NCBI GenBank assembly: GCA_021787595.1
Contig: JAJYLQ010000028.1
Span: 1-42,055 of the forward strand
Length of the DNA stretch: 42,055 nucleotides
Direction: 5' to 3'
Origin: Chloroflexota bacterium
Lineage (GTDB): Bacteria; Chloroflexota; Anaerolineae; Anaerolineales; Villigracilaceae
Shown one piece after another: positions 1 to 42,055 of the stretch (the stretch's first letter is position 1; every line of letters begins with the position of its first letter). A program made the translations under genes and the position numbers. Below the pieces are notes generated by a model, which worked only from the letters and a program-made list of their open reading frames with translations, had not been told where the DNA came from and did not search any database.

Positions 1-22
1 ATTCGGGCAAAATAGCTCTTGT

Positions 23-77
23 GGGTTCATTGGTATCCCTTGTGATTTGGAAGTCCCAAGAGTTTGCCAATGAACCC
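23..77. repeat. Inverted repeat (stem-loop) before the first gene
   Basis: The 11-base arm GGGTTCATTGG (23-33) is perfectly complementary to CCAATGAACCC (67-77). No T-run follows, so it is not a clear terminator. It could end the message of a gene left of the window or be one of the many palindromic repeats here. Nothing else is recognisable in 1-137 apart from a GGAG ribosome site just before the ATG at 138. Confidence 0.5.
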
Positions 78-137
78 CATTTTCCGCAAGGTCTATGCAC
101 TACCACGCTTTAGTGCGGTGCTACCCATGGAGATAAA

Positions 138-824
138 ATGAAATATCTTTTGGTCATATTGACCGCCCTTGCATTGGTCAGCGCGGCCTGCAGTTCATCT
201 ACGATTTTGCGGCAAGCCCCTCTGAATGTTCCGCAGAATTATGCAACACCGGTCATCAACGCCACATCCTACCCGACAGTTCAAGCGCCGCAAGCGAATT
301 CCAGCCAAAGCGTCAGCGGATTCGCGGTCAGCCTTCAGCGCGCCTGGCGCGATGGAAAACAGGTTTATGCCGATGTATGTTATACGCTTCCAGATTCCTC
401 CGACTGGATCGTCTGGAAGGCGCAATTGAATTATGCCGATCAACGGGTGACGCAGTTCAGCACAACCATGTTGAGCAAACAGGATTCGGCGAACGGTCAA
501 GCGGGCCGGCGCTGCGATGAGTTGTCTTTTTACGTTCCGCCCGATGCGGATTTGTCCGCAGCCTCACTGGTTGTTCAATCGCTTGGCTCCCAGCCAACCT
601 CGGATGAATATTGTTCGCTCCTGCTGCCCAAAATACAGGAAGCGCTCAGCCAGCGCGGTATTGCAATCACGATCGGATGCAGCGATGTCAACGGGGCGAT
701 GACCATGCGGATTCTCAGCAAGCCTGCCTCGATGTCCGATCAGGAAGCGGACCAAATCGTGTACAGCGACGAATTCTTTACGATCAAGGGTCCGTGGGCG
801 TTTCCTCTCGATCTTGGTCAATAG
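138..824 (+). CDS. Putative lipoprotein of unknown function
   Basis: A 228-residue protein with a lipoprotein signal: short basic N-terminus, hydrophobic stretch, then SAAC with Cys18 as the probable lipidated residue. The -3 residue is Ser rather than Leu, so the lipobox is slightly atypical. The rest is soluble and beta-rich in appearance, with a Ser/Pro/Gln-rich linker (about 19-60) and two further Cys near 126 and 158. I recognise no family. The ATG at 138 is preceded by GGAGAT at a good distance. It is followed by the tyrS promoter, so the two genes are probably separate transcription units. Likely anchored on the outer face of the membrane; no function inferred. Confidence 0.75.
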   Translation: MKYLLVILTALALVSAACSSSTILRQAPLNVPQNYATPVINATSYPTVQAPQANSSQSVSGFAVSLQRAWRDGKQVYADVCYTLPDSSDWIVWKAQLNYADQRVTQFSTTMLSKQDSANGQAGRRCDELSFYVPPDADLSAASLVVQSLGSQPTSDEYCSLLLPKIQEALSQRGIAITIGCSDVNGAMTMRILSKPASMSDQEADQIVYSDEFFTIKGPWAFPLDLGQ

Positions 825-829
825 TTTGG

Positions 830-835
830 TATAAT
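830..835 (+). promoter_or_regulatory. Extended -10 promoter of tyrS
   Basis: TGGTATAAT, an extended -10 element (TGn plus TATAAT), lies just after the stop codon of the upstream gene. No good -35 is visible, as is common for extended -10 promoters. The same TGGTAWAAT form recurs before rpsP and before tRNA-Leu. Predicted transcription start is near 842, giving a leader of about 110 nt before tyrS. Confidence 0.6.
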
Positions 836-893
836 GACGACAATGAATTTCACTTTTGCTTTCAGCTATTATTATTCCCACGCGTAATTCTTT

Positions 894-935
894 GCGAGGG
901 AATCACTGCGCGCCCTCGCGGGCGCGTTTTTGTTT
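894..935 (+). promoter_or_regulatory. Leader terminator/antiterminator (attenuator) of tyrS
   Basis: CGCGCCC (909-915) pairs with GGGCGCG (920-926) over a 4-nt loop and is followed by TTTTTGTTTT, a textbook intrinsic terminator. It ends only ~17 nt before the tyrS ATG. An upstream segment GCGAGGG (894-900) is perfectly complementary to CCCTCGC (913-919), which overlaps the terminator stem, so the two pairings exclude each other. That is the arrangement of an attenuator. It is not a canonical T-box: the conserved TGG bulge that pairs with the tRNA end is absent and the leader is short. What would switch it is unknown. Confidence 0.55.
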
Positions 936-952
936 TATCTTGAGGAGACAGC

Positions 953-2164
953 ATGAACATTGACGAACAAGTCGAACTTTTGATGCAAGGCACAGAATAT
1001 GGCGACGAGGATTTGAAGAAAGCCATGGCTGCAGAACTGCGCGCTCGTTTGATCGAGTCGGAAAAGAGCGGTCGGCCCTTGCGCGTTTACTGCGGCTATG
1101 ATCCAACCTCGAAGGATTTGCATTTGGGTCATACGATCACCATGCGTAAACTTCGACAGTTTCAGGATTTAGGCCATGATGTCACTTTCCTAATCGGGAA
1201 TTACACCGCATTGGTTGGTGATCCGTCCGATAAGAATAAGGCGCGCCCCATCTTGACTTTGGAACAGGTTACCGAGAACGCGAAGAGTTATGCTGAACAA
1301 GCCGCGCGTGTGCTTGATCGAAGTAAAATGAAAATTCGTTATAACGGCGAATGGCTCAGCGAACTTTCGCTCGTAGATTTGATTCGCCTTGGTCAGAATT
1401 TTACGGTGCAACAATTTTTGGCGCGCGAGAATTTTGCCAAGCGACTCGAAAAAGATGAGCCGATCTTTTTGCATGAAACTTTTTACGCGTTGATGCAAGG
1501 CTACGACGCGGTCGCGCAGCAAACCGATGTGCAAGTGGGCGGAACGGATCAATTATTCAATATCATCGTGGCGGGACGCAAATTGCAGGAGGCTTTGGGA
1601 CAGAAACCTTTGGTTGGAATCATTTGTGGAATTTTGCCCGGCACGGACGGCGTGCAACGCATGTCCAAGTCAACGGGCAACGTCATTCCGATTCATACCA
1701 CCGCTGAAGATATGTATGGCAAACTGATGTCGGTTCCTGATTTCGCGATGGAGAAGTTCATGCGTCTTGTCACGCGCTGGACACCGAGAGAAATCAATGC
1801 TTTGTTAAAAGATATGTCCGCCAACAAAACCCATCCGCGCGATATAAAGATGAAATTGGCACATGAGATCACCAGCATCTTTTACGGCGACGACAGCGCG
1901 TTGAAAGCGGAGGAAGCATTTGTCAAATTATTCCAACAAAAGGAAATTCCTGATGAAATGCCAGAATTCAAGTTGCCCGAAGACGCGACCGTGGTTGATG
2001 TTCTGTTGAGGGCCAAGCTGGCGTCCAGCAAGAGCGAAGCGCGAAGATTGATCGAACAGAAAGGCGTTCGTCTGGATGGTGAGACATTGGGGCGCGGCGA
2101 TGTTCCATTTCCACATGCGGGAGTCTTGCAAGCAGGCAAACGGAAGTTTGTGCGCGTCAAGTAA
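953..2164 (+). CDS. tyrS: Tyrosyl-tRNA synthetase
   Basis: Class I aminoacyl-tRNA synthetase of 403 residues that charges tRNA-Tyr in the cytoplasm. The catalytic Rossmann domain carries the HIGH-type motif HLGHT (near residue 57) after YCGYDPTS, and the KMSKS-type motif RMSKST (about 237). The last ~65 residues form an S4 RNA-binding domain (from about 340, containing SKSEARRLIEQKGVRL). The length fits the ~400-residue TyrZ-like subgroup. The ATG at 953 follows GAGGAG closely and is the natural start. Expression is likely controlled by the attenuator-like hairpin immediately upstream. It converges on the minus-strand tRNA cluster. Confidence 0.96.
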   Translation: MNIDEQVELLMQGTEYGDEDLKKAMAAELRARLIESEKSGRPLRVYCGYDPTSKDLHLGHTITMRKLRQFQDLGHDVTFLIGNYTALVGDPSDKNKARPILTLEQVTENAKSYAEQAARVLDRSKMKIRYNGEWLSELSLVDLIRLGQNFTVQQFLARENFAKRLEKDEPIFLHETFYALMQGYDAVAQQTDVQVGGTDQLFNIIVAGRKLQEALGQKPLVGIICGILPGTDGVQRMSKSTGNVIPIHTTAEDMYGKLMSVPDFAMEKFMRLVTRWTPREINALLKDMSANKTHPRDIKMKLAHEITSIFYGDDSALKAEEAFVKLFQQKEIPDEMPEFKLPEDATVVDVLLRAKLASSKSEARRLIEQKGVRLDGETLGRGDVPFPHAGVLQAGKRKFVRVK

Positions 2165-2298
2165 AAGAACTTTTTAACCACGAAGGACACGAAGTGCACG
2201 AAGGAAGAAAATTAAGAACCTTTGTGTTTAAATCACAAAAACAAAATGCGCCTCGCGGCGCAATCTTCAATCAACAATCTTCAATCTGAAATTGGTAG

Positions 2299-2369
2299 AG
2301 GCGTCGACGGGATTCGGACCCGTGATGAGGGTTTTGCAGACCCTTGCCTTACCACTTGGCCACGACGCC
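2299..2369 (-). tRNA. tRNA-Cys(GCA)
   Basis: On the minus strand the acceptor stem is GGCGTCG (2363-2369) with CGACGCC (2300-2306). The anticodon loop CTGCAAA gives anticodon GCA. The discriminator base is U, the identity base of tRNA-Cys. A T-arm with GGTCCGAATCC is present and CCA is not encoded. It is the last gene of the three-tRNA cluster. Confidence 0.96.
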
Positions 2370-2421
2370 AATTTCATCCATATTATAAAATGAGGATTGC
2401 TGGTTTGCAATCCTCATCCAG

Positions 2422-2493
<72 letters not shown>

Positions 2494-2520
2494 AGGTCGG
2501 TCGCTCTTTCTGACCGGGAG

Positions 2521-2593
2521 TGCCGAGACACAGAATCGAACTGTGGACACCGCGATTTTCAGTCGCGTGCTCTACCAACTGAGCTATCTCGGC
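2521..2593 (-). tRNA. tRNA-Phe(GAA)
   Basis: Acceptor GCCGAGA (2587-2593) pairs with TCTCGGC and has discriminator A. The D-arm is TAGCTCAGTTGGTAGAGC and the anticodon loop CTGAAAA gives anticodon GAA. It is the first gene of the tRNA cluster, ~30 nt downstream of a strong promoter. CCA is not encoded. Confidence 0.97.
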
Positions 2594-2960
2594 CAGAACC
2601 ATTTGTTTGTTAAGCGTGCGAAATTTTACTAGACGAAGATGGTATTGTCAAGCAAGGTATCTTGATGTCGTTGCGAGGAACGTTCTTTGTGACGAAGCAA
2701 TCTCCTCGCATAATTGGAGATTGCTTTGCACACTTGCCCTGCGTGCAAGTGCAGGGAAAAGCGCTCGCAATGACAGATCCATCGCATCTTCTCTTGACCT
2801 CGGCCTGCTTCCGCACTACAATGCCCGCCTGCAACTGATAACGAATCTACTAAAGGAATGTCATTCTGAGTGGCGCTTTAGCGCCACGAAGAATCTCCAG
2901 TATGATAAGCGAGACTCTTCAGTCGCGAAGAACGCCCCTTCAGAGTGACATGAAATAACA
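2594..2960. repeat. Gene-free stretch with two dispersed palindromic repeats
   Basis: Apart from the tRNA promoter, this 367-bp region holds two copies of the GTCATT-type palindrome found throughout the window. One is 2667-2774 (opens GTCGTTGCGAGG, closes CTCGCAATGAC). The other is 2860-2949 (opens GTCATTCTGAG, closes CAGAGTGAC). Each has complementary ends and internal small hairpins such as GGCGC-TTTA-GCGCC. The second ends only 11 nt before ffh and leaves no room for an obvious ribosome site. Confidence 0.7.
2623..2651 (-). promoter_or_regulatory. Promoter of the tRNA-Phe/Gly/Cys cluster
   Basis: On the minus strand a perfect -35 TTGACA (2646-2651) is separated by exactly 17 nt from the -10 TAAAAT (2623-2628). 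The predicted start lies ~25 nt before the 5' end of tRNA-Phe. This is the best sigma-70 promoter in the window. Confidence 0.8.
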
Positions 2961-4286
2961 ATGTTTGAATCGCTAACCAATCGACTCAATCAAGTCTTTG
3001 ACCAGCTTCGACGACGCGGAAAATTGTCCGAGGCGGATGTTGACGCGGCGATGCGCGAGGTCCGTCTCGCGCTGCTCGAAGCGGATGTCCACTTCAGTGT
3101 CGTCAAAACTTTCATCGCGCGCGTGCGCGAGCGCGCGGTAGGTACGGAAGTATCGAAGGCATTGAATCCGGGTCAGCAGATCATCAAGATCGTCAACGAA
3201 GAATTGATCGCAACTCTCGGTGAACCCGCGCCGTTGAATCTATCGGGGCCAAAGCCGCGCGTAATTATGCTGGTTGGCCTGCAAGGCTCTGGCAAAACAA
3301 CTGCCGCGGGCAAACTCGCGCGCTTGCTTCGCTCGAAAGGCGAACGCGTGATGCTGGCTGCAGGCGACCCGTATCGTCCCGCGGCGGTGACTCAATTGCA
3401 GCAGCTCGGCGAGCGGCTCGATGTGCCCGTTGAAGCGGATTCAAATCTCAAGCCGCCGGAGCTCGCCAAGCGCGCCTTCGACAAAGCTGAGAAGGGCGGA
3501 TTCGGCGTCGTGATTTTGGACACCGCTGGCCGGTCGCAGTTGGACGCGGAATTGATGAACGAGTTGAAATCCATCGTGGCAAAAGTCACGCCCGTGGAAA
3601 CATTGCTCGTCGTCGACTCGATGATCGGACAGGAAGCGTTGAACATCGCGCAAGGTTTTCGCGATAACGTGTCCATCACTGGTTTGATCCTGACGAAGAT
3701 GGATGGAGACTCACGCGGCGGCGCGGCAATCTCGATTCGATCCGTGACTGGCGTGCCGATCAAGTTCATCGGCACGGGCGAAAAACTCGACGCGCTCGAA
3801 ACGTACGATCCGGCGCGGCTGTCGTCGCGCATTTTGGGCATGGGCGACATGCTCGGCTTGATCGAAAAAGCCGAAGCCGCCTTCGATCAACAAACCACGC
3901 AAAAAACCGCCGAGCGTTTGATGAAGGGACAGTTCACGCTCGAAGATTTTTTGGAACAGATGAAGCAGATGAAAAAGATGGGACCGCTTTCGCAGGTGAT
4001 GGACATGTTGCCCGGGCAGTTTGGGCAAGCCGCGCGCCAAGCGGACCCGAAAGAGATCGAGAAAAACTTGAAGCAATCGGAAGCGATCATTTATTCGATG
4101 ACGTTGAAGGAACGCCGCAATCCCGATTTATTGAATGCCTCGCGTCGACGCCGCATCGCGGCTGGATCAGGAACCGATGTGCAGGATGTAAATCGACTCG
4201 TCAAGCAATTCCGCGAAACGCAGAAGTTGATGAAGACGTTGCAGAAAACGGGCGGCAGGGGACTGGGAAATTTGTTTGGTGGGTAG
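2961..4286 (+). CDS. ffh: Signal recognition particle protein Ffh
   Basis: SRP54-family GTPase, 441 residues. It binds SRP RNA and the signal peptides of nascent membrane proteins and docks with FtsY. Domain order: N helical bundle (1-~85); G domain with P-loop GLQGSGKTT (106-114), DTAGRSQLD and the specificity motif TKMDGDSRGG; then a methionine-rich M domain (~300-430) containing QMKQMKKMGPLSQVMDMLPG. The tail ends QKTGGRGLGNLFGG. No strong ribosome site precedes the ATG. In most bacteria rpsP follows directly. Here it is ~11.3 kb away, and the last ~50 bases of this gene recur in four more places downstream. Confidence 0.97.
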   Translation: MFESLTNRLNQVFDQLRRRGKLSEADVDAAMREVRLALLEADVHFSVVKTFIARVRERAVGTEVSKALNPGQQIIKIVNEELIATLGEPAPLNLSGPKPRVIMLVGLQGSGKTTAAGKLARLLRSKGERVMLAAGDPYRPAAVTQLQQLGERLDVPVEADSNLKPPELAKRAFDKAEKGGFGVVILDTAGRSQLDAELMNELKSIVAKVTPVETLLVVDSMIGQEALNIAQGFRDNVSITGLILTKMDGDSRGGAAISIRSVTGVPIKFIGTGEKLDALETYDPARLSSRILGMGDMLGLIEKAEAAFDQQTTQKTAERLMKGQFTLEDFLEQMKQMKKMGPLSQVMDMLPGQFGQAARQADPKEIEKNLKQSEAIIYSMTLKERRNPDLLNASRRRRIAAGSGTDVQDVNRLVKQFRETQKLMKTLQKTGGRGLGNLFGG

Positions 4287-4337
4287 TTGCGCGAAGTGGT
4301 TCGGTAGTTGGATAGTTGGATAGTCGCGTGGCTGGTG

Positions 4338-4450
4338 TTCGGCGGATTGAAACCCTGCCTCAATTCATGAAAGTCGGACACCTGCACTGCGCCAGGTGCA
4401 AGTGTAAATCCGACTTGCTCATCAGCGCGAAGCGCTTCCACGAACTGAGC
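4338..4450. repeat. Palindromic repeat, family B, copy 1
   Basis: This element follows the ffh stop after a run of TAGTTNG-like short repeats. It begins TTCGGCGGATTGAAACCC, carries an inner hairpin in which GTCGGA pairs with TCCGAC around ACACCTGCAC...GTGCAAGTGT, and ends GCGCGAAGCGCTTCCACGAA. Near-identical copies lie at 5637-5735, 5846-5937 and 10500-10640, each next to an ffh-tail copy. Confidence 0.7.
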
Positions 4451-4655
4451 TTGAAACTTTAGTTTTGCGCTGAATAGATGACGGTGTTTTTGCTTTGCGA
4501 TAGGCGGGCGAATGGGATTCGATTTTTAACATAGCCTCATGGTCAAAGACCTTTTCACCGCAGTCGGGGCAATCGGAAAATTCAACTTTTGGAACGATAT
4601 ATGCACGCTCATTATACTTTCGAGTATAACCCAGCCGAATTCTGCTCGTGAACAA
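4422..4655 (-). CDS. Small YgiT/MqsA-like zinc-finger protein, possibly a relic
   Basis: A 77-residue reading frame with the motif VEFSDCPDCGEKVFDHEAMLKIE. It resembles the second CxxC half and following helix of YgiT-type (MqsA-like) antitoxin zinc fingers, which usually have two CxxC pairs; only one is present. The C-terminal ~20 residues, rich in Lys, Arg and Ser, run into repeat 4338-4450, so the end may be artificial. It sits beside a VapBC pair. It could be a free-standing short protein, a truncated antitoxin, or non-functional. The ATG at 4655 is the only convenient start, and no strong ribosome site is seen. Confidence 0.4.
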   Translation of the reverse strand: MFTSRIRLGYTRKYNERAYIVPKVEFSDCPDCGEKVFDHEAMLKIESHSPAYRKAKTPSSIQRKTKVSSSVRGSASR

Positions 4656-4727
4656 ATGACCATCAAACTATTCGACTATTTGACTGCAAAACCTCCTCGC
4701 TGGCTTCACAGCCAATTCGCAGCCTTT

Positions 4728-5165
4728 TTATTTTTCTAAATCTAAATCTCCGATCCACATTGCCCATTCAATAGTTTTTAAGAGAACATCATCAGCAGTT
4801 ATCAGCGGGATGGCTAATCTTCGTGCAAGGACAGCGTAACAGGCATCGTAAGCGGTAAGTTTATTCTCGTTTGCAAGTGTTAGTGCTTCTTCCATCAGCT
4901 CTGCAGTTGGGGTGGATTGAAGAGCAAGACCGTTTAAGCTCGCGAGGTCCGCAAGAGAATCCTCGATGGGGCGTTTGAATCGACGCGCGTATTTGAGAAG
5001 AATGTTGGCGCACTCGATGTAAAACAAATCAGGGACATGAAGTTCTGCGGGTATTTCATCAACAAGATGAGCAAATAGACTTTGAACTTTGTCGGAGAAT
5101 TCTTCCGTGACGAACAGCTTGATTCCGACGCTTGCATCAATAACAAAGCGGATGGATTTGATCAT
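4728..5165 (-). CDS. vapC: VapC-like PIN-domain toxin ribonuclease
   Basis: A 145-residue PIN-domain protein, the usual size of VapC toxins, which are Mg-dependent RNases often acting on tRNA or rRNA. The acidic active-site residues are visible: Asp10 in FVIDASVG, Glu51 in FYIECANIL, Asp107 in AYDACYAVLARR, and Asp125/126 in ITADD. The start ATG overlaps the stop of the antitoxin gene by 4 bases, typical of translational coupling in toxin-antitoxin operons. It lies between ffh-tail copies in the accessory region. The substrate cannot be told from sequence. Confidence 0.88.
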   Translation of the reverse strand: MIKSIRFVIDASVGIKLFVTEEFSDKVQSLFAHLVDEIPAELHVPDLFYIECANILLKYARRFKRPIEDSLADLASLNGLALQSTPTAELMEEALTLANENKLTAYDACYAVLARRLAIPLITADDVLLKTIEWAMWIGDLDLEK

Positions 5166-5404
5166 CTTCCGCGGTCCTCACGTAACAATTCGAGAGTCGA
5201 AGGTGTATTTCGAGGAGGTTTGAAACGTCTGCGTTGAATAGATGCCAGTATTTTAGCTTGTTTTTTGCGGCGTTCTTCATTTTCAACGGCTTGTGAAAGC
5301 ATGGTGATGACTTGCGCGCTGAGCGAGCGATTTCGTGCGTTGGCTAATTGTTGAAGTCGTTTATAGAGATCATCAGGCACACTGCGTACGTGTAAAGTAT
5401 TCAT
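5162..5404 (-). CDS. vapB: VapB/FitA-like ribbon-helix-helix antitoxin
   Basis: An 80-residue protein upstream of the PIN toxin. The N-terminal half fits a ribbon-helix-helix DNA-binding fold: a beta strand LHVRSVPDDLYKRLQQLA followed by NRSLSAQVITMLSQAVENE. The basic, Pro-rich tail (about 50-80) would be the toxin-binding part. It is expected to neutralise VapC and repress its own operon. AAAGGAA lies a few bases before the ATG. A consensus promoter with an overlapping palindrome sits directly upstream. Confidence 0.85.
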   Translation of the reverse strand: MNTLHVRSVPDDLYKRLQQLANARNRSLSAQVITMLSQAVENEERRKKQAKILASIQRRRFKPPRNTPSTLELLREDRGR

Positions 5405-5424
5405 GGTTTATTCCTTTCGGAAAC

Positions 5425-5455
5425 AGTATAACATGGTTGGTTGCACTATGCAACC
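5425..5455 (-). promoter_or_regulatory. vapBC promoter with overlapping operator palindrome
   Basis: On the minus strand, -35 TTGCAT (5448-5453) and -10 TATACT (5425-5430) are 17 nt apart. A palindrome GGTTGC-ACTAT-GCAACC (5439-5455) covers the -35 box, where a ribbon-helix-helix antitoxin would bind to repress the operon. Flanking GGTTGG and CCGGTTGG suggest additional half-sites. Confidence 0.65.
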
Positions 5456-5502
5456 GGTTGGTTTCTGAAATTTCTCTCTTCTCGCATCATGCCTATTGTG
5501 TT

Positions 5503-6002
5503 AGCGCGCAGCGCTTCCACGAACTGAGCAGGGGATTTATCCCCGCGATGAAGGTGATTCAGAAAACGGGTGGAAGGGGATTGGGGAATTTGTTTGGTGG
5601 TTAGTTTGATAGTTTGATAGTCGCGTCGTTGTGGTTCGGCGGATTGAAACCCTGCCTCAATTCATGAAAGTCGGACACCTACACTTGCGCCAGGTGCAAG
5701 TGTAAATCCGACTTGCTCATCAGCGCGAAGCGCAGAAGCTGATGAAGACGATACAGAAGACCGGCGGCAGGGGATTGGGAAATTTGTTTGGGGGGGTAGT
5801 TGGGTAGTTAGATAGTTTGATTGTTAGATAGTTGCGTAGTTCTTCGGCGAGATGAATCTCTGCCGCAATTTAGGGAAGTCGGATAAATCCGACTCATTGT
5901 GCCAGCGCGAAGCGCTTGCATGAACTGAGCAGGGAATTTATTCCCGCGATGAAGACGATTCAGAAAATAGGCGACAGGGGATTGGGAAATTTGTTTGGAT
6001 AA
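5503..6002. repeat. Tandem units of ffh-tail copy plus family B palindrome
   Basis: Three ffh 3'-end copies occur here: 5549-5604, 5725-5791 and 5949-5998. The first encodes MKVIQKTGGRGLGNLFGG then stop, the second QKLMKTIQKTGGRGLGNLFGG, and the third MKTIQKIGDRGLGNLFG then stop. Each of the first two is followed by a TAGTT/GATAGTT-rich spacer and a family B palindrome (5637-5735, 5846-5937), giving ~200-bp head-to-tail units. Junctions fall at short shared sequences: GCGAAGCGC in the palindrome versus GCGAAACGC in ffh, or GATGAAG. No intact gene is seen in 5405-6033. Confidence 0.8.
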
Positions 6003-6033
6003 AGGCTTGTTAGCATGCCTTAGCCTAAAACAA

Positions 6034-7182
6034 TTAATGTGTTGGCGACCAAGAAGGTTGCATATCATAACTGGATTGTACGGGCTTATTAAAGCACTTT
6101 ACTAAACTTGAACCTGCATTTACATTCATGTTTAATGAATTGCTGTTTATAATGCAGATAGTATAATCTTCATTATTGCCCTCGACGAGTGCGATGTGTT
6201 GTCCATCGGGGGACCAAGTAGGATGAGCATTACCATCGAAAGCAAATGGATTATTCGTTAGACGTTTGATTTCTGAACCATCAGGTCTCATAAGATAAAC
6301 TTGCCACCAACCCACCGTTTGATCCAAATCGTTTGCCGCAAATGCAATGTATTTTCCATCTGGAGACCAAGAGGGGTTTGAATACTTTCCGTAACATGTT
6401 GATGGAATACGTTTAAGGTTTGTTCCATCTGTATTTATAACAAAAATTCCCCATGCGCAATCACTAGACTTAGAAACAAAAGCAATTTGTTGCCCATCTG
6501 GTGACCAAGCTAGCGAGTACTCAGGAACCCCAAGATACATAAAATCCGCTTCAGTGTAGACTGGAAGAGAAATCGTACCAGAACCGTTAAGGCTGATAAT
6601 CTGAATACTATAATTACTGAGGACATTTTGATCGGTATGTATATATGCGATGTGTTGTCCGTCAGGAGACCACACAGGTCCCGTATTACCCCCCGAAAAT
6701 GTTAGCCGAGCAACGTTAGTGCCATCTGAGTTCATGGTGTAGACCTCGAAATTCTCGGTATTATTAGAAACATTGTGACGGTCCCGATCAGATGTGAAGG
6801 CGATACGTGTTCCATCGGGTGACCAATTGGGGAGCAGATCGGATGCAGAATTATCAGTTAGGCGTGTTATGCAAGAACCGTCAATGTTCATATCGTAGAT
6901 TTGAAAATTACCACTCCGGTTTGATGCGAAAGCAATCTGTTCTCTTCCCAAACATTGAATCGATGGTCGTATGGAAGGAATAGGAGATGGCTGAACAGAT
7001 GGAATAATTGCTTGCGTTAATAACGCAGGGCTAGTTTGAGTCTGAACTATCCCGCTTGGTAATAATGGTGAGGGTCCAACAGGGTTGAAAGGTCTAAGCC
7101 AAGCAAGCACTGCAACTATGAGACCAGCAAGTGTGATTAAAATTCCAATAACTCCAAGATGTTGGTTTTCCGATTTTTTCAT
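6034..7182 (-). CDS. Membrane-anchored TolB-like beta-propeller protein
   Basis: A 382-residue protein with an uncleaved N-terminal membrane anchor (about residues 10-30, GVIGILITLAGLIVAVLAW) and a Pro/Ser-rich linker. It is followed by about six PD40/WD40-like repeats with the signature WSPDG...IAF (for example WSPDGTRIAFTSDRD, WSPDGQHIAYIH, WSPDGKYIAFAAND). Blades of this type also carry NxDGTNxxRLT turns. Such domains form a propeller on the outer face of the cell. The family is diverse (TolB, DPP-IV propellers, secreted sensors) and no catalytic domain follows, so binding or scaffolding is the most that can be said. It is a single gene between ffh-tail copies. Confidence 0.75.
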   Translation of the reverse strand: MKKSENQHLGVIGILITLAGLIVAVLAWLRPFNPVGPSPLLPSGIVQTQTSPALLTQAIIPSVQPSPIPSIRPSIQCLGREQIAFASNRSGNFQIYDMNIDGSCITRLTDNSASDLLPNWSPDGTRIAFTSDRDRHNVSNNTENFEVYTMNSDGTNVARLTFSGGNTGPVWSPDGQHIAYIHTDQNVLSNYSIQIISLNGSGTISLPVYTEADFMYLGVPEYSLAWSPDGQQIAFVSKSSDCAWGIFVINTDGTNLKRIPSTCYGKYSNPSWSPDGKYIAFAANDLDQTVGWWQVYLMRPDGSEIKRLTNNPFAFDGNAHPTWSPDGQHIALVEGNNEDYTICIINSNSLNMNVNAGSSLVKCFNKPVQSSYDMQPSWSPTH

Positions 7183-7275
7183 TGAAGTTCACGAGTCAGA
7201 TAGTACAAATTGTACGCTTGCTAATAGAAAAAAGCAATTGTGTTTCTCTCTTCTCGTTTCACATCCAATGTGTTG

Positions 7276-7365
7276 TTAACGTGACGAATCTCTTTTCAAT
7301 AGCCCTCTCAACACCGCAAGAAATAGCATGATGTTTTCTTTGCGGCTCGAATATCCCATCAAGCT
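7276..7365 (-). pseudogene. C-terminal fragment of a class V-type aminotransferase (copy 1)
   Basis: The minus-strand frame reads LMGYSSRKENIMLFLAVLRG and ends a few residues later with a stop. This looks like the C-terminus of alanine-glyoxylate-type PLP aminotransferases, which close with GLMGYSSxxEN and a helix. There is no start and nothing N-terminal. A second diverged copy lies at 10848-10935 on the same strand. The family assignment is from memory. Confidence 0.4.
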
Positions 7366-7373
7366 TTCTGTTG

Positions 7374-8528
7374 TTAAAAGAATCTCCATATCGAATCTGC
7401 GGGCTTGCTGCTCTTGAACTTTCCATACCACGCGCATAACGGATAAAGCACGACGAGTCCACCAGCCCAATAAAGATACATCACGGGCAATGACGTTCCA
7501 TTTGCCGGGGCGATAATGTGGCTCGCGATTCCGAACAGATACAAATGCACAAGATAGAAAAAGAGTGCGGTTCTTCCGAAGACCAAAAGCGGCTTGCCCC
7601 ATCCTTTGATGTTCTCGCCGATGCGTGAGAACAAATAAAGGAGGACTAAATCCACGCCGAGCGTGATGAAAATGTATGCCAGGCTTGGCGGGTATTTCGT
7701 TACGTTCAGAAAATCAATCCAATTCGATCCCTCGATGGGATGAATGTTTCCAAAGCCGTTCGCGAGACGCACAACGAAGAACAACGCGATGAAACTCACG
7801 CCGATCATCCACGCGCGACGCGAAGCGGATTCCGAATCCGCGACGACCCATCGTCCGAAGACAACTCCGAACAGCGTCAAACCGAGCCACGGAATCAACG
7901 GATAAAGTACATAGATGAAATCGGTATGTCCGGGTATCAGGAGTGCGCGGATCAATGGCGAATAAAGAACAGAGACTTGGCTTGGATCGGGTATAAAGAT
8001 TTGCGTTATTATTACGGCGGCAACACTAACACCGATCAATATCCATGAATTGAGTTCGAGCAGCAGCGCACTGACGATCATCGTTGCGCCTAAACCATAT
8101 AAGACTCCGAAGTAGATGAAGAATGGACTCCCGCCGCCGGGAATGTTGTCGCCCATTACCGCGCTCGTCGGACCGAGAAGCCAGACCGGCGCCTCAATGA
8201 AGATTTGAAGCAGGATCAATAATCCGCCGCGCAAAAGCAAATGGTTTCGGATCCGGTTCCCCGTCCAGCCCAGTTTGCGGCGCGAGTCGGCAAAGAGAAA
8301 CATCCCGACGCCCATCAAAAAGAAAAATCCCGGCGCGCAGAAGTGAGTCACGAAGCGGGTCAAAAATGCCAGCGCAGATTGATATTGAGGCAGCGGCGCG
8401 CCCCAGAATTCGGATACGTGTACGTGCGCGATGAAATAGCTGGCGTGATCAATTGCCATGAGAATCATGATGAACCCCCTGAGTGCATCCAGATGAATTA
8501 GCCTTGACTCCTTGATTTTCTGGGACAT
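7374..8528 (-). CDS. HGSNAT-like (DUF1624) multi-pass membrane acyltransferase family protein
   Basis: About 384 residues with roughly ten hydrophobic membrane segments. The N-terminal motif RLIHLDALRGFIMILMAIDHA is characteristic of the heparan-alpha-glucosaminide N-acetyltransferase/YeiB-like family, where the conserved Asp and His lie at the membrane face. Bacterial members probably acylate extracytoplasmic sugars or lipids, but substrates are largely unknown. I chose the ATG at 8528 (MSQKIKESRL), preceded by GGAAGG. A GTG at 8579 would add 17 residues unlike the family. The family is often paired with carbohydrate genes; none is adjacent here. Confidence 0.8.
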   Translation of the reverse strand: MSQKIKESRLIHLDALRGFIMILMAIDHASYFIAHVHVSEFWGAPLPQYQSALAFLTRFVTHFCAPGFFFLMGVGMFLFADSRRKLGWTGNRIRNHLLLRGGLLILLQIFIEAPVWLLGPTSAVMGDNIPGGGSPFFIYFGVLYGLGATMIVSALLLELNSWILIGVSVAAVIITQIFIPDPSQVSVLYSPLIRALLIPGHTDFIYVLYPLIPWLGLTLFGVVFGRWVVADSESASRRAWMIGVSFIALFFVVRLANGFGNIHPIEGSNWIDFLNVTKYPPSLAYIFITLGVDLVLLYLFSRIGENIKGWGKPLLVFGRTALFFYLVHLYLFGIASHIIAPANGTSLPVMYLYWAGGLVVLYPLCAWYGKFKSSKPADSIWRFF

Positions 8529-8623
8529 ATCAACCTTCCGCTGCCCTTCCCATTCGTTGGATTGTTTTTGCCGCCGCACATCGCAGGGAACATCGGTTAC
8601 AGGATTCTTCCCGCTTGAGAAGC

Positions 8624-10024
8624 TTATTCGTCGTTTGGTTTTTCCTGCTGCGCCGGCGCGGTATTTCGAAGCGTCCTTGCCTTTTCCTGTAAATTCTTGA
8701 AATAATCCGTGTTGGTGATCTCATCTACCTGCCTGCCGCGCTTCACCTCGTCAACCTGGATGCGCAATTGCCGGATCTCATTTCTTAAGCTCTGCTCCTG
8801 GATGTATCCTTCCAGCGCCGCGGCTGCCAGGGATGAGAAGGACTCCATCAGTCGTTCGAGATTCCTGTCGAAGGGAATGATTTCCCGCTTCGAATTCAGG
8901 GCATTGATCAACTGGAATGCGCCCAATATTTTTCCTTCGCCGCCTTTTAGCGGGATCGTCAGGAACGAAATGGACTGATAGCTGTGCGTCCGGTCGAATG
9001 CGCGTATACTCGAAAAATCATAGTCCTTCGTTTCGTACGCGTCTTCGATGTTTACTGTATGGCCGGTGAGTGCCGCGTGGGCTGCCGCGTTGCGCTCATT
9101 TGGATTCCCCTGATCGTCGTATAAGTACAGACCGGGCAGGGTGATTTCCACGGGCGAGGTGCCTCCCATGCTGAGACGCAGCGTGTCGTTGTGCATGACC
9201 GCGAGTTCAAGTTGTTTTTCCCGAACCAGATACAACATTCCTGCGTCGGCTTTGCAAAATTTCCGCGCCTCCGCCAGCATGTTTTCCAGCAGGCGGCCAA
9301 AATTTTTCTCCGTGCTCAACTGCACGCCGATGGGAATGACGATGTCCAATAAATTGTTGGCGCGCTGTTTCTCGATTCCCACCTGGATCAGAATTCTGCG
9401 TAGTTGCCCCGTGAGGTAGAGTCCCACAAGCGTGAGGCCGCCGATCCCATAAATCGCTGGCGCATAATCGCCGCCGATTTTGCCAGTGACAAGCAGGCTG
9501 AAAATCGCCGCATACGCAACTGCGGCAACGAATCCGCCGAACAGGATCGAGATGCGGCTGCCGCGGTGGTGAAAATAGAATTGTGTCACCACCACGCCCA
9601 CAATGCCCGACGCGGTGGTGTAAACGAGAGTCGAGGAGAATGATCTCAACAGGACAGTCTCAAGATTGCCTGCGGAAAGTCCAAGGGCATACTTCACATT
9701 TTCGATAATGGCGTAACCAAGACCGATCGCGAATCCGTACATGGCGCCGTCTATCAAGTTATCGAATTTTCGACGGTGATCAACGAAAAACACTCCCAGC
9801 ATGGCGAAGATTTGTTGAATGACCGGCACGATGAGGATGGCAATCAACAGATTGGATAGACCCAGCTTCGCAAGCTCGTGGCTTGCAAAAAAGGCGGCCC
9901 AAAATCCGATGACGCCCCAGAGCAGGCAGAGCAATACCCATCCAATGTTTCGGAAGGTATATATGCCGAAAATATACATAACGATTAGTACGAGAAGGGG
10001 AAATCCCAGGCTGATCGGCGCCAT
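8624..10024 (-). CDS. PrsW-like membrane domain fused to GAF domain and coiled coil
   Basis: 466 residues. The N-terminal ~215 residues form seven or so membrane helices matching the PrsW/CAAX-type intramembrane protease pattern; DGAMYGFAIGLGYAIIENVKY (92-112) fits its conserved DG...YG...G.G...EN segment. The catalytic Glu-Glu pair is replaced by Gln70-Gln71 (VPVIQQIF), and the conserved His of the later helix appears as Tyr135. A catalytically dead or altered protein is therefore likely. Residues ~230-400 form a GAF domain (ARKFCKADAGMLYLV...FLTIPLKGGEGKILGAFQLIN), followed by a coiled coil and a charged tail. It may be a membrane sensor that passes on a small-molecule signal. AAGGAT precedes the ATG. 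Confidence 0.72.
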   Translation of the reverse strand: MAPISLGFPLLVLIVMYIFGIYTFRNIGWVLLCLLWGVIGFWAAFFASHELAKLGLSNLLIAILIVPVIQQIFAMLGVFFVDHRRKFDNLIDGAMYGFAIGLGYAIIENVKYALGLSAGNLETVLLRSFSSTLVYTTASGIVGVVVTQFYFHHRGSRISILFGGFVAAVAYAAIFSLLVTGKIGGDYAPAIYGIGGLTLVGLYLTGQLRRILIQVGIEKQRANNLLDIVIPIGVQLSTEKNFGRLLENMLAEARKFCKADAGMLYLVREKQLELAVMHNDTLRLSMGGTSPVEITLPGLYLYDDQGNPNERNAAAHAALTGHTVNIEDAYETKDYDFSSIRAFDRTHSYQSISFLTIPLKGGEGKILGAFQLINALNSKREIIPFDRNLERLMESFSSLAAAALEGYIQEQSLRNEIRQLRIQVDEVKRGRQVDEITNTDYFKNLQEKARTLRNTAPAQQEKPNDE

Positions 10025-10053
10025 TACTTTATCCTTGTGGTTGGAATGGCGCG

Positions 10054-10059
10054 ATTATA
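10054..10059 (-). promoter_or_regulatory. Extended -10 promoter of the PrsW-GAF gene
   Basis: The minus strand reads TGTTATAAT, an extended -10 element, 30 nt before the start codon at 10024. No convincing -35 is seen. Confidence 0.45.
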
Positions 10060-10129
10060 ACATCGGCCGCTCTGCATTCTTCTATACCTCATGCGGCCAC
10101 AAATTGCGTTTTTGTTCAACGGGTTTCGG

Positions 10130-10640
10130 CGGATTGAAATCCTGCCTCAGTCCATGAAAGTCGGCTAAAACCGACTGATTGAGCTCCAGTCCGCAGGGAC
10201 TTCCATGTGCTGAGCAGGAGATTTATCTCCGCGGGCCGGGCGGCAGAAAACCGCAATTTATGACCGTGCAAAGTATATATATGGCGCGTGGTGTGTGCGT
10301 CGCACTTTACTTGATGGGACGAGTCCAATCGAGGAGACGAATCTTCTTAAGTGGATTGGTCCAATCTGTCAAGTGCGACGCATTCGCGTCGACCGCGAAG
10401 CGCGGAAATTGGTGAAAACTTTACAGAAAACGGGCAGAAGAGGATTGGGAAATTTGTTTGGATAGTTCGATGGTTTGTTGGTTGGGTAGTTACGTGGTCG
10501 TTCGGCGGGATACCCAAAGAACAGGGTACACGTGAATCCCTGCCTCAATTCATGAAAGTCGAACACCTGCACTTGCACCCGGTACAAGTGTGAATTCGAC
10601 TTGCTCATTAGCGCGAAGCGCTTCCATGAACTGAGCAAGA
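10130..10640. repeat. Repeat cluster with fifth ffh-tail copy
   Basis: A family B fragment lies at 10130-10235. An 85-bp imperfect palindrome follows, with perfect 11-base ends GCGTCGCACTT (10297-10307) and AAGTGCGACGC (10371-10381). Next is an ffh 3'-end copy at 10395-10461, encoding RKLVKTLQKTGRRGLGNLFG then stop. A family B palindrome at 10500-10640 closes the cluster. No gene is seen between 10025 and 10847; 10641-10847 is AT-richer and holds nothing I recognise. Confidence 0.75.
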
Positions 10641-10847
10641 GGCTTTAGTGCAATAACAACATTGCAGATAACAAGCAGAATAAAATTTGGTGCCTGTCCA
10701 TCTAAAAGTCGCCCACATGTATTCCCATTTTTGTATGGCTAATAATCTCCTCTCAATAGCCTCATGATGTAACCGTTGACTGGATTGTACGCTCGCAAAT
10801 ATAAAAAGGCAAATGCAATCCCATCTTCTCGGTTAATATGGATTACG

Positions 10848-10935
10848 CTAACGCAATTTGCTTTCTTTCAACAACTCTCTCAACGCCGCGAGAAATAGCG
10901 TAATGTTTTCTTTGCGGCTCGAATATCTCATCAAG
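10848..10935 (-). pseudogene. C-terminal fragment of a class V-type aminotransferase (copy 2)
   Basis: The minus-strand frame reads LMRYSSRKENITLFLAALRE followed by LLKESKLR and a stop. It matches copy 1 at 7276-7365 closely, with many third-position changes, so both descend from the same kind of coding 3' end. No upstream part of the gene remains. Flanking DNA (GGATTGTACGCTCGCAAATA) also resembles the DNA beside copy 1. Confidence 0.4.
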
Positions 10936-11094
10936 CCAATGCGCTAGACTTGATCTTTGAGCGCACCGAAGCCAGCGGCGATTTCGATGTTATGATCATT
11001 CATGACTATGCTTCAAGTATTCCCTTTGCCATTTCAAGGATTCGCGACGGGCAGATTGTATACCCTGTTCAGAATCCGCGAAGCTTGGTTCGCA
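10936..11094 (+). pseudogene. Possible nucleotidyltransferase (MNT-like) C-terminal remnant
   Basis: The plus-strand frame ANALDLIFERTEASGDFDVM continues IIHDYASSIPFAISRIRDGQIVYPVQNP. It resembles the last strands and helix of small MNT-type nucleotidyltransferases (DxDVVLLN...A...IRDGxxLY), but the N-terminal GSxxxGxA core is missing. It abuts the aminotransferase fragment exactly. The reading frame then runs into repeat-like DNA. The match is weak. Confidence 0.25.
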
Positions 11095-11224
11095 CTGCCA
11101 AACTTCAGATGATCCGACCATCGAATTATCTAACTACCAAGCTACAAAACTCCCTCCTCTCTTCACACTCAATTCACAACTGAATCCTATACTGCCGTTT
11201 ATAAGTTCACACAAAGGAGTGAAA

Positions 11225-11638
11225 ATGAACGGAAATAAAATTGCTTTACGTATCGTTGCTGCGTTGGTCTTGTTGGCCGCGATTGCAGGCATCGCCTTCT
11301 TCGCCTATCAGGCTGGCGTCATCCACGGCTCGCCGATCACGGTCCAGGCGCCGAACGGTCAGACCGCGCCGGCGTATCCGTATTACGGATATGGAATGCC
11401 TTGGCATGCCTTCCCATTCTTCGGATTTGGCTTTGGCTGCTTCGGTCCACTGATCGCATTGTTCCTGCTGTTCCTCGCGTTCCGCGCACTCAGCTTCGTT
11501 TTCTGGGGTCCGCGCTGGGGCTGGGGACATCATCGCATGTGGCGTCATGGCTGGTACGAAGAAGGCGGTGTCCCGCCGATGTTCAAGGAAATGCACGACC
11601 GCGCACACGGCAAACAGCCTGAAGAGAACAAGGAATAA
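11225..11638 (+). CDS. Small membrane protein with Gly/Phe/Trp/His-rich segment
   Basis: 137 residues with an N-terminal membrane helix (LRIVAALVLLAAIAGIAFFAY) and a second one (FGPLIALFLLFLAFRALSF). Between and after them lie aromatic and Gly-rich stretches, including YPYYGYG, FFGFGFG and WGWGHHRMWRHGW, and an acidic/basic tail. Similar small proteins are often found near two-component systems in Chloroflexota; I know no function. The ATG at 11225 is preceded by AAAGGAG. An alternative GTG at 11219 lies inside that ribosome site. The His/Trp-rich tail could bind metal, which is only a guess. Confidence 0.7.
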   Translation: MNGNKIALRIVAALVLLAAIAGIAFFAYQAGVIHGSPITVQAPNGQTAPAYPYYGYGMPWHAFPFFGFGFGCFGPLIALFLLFLAFRALSFVFWGPRWGWGHHRMWRHGWYEEGGVPPMFKEMHDRAHGKQPEENKE

Positions 11639-11649
11639 GGAACGTACAT

Positions 11650-11685
11650 GTAGGTCGGATCGGCGCTTCGCGAAATCCGGCCTAC
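11650..11685. repeat. Short hairpin between 11638 and 11709
   Basis: GTAGGTCGGAT (11650-11660) pairs with ATCCGGCCTAC (11675-11685) with one G-T pair. The GTAGGTCGGAT...ATCCGGCCTAC type is a common short dispersed palindrome. It lacks a T-run. Confidence 0.5.
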
Positions 11686-11708
11686 AAAATTATGGCTGGG
11701 AGGAAGAG

Positions 11709-11972
11709 ATGAATCTTCACAATCCTTTTCATCGTCATACCGCGACAAAATTCATTCAGGTTCATACCGATCTATGTGAAGCTTGTTGGAACTGCTTGGA
11801 TGTTTGTCCCAAGCCAGTGTTAGGTAAACTGGAAATTGGTCCTCATCGGCATATTCACATTGATGATGCGGAAAGTTGTAACGGCTGTAAGAAATGCGTA
11901 CGAGCTTGCCCTCATAATGCTATTGAATATGTCTATAAGCCTAAAAGCCGAATGCAAGTTCAAACCATTTAG
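11709..11972 (+). CDS. Small 2[4Fe-4S] ferredoxin-type protein
   Basis: 87 residues with two complete cluster-binding motifs: CEACWNCLDVCP (about 23-34) and CNGCKKCVRACP (about 57-68). It is an electron carrier or a small subunit of a redox complex; the partner is not evident from neighbours. The N-terminus (NPFHRHTATKFIQV) and the HRHIHID segment between clusters are His-rich, which is unusual. The start at 11709 follows GGGAGGAAGAG; a longer upstream reading frame has the composition of a shadow of the preceding gene. Confidence 0.85.
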   Translation: MNLHNPFHRHTATKFIQVHTDLCEACWNCLDVCPKPVLGKLEIGPHRHIHIDDAESCNGCKKCVRACPHNAIEYVYKPKSRMQVQTI

Positions 11973-12006
11973 CCTCTAGATAAATTGCATTGTACAGGAG
12001 ACTTTC

Positions 12007-12456
12007 ATGCAATCTTATAAAATCAAACCGCCAACCTATCTTTTCATCGCCATCATCCTTATTGTTATTTTACATTTCACTTTGCCTGTTATGACGCTCG
12101 TTCCCTCGCCGTGGACTCTGTTTGGCGTCATTCCGCTTGTGGCAGGTATCGTCATCAATGTCAATGCGGATCAATTATTTCACAAAGAGAATACGGAGGT
12201 TTGTCCATTTGGAACATCGTCCACGTTGGTCACACATGGGTTGTATCGCTTCACGCGCAATCCGATGTATCTTGGCTCCACGTTGATTCTGTTTGGCGCA
12301 TCTATTTTATTAGGATCGCTTTCACCGTATGTGATCGTCTTTGCCTTTGCGCTTTTGATGGACAGGATGTTCATCCGAATGGAAGAAAAGAAGTTGGCCG
12401 TCACTTTTGGCGCGCAATATGAAGAATATAAAAGCCGCACGCGCCGCTGGCTTTAA
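12007..12456 (+). CDS. ICMT/PEMT-like integral membrane methyltransferase
   Basis: 149 residues with three to four membrane helices. The C-terminal part has the isoprenylcysteine carboxyl methyltransferase-like signature: HGLYRFTRNPMYLG, then a hydrophobic helix, then EEKKLAVTFGAQYEEYKSRTRRWL. This family uses S-adenosylmethionine to methylate membrane-borne substrates. In bacteria the substrate is generally unknown and prenylated proteins are not expected. ACAGGAG precedes the ATG closely. A repeat hairpin separates it from the response regulator downstream. Confidence 0.82.
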   Translation: MQSYKIKPPTYLFIAIILIVILHFTLPVMTLVPSPWTLFGVIPLVAGIVINVNADQLFHKENTEVCPFGTSSTLVTHGLYRFTRNPMYLGSTLILFGASILLGSLSPYVIVFAFALLMDRMFIRMEEKKLAVTFGAQYEEYKSRTRRWL

Positions 12457-12473
12457 CACGTATAACGTATAAT

Positions 12474-12533
12474 GTAGGGGCATAGCGGAGAACTGCACAA
12501 GTTTGACGAAGTATCGTCTTGCTATGCCCCTAC
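12474..12533. repeat. Palindromic repeat between ICMT-like gene and response regulator
   Basis: Perfect 13-base arms GTAGGGGCATAGC (12474-12486) and GCTATGCCCCTAC (12521-12533) flank a 34-nt centre. It ends 10 nt before the ATG at 12544, so it lies within the leader of the regulator gene. Confidence 0.65.
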
Positions 12534-12543
12534 GAGTTGCATT

Positions 12544-13230
12544 ATGAAAACCATTCTTGTTGTTGACGATGAACCCAAGATCACCCAGCTTGTGCGCGAT
12601 TATCTCGAAGGCGCGGGCTTTAGCGTCCGCGTGGCGCATGATGGGAAGTCGGCGTTATCAATTGCAAAAACGGAGAAACCCGACTTGATCGTTCTCGATC
12701 TTGGCCTGCCGCAAATGGACGGCCTCGATTTCACGCGCGAATACCGCAAAGTCTCCAATGCGCCGATCATCATGCTCACGGCTCGCTCGGAAGAATCGGA
12801 TAAACTCGTCGGTCTCGAACTCGGCGCGGACGATTACATCACGAAGCCGTTCAGTCCGAAGGAATTGGTGGCGCGCGTCCGTGCGGTGTTTCGGCGGATC
12901 GAAAATGCGACGACCGCCGCGACGGATGTTATCCGCATCGCCGACCTGACTCTGGACGCGCCGCGTCTGCGCGTGACGGCGAGCGGGCGCGGCCTCGAGG
13001 AGTTGACTCCGACTGAATTCGAACTGCTCGCCACGCTGGCGCGCCAACCCGGACGTGTTTTCACGCGTGCGCAGCTTTTGGACGCAATTCATGGCGTAGC
13101 GTTCGAGTCGTATGAGCGTGCCATCGACGCGCATATCAAGAACATCCGCCGCAAGATCGAAGTCAAGCCGAGCGAGCCGAAATATGTCCTCACGGTTTAT
13201 GGCGTCGGATATAAATTTGCGGATAAATAA
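12544..13230 (+). CDS. OmpR/PhoB-family response regulator
   Basis: 228 residues. The receiver domain (1-~115) has Asp8-Asp9, phospho-acceptor Asp52 in IVLDLGLPQMDG, the Thr of MLTAR, and the Lys of YITKPFSPKEL. The C-terminal winged-helix domain (~130-225) includes ELTPTEFELLATLARQPGRVFTRAQLLD and YVLTVYGVGYKFAD. It is expected to bind DNA as a dimer when phosphorylated by the histidine kinase encoded at 14157, although a methyltransferase gene and a repeat-rich spacer intervene. Targets are unknown; the upstream small membrane protein gene is a candidate. Confidence 0.92.
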   Translation: MKTILVVDDEPKITQLVRDYLEGAGFSVRVAHDGKSALSIAKTEKPDLIVLDLGLPQMDGLDFTREYRKVSNAPIIMLTARSEESDKLVGLELGADDYITKPFSPKELVARVRAVFRRIENATTAATDVIRIADLTLDAPRLRVTASGRGLEELTPTEFELLATLARQPGRVFTRAQLLDAIHGVAFESYERAIDAHIKNIRRKIEVKPSEPKYVLTVYGVGYKFADK

Positions 13231-13518
13231 CCATCGCGCTCCCGAAGGACACACCTGCACTTGCGCGCACCCCACGCAGTTCGTGGGGCAGGTGTGCAAA
13301 TGTCGGGACGATGTGAGCGGAGTGGCGCTGACGATTGAGCAACCGTGTTCTCCGGTGCACACTTGCACCAGAGCCAAACGCAGGTGTCGAAACCAAGCGC
13401 GACGAAGTCGAAACGTATCCTCCGTATAAAATTGTCCTTCGACTTCATGGCGCTTTTAGCGCCATTCCGCTCAGGACGATGACATTGTTGATGAAGAACA
13501 ATAAAAGGAATGAATAAA
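13231..13518. repeat. Intergenic palindromes between regulator and methyltransferase genes
   Basis: The 288-bp spacer contains a hairpin of CACCTGCAC and GTGTGC around CCCCACG-CAGTT-CGTGGGG (13269-13287). A second motif ACTTGCACC lies near 13361. A further element runs from CCTTCGACTTC to CGCTCAGGACGATGAC with an inner GGCGC-TTTTA-GCGCC. These resemble the dispersed repeats at 22862-22975. No gene is seen. Confidence 0.5.
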
Positions 13519-14154
13519 ATGAAAGACGAAACAAAGCATGTTCAAATGAATAAAGCAATGTGGGATCAATGGGCAGAGGCAGGCACGCTCGATAACAACG
13601 GTCGGAAATCCAGGTTTTTGAGAGAAGCCCAAAGTAAAGTCGTTTCTCTTTTGAATGTAAAAGAGAATGTCCATTTTCTGGATGTGGGTTGCGGGACCGG
13701 CTGGGCGGTTGGACAAGTTGCAAAGTTGGTAAACGATAAAGGTTTGTTCTATGGTGTTGATCTGTCTGAAAAGATGATCGAGAAGGCGAAAAGCAACTTT
13801 AGCGGCAAGGACAATTTTCATTTTCTCCAAGCCAACTCGGAATCGATTCCATTGGACGATAATTTCTTCGACATCATCATTTGTACCAACTCGTTTCATC
13901 ATTACCTCCATCCCGATAAAGCTTTGAAGGAAATACACCGTCTGCTGAAAAGCGGCGGAAAACTTTACATCCTTGATCCGCTTGCCGACTCATGGGTCAT
14001 AAAATTTTGGGATGTCATGGCTAAATTGATTGAGCCTGAACATGTAAAGATTTACAGCATGAAAGAATTTCAACAGTTATTTGAGCAGGCAGGGCTGAGG
14101 TATTCTTCGGTAAAGGCGGACTGGCACCAGGGCATTCACATCGGTGAAAAATAA
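13519..14154 (+). CDS. Class I SAM-dependent methyltransferase (UbiE/type 11-like)
   Basis: About 211 residues. Motif I VHFLDVGCGTGWAVG, the acidic strand YGVDLSEKMIEKA, motif DDNFFDIIICTNSFHH and the late motif LLKSGGKLYILDP define a Methyltransf_11 fold. The substrate is not predictable. I prefer the ATG at 13519, since AAAGGA touches the ATG at 13510 but is well spaced for 13519. It ends only 2 nt before the sensor kinase gene, so the two are almost certainly co-transcribed and probably translationally coupled. Its position inside a two-component pair is unusual. AT content is higher than in the flanking genes, which may indicate transfer. Confidence 0.85.
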   Translation: MKDETKHVQMNKAMWDQWAEAGTLDNNGRKSRFLREAQSKVVSLLNVKENVHFLDVGCGTGWAVGQVAKLVNDKGLFYGVDLSEKMIEKAKSNFSGKDNFHFLQANSESIPLDDNFFDIIICTNSFHHYLHPDKALKEIHRLLKSGGKLYILDPLADSWVIKFWDVMAKLIEPEHVKIYSMKEFQQLFEQAGLRYSSVKADWHQGIHIGEK

Positions 14155-14156
14155 AG

Positions 14157-15341
14157 ATGGAGCAGCGATCTGGTCATCCTGGCTTCGAGAGGTCTTCGCG
14201 GCATAATAGAGATTTTTCGCGCCGCGGGGACTGGCGTGAACATCGTCCACCGTGGTGGCCCGAGAACGAAGAATGGCCGCCGAAGCGATCTCATTGGCGC
14301 AATTGGCGCGCGCGCAACCCATTTTTGCGGCGATTGGGTTGTGTGTTTGCCGTATTTAATCTGTTCAGCTTTATTTTTATCGCGGCAATTATTGGTTTAA
14401 TTCTTAATGCCTTTGGCATCATCCATTTTTCCCTTGATCAATTTCAATGGCTTTTCCCGTTGGGCGGTCTTTTTCTTGCCTTTGTCATTGCGATGATCGC
14501 GTTGGCTGGATTGAACCTGCGCCGCATGTCTGGCCCGTTGGATGATCTACTGGACGCATCCAATAAAATCGCAGAAGGCGATTACTCCGCGCGCGTGGAT
14601 GAACGCGGTCCGCGCGAGGTTCGTTCGCTGGCGCGCGCTTTCAATTCGATGGCTGCGCGGTTGGAAGTTGATGACCAGCAGCGCCGCGCCATGCTTGCCG
14701 ATGTGTCGCATGAGCTCCGCACGCCTCTGACGATCATCCGGGGCAACATCGAAGGCATCCTGGACGGCATGTATCCCGCCGACGAGGCGCGGATGAAATC
14801 CATCCTCGAAGAGACGCAGGTCCTTTCGCGGCTGGTCGAGGATCTGCGTACGTTGAGCCTGGCAGAAAGCGGCGCGCTCCAGTTGAAACGCGAACCGACA
14901 GATTTGGTTTCTTTGATTCGCGAAACGGTCGCGGCGTTTCAATCGCAGGCGGATGAGGCAGATATAAAAATCGAAATGTCGTTGAGTAAAAACGAGTTAT
15001 CGCTTGAAGTTGACCCTGAACGCATTCGCCAGGTGCTGACCAATTTATTGTCGAACGCGCTGCGCTATTCGCCGCGCGGGGGCGCGGTCAAAATTGGTTG
15101 GTCGGAGTCCGGTTCCGGTCCAGGAAGACGCGCCATTGTCTCGGTTGAAGATGCTGGTCCGGGCATCGCGTCCAATGATTTGCCGCACGTGTTCGACCGG
15201 TTCTATAAGTCCGCTGATTCGCGCGGCATGGGCCTGGGTCTCTCCATCGCAAAAGTGATCGTCGAAGCGCACGGCGGCGAGATCAAAGCCGAAAGTGAAG
15301 CGGGCAGCGGGACGAAGATTTCGTTTTCACTTCCCTGCTAA
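14157..15341 (+). CDS. Membrane sensor histidine kinase with HAMP domain
   Basis: 394 residues. A basic cytoplasmic N-terminus rich in Arg and Trp precedes two membrane helices (~62-85 and ~95-118) with a very short outside loop, so there is no sizeable extracellular sensor domain. Then come HAMP (~120-175), the HisKA motif SHELRTPLTII with His185 as phospho-acceptor, and HATPase with NLLSNALRYSP (N box), EDAGPGIAS (G1) and GMGLGLSIAK (G2). The probable partner is the OmpR-type regulator at 12544. The short loop suggests sensing within or near the membrane, perhaps with the help of the small membrane protein at 11225. Confidence 0.92.
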   Translation: MEQRSGHPGFERSSRHNRDFSRRGDWREHRPPWWPENEEWPPKRSHWRNWRARNPFLRRLGCVFAVFNLFSFIFIAAIIGLILNAFGIIHFSLDQFQWLFPLGGLFLAFVIAMIALAGLNLRRMSGPLDDLLDASNKIAEGDYSARVDERGPREVRSLARAFNSMAARLEVDDQQRRAMLADVSHELRTPLTIIRGNIEGILDGMYPADEARMKSILEETQVLSRLVEDLRTLSLAESGALQLKREPTDLVSLIRETVAAFQSQADEADIKIEMSLSKNELSLEVDPERIRQVLTNLLSNALRYSPRGGAVKIGWSESGSGPGRRAIVSVEDAGPGIASNDLPHVFDRFYKSADSRGMGLGLSIAKVIVEAHGGEIKAESEAGSGTKISFSLPC

Positions 15342-15355
15342 ATCTCTGGTAAAAT
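15326..15355 (+). promoter_or_regulatory. Promoter of the rpsP-khpA-rimM operon
   Basis: TGGTAAAAT, an extended -10 with TAAAAT at 15350-15355, begins just after the kinase stop codon. A possible -35 TTCACT (15326-15331) is 18 nt upstream. The resulting leader of ~205 nt to rpsP contains no reading frame I can support. A ribosomal-protein leader structure is possible, but no known motif was recognised. Confidence 0.5.
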
Positions 15356-15568
15356 ATGCGCCTGTGGGTTTTGGGCTTGCGAGCGCGTCCTTTCACGCAC
15401 CCCTCTCTCGCTTGACTGAACCATCAAAAAACGTGAATTCGGAATGTTATTCTTTTACGCATCTCTAACGCGATGTCACCTGAACGCAGGGTCTCCGAAT
15501 GACATTGAATGCAGAGGATGACCAGGCTGAACACGTTGTATACATAAAATCGAAGGAGTACGTTTTCA

Positions 15569-15913
15569 ATGGTTCGTATTCGTTTTCGCCGCATTGGTTT
15601 AAAAGGACAGCCCTCGTATCGCATCGTGGCGGCTGACAAGGAAAGCCCGCGTGACGGACGCTTTTTGGAAATCCTGGGCTTCTATAATCCGCGCACAGAG
15701 CCATCCACGTTGAACATCAAGGAGGACCGCGTCTATCATTGGATGAAGAACGGCGCTCTGCCGACCGAATCGGTTGATCAGGTCTTCAAGAGCGCCGGCG
15801 TGCTGGATCGCTTCGAGCGTTTCAAGAAAGGTGAGTCGGTCGAGACTCTTCTTAAGGAAGCGTCTGAAGCCTCTGTCAGGCGTGCCGCACCCGCCAGGAC
15901 GCGCAAGGATTAA
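15569..15913 (+). CDS. rpsP: 30S ribosomal protein S16
   Basis: 114 residues. The N-terminal ~80 residues match bS16: MVRIRFRRIGLKGQPSYRIVAADKESPRDGRFLEILGFYNP, then an acidic-basic segment with VYHWMKNGALPTESV. The C-terminal ~30 residues form a variable, charged tail. It is an assembly protein of the small subunit. GAAGGAG lies 13 nt before the ATG. It starts the usual rpsP-khpA-rimM order. Confidence 0.96.
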   Translation: MVRIRFRRIGLKGQPSYRIVAADKESPRDGRFLEILGFYNPRTEPSTLNIKEDRVYHWMKNGALPTESVDQVFKSAGVLDRFERFKKGESVETLLKEASEASVRRAAPARTRKD

Positions 15914-15927
15914 TGCCCTCACCCTGA

Positions 15928-15950
15928 CCCTCTCCCAAAGCGGGAGAGGG
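15928..15950. repeat. Hairpin repeat between rpsP and khpA
   Basis: CCCTCTCCC (15928-15936), loop AAAGC, GGGAGAGGG (15942-15950). The same CCCTCACCC...CCTCTCCC palindrome family occurs at 24612-24659 and 41974-42046. It sits in the rpsP-khpA gap and may tune or stabilise the operon message; there is no T-run. Confidence 0.7.
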
Positions 15951-15963
15951 GAAGTGATGAATT

Positions 15964-16200
15964 ATGAAGGAACTCATCGAATTCATTGCCAAATCGCTGG
16001 TTGGCCATCCCGATCAAGTGGAAGTGCGCGAGTACGGGAATGGCGACCATATCCGACTCGAGTTGAGCGTGGCCAAAGAGGATATGGGCCGCGTGATCGG
16101 CAAGAGCGGAAAGGTCGCCAACTCGATCCGTACGCTTTTGCGGGTGGCGGCTGAACGCGAAGGCAGGCAGGCCACTCTCGACGTGATCGAGCCGGAATAA
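15964..16200 (+). CDS. khpA: KhpA-type KH-domain RNA-binding protein
   Basis: 78 residues, a single type II KH domain with the GxxG loop GKSG in MGRVIGKSGKVANSIRTLL. The family (YlqC/KhpA) is normally encoded between rpsP and rimM, exactly as here. It binds RNA, often as a heterodimer with KhpB/Jag. Its stop overlaps the first base of rimM, which suggests coupled translation. Confidence 0.93.
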   Translation: MKELIEFIAKSLVGHPDQVEVREYGNGDHIRLELSVAKEDMGRVIGKSGKVANSIRTLLRVAAEREGRQATLDVIEPE

Positions 16201-16763
16201 TGCCCGCACGAAAAACTTCAAATAACGCTGGTTCAGGCTCGCCGTCCGCCGGTGAGCCTGAATATTTAGTGGTGGGATTTTTGCGGCGGGCGCACGGCGT
16301 GCGGGGCGAAATGGTGATGGAAGTTCACACCGATTTTCCCGAACGACTCAAAGCAAAGACAAAAGTCTTTGTGGGCGATAAACGCCAACCGATGATGATT
16401 GCCGCGACCCGGTTTCACCAGGAGGGCCTGCTGGTAAAATTCAAAGACCTTGACAAGCCCGAAGACGCGGCGCGTTATCGCAATCAACTGGTATATGTCA
16501 CGGCAGCGGATCGTCCGCCATTGCCGAAGGGTCAGTTCTATCATCACGAGTTGATTGGTTTCGATGTGGCGGATGAAGAAAAAGGTTCCATCGGCAAGTT
16601 GACCGAAATCATGCAGACGGGCGCAAACGATGTTTACGTTGTGACTCGTCCCGATGGGAGCGAAATTCTCCTGCCGGTCATCCCTTCGGTCGTTCTGGAC
16701 ATCGAAGCGGATCGCCGTTTAATTCGCGTTCACCTGCTGGACGGTTTGATCGAGGAATCGTAA
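16200..16763 (+). CDS. rimM: Ribosome maturation factor RimM
   Basis: 187 residues. The N-terminal RimM barrel (~22-105) has YLVVGFLRRAHGVRGEMVMEVHTDFPERL, and the PRC-barrel-like C-terminal half (~110-180) has YHHELIGFDV and TGANDVYVV...EILLPVIPSVVLDID-like sequence. It helps 30S assembly through contact with uS19. The ATG overlaps the khpA stop. A Ser/Gly-rich N-terminal extension (~20 residues) precedes the domain. trmD, which often follows, is not present here. Confidence 0.93.
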   Translation: MPARKTSNNAGSGSPSAGEPEYLVVGFLRRAHGVRGEMVMEVHTDFPERLKAKTKVFVGDKRQPMMIAATRFHQEGLLVKFKDLDKPEDAARYRNQLVYVTAADRPPLPKGQFYHHELIGFDVADEEKGSIGKLTEIMQTGANDVYVVTRPDGSEILLPVIPSVVLDIEADRRLIRVHLLDGLIEES

Positions 16764-16779
16764 AACGAAATTCGAGATT

Positions 16780-16823
16780 CGATATTGGATATTCGTTATT
16801 CGAAAGTCGAATATCCAATATCG
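16780..16823. repeat. Perfect 16-bp inverted repeat between rimM and dprA
   Basis: CGATATTGGATATTCG (16780-16795) is perfectly complementary to CGAATATCCAATATCG (16808-16823) around a 12-nt loop. It is AT-rich and has no T-run, so it is probably another dispersed palindrome, though it may attenuate readthrough into dprA. Confidence 0.7.
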
Positions 16824-16839
16824 AACACTGAATATCGCT

Positions 16840-17946
16840 ATGGATGAAAAACCATTCTGGGTTGGACTCACTCTTGTGCGCGGCATTGGCGCGGTGCGCC
16901 TGCAGACGCTGATGGATCATTTCGGCGATGCCGAGTCTGCGTGGCGGGGAACGCCGGATGAATTGCGCGCGGCGGGACTGAATCCAAAAATCATCGAGCG
17001 GCTGCTTGAAATCCGCAAAAGCGTTGACCTTGATAAGTTGTGGGGCAAGATCATCGCGCAGGGAATCAAAATCCTGACGTGGGAGGATGAACTTTATCCG
17101 CCGCGACTGAAGGAGATCGAACAGCCGCCGCCTGTATTGTATGTGCGCGGAGAAATCCTTCCAGAAGATCATTTTGCAGTTGCAATTGTCGGCACGCGCA
17201 AAATTACATCGTATGGCCGCCAGGTCACGGAGGAGTTGTCCGCGTTTCTCGCGGCGAATGGCGTGACCGTTGTCAGCGGCTTGGCGCGCGGCGTGGACGC
17301 GGTGGCGCATTCCGCCGCGATCAAAGCCGGCGGGCGGACGGTCGCCGTTTTGGGGTCCGGTGTGGATCGAATTTATCCGCCGGAGAATCGCGGAATCGCA
17401 GAACAGATGATGTCACGCGGCGCCCTGGTCAGCGATTATCCGGTTGGGACTGCGCCGGAGAGCACAAATTTTCCGCCGCGCAATCGCATCATTTCCGGGC
17501 TATCAATGGCGGTCGTTGTCATCGAAGCCGGCGAAACGAGCGGAGCGTTGATCACCGCTGAGTTTGCAGCGGAGCAGGGCCGCGAAGTTTTCGCGGTGCC
17601 GGGTAGTATACTTGCGCCGCAGTCGAAAGGCGCGAACAAATTAATTCAAAACGGCGCGCTGCCTTTATTGACGCCGCAGGATTTATTGCAGGCCTTGAAT
17701 CTGACTCGTGTCGGAGAACAAAAAACCGCGCGAAAGATTTTGCCGGCTGATGAAGTCGAAGCACAACTGTTGAATGCGCTTGGCGATGAACCGCTGCACG
17801 TGGATGAGATCCGCAATCAGACCGGTCTGCCCGTCGAAAAAGTTTCCGCGGCGCTGGTGATGATGGAACTCAAAGGAATGGTGCGGCAGGTTGGCGGAAT
17901 GCATTACGTTGCGGTCCGTGAGGTACAATCGGGCTACTCGGTTTAA
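16840..17946 (+). CDS. dprA: DNA processing protein DprA
   Basis: 368 residues. Domain order: an N-terminal helix-hairpin-helix/SAM-like part (~1-70); the DprA/Smf Rossmann core (~75-290) with AIVGTRKITSYGRQV, VSGLARGVDAVAHSAA, AVLGSGVDRIYPPEN, FPPRNRIISGLS and TSGALITAEFAAEQGR; then a C-terminal winged helix (~305-360) with LNALGDEPLHVDEIRNQTGL. DprA loads RecA onto incoming single-stranded DNA during transformation and also occurs in non-competent bacteria. It begins ATGGATGAAAAACC after the AT-rich hairpin. Confidence 0.95.
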   Translation: MDEKPFWVGLTLVRGIGAVRLQTLMDHFGDAESAWRGTPDELRAAGLNPKIIERLLEIRKSVDLDKLWGKIIAQGIKILTWEDELYPPRLKEIEQPPPVLYVRGEILPEDHFAVAIVGTRKITSYGRQVTEELSAFLAANGVTVVSGLARGVDAVAHSAAIKAGGRTVAVLGSGVDRIYPPENRGIAEQMMSRGALVSDYPVGTAPESTNFPPRNRIISGLSMAVVVIEAGETSGALITAEFAAEQGREVFAVPGSILAPQSKGANKLIQNGALPLLTPQDLLQALNLTRVGEQKTARKILPADEVEAQLLNALGDEPLHVDEIRNQTGLPVEKVSAALVMMELKGMVRQVGGMHYVAVREVQSGYSV

Positions 17947-17976
17947 GAAGTGATTATGGAAAATCAAAATTCAAAT

Positions 17977-18067
17977 GTCATTGCGAGCGGTGTGTGTCCG
18001 CGAAGCAATCTCCCCGCGGAAGAGGAGATTGTGGCGCCTCAGCGCCAAACGCCCTCCTCGCAACGAC
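17977..18067. repeat. Dispersed palindrome, family A
   Basis: It opens GTCATTGCGAG and closes CTCGCAACGAC, with inner AATCTCC / GGAGATT arms and a GGCGCC hairpin. It fills the dprA-manC gap and ends ~30 nt before the manC start. Confidence 0.75.
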
Positions 18068-18098
18068 ATACTACATAATGAAGTAGGATTCATCGAAC

Positions 18099-19190
18099 AT
18101 GGATGAACATTGTTACGCAGTCATCATGGCGGGCGGCGGCGGGACTCGCTTGTGGCCGGTCTCCAGAAAGAATCGCCCAAAACAGCTTTTGCCTCTGCTT
18201 GGGCAGGAAACGTTATTCCAGAGCACCGTGGCGCGGCTGGTTGATCTGTTCCCACCGGAACGAATTCTCGTCGTCACTGTTCAAGAACAGGCAAGCGAGA
18301 TGCGCGCGCAGGTCGCTTCGATCCCCGAAGAGAATTATTTGATCGAACCCGCGCCGCGCGGCACAGCATCTGTTGTCGGATTAGCTGCTGCGGTGTTGAA
18401 GAAGCGTGACCCGCAAGCGGTCATGGCGGTTTTGCCATCGGATCATTTCATCCGCAACCGCGATCTATTCCATTATCTTTTGCGCGCCGCCTTCGACGTT
18501 GCGGAACATAAATATCTGGTGACGCTTGGAATCGCGCCGCTGTATCCGTCGTCGGCATACGGATATATTCAACAAGGCGAGTTACTAAAAGCTGAATTTA
18601 AGTATCCGGTCTATAAAGTTAAGCGCTTCAAAGAAAAGCCGGATGAGGAGACCGCACAGGGTTTTCTGCGTTCCGGCGATCATTCATGGAACAGCGGCAT
18701 GTTTGTCTGGCGCGCGGACATGATCCTGGCCGAAATCGAAAGACAAATGCCTGCGCTGTCCGCGGCCTTGGAAAAAATCACGGCGGCGTGGAATACATCC
18801 GGCCGCGACGAAGCGCTTCGGTTGAATTGGATGGATTTGAAGAGCGAAACGGTTGATTATGCGGTGATGGAAAGAGCCGAGAACGTCGCGATCCTTCCCG
18901 CCAGCGGGCTGGGCTGGAACGATGTCGGTTCGTGGGATACGCTCTTCGATGTGTTGTTCCCTGATATCAACGGCAATGTTTCGACAACGCCCCAGCACCT
19001 GGCCATGGAAACGCACAATACATTGGTGTACGGAAACAATCACGAGCGGTTGATCGTCACGATTGGCCTGGATGATACTGTTATCGTTGATGCGGACGAC
19101 GCGCTGCTGGTCTGCAAGGCTGATCAGGCGCAGAAAGTGCGCGACGTGGTCGAGCATTTGCAGAAACACAGGCAGGAGAAATATCTTTAA
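18099..19190 (+). CDS. manC: Mannose-1-phosphate guanylyltransferase
   Basis: 363 residues. The N-terminal nucleotidyltransferase signature GGGGTRLWPVSRKNRPKQLLPL is diagnostic of GDP-mannose pyrophosphorylases. Other supporting segments are EPAPRGTASVVGLAA, AVLPSDHFI, FKEKPDEETA, WNSGMFVWRAD and WNDVGSWDTL. It converts mannose-1-phosphate and GTP to GDP-mannose for glycan or glycolipid synthesis. The C-terminal phosphomannose isomerase domain of bifunctional enzymes is absent; the length fits the monofunctional class. No other sugar-nucleotide gene is adjacent. Confidence 0.9.
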   Translation: MDEHCYAVIMAGGGGTRLWPVSRKNRPKQLLPLLGQETLFQSTVARLVDLFPPERILVVTVQEQASEMRAQVASIPEENYLIEPAPRGTASVVGLAAAVLKKRDPQAVMAVLPSDHFIRNRDLFHYLLRAAFDVAEHKYLVTLGIAPLYPSSAYGYIQQGELLKAEFKYPVYKVKRFKEKPDEETAQGFLRSGDHSWNSGMFVWRADMILAEIERQMPALSAALEKITAAWNTSGRDEALRLNWMDLKSETVDYAVMERAENVAILPASGLGWNDVGSWDTLFDVLFPDINGNVSTTPQHLAMETHNTLVYGNNHERLIVTIGLDDTVIVDADDALLVCKADQAQKVRDVVEHLQKHRQEKYL

Positions 19191-19196
19191 TCACAT

Positions 19197-19276
19197 GTCA
19201 TTGCGAGTGGCGCTTTAGCGCCACGTGGCAATCTGGCTGGAGAATCAAACAGGAGATTGCCACGCTTCGCAATGAC
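19197..19276. repeat. Dispersed palindrome, family A
   Basis: It opens GTCATTGCGAGTGGCGC and closes CGCAATGAC, with inner GTGGCAATCT / AGATTGCCAC-type arms. It occupies most of the manC-topA gap. Confidence 0.8.
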
Positions 19277-19311
19277 GGTGGCTGTGAATATCTTTGAGTT
19301 CTGGAGATTGA

Positions 19312-21633
19312 ATGGAAGCTTATTGCATGAAGTGTAAAACCAAGCGGGAGATAAAGGACCCCGCTGCATCTTTTAACGCGAAAGGTTCGCCGATCACGAC
19401 CGGGACCTGTCCCGTCTGTGGAACGAAACTTTATCGAATGGGCCGCACCCCCGAACATGGAGGACTGACTCCGCCTCCCAGGCCGGAGAAGATGGAAAAA
19501 ATCGTGAAGCGCGATGGCAAACTGGTCATCGTCGAATCGCCGGCCAAGGCCAAAACGGTTGGCCGTTTTCTTGGCAGGGGATTCACCGTCAAGGCTTCGG
19601 TGGGACACGTGCGCGATCTGCTCAAGTCGCAATTATCCGTGGATGTCGAAAATAATTTCGAGCCGAAATATCGCGTGCCAAACGAGAAGAAGGAAATCGT
19701 CAAAGAGATCAGGCAGTTGGCGAAGAAATCAGAAGAAGTTTATCTCGCGACCGATCCTGACCGCGAGGGCGAATCCATTTCCTGGCATTTGATGGAAGCC
19801 GCGGAGATTGATCCTGCGGTTGCAAAACGTGTCACGTTCCATGAGATTACTGCGCCGGCCATTCATGACGCCTTTGCGCGTCCGCGCTCGATTGACATGG
19901 ATTTGGTCAATGCCCAGCAGGCGCGTCGTGTTTTGGATCGGCTTGTGGGTTACAGCATCAGTCCGATTCTTTGGGAAAAGGTGCGGGGCCGGCTATCGGC
20001 AGGACGCGTTCAATCGGTGGCGCTCCGGCTCATCGTCGAGAGAGAACGGGAGATCGAAGCTTTCATCCCGGTCGAATATTGGACGATCCATGCCGAGTTC
20101 AAATCCGATGGGATGAAAACTGCTTTTGTGGCGAAACTGGCGAAGATGGACGACAAAGATCCCGAATTGCCGAACGAAGACGCGACCAAACCGATTCTCG
20201 CGGACATGGAAACTGCCGCGTATTCGATCACGAAAGTCAAACGCAGCGAGCGCAGACGCAAGCCGTCCGCGCCGTTCACGACTTCGACGTTGCAGCAGGA
20301 GGCCTCGCGCAAACTTGGATTCACGGCCAAGCGTACGATGGCCCTGGCGCAGGGACTTTACGAGGGCCAGGATGTCGGCAATGGCGGCTCTACCGGTTTG
20401 ATCACGTACATGCGAACCGACTCGACCAACGTCTCGGAGATCGCGCAAAAGGAAGCGCGCGATTTTGTGATGAACAAATATGGCGCGGACTTCCTGCCGT
20501 CCGATCCGCCGCAATATAAGACGAGGACGATTGGCGCACAGGAAGCGCATGAGGCCATCCGGCCAACGTCGGTGGCGCGCACGCCGGAAGCGATCAAGCA
20601 GTATCTCGAACCGGCGATGTTCAAGTTGTATAACCTGATCTGGCAAAGATTTGTTGCATCGCAGATGGAAGCGGCGGTGTATGACACATTGCAGGTCGAA
20701 GTGACCGGCAAATCCGGCGGGCATGAATATTTGCTGCGGGCTTCCGGGTCCTCGGTGAAGTTCCCCGGATTCTTGGTGGTTTACGAAGAAGCCAGGAATG
20801 AAGATGTTAAATCCGAGGACGAGGAAGAAAACGTAAAAATTCCGGCGGGCGTTGCGGAAGGCCAGGAACAAAAATTGGTTCGATTGATTCCTGAACAGCA
20901 TTTTACGCAGCCGCCGCCGCGTTATTCGGAAGCTTCGCTCGTGCAGGCATTGGAAGAGGATGGCATTGGCCGCCCATCCACGTACGCGCCGACGCTTTCA
21001 ACGATCCAACAGCGCGGTTATGTGGTACGCGAGGAGAAACGTCTCGTGCCGACCGAGATGGGAATGCAGGTCAATGATTTGATGGTGCAATATTTCCCCG
21101 ACATTGTGGATTTGAAATTCACGGCGCGCATGGAGGAAGACCTCGATATGATCGCTTCGGGCCAGGCCGAATGGACGGAAGTGATGTACGAGTTCTATCG
21201 TCCGTTTGCCGAGGATGTGAAAAAGGCCCAGGCCGAGATGCCCGTCACAAAGTCCGGGCCGGAGCCGATTGGAAGGAAATGTCCCGAAGACGGCGGCGAA
21301 CTGGTCATCCGTTATGGCCGGTTTGGCAAATTCATTTCGTGCTCGAATTTCCCAGCCTGCCGTTACACCGAACCGTGGCTCGAAAAGATCGGCGTAAAAT
21401 GTCCGAAGGACGGCGGCGAGCTGGTCGAGCGCAAGACGCGCAAAGGCCGCACGTTTTACGGCTGCTCGAATTATCCGACCTGCGATTTCACTTCGTGGAA
21501 GAAGCCGCTGGTTCAGCCGTGTCCGAAGTGCGGCGGCCTGCTGGTCGTCTCCAATAAGCGCGAAGCGCAATGCACGAACTGCCAGGAAACCTTTTTGCTG
21601 GAAGAGATCATTTCCGAAGCAAGCGCAGAGTGA
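19312..21633 (+). CDS. topA: DNA topoisomerase I with extra N-terminal zinc domain
   Basis: 773 residues, a type IA topoisomerase that relaxes negative supercoils. It begins with a ~45-residue zinc-ribbon-like module (CMKCKTKREI...TGTCPVCGTKLYRMG; DUF5679-like). The TOPRIM domain follows (from ~67) with LVIVESPAKAKTVGRFL, VGHVRDL and DPDREGE. The active-site tyrosine is Tyr366 in GLITYMRTDSTN. GRPSTYAPT lies near 555. The C-terminus holds three zinc-finger repeats (~655-690, 698-728, 735-765), the first two in the CPxDGGE variant lacking the second Cys. The ATG at 19312 keeps the zinc module in frame; starting at the TOPRIM would discard it without reason. Confidence 0.95.
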   Translation: MEAYCMKCKTKREIKDPAASFNAKGSPITTGTCPVCGTKLYRMGRTPEHGGLTPPPRPEKMEKIVKRDGKLVIVESPAKAKTVGRFLGRGFTVKASVGHVRDLLKSQLSVDVENNFEPKYRVPNEKKEIVKEIRQLAKKSEEVYLATDPDREGESISWHLMEAAEIDPAVAKRVTFHEITAPAIHDAFARPRSIDMDLVNAQQARRVLDRLVGYSISPILWEKVRGRLSAGRVQSVALRLIVEREREIEAFIPVEYWTIHAEFKSDGMKTAFVAKLAKMDDKDPELPNEDATKPILADMETAAYSITKVKRSERRRKPSAPFTTSTLQQEASRKLGFTAKRTMALAQGLYEGQDVGNGGSTGLITYMRTDSTNVSEIAQKEARDFVMNKYGADFLPSDPPQYKTRTIGAQEAHEAIRPTSVARTPEAIKQYLEPAMFKLYNLIWQRFVASQMEAAVYDTLQVEVTGKSGGHEYLLRASGSSVKFPGFLVVYEEARNEDVKSEDEEENVKIPAGVAEGQEQKLVRLIPEQHFTQPPPRYSEASLVQALEEDGIGRPSTYAPTLSTIQQRGYVVREEKRLVPTEMGMQVNDLMVQYFPDIVDLKFTARMEEDLDMIASGQAEWTEVMYEFYRPFAEDVKKAQAEMPVTKSGPEPIGRKCPEDGGELVIRYGRFGKFISCSNFPACRYTEPWLEKIGVKCPKDGGELVERKTRKGRTFYGCSNYPTCDFTSWKKPLVQPCPKCGGLLVVSNKREAQCTNCQETFLLEEIISEASAE

Positions 21634-21661
21634 TTGCAGTTTGAGGGATAGCCTGTATAAT
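21634..21661 (+). promoter_or_regulatory. Promoter of the membrane-protein gene after topA
   Basis: -35 TTGCAG (21634-21639), 16-nt spacer, -10 TATAAT (21656-21661). It begins right after the topA stop, and the ribosome site AAAGGAG precedes the ATG at 21689. Confidence 0.6.
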
Positions 21662-21688
21662 TAGCATAGATCACACAAAGGAGCCTCC

Positions 21689-22711
21689 ATGACGTCTCCG
21701 CTCGATCTATTGAAAAAACCGCTGGTCGTTGGAATCCTTGGGGCAGTAGCCGGGATCCTCATTGGCTTGCTGTGGGGATGGGTGATTCAACCGGTCAAAT
21801 TCATTGATGCAACGCCAGCCGTCCTTCGCCCGGATCTGCAGCAGGATTATCTTCGCATGACGATCGATTCGTTCCGTGTCAACCGGGACCCGAATCTGGC
21901 TGTGCGGCGATGGAATGATCTTGGCCCTGCGGCGATTCCCGCGCTTCAGGCTGTTCAGAAAGATCCGAAGGGAATTGACCCGGTGGTGATTGCCGCGTTT
22001 GTGCAGCAGATTCAAATGGTCAATGGGCCGAACCTGGTCGGCGGCGGGTCTTCACAACCCTCCTCCGGCGCACCGATCTCTGGATTGGCTGTTGTCGGCA
22101 TTGGTGTGTTGCTTGTATTGCTGGTTGGTGCGGCGGTCGCGGTCTTCTTCCTGCGCCGGCTGCTTACCAACCGCACAAGCGGCGAAGTGACGCCGTCCAT
22201 GCAGGCGGCGGAGATCACGCGCGAAGCGGCCAAGACCAAAACCACCAACTTCGAGTCGATGGGGGTGGCTCCGCCCATTACACAAAACATGACCACGTAT
22301 GTGCTGGGCGACGACCTTTATGACGAGTCGTTCAGCATTGATACGAGCGGCGGCGAGTTTTTGGGCGAATATGGCGTCGGCGTTTCCGAGACGGTTGGTG
22401 TGGGCGACCCGAAGAAAGTCACCGCGCTGGAAATCTGGCTCTTCGATAAGAATGACATCAAGACCGCCACAAAAGTTTTGATGAGCGCGCACGCCTTCAA
22501 CGATGCGGGTTTGCGGGCGCGGCTCGAAGCGAAAGGCGAATTGATCCAGATCGAACCGCAAAAGCAGATCATGCTGGAGACGGAAACGCTTCAATTATTG
22601 GCGACCGTCGTGGATCTGCAATACGGCAACGGTTCCATGCCGGACAAGAGTTATTTCGAACGCACGACGCTCGAGCTTGCCGTCTGGCGCAAAGCGGATC
22701 AGAAGACATAA
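21689..22711 (+). CDS. Two-helix membrane protein of unknown function
   Basis: 340 residues. Membrane helix 1 (~13-33, VVGILGAVAGILIGLLWGWVI), an external ~95-residue domain with helices (LRMTIDSFRVNRDPNLAVRRW), membrane helix 2 (~131-156, LAVVGIGVLLVLLVGAAVAVFF), and a ~180-residue cytoplasmic domain containing YVLGDDLYDESFSIDT, ALEIWLFDKNDIKTATKVLMS and YFERTTLELAVWRK. I recognise no named family, though the layout is familiar as a conserved Anaerolineae hypothetical. It has its own promoter, so it is probably transcribed separately from topA. Confidence 0.75.
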   Translation: MTSPLDLLKKPLVVGILGAVAGILIGLLWGWVIQPVKFIDATPAVLRPDLQQDYLRMTIDSFRVNRDPNLAVRRWNDLGPAAIPALQAVQKDPKGIDPVVIAAFVQQIQMVNGPNLVGGGSSQPSSGAPISGLAVVGIGVLLVLLVGAAVAVFFLRRLLTNRTSGEVTPSMQAAEITREAAKTKTTNFESMGVAPPITQNMTTYVLGDDLYDESFSIDTSGGEFLGEYGVGVSETVGVGDPKKVTALEIWLFDKNDIKTATKVLMSAHAFNDAGLRARLEAKGELIQIEPQKQIMLETETLQLLATVVDLQYGNGSMPDKSYFERTTLELAVWRKADQKT

Positions 22712-22732
22712 AATAGAAACTGTCCCTCCAAT

Positions 22733-22858
22733 GTCACTCTGAGCGAAGCGAAGAGTCTCGTGTTCGCAAACTAAAAGACTCTTCGGTCGCGAAGAACGCT
22801 CCCTCAGAGTGACATGGTGTTATAACCAAACAGGCTGGCATTGCCAGCCTGTTTGGTT
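22733..22858. terminator. Family A palindrome plus strong hairpin between convergent genes
   Basis: 22733-22813 is a dispersed palindrome (opens GTCACTCTGAG, closes CTCAGAGTGAC, with inner AGAGTCT / AGACTCT). Directly after it, 22824-22858 is a perfect 17-bp inverted repeat with arms AACCAAACAGGCTGGCA and TGCCAGCCTGTTTGGTT around one base. It lies between two convergent genes and probably terminates transcription from both sides, although no long T-run follows. Confidence 0.5.
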
Positions 22859-22975
22859 CTCTTCGATTTCTATCGCGTTGAGCGGAGACCGAAGGTCAAA
22901 GTCGAAACGCAGTTCTACTATTGCCCTTCGACTTCCGCCTCGCTCGCACTCGGCGTCCGCTCAGGGCGATGGCTC

Positions 22976-23440
22976 CTATTCAATCTTCACGATCTTGAAT
23001 TTGATTTTGCCGCCGGGCGTTTCGGCTTCGACAATGTCACCAACTTTGTGATCCATGACGGCGCGGCCAATCGGGGACTCGTTGGAAATCCTGCCGTTGC
23101 GCGGGTCCGCTTCCTTCGCGCCGACGACGTGATACGTCTCAGGATCGTAATTGCCTTCCTGAATCGTTACATGGCTTCCCACGCTGACGACATCATGATT
23201 GGAATTCTTTTCGATGATGACCGCGTTTCGCAAAAGGAATTCGATTTCCTGGATGCGGCCTTCGAGGAATCCCTGGTCTTCCTTGGCTTTGTGGTAGTCG
23301 GCGTTCTCGGAAAGATCGCCCATTTGGATCGCCGAACGCAAACGCTTGGCGAGCTCCTCGCGCCGCGGGCCTTTTAATTCTGCGAGTTCGGCCTTGAGTT
23401 TTTCATGGCCTTCAGGTGTTAGATAAGTTGGTTCGGGCAT
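22976..23440 (-). CDS. greA: Transcription elongation factor GreA
   Basis: 154 residues, the normal GreA length. The N-terminal coiled coil (1-~75) includes YLTPEGHEKLKAELAEL and the tip residues in MGDLSENADYHKAKEDQ, where Asp and Glu help polymerase cleave backtracked RNA. The C-terminal FKBP-like domain has VGSHVTI, TYHVVGAKEADPRNGRIS and ESPIGRAVMDHKVGDIVE. It lies 9 bases downstream of dgt on the same strand, so the two probably share a message. Confidence 0.95.
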   Translation of the reverse strand: MPEPTYLTPEGHEKLKAELAELKGPRREELAKRLRSAIQMGDLSENADYHKAKEDQGFLEGRIQEIEFLLRNAVIIEKNSNHDVVSVGSHVTIQEGNYDPETYHVVGAKEADPRNGRISNESPIGRAVMDHKVGDIVEAETPGGKIKFKIVKIE

Positions 23441-23449
23441 AATTTAATC

Positions 23450-24601
23450 CTAAGGTTTTTCAAGTGGATTGAATAATTTTTGATGTTCTTCGATTGCAAA
23501 GCGATCGGTCATTCCGGCAATGTAATCGCAGATGGTGCGCTCCAGTCCGCGCTTGTCAATGAACGTTTGCACGCTGTCCGGCAGGATCGCCGGTTCGGCT
23601 TTGTAGGCGTTGAACAGGTCCGTGATGACGCGCTCGGCTTTGACCGCCATCCGCACCACGCGGTAGTGGTTATACATGTTGGCGTATAAGAAATCCTTCA
23701 GTTCGCGGTTGCGGCGCTGCGCGTCTTCGCTGTACCCGATCACATTGATTTTCAGCTTTTGAATGTCCAGCGGCGATTTGACGGCGCTGTCCTTCAGGCG
23801 CTTGTCTGTTGCCTCGATCATGTCGGTCACCATCAAGCCGACCAGCTGGCGGATCATCCGATGACGCTCGAGGTCTTCGAGCTGCGGAGCGTGCCAGTTG
23901 GAGGTCTCGGCCAGCACCTGCCATAACTCGATGCCAGCCAGCATCTGCGGTGTGATCATCCCTGAACGCAGACCGTCGTCGAGGTCGTGGGATGTGTACG
24001 CCATTTCGTCTGCGACATTGCATATCTGTGTTTCAAGGTTGCCGCGCAGGTTTGGATCGTAGGCGCGCGCGTCGGAGATGTCGTATTCGGATTCGTGCTT
24101 GACCATTCCCTCGCGGACTTCCCAGGTGAGATTCAGGCCGGGGAATTCCGGGTAGCGCTGTTCGAGTTCGGTCACGATGCGAAGCGATTGTTTGTTGTGA
24201 TCGAAGCCGCCGTAATCCTTCATCAGCCGCGCCAACGCGACTTCACCGGAATGTCCGAACGGGGAATGTCCAAGGTCGTGCGCGAGGCAGATCGTCTCGA
24301 CCAGGTCCTCGTTGGCGCCCAGCGCGCGGGCGAGGGTCTGTCCGATCTGCGCGACTTCGAGCGTATGCGTCAGGCGTGTGCGGAAGTAGTCGCCTTCGAA
24401 GTTGATGAAGACCTGGGTCTTGTATTCGAGGCGGCGGAAGGCCGTGGTGTGGAGGATGCGGTCGCGATCGCGTTGAAATGCGGTGCGGTAATCCGGTTCG
24501 GTGTCGAGATAGGCGCGGCCCTTGCTGTCCTTGCTGCGGACAGCGTATGGCGCGAGCGCCTTGTCTTCGAGTTCTTCGAGTTTTTGGCGGTCAAAATACA
24601 T
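23450..24601 (-). CDS. dgt: dGTP triphosphohydrolase-like HD-domain protein
   Basis: 383 residues of the deoxyguanosinetriphosphate triphosphohydrolase-like family, which hydrolyses dNTPs to nucleoside and triphosphate. The HD metal site is visible: His79 in TRLTHTLEVAQI and His108-Asp109 in LAHDLGHSPFGHSGE; a later Asp lies in NVADEMAYTSHDLDDGL. The N-terminal segment DRDRILHTTAFRRLEYKTQVF is characteristic. I chose the ATG at 24601 (MYFDRQKLEE). An upstream in-frame start would translate the CCCTCACCC palindrome, giving PHPIPSPSGRGARGEG, which is clearly repeat-derived. It is downstream of tRNA-Leu and upstream of greA. Confidence 0.92.
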   Translation of the reverse strand: MYFDRQKLEELEDKALAPYAVRSKDSKGRAYLDTEPDYRTAFQRDRDRILHTTAFRRLEYKTQVFINFEGDYFRTRLTHTLEVAQIGQTLARALGANEDLVETICLAHDLGHSPFGHSGEVALARLMKDYGGFDHNKQSLRIVTELEQRYPEFPGLNLTWEVREGMVKHESEYDISDARAYDPNLRGNLETQICNVADEMAYTSHDLDDGLRSGMITPQMLAGIELWQVLAETSNWHAPQLEDLERHRMIRQLVGLMVTDMIEATDKRLKDSAVKSPLDIQKLKINVIGYSEDAQRRNRELKDFLYANMYNHYRVVRMAVKAERVITDLFNAYKAEPAILPDSVQTFIDKRGLERTICDYIAGMTDRFAIEEHQKLFNPLEKP

Positions 24602-24611
24602 GGTAATTATG

Positions 24612-24659
24612 CCCTCACCCCTTGCCCCTCTCCCTGAGGGAGAGGGGATGGGGTGAGGG
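24612..24659. repeat. Long hairpin repeat between tRNA-Leu and dgt
   Basis: Nested arms CCCTCACCCC / GGGGTGAGGG and CCCCTCTCCCT / AGGGAGAGGGG form a near-perfect 48-bp palindrome. It lies just 3' of the tRNA-Leu gene and before dgt on the minus strand, so it could end the tRNA precursor. It belongs to the same family as 15928-15950 and 41974-42046. Confidence 0.75.
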
Positions 24660-24712
24660 AGTGTGGGGCGAGTGGGGGTCGAACCCACATGGTATCGCTA
24701 CCGAAGGATTTT

Positions 24713-25396
24713 CTTGCTACTATGGCTTGCGCCACCCTCATTTGGAGGTTTGTAGTCTGGACTTTCTCTTGACCATGGATGTCCACTTTAGGTCTCGGCC
24801 GTCAAGTCTCTACACCTTCTTCTTGCTTCCCCGATAATTGTCTGTTAATGAATGACAATTAGGACAAAGGAGTTCGATGTTCTGCAAAGAATTGTTGGTC
24901 CTGTCACCATCTTTGTGATGGAGTTCAAGCGGAATTGGTAAACCCAGCCATTTCGTTTTACCGCAATGTTCACACTGGTTTTCCTTTAGACCTTCACATA
25001 AAAGTCTGTTCTTCAATCTCCACGTGTTTTCGAGTTTGCCGTGGACTAAGATTGTATCTAAAGGACGAGTGTTGTAATGGTGGGTCTTATTCCGCAGAAT
25101 GGCCTGCCCAAGGAAATGAGACGTATCCAAATTCAGGAACTGAATTTGTTTCCACACCGTCTCGTAATTTCCTCCGGCAGGGGTCAGACCAACCTTCTCC
25201 AGAACTGTTCGGATAGAGTAGGAAGTTGCCACTGCCTCTACGAGTTGATCGTCTGTGTACTTTCGCTGTTTTGGCATAGGATGTTTCCTTCTATCAGCAA
25301 GAAGCTTGGCTCGGGATTGCCATCGTTTATCGAAGGTTTTCCCGAGTTTGACCGAATTCACACAGGGAGTTTCCTACCCTGGTGCTCAAATTGTTA
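24713..25396 (-). other. Group I self-splicing intron (IC3-like) in tRNA-Leu, with HNH gene
   Basis: 684 nt. Intron landmarks on the minus strand: the exon ends CUU and pairs with an internal GAG (P1, with the U-G pair at the 5' splice site); P3 strand GTCAA with TTGAC; the P4-P5 block ACTCGGGAAAACC with GGCAATCCCGAGCCAAGC; P6 CTTCTTGCT (25296-25304) with AGCAAGAAG (24819-24827); the P7 region GAGACTTGACGG with AAGAGAAAGTCC; P8 GACC with GGTC; a P9 hairpin CCTCCAAATGAGG; and a terminal G (24713). The core strings strongly recall the Anabaena tRNA-Leu intron. Family assignment is by eye. The ORF is inserted in the P6 loop. Confidence 0.9.
24810..25277 (-). CDS. HNH homing endonuclease encoded in the tRNA-Leu intron
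   Basis: 155 residues. The N-terminal ~55 residues look like a DNA-binding module (YTDDQLVEAVATSYSIRTVLEKVGLTP, a helix-turn-helix pattern). The C-terminal HNH domain has Cys102/Cys105 (CEHCGKTKW), LELHHKDGDRTNN with His120-His121 and Asn129, then LLCPNCHSL with Cys138, Cys141 and His142, giving a complete catalytic and zinc set. It is expected to cut intron-less tRNA-Leu genes and so drive intron homing. I chose the ATG at 25277, preceded by GAAGGA; the upstream 28 codons to 25361 are ribozyme core. The final codons (SKKKV, TAG) lie in the P6 strand and the start of the P7 region. Confidence 0.88.
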   Translation of the reverse strand: MPKQRKYTDDQLVEAVATSYSIRTVLEKVGLTPAGGNYETVWKQIQFLNLDTSHFLGQAILRNKTHHYNTRPLDTILVHGKLENTWRLKNRLLCEGLKENQCEHCGKTKWLGLPIPLELHHKDGDRTNNSLQNIELLCPNCHSLTDNYRGSKKKV

Positions 25397-25443
25397 AAGT
25401 CCTTTGCGTCTGCCGATTCCGCCATCGCCCCGGCGTGCGCATT

Positions 25444-25449
25444 ATTTTA
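25444..25449 (-). promoter_or_regulatory. Extended -10 promoter of tRNA-Leu
   Basis: The minus strand reads TGGTAAAAT with TAAAAT at 25444-25449, the same extended -10 as for tyrS and rpsP. The 5' end of tRNA-Leu is at 25431, leaving a leader of only a few nucleotides. No clear -35. Confidence 0.55.
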
Positions 25450-25642
25450 CCATTACACCTGCAATCGTTGAGAAGTTGCATCGTGGAATGCCAAAGAGAA
25501 TAAATAAGAAGTCAGTAAACATCATTGGGAATATACATTCTCAGGAATGGCGCAATGAATCTAAATCATGATTTTGAATACTCATGTGATAAAGAGAAGT
25601 TTCATTGAGCCTTTTGTGGACTATAATTGAGCCATAACTATG

Positions 25643-25675
25643 GGATTAGTATAGGATTAGTACAGGATTGATGGA
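25643..25675. repeat. Short 11-bp direct repeats
   Basis: GGATTAGTATA, GGATTAGTACA and GGATTGATGGA follow one another without gaps, 20-50 nt before the ATG at 25693. They lie downstream of a possible -10 TATAAT (25622-25627). They may be a protein-binding site or chance slippage; nothing else is seen in 25450-25692. Confidence 0.45.
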
Positions 25676-25692
25676 GCAAGTGTGGAGGGAAC

Positions 25693-25998
25693 ATGGCAAA
25701 AGTGAAGCTCAACCCGGCGCTTGAACAGGTGCGCGGGCAGTTGGCAGGGTTTGTGTACCGCGTGAGATATGGCGGGCAGACGATCTCAAAGCCGCCGGAT
25801 ATGTCGAAGGTGAAGTGGAGCCCGGCGCAGGTGGAACATCGACAGCGGTTCAGGCGGGCGGTGGAGTACGCACATGCCGCATTGGCAGATTCCAAAGCGC
25901 GTACAATCTATGAGAAGGAAGCAGTGCAGAAGGGCAAGCGCCCGTTCGACTTGGCTGTATCGGATTATTTCAAGGGGAGGAATTTATTGATTGAATGA
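25693..25998 (+). CDS. Small basic protein of unknown function
   Basis: 101 residues with a strong ribosome site (GGAGGGA) before the ATG. The N-terminus KVKLNPALEQVRGQLAGFVYRVRYGGQTISK looks like beta strands. A helical part rich in Arg, Ala and Glu follows (HRQRFRRAVEYAHAALADSKARTIYEKEA). Net charge is basic. I recognise no family. Higher GC and good coding character make it a likely real gene. Confidence 0.65.
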   Translation: MAKVKLNPALEQVRGQLAGFVYRVRYGGQTISKPPDMSKVKWSPAQVEHRQRFRRAVEYAHAALADSKARTIYEKEAVQKGKRPFDLAVSDYFKGRNLLIE

Positions 25999-26096
25999 CA
26001 GGTGCGAGCACAGCAAATTTGAAAAGTGTGATTGTTGTTGCCATCGCCCCGGCAAAGCTAATTGTAACTTAAGGCAGTTTATCGTCAAGTCAATCG

Positions 26097-26723
26097 TTAT
26101 TGTCCCGAGCCAACCATCCCTGAAATTTGGCAAATGCAGTATTGACCGCTGCAAGATGAATTCCTCCATGCGGTTATCTTCTCGCCTTTGCCGCAATAAT
26201 TTCGACCTTGGTCAATCATACATTGCTTACCCAGGGTATCTGCTAAGTAGATGTTACAAACTAATCCTCCAACTAATGTATCATCCTCACTTTGAGCAAC
26301 TAGAGAAAAGATTTCACCTGCATAAGCAGTATACGCGATTCGGAATGGCTTAGTAGTAACGTAACTTGGTGTTGCATTGCTGCTCCAATTATAGGTAACA
26401 CCGTCACCAATATAACCTGCCAATTGGTTCGTGCCACCCGTATTATTTGTCCATGTAATATTCACATTCCCGCCTTCGCTTGTTGAAAATGGATTTGGCT
26501 TTGCTTCCCTGCTTACAAAGAGGACTTCATAAATTACCCATAGCTGAGGGCTTTGAGTTGCCAGAGGTGGACTTGTCCTAACTGGAGTAGGGAGATTATT
26601 TGACTGCACGCTGGTAGAGACAGGAGTGGGTAAAGTATAAATAATCACACCGACTATTAGAACGAGAAGCACGCAGATTGTTGCAGATAGTAGCCATAGA
26701 ATCAGTTTTTGTGTTTTAGTCAT
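26097..26723 (-). CDS. Secreted or membrane-anchored protein of unknown function
   Basis: About 208 residues: an N-terminal membrane helix (LILWLLSATICVLLVLIVGVIIYTL), a Thr/Pro/Ser linker, then an extracytoplasmic beta-rich domain with several Cys (VCNIY, KQCMID, NYCGKG, SSCSGQYCICQ) that could form disulfides. It has the pattern IxWTNNTGG...NWSSN. No family recognised. The start at 26723 (MTKTQKL) follows AAGGGA; an upstream in-frame Met at 26759 adds residues lying within the end of the neighbouring gene. AT-rich relative to its surroundings, as is its neighbour. Confidence 0.6.
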   Translation of the reverse strand: MTKTQKLILWLLSATICVLLVLIVGVIIYTLPTPVSTSVQSNNLPTPVRTSPPLATQSPQLWVIYEVLFVSREAKPNPFSTSEGGNVNITWTNNTGGTNQLAGYIGDGVTYNWSSNATPSYVTTKPFRIAYTAYAGEIFSLVAQSEDDTLVGGLVCNIYLADTLGKQCMIDQGRNYCGKGEKITAWRNSSCSGQYCICQISGMVGSGQ

Positions 26724-26746
26724 CAGATTCCCTTCGTCTTCCCGCG

Positions 26747-27379
26747 CTATGTATAGCATTTCAGAATATTTGTATAATTTGGCTTTCTATCTAAAACCAC
26801 ATATATCGGAATAATCTTTGTTTTACCATCTATTCGCAAATGAAAAAGTAGTTCCAGATTATATGTTCCAACAATTTCGGTAACGTCGACGCCCGCATCT
26901 CTAACCATCTTTACAATTTGCATTATACGAAAATAATTACCTCTTTTGCTTTGAATATCAATTGATAAAAGTTCTGAATCTTTGTCCCAATATAATGGCT
27001 GGCTTTCTATATCCATTCCTTTTATTTCTTTTAGATCTATTGTGCAGTTTGTCCAATCGTCATTAGAATCATTCTCAATATAGATTTCATCGTATGTTGT
27101 TTCCATTCCATCATATTTGGCGGAAAGGCGTTTCTTTACGTTGAAGCCGTGCACGGTGCGCGTTTCAACAAATTGGATAACGACTGACAATAAAAGGATA
27201 GCAATCGAGATATAAAAGTAATGCTTGAACAGGCATATATCGTCTCCTTGTTTGCACCATCCAAGCTGAATCATTGCCCCGCTAATAAGGCTCTTTTCGG
27301 CAATTGCGCTCTGTATTATTAATACCGAGATGATCGAAAGCGCAATTGAGATTATAGGATACTTCTTAACTAAATTCAT
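26747..27379 (-). CDS. Two-helix membrane protein of unknown function
   Basis: 210 residues with membrane helices at ~8-27 (IISIALSIISVLIIQSAIA) and ~54-72 (YISIAILLLSVVIQFVETR), then a soluble domain of ~135 residues with no recognised motif (YDEIYIENDSNDDWTNCTIDLKEIKG; LLFHLRIDGKTKIIPIYVVLD). AT-rich codon use compared with the housekeeping genes suggests acquired DNA. Same strand as the secreted protein at 26097-26723. Confidence 0.55.
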   Translation of the reverse strand: MNLVKKYPIISIALSIISVLIIQSAIAEKSLISGAMIQLGWCKQGDDICLFKHYFYISIAILLLSVVIQFVETRTVHGFNVKKRLSAKYDGMETTYDEIYIENDSNDDWTNCTIDLKEIKGMDIESQPLYWDKDSELLSIDIQSKRGNYFRIMQIVKMVRDAGVDVTEIVGTYNLELLFHLRIDGKTKIIPIYVVLDRKPNYTNILKCYT

Positions 27380-27447
27380 CCTTTACATAATTCTCCGCCC
27401 TTGATTTTACCTCGTTGGTAACGCCGCGTAGAAAGAGTTTCTTGTAG

Positions 27448-28191
27448 CTATTGTTGGGGTTGCGCGCTAATGGATTTCTTGGAGTGCCAATCTTTGACGA
27501 AGAACGGCAGATAAAGCAAAAGTATCGTCACAACGCCAAGCAATTCCAAATAGATAAGGTAATACGGCCACGGCGGTAATAAATCCATGATGCTGGCAGT
27601 GGCGGGCTTGGCATTGATGAACAAATAATCGCTGCCAATCGAAACGTTGACGAAATAAATGATCGACGCGTAAATATTCGCCCAAAACGCAACGCGCAAC
27701 ATGGACTTCCATGTGGGGCGGAAGCCTTCGACAACCGTCATGTAAATTGCCGAGGTAACGAGCAATCCGTGTGAAGTGAAGGTTTGAAAATACCGAAAAT
27801 GTGGGAAGCCATACATGCCAAGGTCGGGTGTGATCAGATATTGCATCGCGCCGCCGATTCCCAAGAAGTAAGCGAATTCATAAATCGTATAGTTCTTGAA
27901 AATCAACATGAAGCCCGAAAGCCAGATCAAAATACTGCAAAGGTTCAGCGGCAGCAGGTTTTGAATATTCCATTTTCCAACCGCGATATTCCAAATGTGC
28001 CAGCTTGTTTCGGCTGTCCACAGAATGATGGCAAGCGTCCAGCGGATGTTGCGTTTTATGTTTTCGCTGGCGTTCCTGAATTGGATGAGAAAAATATTGA
28101 GTGCGAGAAGAAACGTCAGCGCGGCGATGTGCGCGACGCCAAATAATTGAAACGCGGGACCGGTGTAATTGCCTGCAAAGAATTGACTCAT
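27448..28191 (-). CDS. YwaF/TIGR02206-like integral membrane protein
   Basis: 247 residues with about seven membrane helices. The early segment PAFQLFGVAHIAAL, the motif LLPLNLCSILIWLSG, the centre LGIGGAMQYLITPDLG followed by FPHFRYFQTFTSHGLLV, and the late INAKPATASIMDLLPPWPYYL all fit the TIGR02206 (YwaF) family. Its biochemical role is unknown to me. It lies downstream of ctaA on the minus strand, separated from it by an intrinsic terminator. Confidence 0.82.
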   Translation of the reverse strand: MSQFFAGNYTGPAFQLFGVAHIAALTFLLALNIFLIQFRNASENIKRNIRWTLAIILWTAETSWHIWNIAVGKWNIQNLLPLNLCSILIWLSGFMLIFKNYTIYEFAYFLGIGGAMQYLITPDLGMYGFPHFRYFQTFTSHGLLVTSAIYMTVVEGFRPTWKSMLRVAFWANIYASIIYFVNVSIGSDYLFINAKPATASIMDLLPPWPYYLIYLELLGVVTILLLYLPFFVKDWHSKKSISAQPQQ

Positions 28192-28199
28192 GTTGATGA

Positions 28200-28233
28200 T
28201 AAAAACCCGCGCCGGTGGATTTCGACGCGGGTT
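28200..28233 (-). terminator. Intrinsic terminator after ctaA
   Basis: On the minus strand AACCCGCG (28226-28233) and CGCGGGTT (28204-28211) form an 8-bp stem over a 14-nt loop, followed by TTTATC. It starts 7 nt after the ctaA stop codon. Confidence 0.65.
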
Positions 28234-28238
28234 ACCAT

Positions 28239-28276
28239 GTCATTGCCACGTGGCGCTTTGCGCCACTCGCAATGAC
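28239..28276. repeat. Family A palindrome overlapping the 3' end of ctaA
   Basis: It opens GTCATTGCCACGTGGCGC, has the inner GGCGC-TTT-GCGCC, and closes CGCAATGAC. It encodes the last 13 residues (MSLRVAQSATWQ plus the stop) of the heme A synthase gene on the minus strand. Confidence 0.75.
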
Positions 28277-29337
28277 ATTGAATTAGAATCTGCGGCGCGC
28301 AGACGATGGAGAACATAAATCGTTGTCGAGAATAACGCAATTGCATTTCCCTGATGGATCAGTGCAATCGCAATTTGAACGTGGGAAATAACCACGAGAA
28401 TGCCCAGAGTGATTTGAACCAGCACTAAAGCGATCACAACATTGATTCCAGTCATGACTTCGTGCGGAAATTTCTGGCTAAGTGTTTGGTTAGCTTTGCG
28501 AATTACGAAGTAAATCAGAATCGCGACGATCAATCCAACAAAAGCAAACCAGCGATGAATAAACACAACTGTTAGCGGCGCATCAACGAGGTTGAGCGCG
28601 GCGGGCTGAAGCTGACTGAGCAAACCAGTCGGAATCAGCTGGCCGAGCATCAGCGGCCAGGTGTCGGAAATATACCCGGCTTTGAGTCCGGCTGTGAAAC
28701 TTCCGTAAACGATTTGGATCAAAAGAACAATCAAACCGCCCAAAACTATTTTGCTCGCAAACGACCATTTGACTTTTTTGCTGTAATCGGGAAAACCATA
28801 CAGGTGGCCGAGCGCCGTCCATAACGAGATGCCAATCAACGTCAGGGCCATGAGCAGATGACTGGCCAAAAGATAATGACTCACCGCCGGTTGATCCACG
28901 AGTCCCGAGGCGACCATGATCCAACCCAGAATCGCCTGCGCCAAAAACAGAATTCCCATCACAACGTAGAGTCCGACTTCTTTCCATGGGATCGTCTTCT
29001 TGAAAACAAAGACAAAGAACGGGATGGCGAAGATAAATCCGGCGAGGCGCGCGATGAAGCGATGAAACCACTCGATCATGAAAATCTCCTTGTATTGATC
29101 GAGCGTCATGGCGTAATTGACTTTTTGAAATTCGGGCGTGAGCTGGTAGCGGGCGAATTCTGTTTGCCAGGCCTGCTGGTTGAGCGGGGGAACGGCGCCC
29201 ATTACGGGATTCCATTCCGCGATGGAAAGGCCCGAACGCGTCAGGCGGACGAAGCCGCCGAAGATGACAAGAAACACTGCGACCGATCCGAACGCGAAGA
29301 TCCAGATCATCACAGCGCGGTTTTGAGTCTTTGGCAT
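28240..29337 (-). CDS. ctaA: Heme A synthase (CtaA/COX15 family)
   Basis: 365 residues with eight membrane helices in two similar four-helix halves. Heme-ligand histidines lie in IEWFHRFIARLAGF, SHYLLASHLLMALTLI, FIHRWFAFVGLI and IALIHQGNAIALFSTTIYVLHRL. The N-terminal GGFVRLTRSGLSIAEWNPVMGAVPPL is typical. It oxidises the C8 methyl of heme O to make heme A for cytochrome oxidase, which implies aerobic respiration. The C-terminal ~13 residues come from an inserted palindrome and are probably dispensable. The minus-strand upstream DNA has TGCTATAAT at ~29365, a probable -10, and GGAGAG before the ATG. Confidence 0.92.
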   Translation of the reverse strand: MPKTQNRAVMIWIFAFGSVAVFLVIFGGFVRLTRSGLSIAEWNPVMGAVPPLNQQAWQTEFARYQLTPEFQKVNYAMTLDQYKEIFMIEWFHRFIARLAGFIFAIPFFVFVFKKTIPWKEVGLYVVMGILFLAQAILGWIMVASGLVDQPAVSHYLLASHLLMALTLIGISLWTALGHLYGFPDYSKKVKWSFASKIVLGGLIVLLIQIVYGSFTAGLKAGYISDTWPLMLGQLIPTGLLSQLQPAALNLVDAPLTVVFIHRWFAFVGLIVAILIYFVIRKANQTLSQKFPHEVMTGINVVIALVLVQITLGILVVISHVQIAIALIHQGNAIALFSTTIYVLHRLRAADSNSMSLRVAQSATWQ

Positions 29338-29420
29338 TTTCTCTCCAGGTCAATGAGTTGGAGAGATTATAGCATTGCGCGAATGGAATACCATTCTTTG
29401 GCGCCTGCACGCGACGCCTG

Positions 29421-29792
29421 TTACCTGCAAAAGGCCCGATTCAGTTCGATGCTTTCGGTCAAGTCAACCACTTCGCCGGGAGTCAGTGTGCGCGTGGTTT
29501 CGAGGATGATCGTATCGCCGTTGTGTCCCACGCTTTCATAGTGACCCTTCAAACCGGCATGATTTAAGATTTCACCGCCATTCGCCTGGAACGCCGATGG
29601 AACTTCACTTTCGTGGAATATGGCGTTGTACGGGCATTCGGGAATACATGCGCCGCAATCAATGCAGGCCGCAGGATCAATATAGTAGTTGGGCCATTGT
29701 TCGACTGGCGAACCTTCTTTGATGCACTCCACCGGGCAGGCAGCCAAGCAGGCATTATCCCGCAGGCACAAGCTGGTAATTACGTGTGTCAT
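29421..29792 (-). CDS. 7Fe/8Fe-type ferredoxin
   Basis: 123 residues. The first cluster region is CLRDNACLAACPVEC (Cys9, 15, 19, 23), spaced like the [3Fe-4S] half of Azotobacter/Thermus 7Fe ferredoxins. The second is CIDCGACIPECP (Cys43, 46, 49, 53), a classical [4Fe-4S] motif. A ~65-residue C-terminal extension follows. The start at 29792 has GGAGG 7 nt upstream; in-frame codons before it read as a shadow of repeat DNA. It is a soluble one-electron carrier; no partner gene is adjacent. Confidence 0.9.
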   Translation of the reverse strand: MTHVITSLCLRDNACLAACPVECIKEGSPVEQWPNYYIDPAACIDCGACIPECPYNAIFHESEVPSAFQANGGEILNHAGLKGHYESVGHNGDTIILETTRTLTPGEVVDLTESIELNRAFCR

Positions 29793-29973
29793 TTTTAGCC
29801 TCCGAATATCGCCTGGCATGCAATGCCAGCGTTGATCATCCGGTCGTTCCCTCCGCAGGAAAGTTACGGGAAATGAGCCGGTTTTCACAAAAAACGAAAG
29901 ACCCCGGCGCTTTGTTGCATCTATTTTTTGCGGCAGGATTTCCTGCTGGCGCGGGTTATTCCGTGCTTATGTA

Positions 29974-30140
29974 ACTCATCTTACGCAGCGAGCGGGGATA
30001 AATCCCCTTCTCAGGGCTTAGAAGCTGTCGCCGCGGCGACGCCTGCGGGCTGGCGTAACGAGTGGCGCCTTGGCGCCACTTTCATGGGCTGAGGCAGGGA
30101 TTGATCCCGCCGAAACGAGCCGCTGCGTACCATCAGTTAT
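29974..30140. repeat. Palindromic element (family C), long form
   Basis: The left end GTAACTCATCTTACGCAGCG is the imperfect complement of the right end CGCTGCGTACCATCAGTTAT. Inside are further nested hairpins (GCCGCGGC, GTGGCGCC-TTG-GCGCCAC) and the GGGATAAATCCCC / TGAGGCAGGGATTGATCCCG pieces shared with family B. It lies before the protease gene; a short deletion form lies after it (31079-31147). 29793-29973 holds nothing else recognisable. Confidence 0.65.
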
Positions 30141-30233
30141 GTAATTTCCTCATATTAGATTCATCTTCGCCTTAGAAAAAGGCGCTAAAGTGAATTGTCG
30201 GGTATCTTTCTTTGTTTATTTACTGGTGAAAAG

Positions 30234-31073
30234 ATGGATGAAGCTCCTGTGCCGCGTTGGGACTCCTGGCGAAACCGCGCAAAAAAGGTTGGGGCAATGA
30301 CAAAGACCGCGGCTCCGTTCGCCGCGGGAGTTTTGGCGGCTCTTGCCGCGATTCTGCTCTACAATATTTTATTTCCCGCGCCGCGCCCGTTGACCACACA
30401 GGATGTCAACAATACCGTGAATCAGGTTCTCGCATCAGCGACGCCTCCGCCCGCATTTTCAGAACGCGTATATCGAATCATCCAGCCGTCTCTGATCTTG
30501 ATTCAAACTCAATACGCCGGAGCGGGCAGCCAGCCGGATCACGGCCTCGGCAGCGGTGTCATCGTGGACGATGCGGGCGACATCCTGACGAGCCTGCACG
30601 TTGTCGCGAACGCGACCGAAGTCCGGGTGACGTTTGCGGATGGGACGCAATCAGCCGCGCAGGTGACGGTCAAACAGCCGCAGAATGATATCGCCGTCTT
30701 GCGCGCGGACCAGCCTCCGGCGCAGATCGTCCCGGCTGTGCTGGGGAATCCAAATGCGATGCGCATTGGTGACGAAGTGTATGCGGTTGGGAATCCGTTC
30801 GGTTTGTATGGCTCGATCAGCGCGGGCGTGATCTCTGCTTTCGACCGCAGTTTCCAGCCAACCGGCAGCGACGTCAAACTTCAAGGCTTGATTCAGATAG
30901 ATGCCGCGGTGAATCCTGGCAATTCGGGCGGCCCGCTTCTCAATCGCGACGGCCAGGTGATCGCCATCGTGACCGGGCTGGTCAACCCAACCGACCAGGA
31001 TGTTTTCATCGGCATCGGCTTTGCCACACCGATCACAGCCGCGGGCGGCGCGGCCGGCCTGCCGCCGGATTAG
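30234..31073 (+). CDS. HtrA/DegP-like serine protease without PDZ domain
   Basis: 279 residues from the ATG at 30234 (ribosome site GGTGAAAAG). A membrane anchor lies at ~27-47. The trypsin-like domain (~75-270) has all three catalytic residues: His122 in LTSLHVVANA, Asp152 in NDIAVLRAD and Ser231 in PGNSGGPLLNRDG. Oxyanion-side GSGVIVD and the GNPFGLYGSISAGVIS loop are normal. The protein stops right after the last protease strand (GIGFATPI), followed by a Gly/Ala tail, whereas HtrA-like proteins usually continue into one or two PDZ domains. It may be a shortened family member. It is flanked on both sides by family C palindromes. Confidence 0.87.
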   Translation: MDEAPVPRWDSWRNRAKKVGAMTKTAAPFAAGVLAALAAILLYNILFPAPRPLTTQDVNNTVNQVLASATPPPAFSERVYRIIQPSLILIQTQYAGAGSQPDHGLGSGVIVDDAGDILTSLHVVANATEVRVTFADGTQSAAQVTVKQPQNDIAVLRADQPPAQIVPAVLGNPNAMRIGDEVYAVGNPFGLYGSISAGVISAFDRSFQPTGSDVKLQGLIQIDAAVNPGNSGGPLLNRDGQVIAIVTGLVNPTDQDVFIGIGFATPITAAGGAAGLPPD

Positions 31074-31078
31074 TTTGA

Positions 31079-31239
31079 GAATCTCACTTTACGCAGCGAG
31101 CGGGGATCAATCTCGCCGAAACGAGCCGCTGCGTAACATCAGTGAGAATGTCACCCTGAGCGTGGCGAAGGGTCTCTCCCGTGACACGCGAGATTCTTCG
31201 CTTCGCTCACATCGTTCCGATGTCCTTCGGGAGAATGAC
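31079..31239. repeat. Short family C element followed by a family A element
   Basis: 31079-31147: ends TTACGCAGCGAGCGGGGAT and GAGCCGCTGCGTAACATCAG, a deleted version of 29974-30140. 31150-31239: opens GTCACCCTGAG and closes GAGAATGAC, with several inner hairpins. 31240-31306 holds only the leader of the MoxR gene (GGAGAG before the ATG). Confidence 0.65.
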
Positions 31240-31306
31240 ACTATGTAGGTGAATTGGAAGTTTCTGAATGCAATCGTTCAGCTAAAAAAGAATCAGGAGA
31301 GAGACA

Positions 31307-32323
31307 ATGGATCAGCATACGAATCCCGACGGCAGGAAGCCAATGGAACGCGTTCTGTATGAAGTCAAGAAGATCATCGTTGGGCAGGATCACCTGCTCG
31401 AGCAGATGATCGTGGCTTTGCTGGCGCGCGGGCATATTTTGGTCGAAGGCGTGCCGGGTCTTGCCAAGACGATGGCGATCAAAACGTTGGCGGAGGCGAT
31501 TGGCGGCGAGTTCAAACGCATCCAGTTCACGCCCGATCTGGTCCCCGCGGATTTGATCGGCACGCGCATCTACAATCAAAAGACCGGCGAGTTCAACACA
31601 TCGCTCGGCCCGGTCTTTACGAATTTATTGCTCGCGGATGAAATCAACCGCGCACCGGCAAAAGTCCAAAGTGCGCTGCTCGAAGTGATGCAGGAACATC
31701 AGGTCACGATTGGACGCGAGACGTTCAAGGTGCCGAATCCATTTCTCGTGCTTGCGACTCAAAATCCAATCGAGACCGAAGGGACGTACGCATTGCCAGA
31801 AGCGCAGGTGGATCGCTTCATGCTGAAAGTCCTTGTGGGCTATCCCGATAAAACCGAAGAGTTCGTCATCGTCGAACGAATGACTAGCGCCTTGCAGGCT
31901 GTTCAAAAAGTTATAACGACTGATCAATTGCTTGGCCTGCAAGTGGAAGCTGACAAAGTTTTCGTTGACCCGGCGCTCATCGAATATGCCGTTCAACTTG
32001 TCACCGCGACGCGCAATCCGCAGGATTATGGCTTGAAGGAATTGCAGCGTTACATTCTATTCGGCGCAAGCCCGCGCGCTTCGATCAATTTGATTCTCAC
32101 CGGGCGCGCGCTGGCCTTCGTGCGCGGACGCGATTACCTGCTGCCGCAAGACGTTCTCGACATGGCGCTGGATGTGATGCGTCATCGTCTCGTGCTTTCG
32201 TATGAAGCGCTTTCCGATAACGTGACCAGCGACGATATTCTGAAAAAGATTTTCGACCGCATCCCGATTCCCGTGGTGCCTTTGCATGAGCACACCGACC
32301 GCTACGCAGGCAGCAACGCCTGA
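31307..32323 (+). CDS. MoxR-family AAA+ ATPase
   Basis: 338 residues. Walker A GVPGLAKT (48-55), Walker B LLADEINRAPAKVQSALLEVM, sensor-1 FLVLATQNPIETEGTYALPEAQVDRFML and a C-terminal helical lid typical of MoxR (AAA_3 plus AAA_lid_2). MoxR ATPases act as chaperones for proteins with VWA domains. It is the first gene of a compact operon with DUF58 and two VWA genes, matching the known moxR-DUF58-batA arrangement. It overlaps the next gene by 38 bases. Confidence 0.93.
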   Translation: MDQHTNPDGRKPMERVLYEVKKIIVGQDHLLEQMIVALLARGHILVEGVPGLAKTMAIKTLAEAIGGEFKRIQFTPDLVPADLIGTRIYNQKTGEFNTSLGPVFTNLLLADEINRAPAKVQSALLEVMQEHQVTIGRETFKVPNPFLVLATQNPIETEGTYALPEAQVDRFMLKVLVGYPDKTEEFVIVERMTSALQAVQKVITTDQLLGLQVEADKVFVDPALIEYAVQLVTATRNPQDYGLKELQRYILFGASPRASINLILTGRALAFVRGRDYLLPQDVLDMALDVMRHRLVLSYEALSDNVTSDDILKKIFDRIPIPVVPLHEHTDRYAGSNA

Positions 32324-33215
32324 ACGAATCTTGCAGCGCCTCGACTGGCAGGTGATCCGCCGCCTCGATGGTTTGCTTCAGGGCGACTATCGCACGCTGT
32401 TCTATGGCTATGGCGTGGACTTTGCCGATTTGCGCGAATACCAGCCGGAAGATGACGTCCGTTACATTGACTGGAACGTGACGGCGCGCATGAACACGCC
32501 GTATGTCCGGCAATACGTCGAAGACCGCGAGATCACCGCGTGGTTTCTGCTCGATCTCAGTCCATCCGTTGACTTTGGAACCGTGAACAGTTTGAAGCGC
32601 ACGGTGCTGATTGATTTCGTCACGACGCTGGCGCGGCTGTTGACGCGTCACGGCAACCGCGTCGGCGCGATGTTTTATGACAGCCAGCTCGAGCGGACCA
32701 TTCCCGCACGCGGCGGCCGGGACCAGGTGTTGATTCTGATCAATCAGTTGATCAAGCAGCCGCAGCTGCCGCGCGCTCCCTTCACCAATCTGACGCCTTT
32801 GCTCGAAGCCGGGTTGAATGCGATCAAACGGCGTTCGCTGGTTTTCGTCATCTCTGATTTCATCAGCGAGCCTGGCTGGGAGAAGCCATTGCGATGGATG
32901 AACCAGCGGCATGAAGTTCTCGCGATTCGGTTGTCCGATCCGCGTGAAACTGAATTGCCGGACATCGGCCCGATCCTCATGGAAGATGCGGAGACCGGCG
33001 AGCAGCTTTACGTGGATACGCACGACAAAAGATTCCGTCAGCGATTTGCAGCAGCGGGCAGACAACGTGAAGCCAATTTGAGCGAAGCCTTCCAGCGCGC
33101 CGGCGTGGATGTATTGCCGCTTTCCACGCAGGATGATTTGGTGCGCGCGATCGTCCGCTTTGTTGCGCTGCGAAAAGCCTGCACTGAGCGAAGCCGAAGT
33201 GAGCGCCGGAAGTGA
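32286..33215 (+). CDS. DUF58-domain protein of the MoxR/Bat cluster
   Basis: 309 residues. The DUF58 core is clear: GDYRTLFYGYGVDFADLREYQPEDDVRYIDWNVTARMNTPYVRQY, followed by a VWA-like segment with AWFLLDLSPSVDFG and SLVFVISDFI. It has no membrane segment. It is usually coupled to MoxR in assembly or stress functions of the envelope. The gene starts inside the moxR 3' end. The last ~12 residues (CTERSRSERRK) are encoded by a repeat-like sequence (CACTGAGCGAAGCCGAAGTG), so the C-terminus looks extended by repeat insertion. The stop overlaps the next start by 4 bases. Confidence 0.88.
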   Translation: MSTPTATQAATPERILQRLDWQVIRRLDGLLQGDYRTLFYGYGVDFADLREYQPEDDVRYIDWNVTARMNTPYVRQYVEDREITAWFLLDLSPSVDFGTVNSLKRTVLIDFVTTLARLLTRHGNRVGAMFYDSQLERTIPARGGRDQVLILINQLIKQPQLPRAPFTNLTPLLEAGLNAIKRRSLVFVISDFISEPGWEKPLRWMNQRHEVLAIRLSDPRETELPDIGPILMEDAETGEQLYVDTHDKRFRQRFAAAGRQREANLSEAFQRAGVDVLPLSTQDDLVRAIVRFVALRKACTERSRSERRK

Positions 33216-34210
33216 TTATGACGTTTATCTGGCCCTCCATGCTTTGGTTGCTACTGCTGATTCCGCCTGGCGTTCTTGCATATCTTCAGATTCAAAAGCG
33301 GCGAAAGAAGCTCATCGAAAAGTTCAGCAGCCTGGGATTATCACAACAGACCGAGCCGCGCAAACATGTGCCGCCCGCGATCTTTTTGTTTTCGCTTGCC
33401 GTGCTGATTTTTGCGTTGGCGCGGCCGCAGGCAGTGGTCAGCCTGCCAAAACAGGAAGGCACGATCATCCTGGCATTCGACGTGTCGGGCAGTATGGCCG
33501 CGGATGATCTCAAGCCGACGCGCCTCGACGCGGCCAGGGCTGCCGCGCAGGATTTTATTAAACGGCAGCCGCCCTACGTCCAGATCGGAGTCGTGGCGTT
33601 CAGTGATTCCGGATTTTCGGTCCAGCTTCCGACGAATGACCAGGGCGCGATCCTGGCCGCCATCCATCGCCTGACGCCCCAGCGCGGCACGGCCATCGCG
33701 AATGGCATTCTTGTTTCATTGAAGGCGATCCATCCAGTTACATCGCCGCCGTCCGAGTCATACACCATTTTGACTCCCGTCCCCGCGCCAACGCCGACGC
33801 CGGTTCCGGCCGGAACGTACACGAACGCCGCGATCGTGTTGTTGACCGATGGCGAGAATAATGAAAATCCTGACCCGCTCGCAGCCGCGCAACAAGCTGC
33901 AGATCGCGGCGTGCGGATTTATACCGTTGGCATTGGCAGCGTGACCGGGACGAATGTTCACATCAACGGCTTTACTTTGCACACGCAGCTTTATGAAGAT
34001 CCGCTGAAACAAATTTCGCAGATCACAGGCGGAACCTATTACAACGCCCAAAGCACGGAAGAGCTGATCAAGATTTACGACAATCTCAACACGCAGCTAT
34101 CCATCAAACCGGAAAAGACAGAACTTACTTCCATCTTTGCAGGTGCCGGCATGCTTGTTTTGCTGGTCGGTGGTTTGTTCTCGCTTTTATGGTTTGGAAG
34201 ACTGCCGTGA
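33212..34210 (+). CDS. BatA-like membrane protein with VWA domain
   Basis: 332 residues. Two N-terminal membrane helices (~4-22 and ~52-70), a VWA domain (~87-290) with a complete MIDAS: DVSGS in LAFDVSGSMAADD, Thr in QRGTAIANGI and Asp in LLTDGENNENPDP, then a C-terminal membrane helix (~308-328, GAGMLVLLVGGLFSLLW). A Pro/Thr-rich insertion (PVPAPTPTPVPAGTY, ~187-205) sits within the domain. It fits BatA of the Bat (aerotolerance-type) clusters, where VWA proteins are MoxR clients. The start overlaps the DUF58 stop (ATGA-like coupling). Confidence 0.9.
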   Translation: MIMTFIWPSMLWLLLLIPPGVLAYLQIQKRRKKLIEKFSSLGLSQQTEPRKHVPPAIFLFSLAVLIFALARPQAVVSLPKQEGTIILAFDVSGSMAADDLKPTRLDAARAAAQDFIKRQPPYVQIGVVAFSDSGFSVQLPTNDQGAILAAIHRLTPQRGTAIANGILVSLKAIHPVTSPPSESYTILTPVPAPTPTPVPAGTYTNAAIVLLTDGENNENPDPLAAAQQAADRGVRIYTVGIGSVTGTNVHINGFTLHTQLYEDPLKQISQITGGTYYNAQSTEELIKIYDNLNTQLSIKPEKTELTSIFAGAGMLVLLVGGLFSLLWFGRLP

Positions 34211-34336
34211 TATTTCCAAGCTGTGCGCCGCACCATATTTATTGGGATGGTTCTCGACGGAATCCTGGCTCGCTAAACTGGTTCCTGCCAATCTATTTGG
34301 TGCGACGCACATCGGTTAAAAAGTTTAGAGGCTGAA

Positions 34337-35425
34337 ATGACATTCCTTTGGCCCGGCTTCCTTTTCCTTTTGCTGCTGATTCCCGTGTTGATCGCCGCCT
34401 ATATTTTGATCCTTCGACGACGGCGGCGATCCGGGATTCGATTCTCGAGCCTGGCTTTGGTGCGTGATGCGATTCCAAAGCAATCGCTTTGGAGGCGGCA
34501 TTTGCCGTTCGCTTTATTTTTGCTTGCGCTCGCAGGATTGATCGCGGCGCTGGCGCGGCCGGTTGCGATCATCAGCGTTCCCGTTGATCAGACCACGATC
34601 GTCCTCACCATTGATGTTTCGCGCAGCATGTGTTCGACGGATGTTAAGCCGACGCGGCTGCAGGCAGCGGAAGCCGCTGCACTTTCATTTGTTCAGAGAC
34701 AGAAGGGCGGTACGCAAATTGGACTGGTGGCGTTCTCCACGTTTGCGGAGCTGATCCAGCCGCCGACAACGGATCAGGAAATGCTGCAGACCGCGATCGA
34801 AAGCCTGACGGTGGGGAGCAGGACGGCCATCGGCAGCGCCATTCTCAAGGCCATTGATGCAATTGCGGAGATGGACAAGAATGTCCCGGCCAGCGTAGAT
34901 CCGGCGACAGGGGTCGAGCCGACGCCGGTGCCTAAGGGCGCGTATGTGCCGGACATTATCATCCTGCTTACCGACGGCGCAAGCAACACCGGGCCTCTTC
35001 CGACAGATGCGGCGCAGCAAGCGGTTGATCGCGGCATCCGGATTTACACAATTGGCTTTGGAACGCCGAATGGGTCGGAATTTGCAAGCTGTCAGAGCAG
35101 CGATCCATTCGGTGGATTCGGGGGCTTTGGCGGCAGGCAGCCCGGCGTCGCGCCGCCGTTTGGGTTCAACGGATTTGGCAGCGGCTTCGGCGGATTCCGT
35201 CGAGGCATTGACGAAGCGACGCTAAAGCAAATCGCGTCCATGACGGGCGGGCAGTATTATTCGGCGTCCAGCGCGGGCGAACTTCAAAATGTTTTTCGAA
35301 GCCTGCCAACGTATCTGATCGCTAGGCATGAGACCACGGAGATCAGTGTATTTTTTACGGCGATCGGTGCCGCTCTTGTGCTGCTCGCCATGTGGCTCGC
35401 GCTGCGCTGGCATCCGCTTTCCTGA
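34337..35425 (+). CDS. Second BatA/BatB-like VWA membrane protein
   Basis: 362 residues, with the same layout as the preceding protein: two N-terminal helices, VWA domain with MIDAS DVSRS (TIDVSRSMCSTD), Thr in GSRTAIGSAI and Asp in LLTDGASNTG, and a C-terminal helix (ISVFFTAIGAALVLLAMWLAL). A Gly/Phe-rich loop (FGGFGGFGGRQPGVAPPFG and more, ~255-293) is inserted in the late VWA domain, and two Cys occur at unusual places (MCSTD, ASCQSS). It is probably a duplicated partner of the first VWA protein. A 126-bp gap separates them; no terminator is seen there. Confidence 0.9.
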   Translation: MTFLWPGFLFLLLLIPVLIAAYILILRRRRRSGIRFSSLALVRDAIPKQSLWRRHLPFALFLLALAGLIAALARPVAIISVPVDQTTIVLTIDVSRSMCSTDVKPTRLQAAEAAALSFVQRQKGGTQIGLVAFSTFAELIQPPTTDQEMLQTAIESLTVGSRTAIGSAILKAIDAIAEMDKNVPASVDPATGVEPTPVPKGAYVPDIIILLTDGASNTGPLPTDAAQQAVDRGIRIYTIGFGTPNGSEFASCQSSDPFGGFGGFGGRQPGVAPPFGFNGFGSGFGGFRRGIDEATLKQIASMTGGQYYSASSAGELQNVFRSLPTYLIARHETTEISVFFTAIGAALVLLAMWLALRWHPLS

Positions 35426-35489
35426 CGACAGAGATGGTTTTACGATCCCTGAGAAAGTGTTTTTGAAATTCATGAATAGACTCAGGCAT

Positions 35490-35607
35490 GTCATTCTGAG
35501 TGGCGCTTGGCGCCACGAAGAATCTTGCTTTTTCAGCTGGTTTTCCATTTAAAACTCTGAGATTCTTCGTAGTGCCCCGCGTGTGCGGGAGCGCCACTCG
35601 GAATGAC
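35490..35607. repeat. Dispersed palindrome, family A
   Basis: It opens GTCATTCTGAGTGGCGC and closes GCGCCACTCGGAATGAC, with inner GAAGAATCT / AGATTCTTC arms, a long near-complete hairpin. It lies between the VWA operon and the left inverted repeat of the transporter cassette. Confidence 0.8.
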
Positions 35608-35632
35608 AAATTGAAACAATGATTTTGATTTT

Positions 35633-35765
35633 TAGGCTCTCCCGCTTTTAACGGGAAAGCCAAATCCTCAGCCACGAATTTTTTGGAGACATTCGCGACA
35701 ATTCGTGGAATTCGTGGCAAAGAGCTGTTAAGTTTATTGCTCGTCCCGCTGGAAAAGGTAGAGCC
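35633..35765 (+). repeat. Left long inverted repeat of the GntR/ABC cassette
   Basis: 133 bp beginning TAGGCTCTCCCGCTTTTAAC and ending GGTAGAGCC. Its reverse complement recurs at 41780-41930 with two mismatches and an 18-bp insertion. It encodes in one frame METFATIRGIRGKELLSLLL, present in both copies. It contains the AATTCGTGG motif. Its outer and inner ends (GGCTCT / AGAGCC) are themselves complementary. Confidence 0.85.
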
Positions 35766-35881
35766 GATTTTTAAAACACTCTCTGGGGCGGCAGATCAAC
35801 AATATCTATACAAATTTCGATGGCCCGCTCGAGGTTTTTCTGTCATATCGTTTGTTGTGACAAATGACACGTGACCTGGCA

Positions 35882-35937
35882 TTGCAAAGTTTGTTATAGT
35901 AGCCATAATAGTCATCAGAGGTCTGACCTCTGATGAC
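35882..35937 (+). promoter_or_regulatory. Promoter and 27-bp perfect operator palindrome of the GntR gene
   Basis: A possible -35 TTGCAA (35882-35887) and -10 CATAAT (35904-35909) are 16 nt apart. Directly downstream, 35911-35937 is a perfect palindrome with 13-base arms GTCATCAGAGGTC and GACCTCTGATGAC around one T. The centre AGGTCTGACCT resembles FadR/GntR-type operator cores. Its position over the transcription start fits autorepression by the adjacent GntR protein. Confidence 0.7.
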
Positions 35938-35953
35938 AGGTTGCGAAGCCCAC

Positions 35954-36709
35954 ATGACTCCCGGGTTGCGAAGGATCAAAACGACTCACGCGTCCCTTCA
36001 TCATCAGGCACAGTTCTATCTGCGCGATCTGATTCGGAACGGCGTGTACCAGCCCGGACAGCGACTGCCGCCCGAGGGGGTCTTTGCAGAACAGCTGGGG
36101 ATCTCGCGTCCCACTTTACGTGAAGCGCTTTATAAGTTGGAAATGGAGGGGCTGATCGTTCGCAAACACGGCGTGGGGACGTACGTTTCGCCGTCTTCCG
36201 CGAATCCGCTCGACAGCGGTTTGGAAGTGCTCGAGAGCATCGAACACATCGCCGGCCGCATGGGGCTGAAAACAGAAATGGGGGATTCGAAGATCGAAGA
36301 ACGGATGGCAACACCCGCCGAAGCCGCCGCATTGGAATGCAATCCGAATGAAAAGGTTTTGTCCGCCGTTCGCATCATTCTCGTGGACGCCAAGCCGGTT
36401 GCCCATCTTTCAGATGTGTTGCCAATCCGATTCATGCGAAAGCAGGAGCTTGGCCCGAGGTTTCGCGGCTCCGTTCTCGACATCCTGTTGAAACGCGGCC
36501 AGCCCGGCCTGTCTTTTTCGTTTACCCGATTGGCTGCCATCGCCGCTGACAACGAACTGGCGCGCCAGCTCGAAATCCCGCACAAGACTCCATTGTTGAA
36601 GATGGAGGCAAAATTGTTCGCCCTGGATAATTCGGTGGTGGATTATTCGGTCAGTAAATTTGTTTCGGATTTTTTTGATTTCCATGTAATCCGGCGTATT
36701 GGTAAATAA
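35954..36709 (+). CDS. GntR-family (HutC/UTRA type) transcriptional regulator
   Basis: 251 residues from 35954. The N-terminal winged helix (~15-75) has YQPGQRLPPEGVFAEQLGISRPTLREALYKLEMEGLIVRKHGVGTYV. The C-terminal ~150 residues form a UTRA-like ligand domain (LSAVRIILVDAKPVAHLSDVLP, ALDNSVVDYSVSKFVSDFFDFHVIR). An ATG at 35933 lies inside the operator palindrome, so I prefer 35954, though 35933 cannot be excluded. It is directly upstream of a BMP-type ABC importer and probably controls it in response to a nucleoside or a related ligand. Confidence 0.9.
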   Translation: MTPGLRRIKTTHASLHHQAQFYLRDLIRNGVYQPGQRLPPEGVFAEQLGISRPTLREALYKLEMEGLIVRKHGVGTYVSPSSANPLDSGLEVLESIEHIAGRMGLKTEMGDSKIEERMATPAEAAALECNPNEKVLSAVRIILVDAKPVAHLSDVLPIRFMRKQELGPRFRGSVLDILLKRGQPGLSFSFTRLAAIAADNELARQLEIPHKTPLLKMEAKLFALDNSVVDYSVSKFVSDFFDFHVIRRIGK

Positions 36710-36737
36710 CGCCCTGAAACACGGCGCTCATGCCGGC

Positions 36738-36743
36738 TATAAT
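36738..36743 (+). promoter_or_regulatory. Probable -10 element of the ABC importer operon
   Basis: TATAAT at 36738-36743, within GGCTATAATAAG, lies ~55 nt before the first permease start. The -35 region (around CTGAAAC) is weak, consistent with an activated or regulated promoter. The 27-bp palindrome is not repeated here. Confidence 0.45.
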
Positions 36744-36795
36744 AAGTCAATTTTACGATTGAGCCACATTTCAGTTCTGCATCGGAGAAGAATTT

Positions 36796-37926
36796 ATGCA
36801 AGCCAAGAAAGCAGCCAGCAAACCGCCTTCTCTTCGCCGCCCAATATTTGATTGGAGCAATATTGTGTTGCACTTCCTGCTGCCTTTGGCGGGGGTCCTG
36901 GCTGCCCTTTTGATCGGCGCCGTCATGCTGATCATCCTGCGGGCTGATCCGGTTGCCGCATATGCGGCAATGGTCAACGGCGCGGTGGGCAGCGTTTCGG
37001 GAATCACACAATCCCTGGTGAAGGCGACTCCCTTACTGCTGGTTGGCCTGGGGATTTGTATTGCATTCCGCGCCAACGTCATCAACATCGGTGGCGAAGG
37101 GCAGATCATTCTGGGCGCCATTGTGGCTACCTGGTTTCCTCTGACTTTCAGCGCCTGGCCCGGCTGGTTGTTGATCCCGGTTACTCTGATCCTCGGTTTT
37201 TTGGCCGGGGCCGCCTGGGGTTTTGTTCCTGGCATTCTAAAGGCGCGCCTGCGCGTCAATGAAATTTTGAGCACGATCATGATGAATTCGATCGCGCAGC
37301 AATTCATGTACCTGCTCATTCGCGGACCGTTGATGGATCCCGCTGGAATTGCTGCGGGCACGTTTCTGGCTCAATCCGCGCGGATCCCGGAACAGGCTAC
37401 GCTGCCTCGCCTGATCCCTCAAACGCTGCTGCACGCGGGAGCGATCCTGGCGCTGGCGCTGGCGGTTTTGGTCTATTTCTTTCTGTGGCGCACCACCATT
37501 GGTTATCGTATTCGAGCAGTGGGTTTGAACCCGGATGCCTCTCGTTATGCCGGGATTAACGTTCCGTTTTATCAGGCCCTTTCGATGACGCTGGCAGGAG
37601 GCTTTGCCGGCCTGGCAGGCGCGATTGAAATCATGGGTGTGCAGCATCGTTTATTGGACGGCATCACCAGCGGTTATGGCTTTACCGGGATCGTGGCGGC
37701 TTTGCTGGGCAGCCTGCATCCATTGGGTTTGATCCCTGCCTCCATCCTGTTTGGGGGGCTGTTGGTGGGCGCGAATGAAATGCAGCGCGCTGTGCAGGTG
37801 CCATCCTCTTTAATTAATGCCATTCTTGGTTTGATCGTGCTTTTTGTATCCGGGTCAGCGCTCTGGTCGCGGCGCTGGGAAGCTCGACGCAGGCTGGGCG
37901 TGCAAAGCGGAGAGGAGAAGTCATGA
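36796..37926 (+). CDS. ABC importer permease, BMP/nucleoside type (first subunit)
   Basis: 376 residues, ten or so membrane helices, of the branched-chain/ribose permease superfamily (BPD_transp_2). Diagnostic pieces: NIGGEGQIILGAI, RVNEILSTIMMNSIAQQF, GLNPDASRYAGINV and TSGYGFTGIVAALLGSLHPLGLIPASILFGGL, typical of the NupB/YufP-like subunit of simple-nucleoside importers. The inner-membrane channel pairs with the subunit encoded next; stops and starts overlap by 4 bases. A short basic N-terminus rich in Lys precedes the first helix. Confidence 0.92.
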   Translation: MQAKKAASKPPSLRRPIFDWSNIVLHFLLPLAGVLAALLIGAVMLIILRADPVAAYAAMVNGAVGSVSGITQSLVKATPLLLVGLGICIAFRANVINIGGEGQIILGAIVATWFPLTFSAWPGWLLIPVTLILGFLAGAAWGFVPGILKARLRVNEILSTIMMNSIAQQFMYLLIRGPLMDPAGIAAGTFLAQSARIPEQATLPRLIPQTLLHAGAILALALAVLVYFFLWRTTIGYRIRAVGLNPDASRYAGINVPFYQALSMTLAGGFAGLAGAIEIMGVQHRLLDGITSGYGFTGIVAALLGSLHPLGLIPASILFGGLLVGANEMQRAVQVPSSLINAILGLIVLFVSGSALWSRRWEARRRLGVQSGEEKS

Positions 37927-38855
37927 ACGATATCGCTTCTGCCGGCGTCTTGGGCGGCATTCTGATTTCGATGATTCGCCTGGCTACGCCATTCCTCTAC
38001 GCGGCCGTCGGCGAAACTTTTGCACAGACCTCCGGCGTGGTGAACCTCGGCGTGGACGGCATCATGCTGCTCAGCGCGTACGGCGCATTTTATGTGGCGC
38101 TGAACACCGGCAATTTGTGGCTTGCCCTGCTGACTGCTGCGGCCATTGGATTGTTGATGGGGTTATTGATGTCCTTCATCAGTGTTACGCTCAAGGCGGA
38201 ACAGGGCATCAGCGGCATCGGCTTGTATATGTTTGGGCTTGGCATGTCCAGCCTTTTGTTCAAGATCACCATCGGCACGGTAAAAACAATTGACGGGTTC
38301 CAGCCGGTCAAAATTCCGCTGTTGGGGAATATTCCCGGAGTCGGCCCAATTTTATTTACTCACAGCCTTCCGGTTTATGGCGCCTTTCTATTGGTGCCGA
38401 TCGCGTGGTGGGTATTGGACAAGACAACGCTGGGGCTCAAAATCAAATCGGTCGGACAAAATCCCGCAGCCGCCGATTCGCTCGGGATCAACGTGGACCG
38501 CATCCGTTATTTCAGCGTTTGTCTTGGCGCGGTGCTGGCCGGACTCGCGGGCGCATCGTTATCCACCGCGTTGGTTGATCTATTCCAGGATAACTTGACC
38601 GCCGGGCAGGGGTTCATCGCTGTGGCCCTGGTTTATTTCGGCGGGTGGAATCCGTGGGGTGTGCTGGGCGGCGCTTTGCTGTTTAGCGTTGTCAATTCGA
38701 TCCAGTTGTGGATGCAGGTTCTGGGTGTTAAGATTCCGTCCGATGTGGCAGTCATGCTCCCTTATCTGCTGACGATCGCTGCATTGACCGTGACCGTCAA
38801 CCGGGTGCGCCAGCCGGCTGCGCTCAACAAGCCCTTTGAAAGAGGCGAGAGTTAA
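37923..38855 (+). CDS. ABC importer permease, BMP/nucleoside type (second subunit)
   Basis: 310 residues with eight or more membrane helices. It resembles the NupC/YufQ-like partner: TSGVVNLGVDGIMLLSAYGAF, ISGIGLYMFGLGMSSLLF, GQNPAAADSLGINVDRIRYFSVCLGAVLAGLAGA, GQGFIAVALVYFGGWNPWGVLGGALLF. It forms the heteromeric transmembrane channel with the preceding permease. Its ATG overlaps the upstream stop, which suggests coupled synthesis in equal amounts. Confidence 0.92.
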   Translation: MNDIASAGVLGGILISMIRLATPFLYAAVGETFAQTSGVVNLGVDGIMLLSAYGAFYVALNTGNLWLALLTAAAIGLLMGLLMSFISVTLKAEQGISGIGLYMFGLGMSSLLFKITIGTVKTIDGFQPVKIPLLGNIPGVGPILFTHSLPVYGAFLLVPIAWWVLDKTTLGLKIKSVGQNPAAADSLGINVDRIRYFSVCLGAVLAGLAGASLSTALVDLFQDNLTAGQGFIAVALVYFGGWNPWGVLGGALLFSVVNSIQLWMQVLGVKIPSDVAVMLPYLLTIAALTVTVNRVRQPAALNKPFERGES

Positions 38856-38905
38856 TCCCTGCAGCAAGGAGGTGGAAGGATCGGCATAAAGATATGAAAT
38901 CTGGT

Positions 38906-38941
38906 GTTACCGCTGGCCATCGGGCCAGCCATTGGAGTAAC
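38906..38941. promoter_or_regulatory. Intercistronic hairpin before the binding-protein gene
   Basis: Outer arms GTTAC / GTAAC and inner arms GCTGGCC (38912-38918) / GGCCAGC (38923-38929). There is no T-run. Such hairpins often protect the message of the abundant binding protein; here it lies 36 nt before that gene. Confidence 0.5.
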
Positions 38942-38976
38942 GTGAAAGTCAAAAGATTCTTCTACAGGAGGAAGAA

Positions 38977-40044
38977 ATGAAACACAAGAGTATGTTGTTT
39001 GTGGTCGCATTGCTGGTTGCCATGCTGGCCGTTGCTTGTGGGCCTGCAGCAACTCCAGCGCCCACCGCTGCGCCGGCCACCCAGGCTCCGGTCGCGACCG
39101 AAGCGCCGGCCGCCGCGCCGACTGCTGCTCCAGCCGCAAAGCCGTTCCGCATTGCCGTCATCATGCCGAGCGCGACGAATGATGCGGCGTTCAGCCAATC
39201 CATGTGGACCGCGTTGCAATCGGTTCAGAAGGACATGGGCGGTCCGTCGGCTCTCGAGATCGCTTACACGGATAACTTGTTCAGCGTGCCGGATGCGGCG
39301 GCGGCCATCCGCGATTATGCCAGCAAGGGTTATGACATTGTGATTGCCCACGGCTCGCAATATGGCTCCTCGGTGCAGGATATCGCCCCGGATTTTCCCA
39401 ACACAACCTTTGCGTGGGGAACGGATGTCAATACGTTCGGCATGAAAAATGTATATGCCTACACCGCCGCTGCGGAAGAAGGCGGCTATATCAACGGCGT
39501 GATGGCGGCCAAGCTGACCAAGAGCAAGATCATCGGCGTGACCGGCCCTGTCGAAGTCGGTGATGCAAAAACCTACATTGATGGATTCGTTCAGGGCGTG
39601 GCTTCGGTGGATCCGAGCATCAAAGTCAACAAGACTTGGACCGGCTCGTTCTCCGATGTGGCTTTGATGACGGCTGCCGCCAAGACCCACATTGCTGCCG
39701 GCGCCGATATCCTGACCGGTTCATCGCAATCTGTCGTCGGTTCGATTGGCGCAGCCAAGGACGCGGGCAATGTCTTGTGGTTCGGCACGCAAGCCGACCA
39801 GGCTTCGCTGGCCCCCAATCTGGTAGTTGCCAGCCAGGTTTATGACTGGACTGCAATGCTCAAGGATATGATTGCAAAGCACCAGGCTGGAACGTTGGGC
39901 GGCACTGTGTACACGCTAACACTCAGCAACGGCGGTTTGAAGATTGCCTACAACCCCGGCTACAATTTACCTGCTGATGTCAAAGCGGCCGGTGATGCGG
40001 CCATCAAAGGAATCCAGGACGGCTCGATAAAGGTCAATCCGTAA
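38977..40044 (+). CDS. BMP-family substrate-binding lipoprotein of the ABC importer
   Basis: 355 residues. Lipoprotein signal MKHKSMLFVVALLVAMLAVAC with Cys21 as lipid site, then a Pro/Ala/Thr linker (~22-50). The BMP domain (~52-350) is shown by AVIMPSATNDAAFSQSMWTAL, YDIVIAHGSQYGSSVQDIAPDFPNTTFAWG, AAEEGGYINGVMAAKLTKS and GADILTGSSQSVVGSIGAAKD. BMP/PnrA/BmpA proteins bind nucleosides or related compounds outside the membrane; the exact ligand cannot be told. GGAGGAAG gives it the best ribosome site in the operon, consistent with high expression. The gene order (permease, permease, BMP, ATPase) differs from the usual BMP-first order. Confidence 0.93.
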   Translation: MKHKSMLFVVALLVAMLAVACGPAATPAPTAAPATQAPVATEAPAAAPTAAPAAKPFRIAVIMPSATNDAAFSQSMWTALQSVQKDMGGPSALEIAYTDNLFSVPDAAAAIRDYASKGYDIVIAHGSQYGSSVQDIAPDFPNTTFAWGTDVNTFGMKNVYAYTAAAEEGGYINGVMAAKLTKSKIIGVTGPVEVGDAKTYIDGFVQGVASVDPSIKVNKTWTGSFSDVALMTAAAKTHIAAGADILTGSSQSVVGSIGAAKDAGNVLWFGTQADQASLAPNLVVASQVYDWTAMLKDMIAKHQAGTLGGTVYTLTLSNGGLKIAYNPGYNLPADVKAAGDAAIKGIQDGSIKVNP

Positions 40045-40060
40045 TTGACCAGGATTTACA

Positions 40061-40094
40061 TTCTCTCTCCTGCAAATCATCGCAGGAGAGAGAA
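40061..40094. promoter_or_regulatory. 13-bp hairpin between BMP and ATPase genes
   Basis: TTCTCTCTCCTGC (40061-40073) pairs perfectly with GCAGGAGAGAGAA (40082-40094). It is followed by CGATTTAAAG, not a real T-run, so partial termination or 3' protection of the binding-protein message is more likely than a full stop. Confidence 0.55.
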
Positions 40095-40141
40095 CGATTT
40101 AAAGTTTTTGCAGATCAAGCTTTGAGTAACAGTGGCGTGTT

Positions 40142-41698
40142 ATGAAATCTGAGAGTCAGAACATCAAAAGCCGGCGTATTCAACATGTCGAAATGCGGAA
40201 TATTGTCAAGCGCTTTCCGGGCGTGTTGGCAAACTCCAGGGTTTCGTTCGACGTTCACGCGGGGGAAATTCACGCGCTGCTTGGAGAAAACGGCGCGGGC
40301 AAAAGCACGTTGATGCGGCAGTTGTACGGACTGTATCAGCCGGACGAAGGCGAAATCGTCATTGACGGCAGGCCTTATGTTTTCCGTTCGCCCGCGGATG
40401 CGATTCGCGCCGGGATCGGGATGATCCACCAGCACTTCATGCTGGTTCCAACGCTGACGGTCACGCAAAATGTGGCGCTCGGACTCCGGTCTTCGCGCGA
40501 GCCGCTTCTCGATCTGGATAAAGTCACCCGGCGCATTCAGGAACTTTCTGAAGCGTATGGATTGAAAGTGGATCCGCACGCTTTCGTCTGGCAGCTTTCC
40601 GTCGGCGAGCAGCAGCGCGTCGAAATCATGAAGGCTTTGTACCGCGGCGCCAGCCTGATCATCCTGGACGAGCCGACCGCCGTGCTGACTCCGCAGGAGG
40701 TCAATGATCTGTTTGCGACTCTGCGCCGCATGGTTCAGGAAGGTCATTCGCTGGTTTTCATTTCGCACAAATTGCACGAAGTGATGGACATCAGCGACCG
40801 CATCACGGTCCTGCGCGATGGAAAGGTGATCGGCACGCGTCCGACGCGCGAAGTGACCCGCGACGAATTGGTCAGGATGATGGTCGGGCGCGAACTCAAA
40901 GAGCTTGAGCCGCGTCCGCTCAAGCCGGGGCCGGCCGCGCTTAAGATAGAAGGACTGAAAACCGTGGGGGATCGCGGCACCGAGTCCCTGCACGGGATTG
41001 ATTTGCAGATCCATGCCGGTGAAATCCTTGGACTGGCGGGCGTCTCCGGCAATGGGCAGCGTGAACTGGCTGAATGTCTGGCCGGGATGCGGAAAGCGAT
41101 CGCTGGAAGAATAACGGTTGGACAAAACGACATTACCGCATCCACGCTCAATCAGCGAATTGATGCAGGGATGGCTTACATTCCCGAAGAGCGGATGCGC
41201 GATGGAGCTATCCGTGAATTTTCAGTGGAAGAGAATATCTATCTGCACGATCATTCGTCCGCCCAATATACACATGGCATCTTTCTTGATTTCCCGCGCA
41301 TGGAGTCTCATGCTGTTGACCTGGTGGATGAATTTACGGTAAAAACGCCGAGCCTCGATACGCCGCTCAAGAATCTTTCCGGTGGAAATATTCAAAAGCT
41401 GATTATGGCGCGCGAACTTTCGCGCCGGCCCGAGGCTCTGATCGCGGCCCAGCCCACGCGCGGCGTGGACATCGGCGCGACGGAATACATCCATCAGCGC
41501 CTGCTTGCGCAGCGCGAAGCGGGAACGGCCATCTTGTTGATCTCAGAAGACTTGGATGAAATCCGCACGCTGTCCGACCGCATCGCGATCATCTATGAAG
41601 GCAGGATCGTTGGCGTTGTCCAGCGCGGGCAAGCCACCATCGAGCAGATTGGCTTGATGATGGCGGGCATCTCGATGAAAGAGGCCATGCATGGTTGA
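40142..41698 (+). CDS. ABC importer ATP-binding protein with two nucleotide-binding domains
   Basis: 518 residues, a tandem-NBD ATPase of the sugar/nucleoside class. NBD1: Walker A GENGAGKST, Q-loop MIHQHFMLVPTLTV, signature LSVGEQQRVEIMKALYRGA, Walker B LIILDEPTAVLTPQE, switch ISHKLHE. NBD2: degenerate Walker A GVSGNGQRE, signature LSGGNIQKLIMARELSRRP and Walker B-like EALIAAQPTRGVDIG, where the usual Asp-Glu is replaced. One ATP site is therefore likely non-hydrolytic, as in relatives. It completes the importer. A strong terminator follows. Confidence 0.94.
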   Translation: MKSESQNIKSRRIQHVEMRNIVKRFPGVLANSRVSFDVHAGEIHALLGENGAGKSTLMRQLYGLYQPDEGEIVIDGRPYVFRSPADAIRAGIGMIHQHFMLVPTLTVTQNVALGLRSSREPLLDLDKVTRRIQELSEAYGLKVDPHAFVWQLSVGEQQRVEIMKALYRGASLIILDEPTAVLTPQEVNDLFATLRRMVQEGHSLVFISHKLHEVMDISDRITVLRDGKVIGTRPTREVTRDELVRMMVGRELKELEPRPLKPGPAALKIEGLKTVGDRGTESLHGIDLQIHAGEILGLAGVSGNGQRELAECLAGMRKAIAGRITVGQNDITASTLNQRIDAGMAYIPEERMRDGAIREFSVEENIYLHDHSSAQYTHGIFLDFPRMESHAVDLVDEFTVKTPSLDTPLKNLSGGNIQKLIMARELSRRPEALIAAQPTRGVDIGATEYIHQRLLAQREAGTAILLISEDLDEIRTLSDRIAIIYEGRIVGVVQRGQATIEQIGLMMAGISMKEAMHG

Positions 41699-41740
41699 GC
41701 AGAAAATTCAGGAAAAAATCTGTTGAAGCACTCATACAAT

Positions 41741-41772
41741 AAAAAGCGCCGATAAAGGTTTCGGCGCTTTTT
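41741..41772. terminator. Bidirectional intrinsic terminator of the ABC operon
   Basis: AAAAAGCGCCGA (41741-41752) and TCGGCGCTTTTT (41761-41772) form a 12-bp stem with an 8-nt loop, with A-run and T-run in the stem ends. It lies 43 nt after the ATPase stop. Confidence 0.9.
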
Positions 41773-41779
41773 AATTCCT

Positions 41780-41930
41780 GGCTCTACCGTTTCCAGCGGG
41801 ACGAGCAATAAACTTAACAGCTCTTTGCCACGAATTCCACGAATGGTCGCGAATGTCTCCAAAAAATTCGTGCGAATTCGCGAAATTCGTGGCTGAGGAT
41901 TTGGCTTTCCCGTTAAAAGCGGGAGAGCCT
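41780..41930 (-). repeat. Right long inverted repeat of the GntR/ABC cassette
   Basis: 151 bp; its reverse complement matches 35633-35765 with two mismatches and an 18-bp internal addition of CGAATT-type sequence (near 41865-41890). The two copies are inverted and ~6.0 kb apart, with the whole regulator-importer unit between them. Confidence 0.85.
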
Positions 41931-41973
41931 AATATTACAGCGCAAGGTCGAGCAATCGTTCCCTGCCAATTCT

Positions 41974-42046
41974 CCCTCACCCTTTCCCTCTCCCAAAGGG
42001 AGAGGAGACTCCCTTCCCCATTCGGGGGAAGGGTTGGGGATGAGGG
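41974..42046. repeat. Long hairpin repeat at the right end
   Basis: Nested arms CCCTCACCC ... GGGATGAGGG, CCCTCTCCC-AAA-GGGAGAGG and CCCTTCCCC-ATTC-GGGGGAAGGG. It is the same family as 15928-15950 and 24612-24659. No gene is seen in 41773-42055. Confidence 0.7.
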
Positions 42047-42055
42047 CGAAAACGG

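Follow-up and report, generated by a model that had tools for sequence, protein, structure and literature searches.

The window analysed here, a 42,055-nucleotide stretch of contig JAJYLQ010000028.1 (assembly GCA_021787595.1), contains a tRNA-Leu(UAA) gene that is interrupted in its anticodon, after U34, by a group I intron, and the intron in turn holds a gene for an HNH protein (Table 1). The whole tRNA gene runs from 25431 to 24664 on the minus strand, and its joined exons form an 84-nt class II tRNA that ARAGORN calls as tRNA-Leu(UAA). A first-pass annotation made from the sequence alone had described two tRNA halves 684 nt apart on this strand that join to a class II tRNA-Leu(UAA), a break between U34 and A35 with a terminal intron G, and a Chloroflexota host; the host assignment holds, with Anaerolineales as the likely order, and the ARAGORN run that it had proposed places both halves at the same bases, returning tRNA-Leu(taa)i(36,684) with intron-aware settings, whereas default settings miss the interrupted gene.

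Table 1. Features of the interrupted tRNA-Leu(UAA) locus, in window positions
Feature	Position	Strand	Description	Basis
tRNA-Leu(UAA) 5' exon	25431-25397	minus	35 nt; ends ...GGACUU, with C32-U33-U34	intron-aware ARAGORN
Group I intron	25396-24713	minus	684 nt ending in G; 216 nt once the reading frame is removed	RF00028 and R1
Internal guide GAG (P1)	25385-25387	minus	pairs with exon C32-U33-U34, U.G at the splice site	covariation alignment
P3 5' strand	25350-25354	minus	CGGUC; pseudoknot partner 24796-24800	covariation alignment
P4 5' strand	25341-25346	minus	CUCGGG; partner 25310-25315	covariation alignment
P6 5' strand	25297-25304	minus	CUUCUUGC	covariation alignment
Shine-Dalgarno-like AAGGA	25286-25290	minus	8 nt ahead of the ATG; putative role	
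HNH homing endonuclease gene	25277-24810	minus	155 aa + TAG; same sense as the tRNA; in the P6 loop	
P6 3' strand	24819-24826	minus	GCAAGAAG; also within the last HNH codons (..S K K K V stop)	
P7 5' strand	24804-24808	minus	GACUU; partner 24760-24764	covariation alignment
tRNA-Leu(UAA) 3' exon	24712-24664	minus	starts at A35	intron-aware ARAGORN

The interrupted gene as the sole tRNA-Leu(UAA) found

An uninterrupted tRNA-Leu(UAA) elsewhere in the genome had been named at the outset as the observation that would speak against this reading. None was found in the source genome (4.08 Mb, 63 contigs, 99.6% complete), either by BLAST with the 84-nt joined tRNA or in the list of its 44 tRNA matches, and the sole match to tRNA-Leu(UAA) is the present locus, as two halves; a further copy might lie in an unassembled gap. 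Class II tRNA candidates in the genome comprise Leu CAA, UAG, CAG and GAG, all four uninterrupted, together with Ser and Tyr. The UUA codon is in use, accounting for 49 of the 7939 codons in non-overlapping window ORFs of at least 250 aa and appearing in 19 of these 20 ORFs. With this locus as the only tRNA-Leu(UAA) detected, the predicted splicing should be essential.

Anatomy and fold of the intron

R1, the tRNA-Leu intron model used for searches, matches the window intron in two pieces that flank the reading frame (E values of 2e-35 and 3.8e-29). Rfam model RF00028, which the first-pass annotation had suggested as a check, also matches (25406 to 25161, E value 1.5e-7), but at 36.6 bits it stays below the gathering score of 50, likely because of the inserted HNH gene; the intron of a genus-mate (G004), whose reading frame has decayed, scores 52. 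At its gathering score RF00028 missed 9 of the 10 tRNA-Leu intron loci on which it was tried; six of the nine contain an inserted gene and three lack one, and we thus read a failed gathering score as a limit of the model. Misses by default ARAGORN and by RF00028 at gathering score were rejected as true negatives, since intron-aware ARAGORN resolves the gene and the ORF-decayed genus-mate intron exceeds the Rfam cut-off.

The fold was examined in an alignment of 24 tRNA-Leu introns with 8 exon bases on each side, which includes the genus-mate intron and leaves the window intron out. The aligned introns were drawn from Chloroflexota, Planctomycetota, Acidobacteria, Clostridia, Burkholderiales, and cyanobacteria, and the group I helices were named by hand on the genus-mate row. 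Across 46 pairs, including the P3-P7 pseudoknot, 92.4% of 1085 cells are paired. Shuffling gives 70.9%, with none of 500 shuffles reaching the observed value, and sliding the partners gives no more than 45.3%. The observed percentage is biased toward the genus-mate row from which the structure was drawn, and more weight belongs to the compensatory counts. P3 and P7 are each paired in 98.3% of cells, with all 5 pairs of P3 and 3 of the 5 pairs of P7 varying on both sides, and P8 is paired in 100% of cells, with covariation; P6 is less well paired (79.2%). All 24 introns have the same P1 pairs, namely C-G, U-A, and, at the splice site, U.G. All core strands were recovered in the window intron, and the core strings quoted in the first-pass annotation could be located in P4/P5 and P8/P7, where they are conserved across phyla. 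The element has a P3-P8 core with the P3/P7 pseudoknot, a U.G pair at the 5' splice site, and a terminal G, which confirms it, at the level of sequence and covariation, as a group I intron of the tRNA-Leu(UAA) lineage and of a type predicted to be self-splicing.

The intron-encoded HNH protein

The last codons of the HNH gene (S-K-K-K-V-stop) contain the 3' strand of P6 and extend up to P7, so that part of the ribozyme doubles as coding sequence. Residues 1 to 154 of the product match the phage family PHROG 10822 (E value 5.9e-43); PF01844 passes its cut-off (22.7 bits against 21.4), and PF13392 falls just under (24.3 against 24.8). The gene had been described as complete, with every Cys, His, and Asn of the motif intact, and this stands: the 155-aa frame is open, it has an HNH motif with zinc-binding Cys pairs, and it retains the eight residues (C102, C105, H121, N133, C138, N140, C141, and H142) that are invariant in 30 aligned family members, the window included. 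The strongest PADLOC match is to a "homing endonuclease" model (1.4e-22), and weaker matches to ZorE do not imply a defence-system reading. A search of 72,556 plasmid records gave no HNH match, and NCBIfam gave none for the protein.

An AlphaFold model built from 30 rows (mean pLDDT 86.6, pTM 0.53) has three N-terminal helices (residues 9 to 47) and a C-terminal HNH unit. Weak structural matches link residues 1 to 57 to helix-turn-helix or similar DNA-binding domains and residues ~80 to 154 to several HNH nucleases (best VIA-align Z of 5.5); Foldseek against the PDB gave no match at an E value of ≤0.001, and sequence searches gave no useful homologue of solved structure. On the model and these weak matches, residues 1 to 56 appear to be helix-turn-helix-like, a layout that suits a site-specific nuclease without proving one.

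Distribution of the intron and occupied and empty sites

A pattern scan of a genome collection that was blind to the HNH gene recovered at least 119 stretches, with 80 loci among the matches listed. An intron call was obtained for 48 of these 80; 45 are named Leu(UAA), one more (L058) is also Leu(UAA) after its exons are joined, and two (L081 and L105) are called Ser with a junction two bases off. Record titles among the matches listed name Planctomycetota, Acidobacteria, Clostridia, Methylibium, Aquariibacter, Chloroflexi, and cyanobacteria. The likeness to the cyanobacterial intron pattern that was pointed out in the first-pass annotation is real, but the pattern is not specially cyanobacterial, as it occurs in at least five other groups by record title.

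Within Chloroflexota the intron is rare and patchy. With strict filters and at an E value of ≤0.001, R1 matched at least 19 of 400 genomes drawn from the window's order and at least 20 of 400 drawn from the phylum. It lies at tRNA-Leu(UAA) in 6 of the 19 (G000, G004, G039, G052, G066, and G101) and in 4 of the 20 (G000, G004, G039, and G545), where G039 and G545 were named by joining exons. In the remaining R1-matching genomes of both draws the intron sits in other tRNAs, among them the CAU tRNA of G041, or the tRNA host was not called; the ARAGORN anticodons of other long-intron tRNAs are shakier.

Most of the genomes compared are metagenome assemblies, and the joined tRNA was matched in 56 of the 61 searched, the window's own included. 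Beside one and the same gene, the tRNA locus is intron-occupied in G000, G004, and L080, and it is uninterrupted in two congeners (G002 and G005) and in G024, where the neighboring gene is the same as in the window. The two marks of homing, a gene housed in an element of self-splicing type and the presence or absence of that element at the same site among relatives, are thus both found here. These occupied and empty orthologous sites support the earlier suggestion of a mobile version of the tRNA-Leu intron; of the two histories offered with it, spread to Chloroflexota or long residence there, simple long residence is hard to maintain for an intron that is rare in the phylum and whose locus is empty in two congeners. 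The intron core of the window is 95.4% identical to that of G004, with flanks at 86 to 88%, and 93.7% identical to that of L080, with flanking matches at 73 to 76%, the first of which spans the intron 3' end too. A core identity above that of the flanks would fit transfer after the hosts split; constraint could explain it too.

Identity of the window core ranges from 77 to 95% within its own Chloroflexota lineage to 74.4% with a Planctomycetota copy, 68.1% with G039, and 56.5% with one cyanobacterial copy. In a phylogenetic tree of the introns (204 columns, drawn from the midpoint, with unsupported deep splits), the window groups with one Chloroflexota lineage and Planctomycetota copies, and the cyanobacteria fall on a long separate branch; neither this placement nor the 56.5% identity backs a cyanobacterial source of the window intron. 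The six introns of the window lineage group together (SH-aLRT 71.6, UFBoot 92), as do those of the window, G004, and L080 among them (SH-aLRT 93.3, UFBoot 98). A huge-phage intron (L232) is unplaced in this tree, and one viral intron (L279) is placed among those of Clostridia (83.6/96).

Decay and separate entries of the HNH gene

Relatives of the window intron display intact, deleted, remnant, and absent states of the HNH gene. It is intact in the window, in G066 (73% identical), and in L096 (74%), and in L109 approximately residues 53 to 110 have been deleted in frame. L080 and G004 retain only a C-terminal HNH remnant, of ~25 and 26 residues, respectively, which is the part needed by P6. 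Five sister introns (L050, L064, L076, L104, and L107) have no HNH.

A different arrangement is present in G039 and G101, where an HNH gene (44 to 48% identical) occupies the same P6 loop on the opposite strand. The introns of these two genomes group with the ORF-less intron of G052, labelled L087 in the tree (98.5/100 for the three), next to Acidobacteria. Their HNH proteins form a distinct clade (UFBoot 100, SH-aLRT 97) that adjoins a free-standing viral gene (98/81) in an HNH tree with many weak inner branches (18 of 51 starred). One viral locus (L283) also has an antisense HNH in the P6 region, and its protein falls within the same seven-row clade (98/91). As the HNH of G039 and G101 is from another clade and sits on a different intron lineage, intron and nuclease appear to have met there separately from the window lineage.

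Viral relatives and their association with tRNA-Leu(UAA)

We scanned IMG/VR with five intron HNH proteins, which yielded 172 relatives; 80 of these were kept and formed 46 non-redundant clusters at 90% protein identity. For these 80 of 172 relatives, 39 of the 46 clusters lie in or within 100 nt of a tRNA-Leu(UAA), compared to ~1.5 expected from a background in which 5 of 175 tRNAs away from the gene are Leu(UAA). By locus, 38 are within 100 nt of an intron-less tRNA-Leu(UAA) (23 clusters), 20 are within 100 nt of an intron-bearing one (8 clusters), 12 are inside the intron (8 clusters), and 10 are elsewhere or without an assigned tRNA (7 clusters, one of them without an assignment), L245 and L256 being the loci that lack one; three further loci (L232 to L234) stand outside the 80. 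The gene occurs on either strand and on either side of the tRNA, and relatives also adjoin Leu(UAG), Leu(CAA), Leu(CAG), Phe, or Ile tRNA genes. The 23 clusters beside intron-less copies agree with the proposal of the first-pass annotation that the homing target is an intron-less tRNA-Leu(UAA), and cleavage there is suggested by genome context. The 20 loci (8 clusters) in which a free-standing HNH lies beside an ORF-less intron in the target gene have the arrangement of collaborative homing, which differs from the state of the window, where the HNH is inside the intron.

The closest relative among phage records is in a 595-kb uncultured phage (L232), whose HNH is 60% identical and lies within a 700-nt tRNA-Leu(UAA) intron, in P6, in the same sense and with the same coding overlap of P6; in the HNH tree this protein branches as sister to the bacterial clade with the P6-sense arrangement (UFBoot 99, SH-aLRT 94). 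The 12 viral in-intron cases include L283 and 11 that were named Leu(UAA) by joining exons. In those 11 the HNH gene is inserted in P1, ahead of the intron core, with the 5' splice site on one side of it and the guide on the other, a placement read in the sequence for L254, L260, L277, and L279 and from the model match for the rest. Three viral loci were checked for phage genes: two carry tail/baseplate genes, and the third has matches to phage families but no structural gene. The HNH family is phage-rich and is tied to tRNA-Leu(UAA) even without the intron.

The association was also evaluated with an HNH-blind viral control, in which 80 loci among the matches listed for an intron-core pattern gave 82 R1 hits. 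Among these listed matches this HNH lies within 1.3 kb of 16 of 43 Leu(UAA) introns, 0 of 17 introns in other tRNAs, and 0 of 22 introns without a tRNA call. With near-identical introns removed, the counts among the matches listed are 12 of 33 for Leu(UAA) and 0 of 36 for the others (Fisher P = 4e-5); against the 17 tRNA-assigned others alone, P = 0.004. Both Fisher tests count L385 as other, and the split of 43 and 17 counts it as Leu(UAA); three viral rows with a two-base anticodon call are taken as Leu(UAA), and with L385 as other, 10 Leu and 11 other rows have <500 nt on one side.

A close HNH relative is present in 7 of 400 Chloroflexota genomes, G000 and G039 among them; of the five others, two have a free HNH beside an intron-less tRNA-Leu(UAA) (L315 and L318), and three have theirs off Leu(UAA), in one case beside Leu(CAA) (L316) and in two genomes not beside a Leu tRNA (L317 with L320/L321 in one, L319 in the other). 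The genome of L109 has a further HNH copy beside Leu(UAG) (L323). In cyanobacteria, 1 of 292 genomes has an HNH relative at an E value of ≤1e-10, located 178 nt from an intron-less tRNA-Leu(UAA).

A proposed homing cycle and its alternatives

We propose, with a probability of roughly 0.8, that a phage-rich family of homing endonucleases specific for tRNA-Leu(UAA) has repeatedly entered the tRNA-Leu intron and now mobilises it, with splicing and cleavage as its predicted activities. The observations behind this proposal are the anatomy of the locus, the covariation of its structure, the sole copy of the tRNA, the occupied and empty orthologous sites, the decay series, and the association with tRNA-Leu(UAA). 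Specificity of the HNH for this tRNA is suggested by genome context, in which nearness to a tRNA gene is an indirect indication. After transcription the RNA would fold, the guide GAG would pair with exon CUU, and the intron would splice itself out and restore the UAA anticodon loop, a step on which the cell would depend, no other tRNA-Leu(UAA) having been found. The HNH protein, with its N-terminal helix-turn-helix-like part and C-terminal HNH, would bind and cut an intron-less tRNA-Leu(UAA) near the anticodon, and repair from the intron-bearing copy would insert both intron and gene. The nuclease accompanies one tRNA gene whether the intron is present or absent, so the simplest target for it would be that gene, in or close to its anticodon. 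Viral HNH genes at tRNA-Leu(UAA) with or without an intron suggest that the nuclease's aim at the insertion site probably preceded its move into the intron. The family would then not be bound to this intron, and the likely order of events is collaborative homing followed by fusion. Judged by architecture there may have been at least three entries: in P6 in the sense orientation (the window lineage and the huge phage), in P6 in the antisense orientation (G039, G101, and L283), and in the P1 loop (viral). Phages with tRNA arrays would be likely carriers and a meeting place between hosts, and transfer may have run either way between phage and bacterium. After fixation the gene would decay by deletion, with its last HNH codons retained because they form P6.

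Could the intron instead be old, vertically inherited, and immobile, with the HNH as a passenger that has no homing activity? Such a history would account for tRNA-Leu introns being widespread among bacterial phyla, for the several relatives that keep the intron without the HNH gene, and for an insertion in tRNA genes, which are conserved sites. We regard it as unlikely, since at least 20 of 400 genomes of the phylum have any R1 hit and 4 of them have it at Leu(UAA), orthologous sites are empty within the genus, and the HNH is intact with the invariant residues of its family, related genes being present at the same tRNA without the intron. The viral data raise another alternative, namely that the HNH family favours tRNA arrays generally and that tRNA-Leu(UAA) is a hitch-hiking neighbour, to which we assign a somewhat lower probability still. 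Its appeal is that 81 of 83 viral and phage loci give a tRNA call (intron-bearing calls included), that some HNH relatives adjoin other tRNAs, and that SegB of T-even phages occurs among many tRNA isotypes, as described in the portion of PMC13096335 used here. A general preference would leave unexplained the strong isotype bias (39 of 46 clusters against ~1.5 expected for 80 of 172 relatives, on either strand and side of the tRNA), the Leu(UAA) link in some bacterial genomes, and an HNH with 16 of 43 Leu(UAA) introns but 0 of 39 others among the matches listed.

An artefact of assembly or binning, with phage DNA or a misjoined contig in a Chloroflexota bin, comes to mind for a 63-contig assembly with a nuclease that has phage relatives; we consider this very improbable, because intron-bearing and intron-free congeners share the gene next to this tRNA, and the core of G004 at that site is 95.4% identical. 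The homing cycle driven by a tRNA-Leu(UAA)-directed HNH family is thus the reading that we prefer. We lean slightly toward a broader version of it, in which the textbook tRNA-Leu(UAA) intron is part of an actively mobile lineage of bacteria and phages, driven by a single endonuclease family dedicated to the anticodon region of this tRNA; members of that family would stand free, beside the intron, or fused within it (in two loops and in either orientation), and phage tRNA arrays would be their reservoir and vehicle.

The locus provides an intact candidate engine, and living lineages hold the stages of a homing cycle: a free nuclease, a nuclease beside the intron, one inside it, and decayed, lost, and empty-site states. 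The origin of composite mobile introns may thereby become directly testable with a 155-aa protein and an 84-bp target, and an enzyme directed to a conserved anticodon loop might find use as a tool.

Comparison with known systems

The cyanobacterial and plastid tRNA-Leu intron, of subgroup IC3, is usually told as ancient and vertically inherited in cyanobacteria and plastids, and its spread is a standing question. A tRNA-Leu intron was reportedly found in a gamma-proteobacterium by Vepritskiy in 2002, and Bonocora and Shub are said to have described in 2001 an endonuclease, I-Ssp6803I, encoded in a cyanobacterial tRNA-fMet intron. I-Ssp6803I differs from the present case in its tRNA (fMet) and in being a PD-(D/E)XK enzyme where the window has an HNH. 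The tRNA-Leu intron of cyanobacteria and plastids, as covered in part of PMC4033280, shares with the window intron the same tRNA, the U34|A35 site, the U.G of P1, and the P3-P9 core, and the two can be aligned column by column; the window intron differs in that its core is 56.5% identical to one cyanobacterial copy and in that it holds an HNH gene. Beggiatoaceae (Thiomargarita and Orange Guaymas Maribeggiatoa) likewise have a tRNA-Leu-TAA interrupted outside cyanobacteria, by a putative group I intron, in a gene of ~350 nt, for which the sections of PMC4853749 covered here assign neither intron type nor structure and mention no endonuclease in it. Group I introns are also known in fMet and Ile2 tRNAs, according to the part of PMC8450103 considered.

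In a full-text literature search judged by titles and the start of abstracts, with few subscription papers in its scope, no tRNA-Leu intron with an endonuclease gene, no tRNA-Leu(UAA)-linked HNH family, and no phage tRNA-Leu introns were found among the papers listed. Collaborative homing, in which a free-standing endonuclease beside an intron-bearing gene has the intron site as its target, is known from phages (PMC3984707, PMC10448857); the cases in the parts of these sources used here concern protein-coding genes, whereas here the gene is a tRNA and, unlike in those cases, free-standing, beside-intron, and in-intron states occur in one HNH family. SegB of T-even phages is likewise a homing endonuclease located among tRNA genes, inside which it cuts; it differs in being a free-standing GIY-YIG enzyme described, in the portion of PMC13096335 at hand, as having no isotype preference. 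A 2014 review stated, in the passages drawn on here, that all phage introns observed by then were in protein-coding genes despite the many tRNA genes of phages (PMC3984707), a rule that the viral contigs described here break. The Rfam cut-off that missed 9 of 10 intron loci may explain the absence of phage tRNA introns from the earlier record. The parts of this system are of known kinds, and what looks new is how they are combined and how they connect to phages; the HNH relatives at the same tRNA suggest that an intron long thought stationary has been spread by a dedicated nuclease.

Introns of this type in other tRNA genes and apparent rRNA genes

Introns matching R1, our tRNA-Leu intron model, are found in many Chloroflexota tRNA genes besides tRNA-Leu(UAA) (L161, L163, L172 to L176, L180, L185, L187, L189, L193 to L196, and L202). 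The host tRNAs at these loci are tRNA-fMet, another CAU tRNA, split after U33, and, as assigned by ARAGORN, tRNA-Lys, tRNA-Arg(CCU), tRNA-Asn, tRNA-Thr, and tRNA-Tyr; one genome (G416) holds three R1 matches, each in a different tRNA. Some of these Chloroflexota introns outside tRNA-Leu(UAA) are 600 to 700 nt long and probably contain endonuclease genes. At L013 and L017, inspection by eye picked out a zinc-finger/HNH-like frame close to the 5' end of a tRNA-Asn(GUU) intron and what appears to be an antisense frame of the same kind in a CAU-tRNA intron. Within the window's family, group I intron matches also lie in sequence that looks, by eye, like 23S rRNA (L014, L016, L021, L023, and L025), and some of these are about 660 nt long.

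R1-matching introns are likewise present on viral contigs (L334, L347, L364, L368, L386, L396, L403, and L406, among others), where ARAGORN assigns the hosts to tRNA-Lys, tRNA-Arg(UCU), tRNA-Leu(CAA), tRNA-Thr, tRNA-Glu, tRNA-Gln, and tRNA-Pro. Among the matches listed, no member of the HNH family encoded in the window's intron was found within 1.3 kb of the viral introns in these other tRNAs.

Intron contents and neighborhood of tRNA-Leu(UAA)

In four sister introns from Chloroflexota (L050, L064, L076, and L107), three of them from records titled Litorilinea or Caldilineaceae, the P6 loop contains a repeat-like insert with CGCAGATTT units instead of the HNH gene. Judged by eye, two viral introns (L245 and L254) seem to contain two frames each: a 5'-proximal HNH and, closer to the 3' end, one that is zinc-finger-like.

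Features flanking tRNA-Leu(UAA) genes
Feature	Location	Coordinates	Context
GC-rich inverted repeat	Window	24607-24664	Between tRNA 3' end and next gene
Stretch with a partial second tRNA copy (tRNA positions 17-84)	Genome G024, locus L203	1501-1674	Copy about 20 nt downstream of intron-less tRNA-Leu(UAA)
tmRNA match and ROOL RNA	Viral contig L279	1514-1594 and 3079-3698	Near intron-bearing tRNA-Leu(UAA)

The inverted repeat, which is perhaps a terminator, gave sub-threshold matches to microRNAs in Rfam. The partial tRNA copy is possibly a repair scar.

HNH relatives at other leucine tRNAs

More distant HNH relatives adjoin tRNA-Leu(UAG) in genome G052, in Gordonia phage GodonK, and in the genome of L109, the relative with a partly deleted HNH, and another adjoins tRNA-Leu(CAA) (loci L008, L233, L316, and L323 for the two tRNAs together). 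It is as if specificity had moved among leucine tRNAs.
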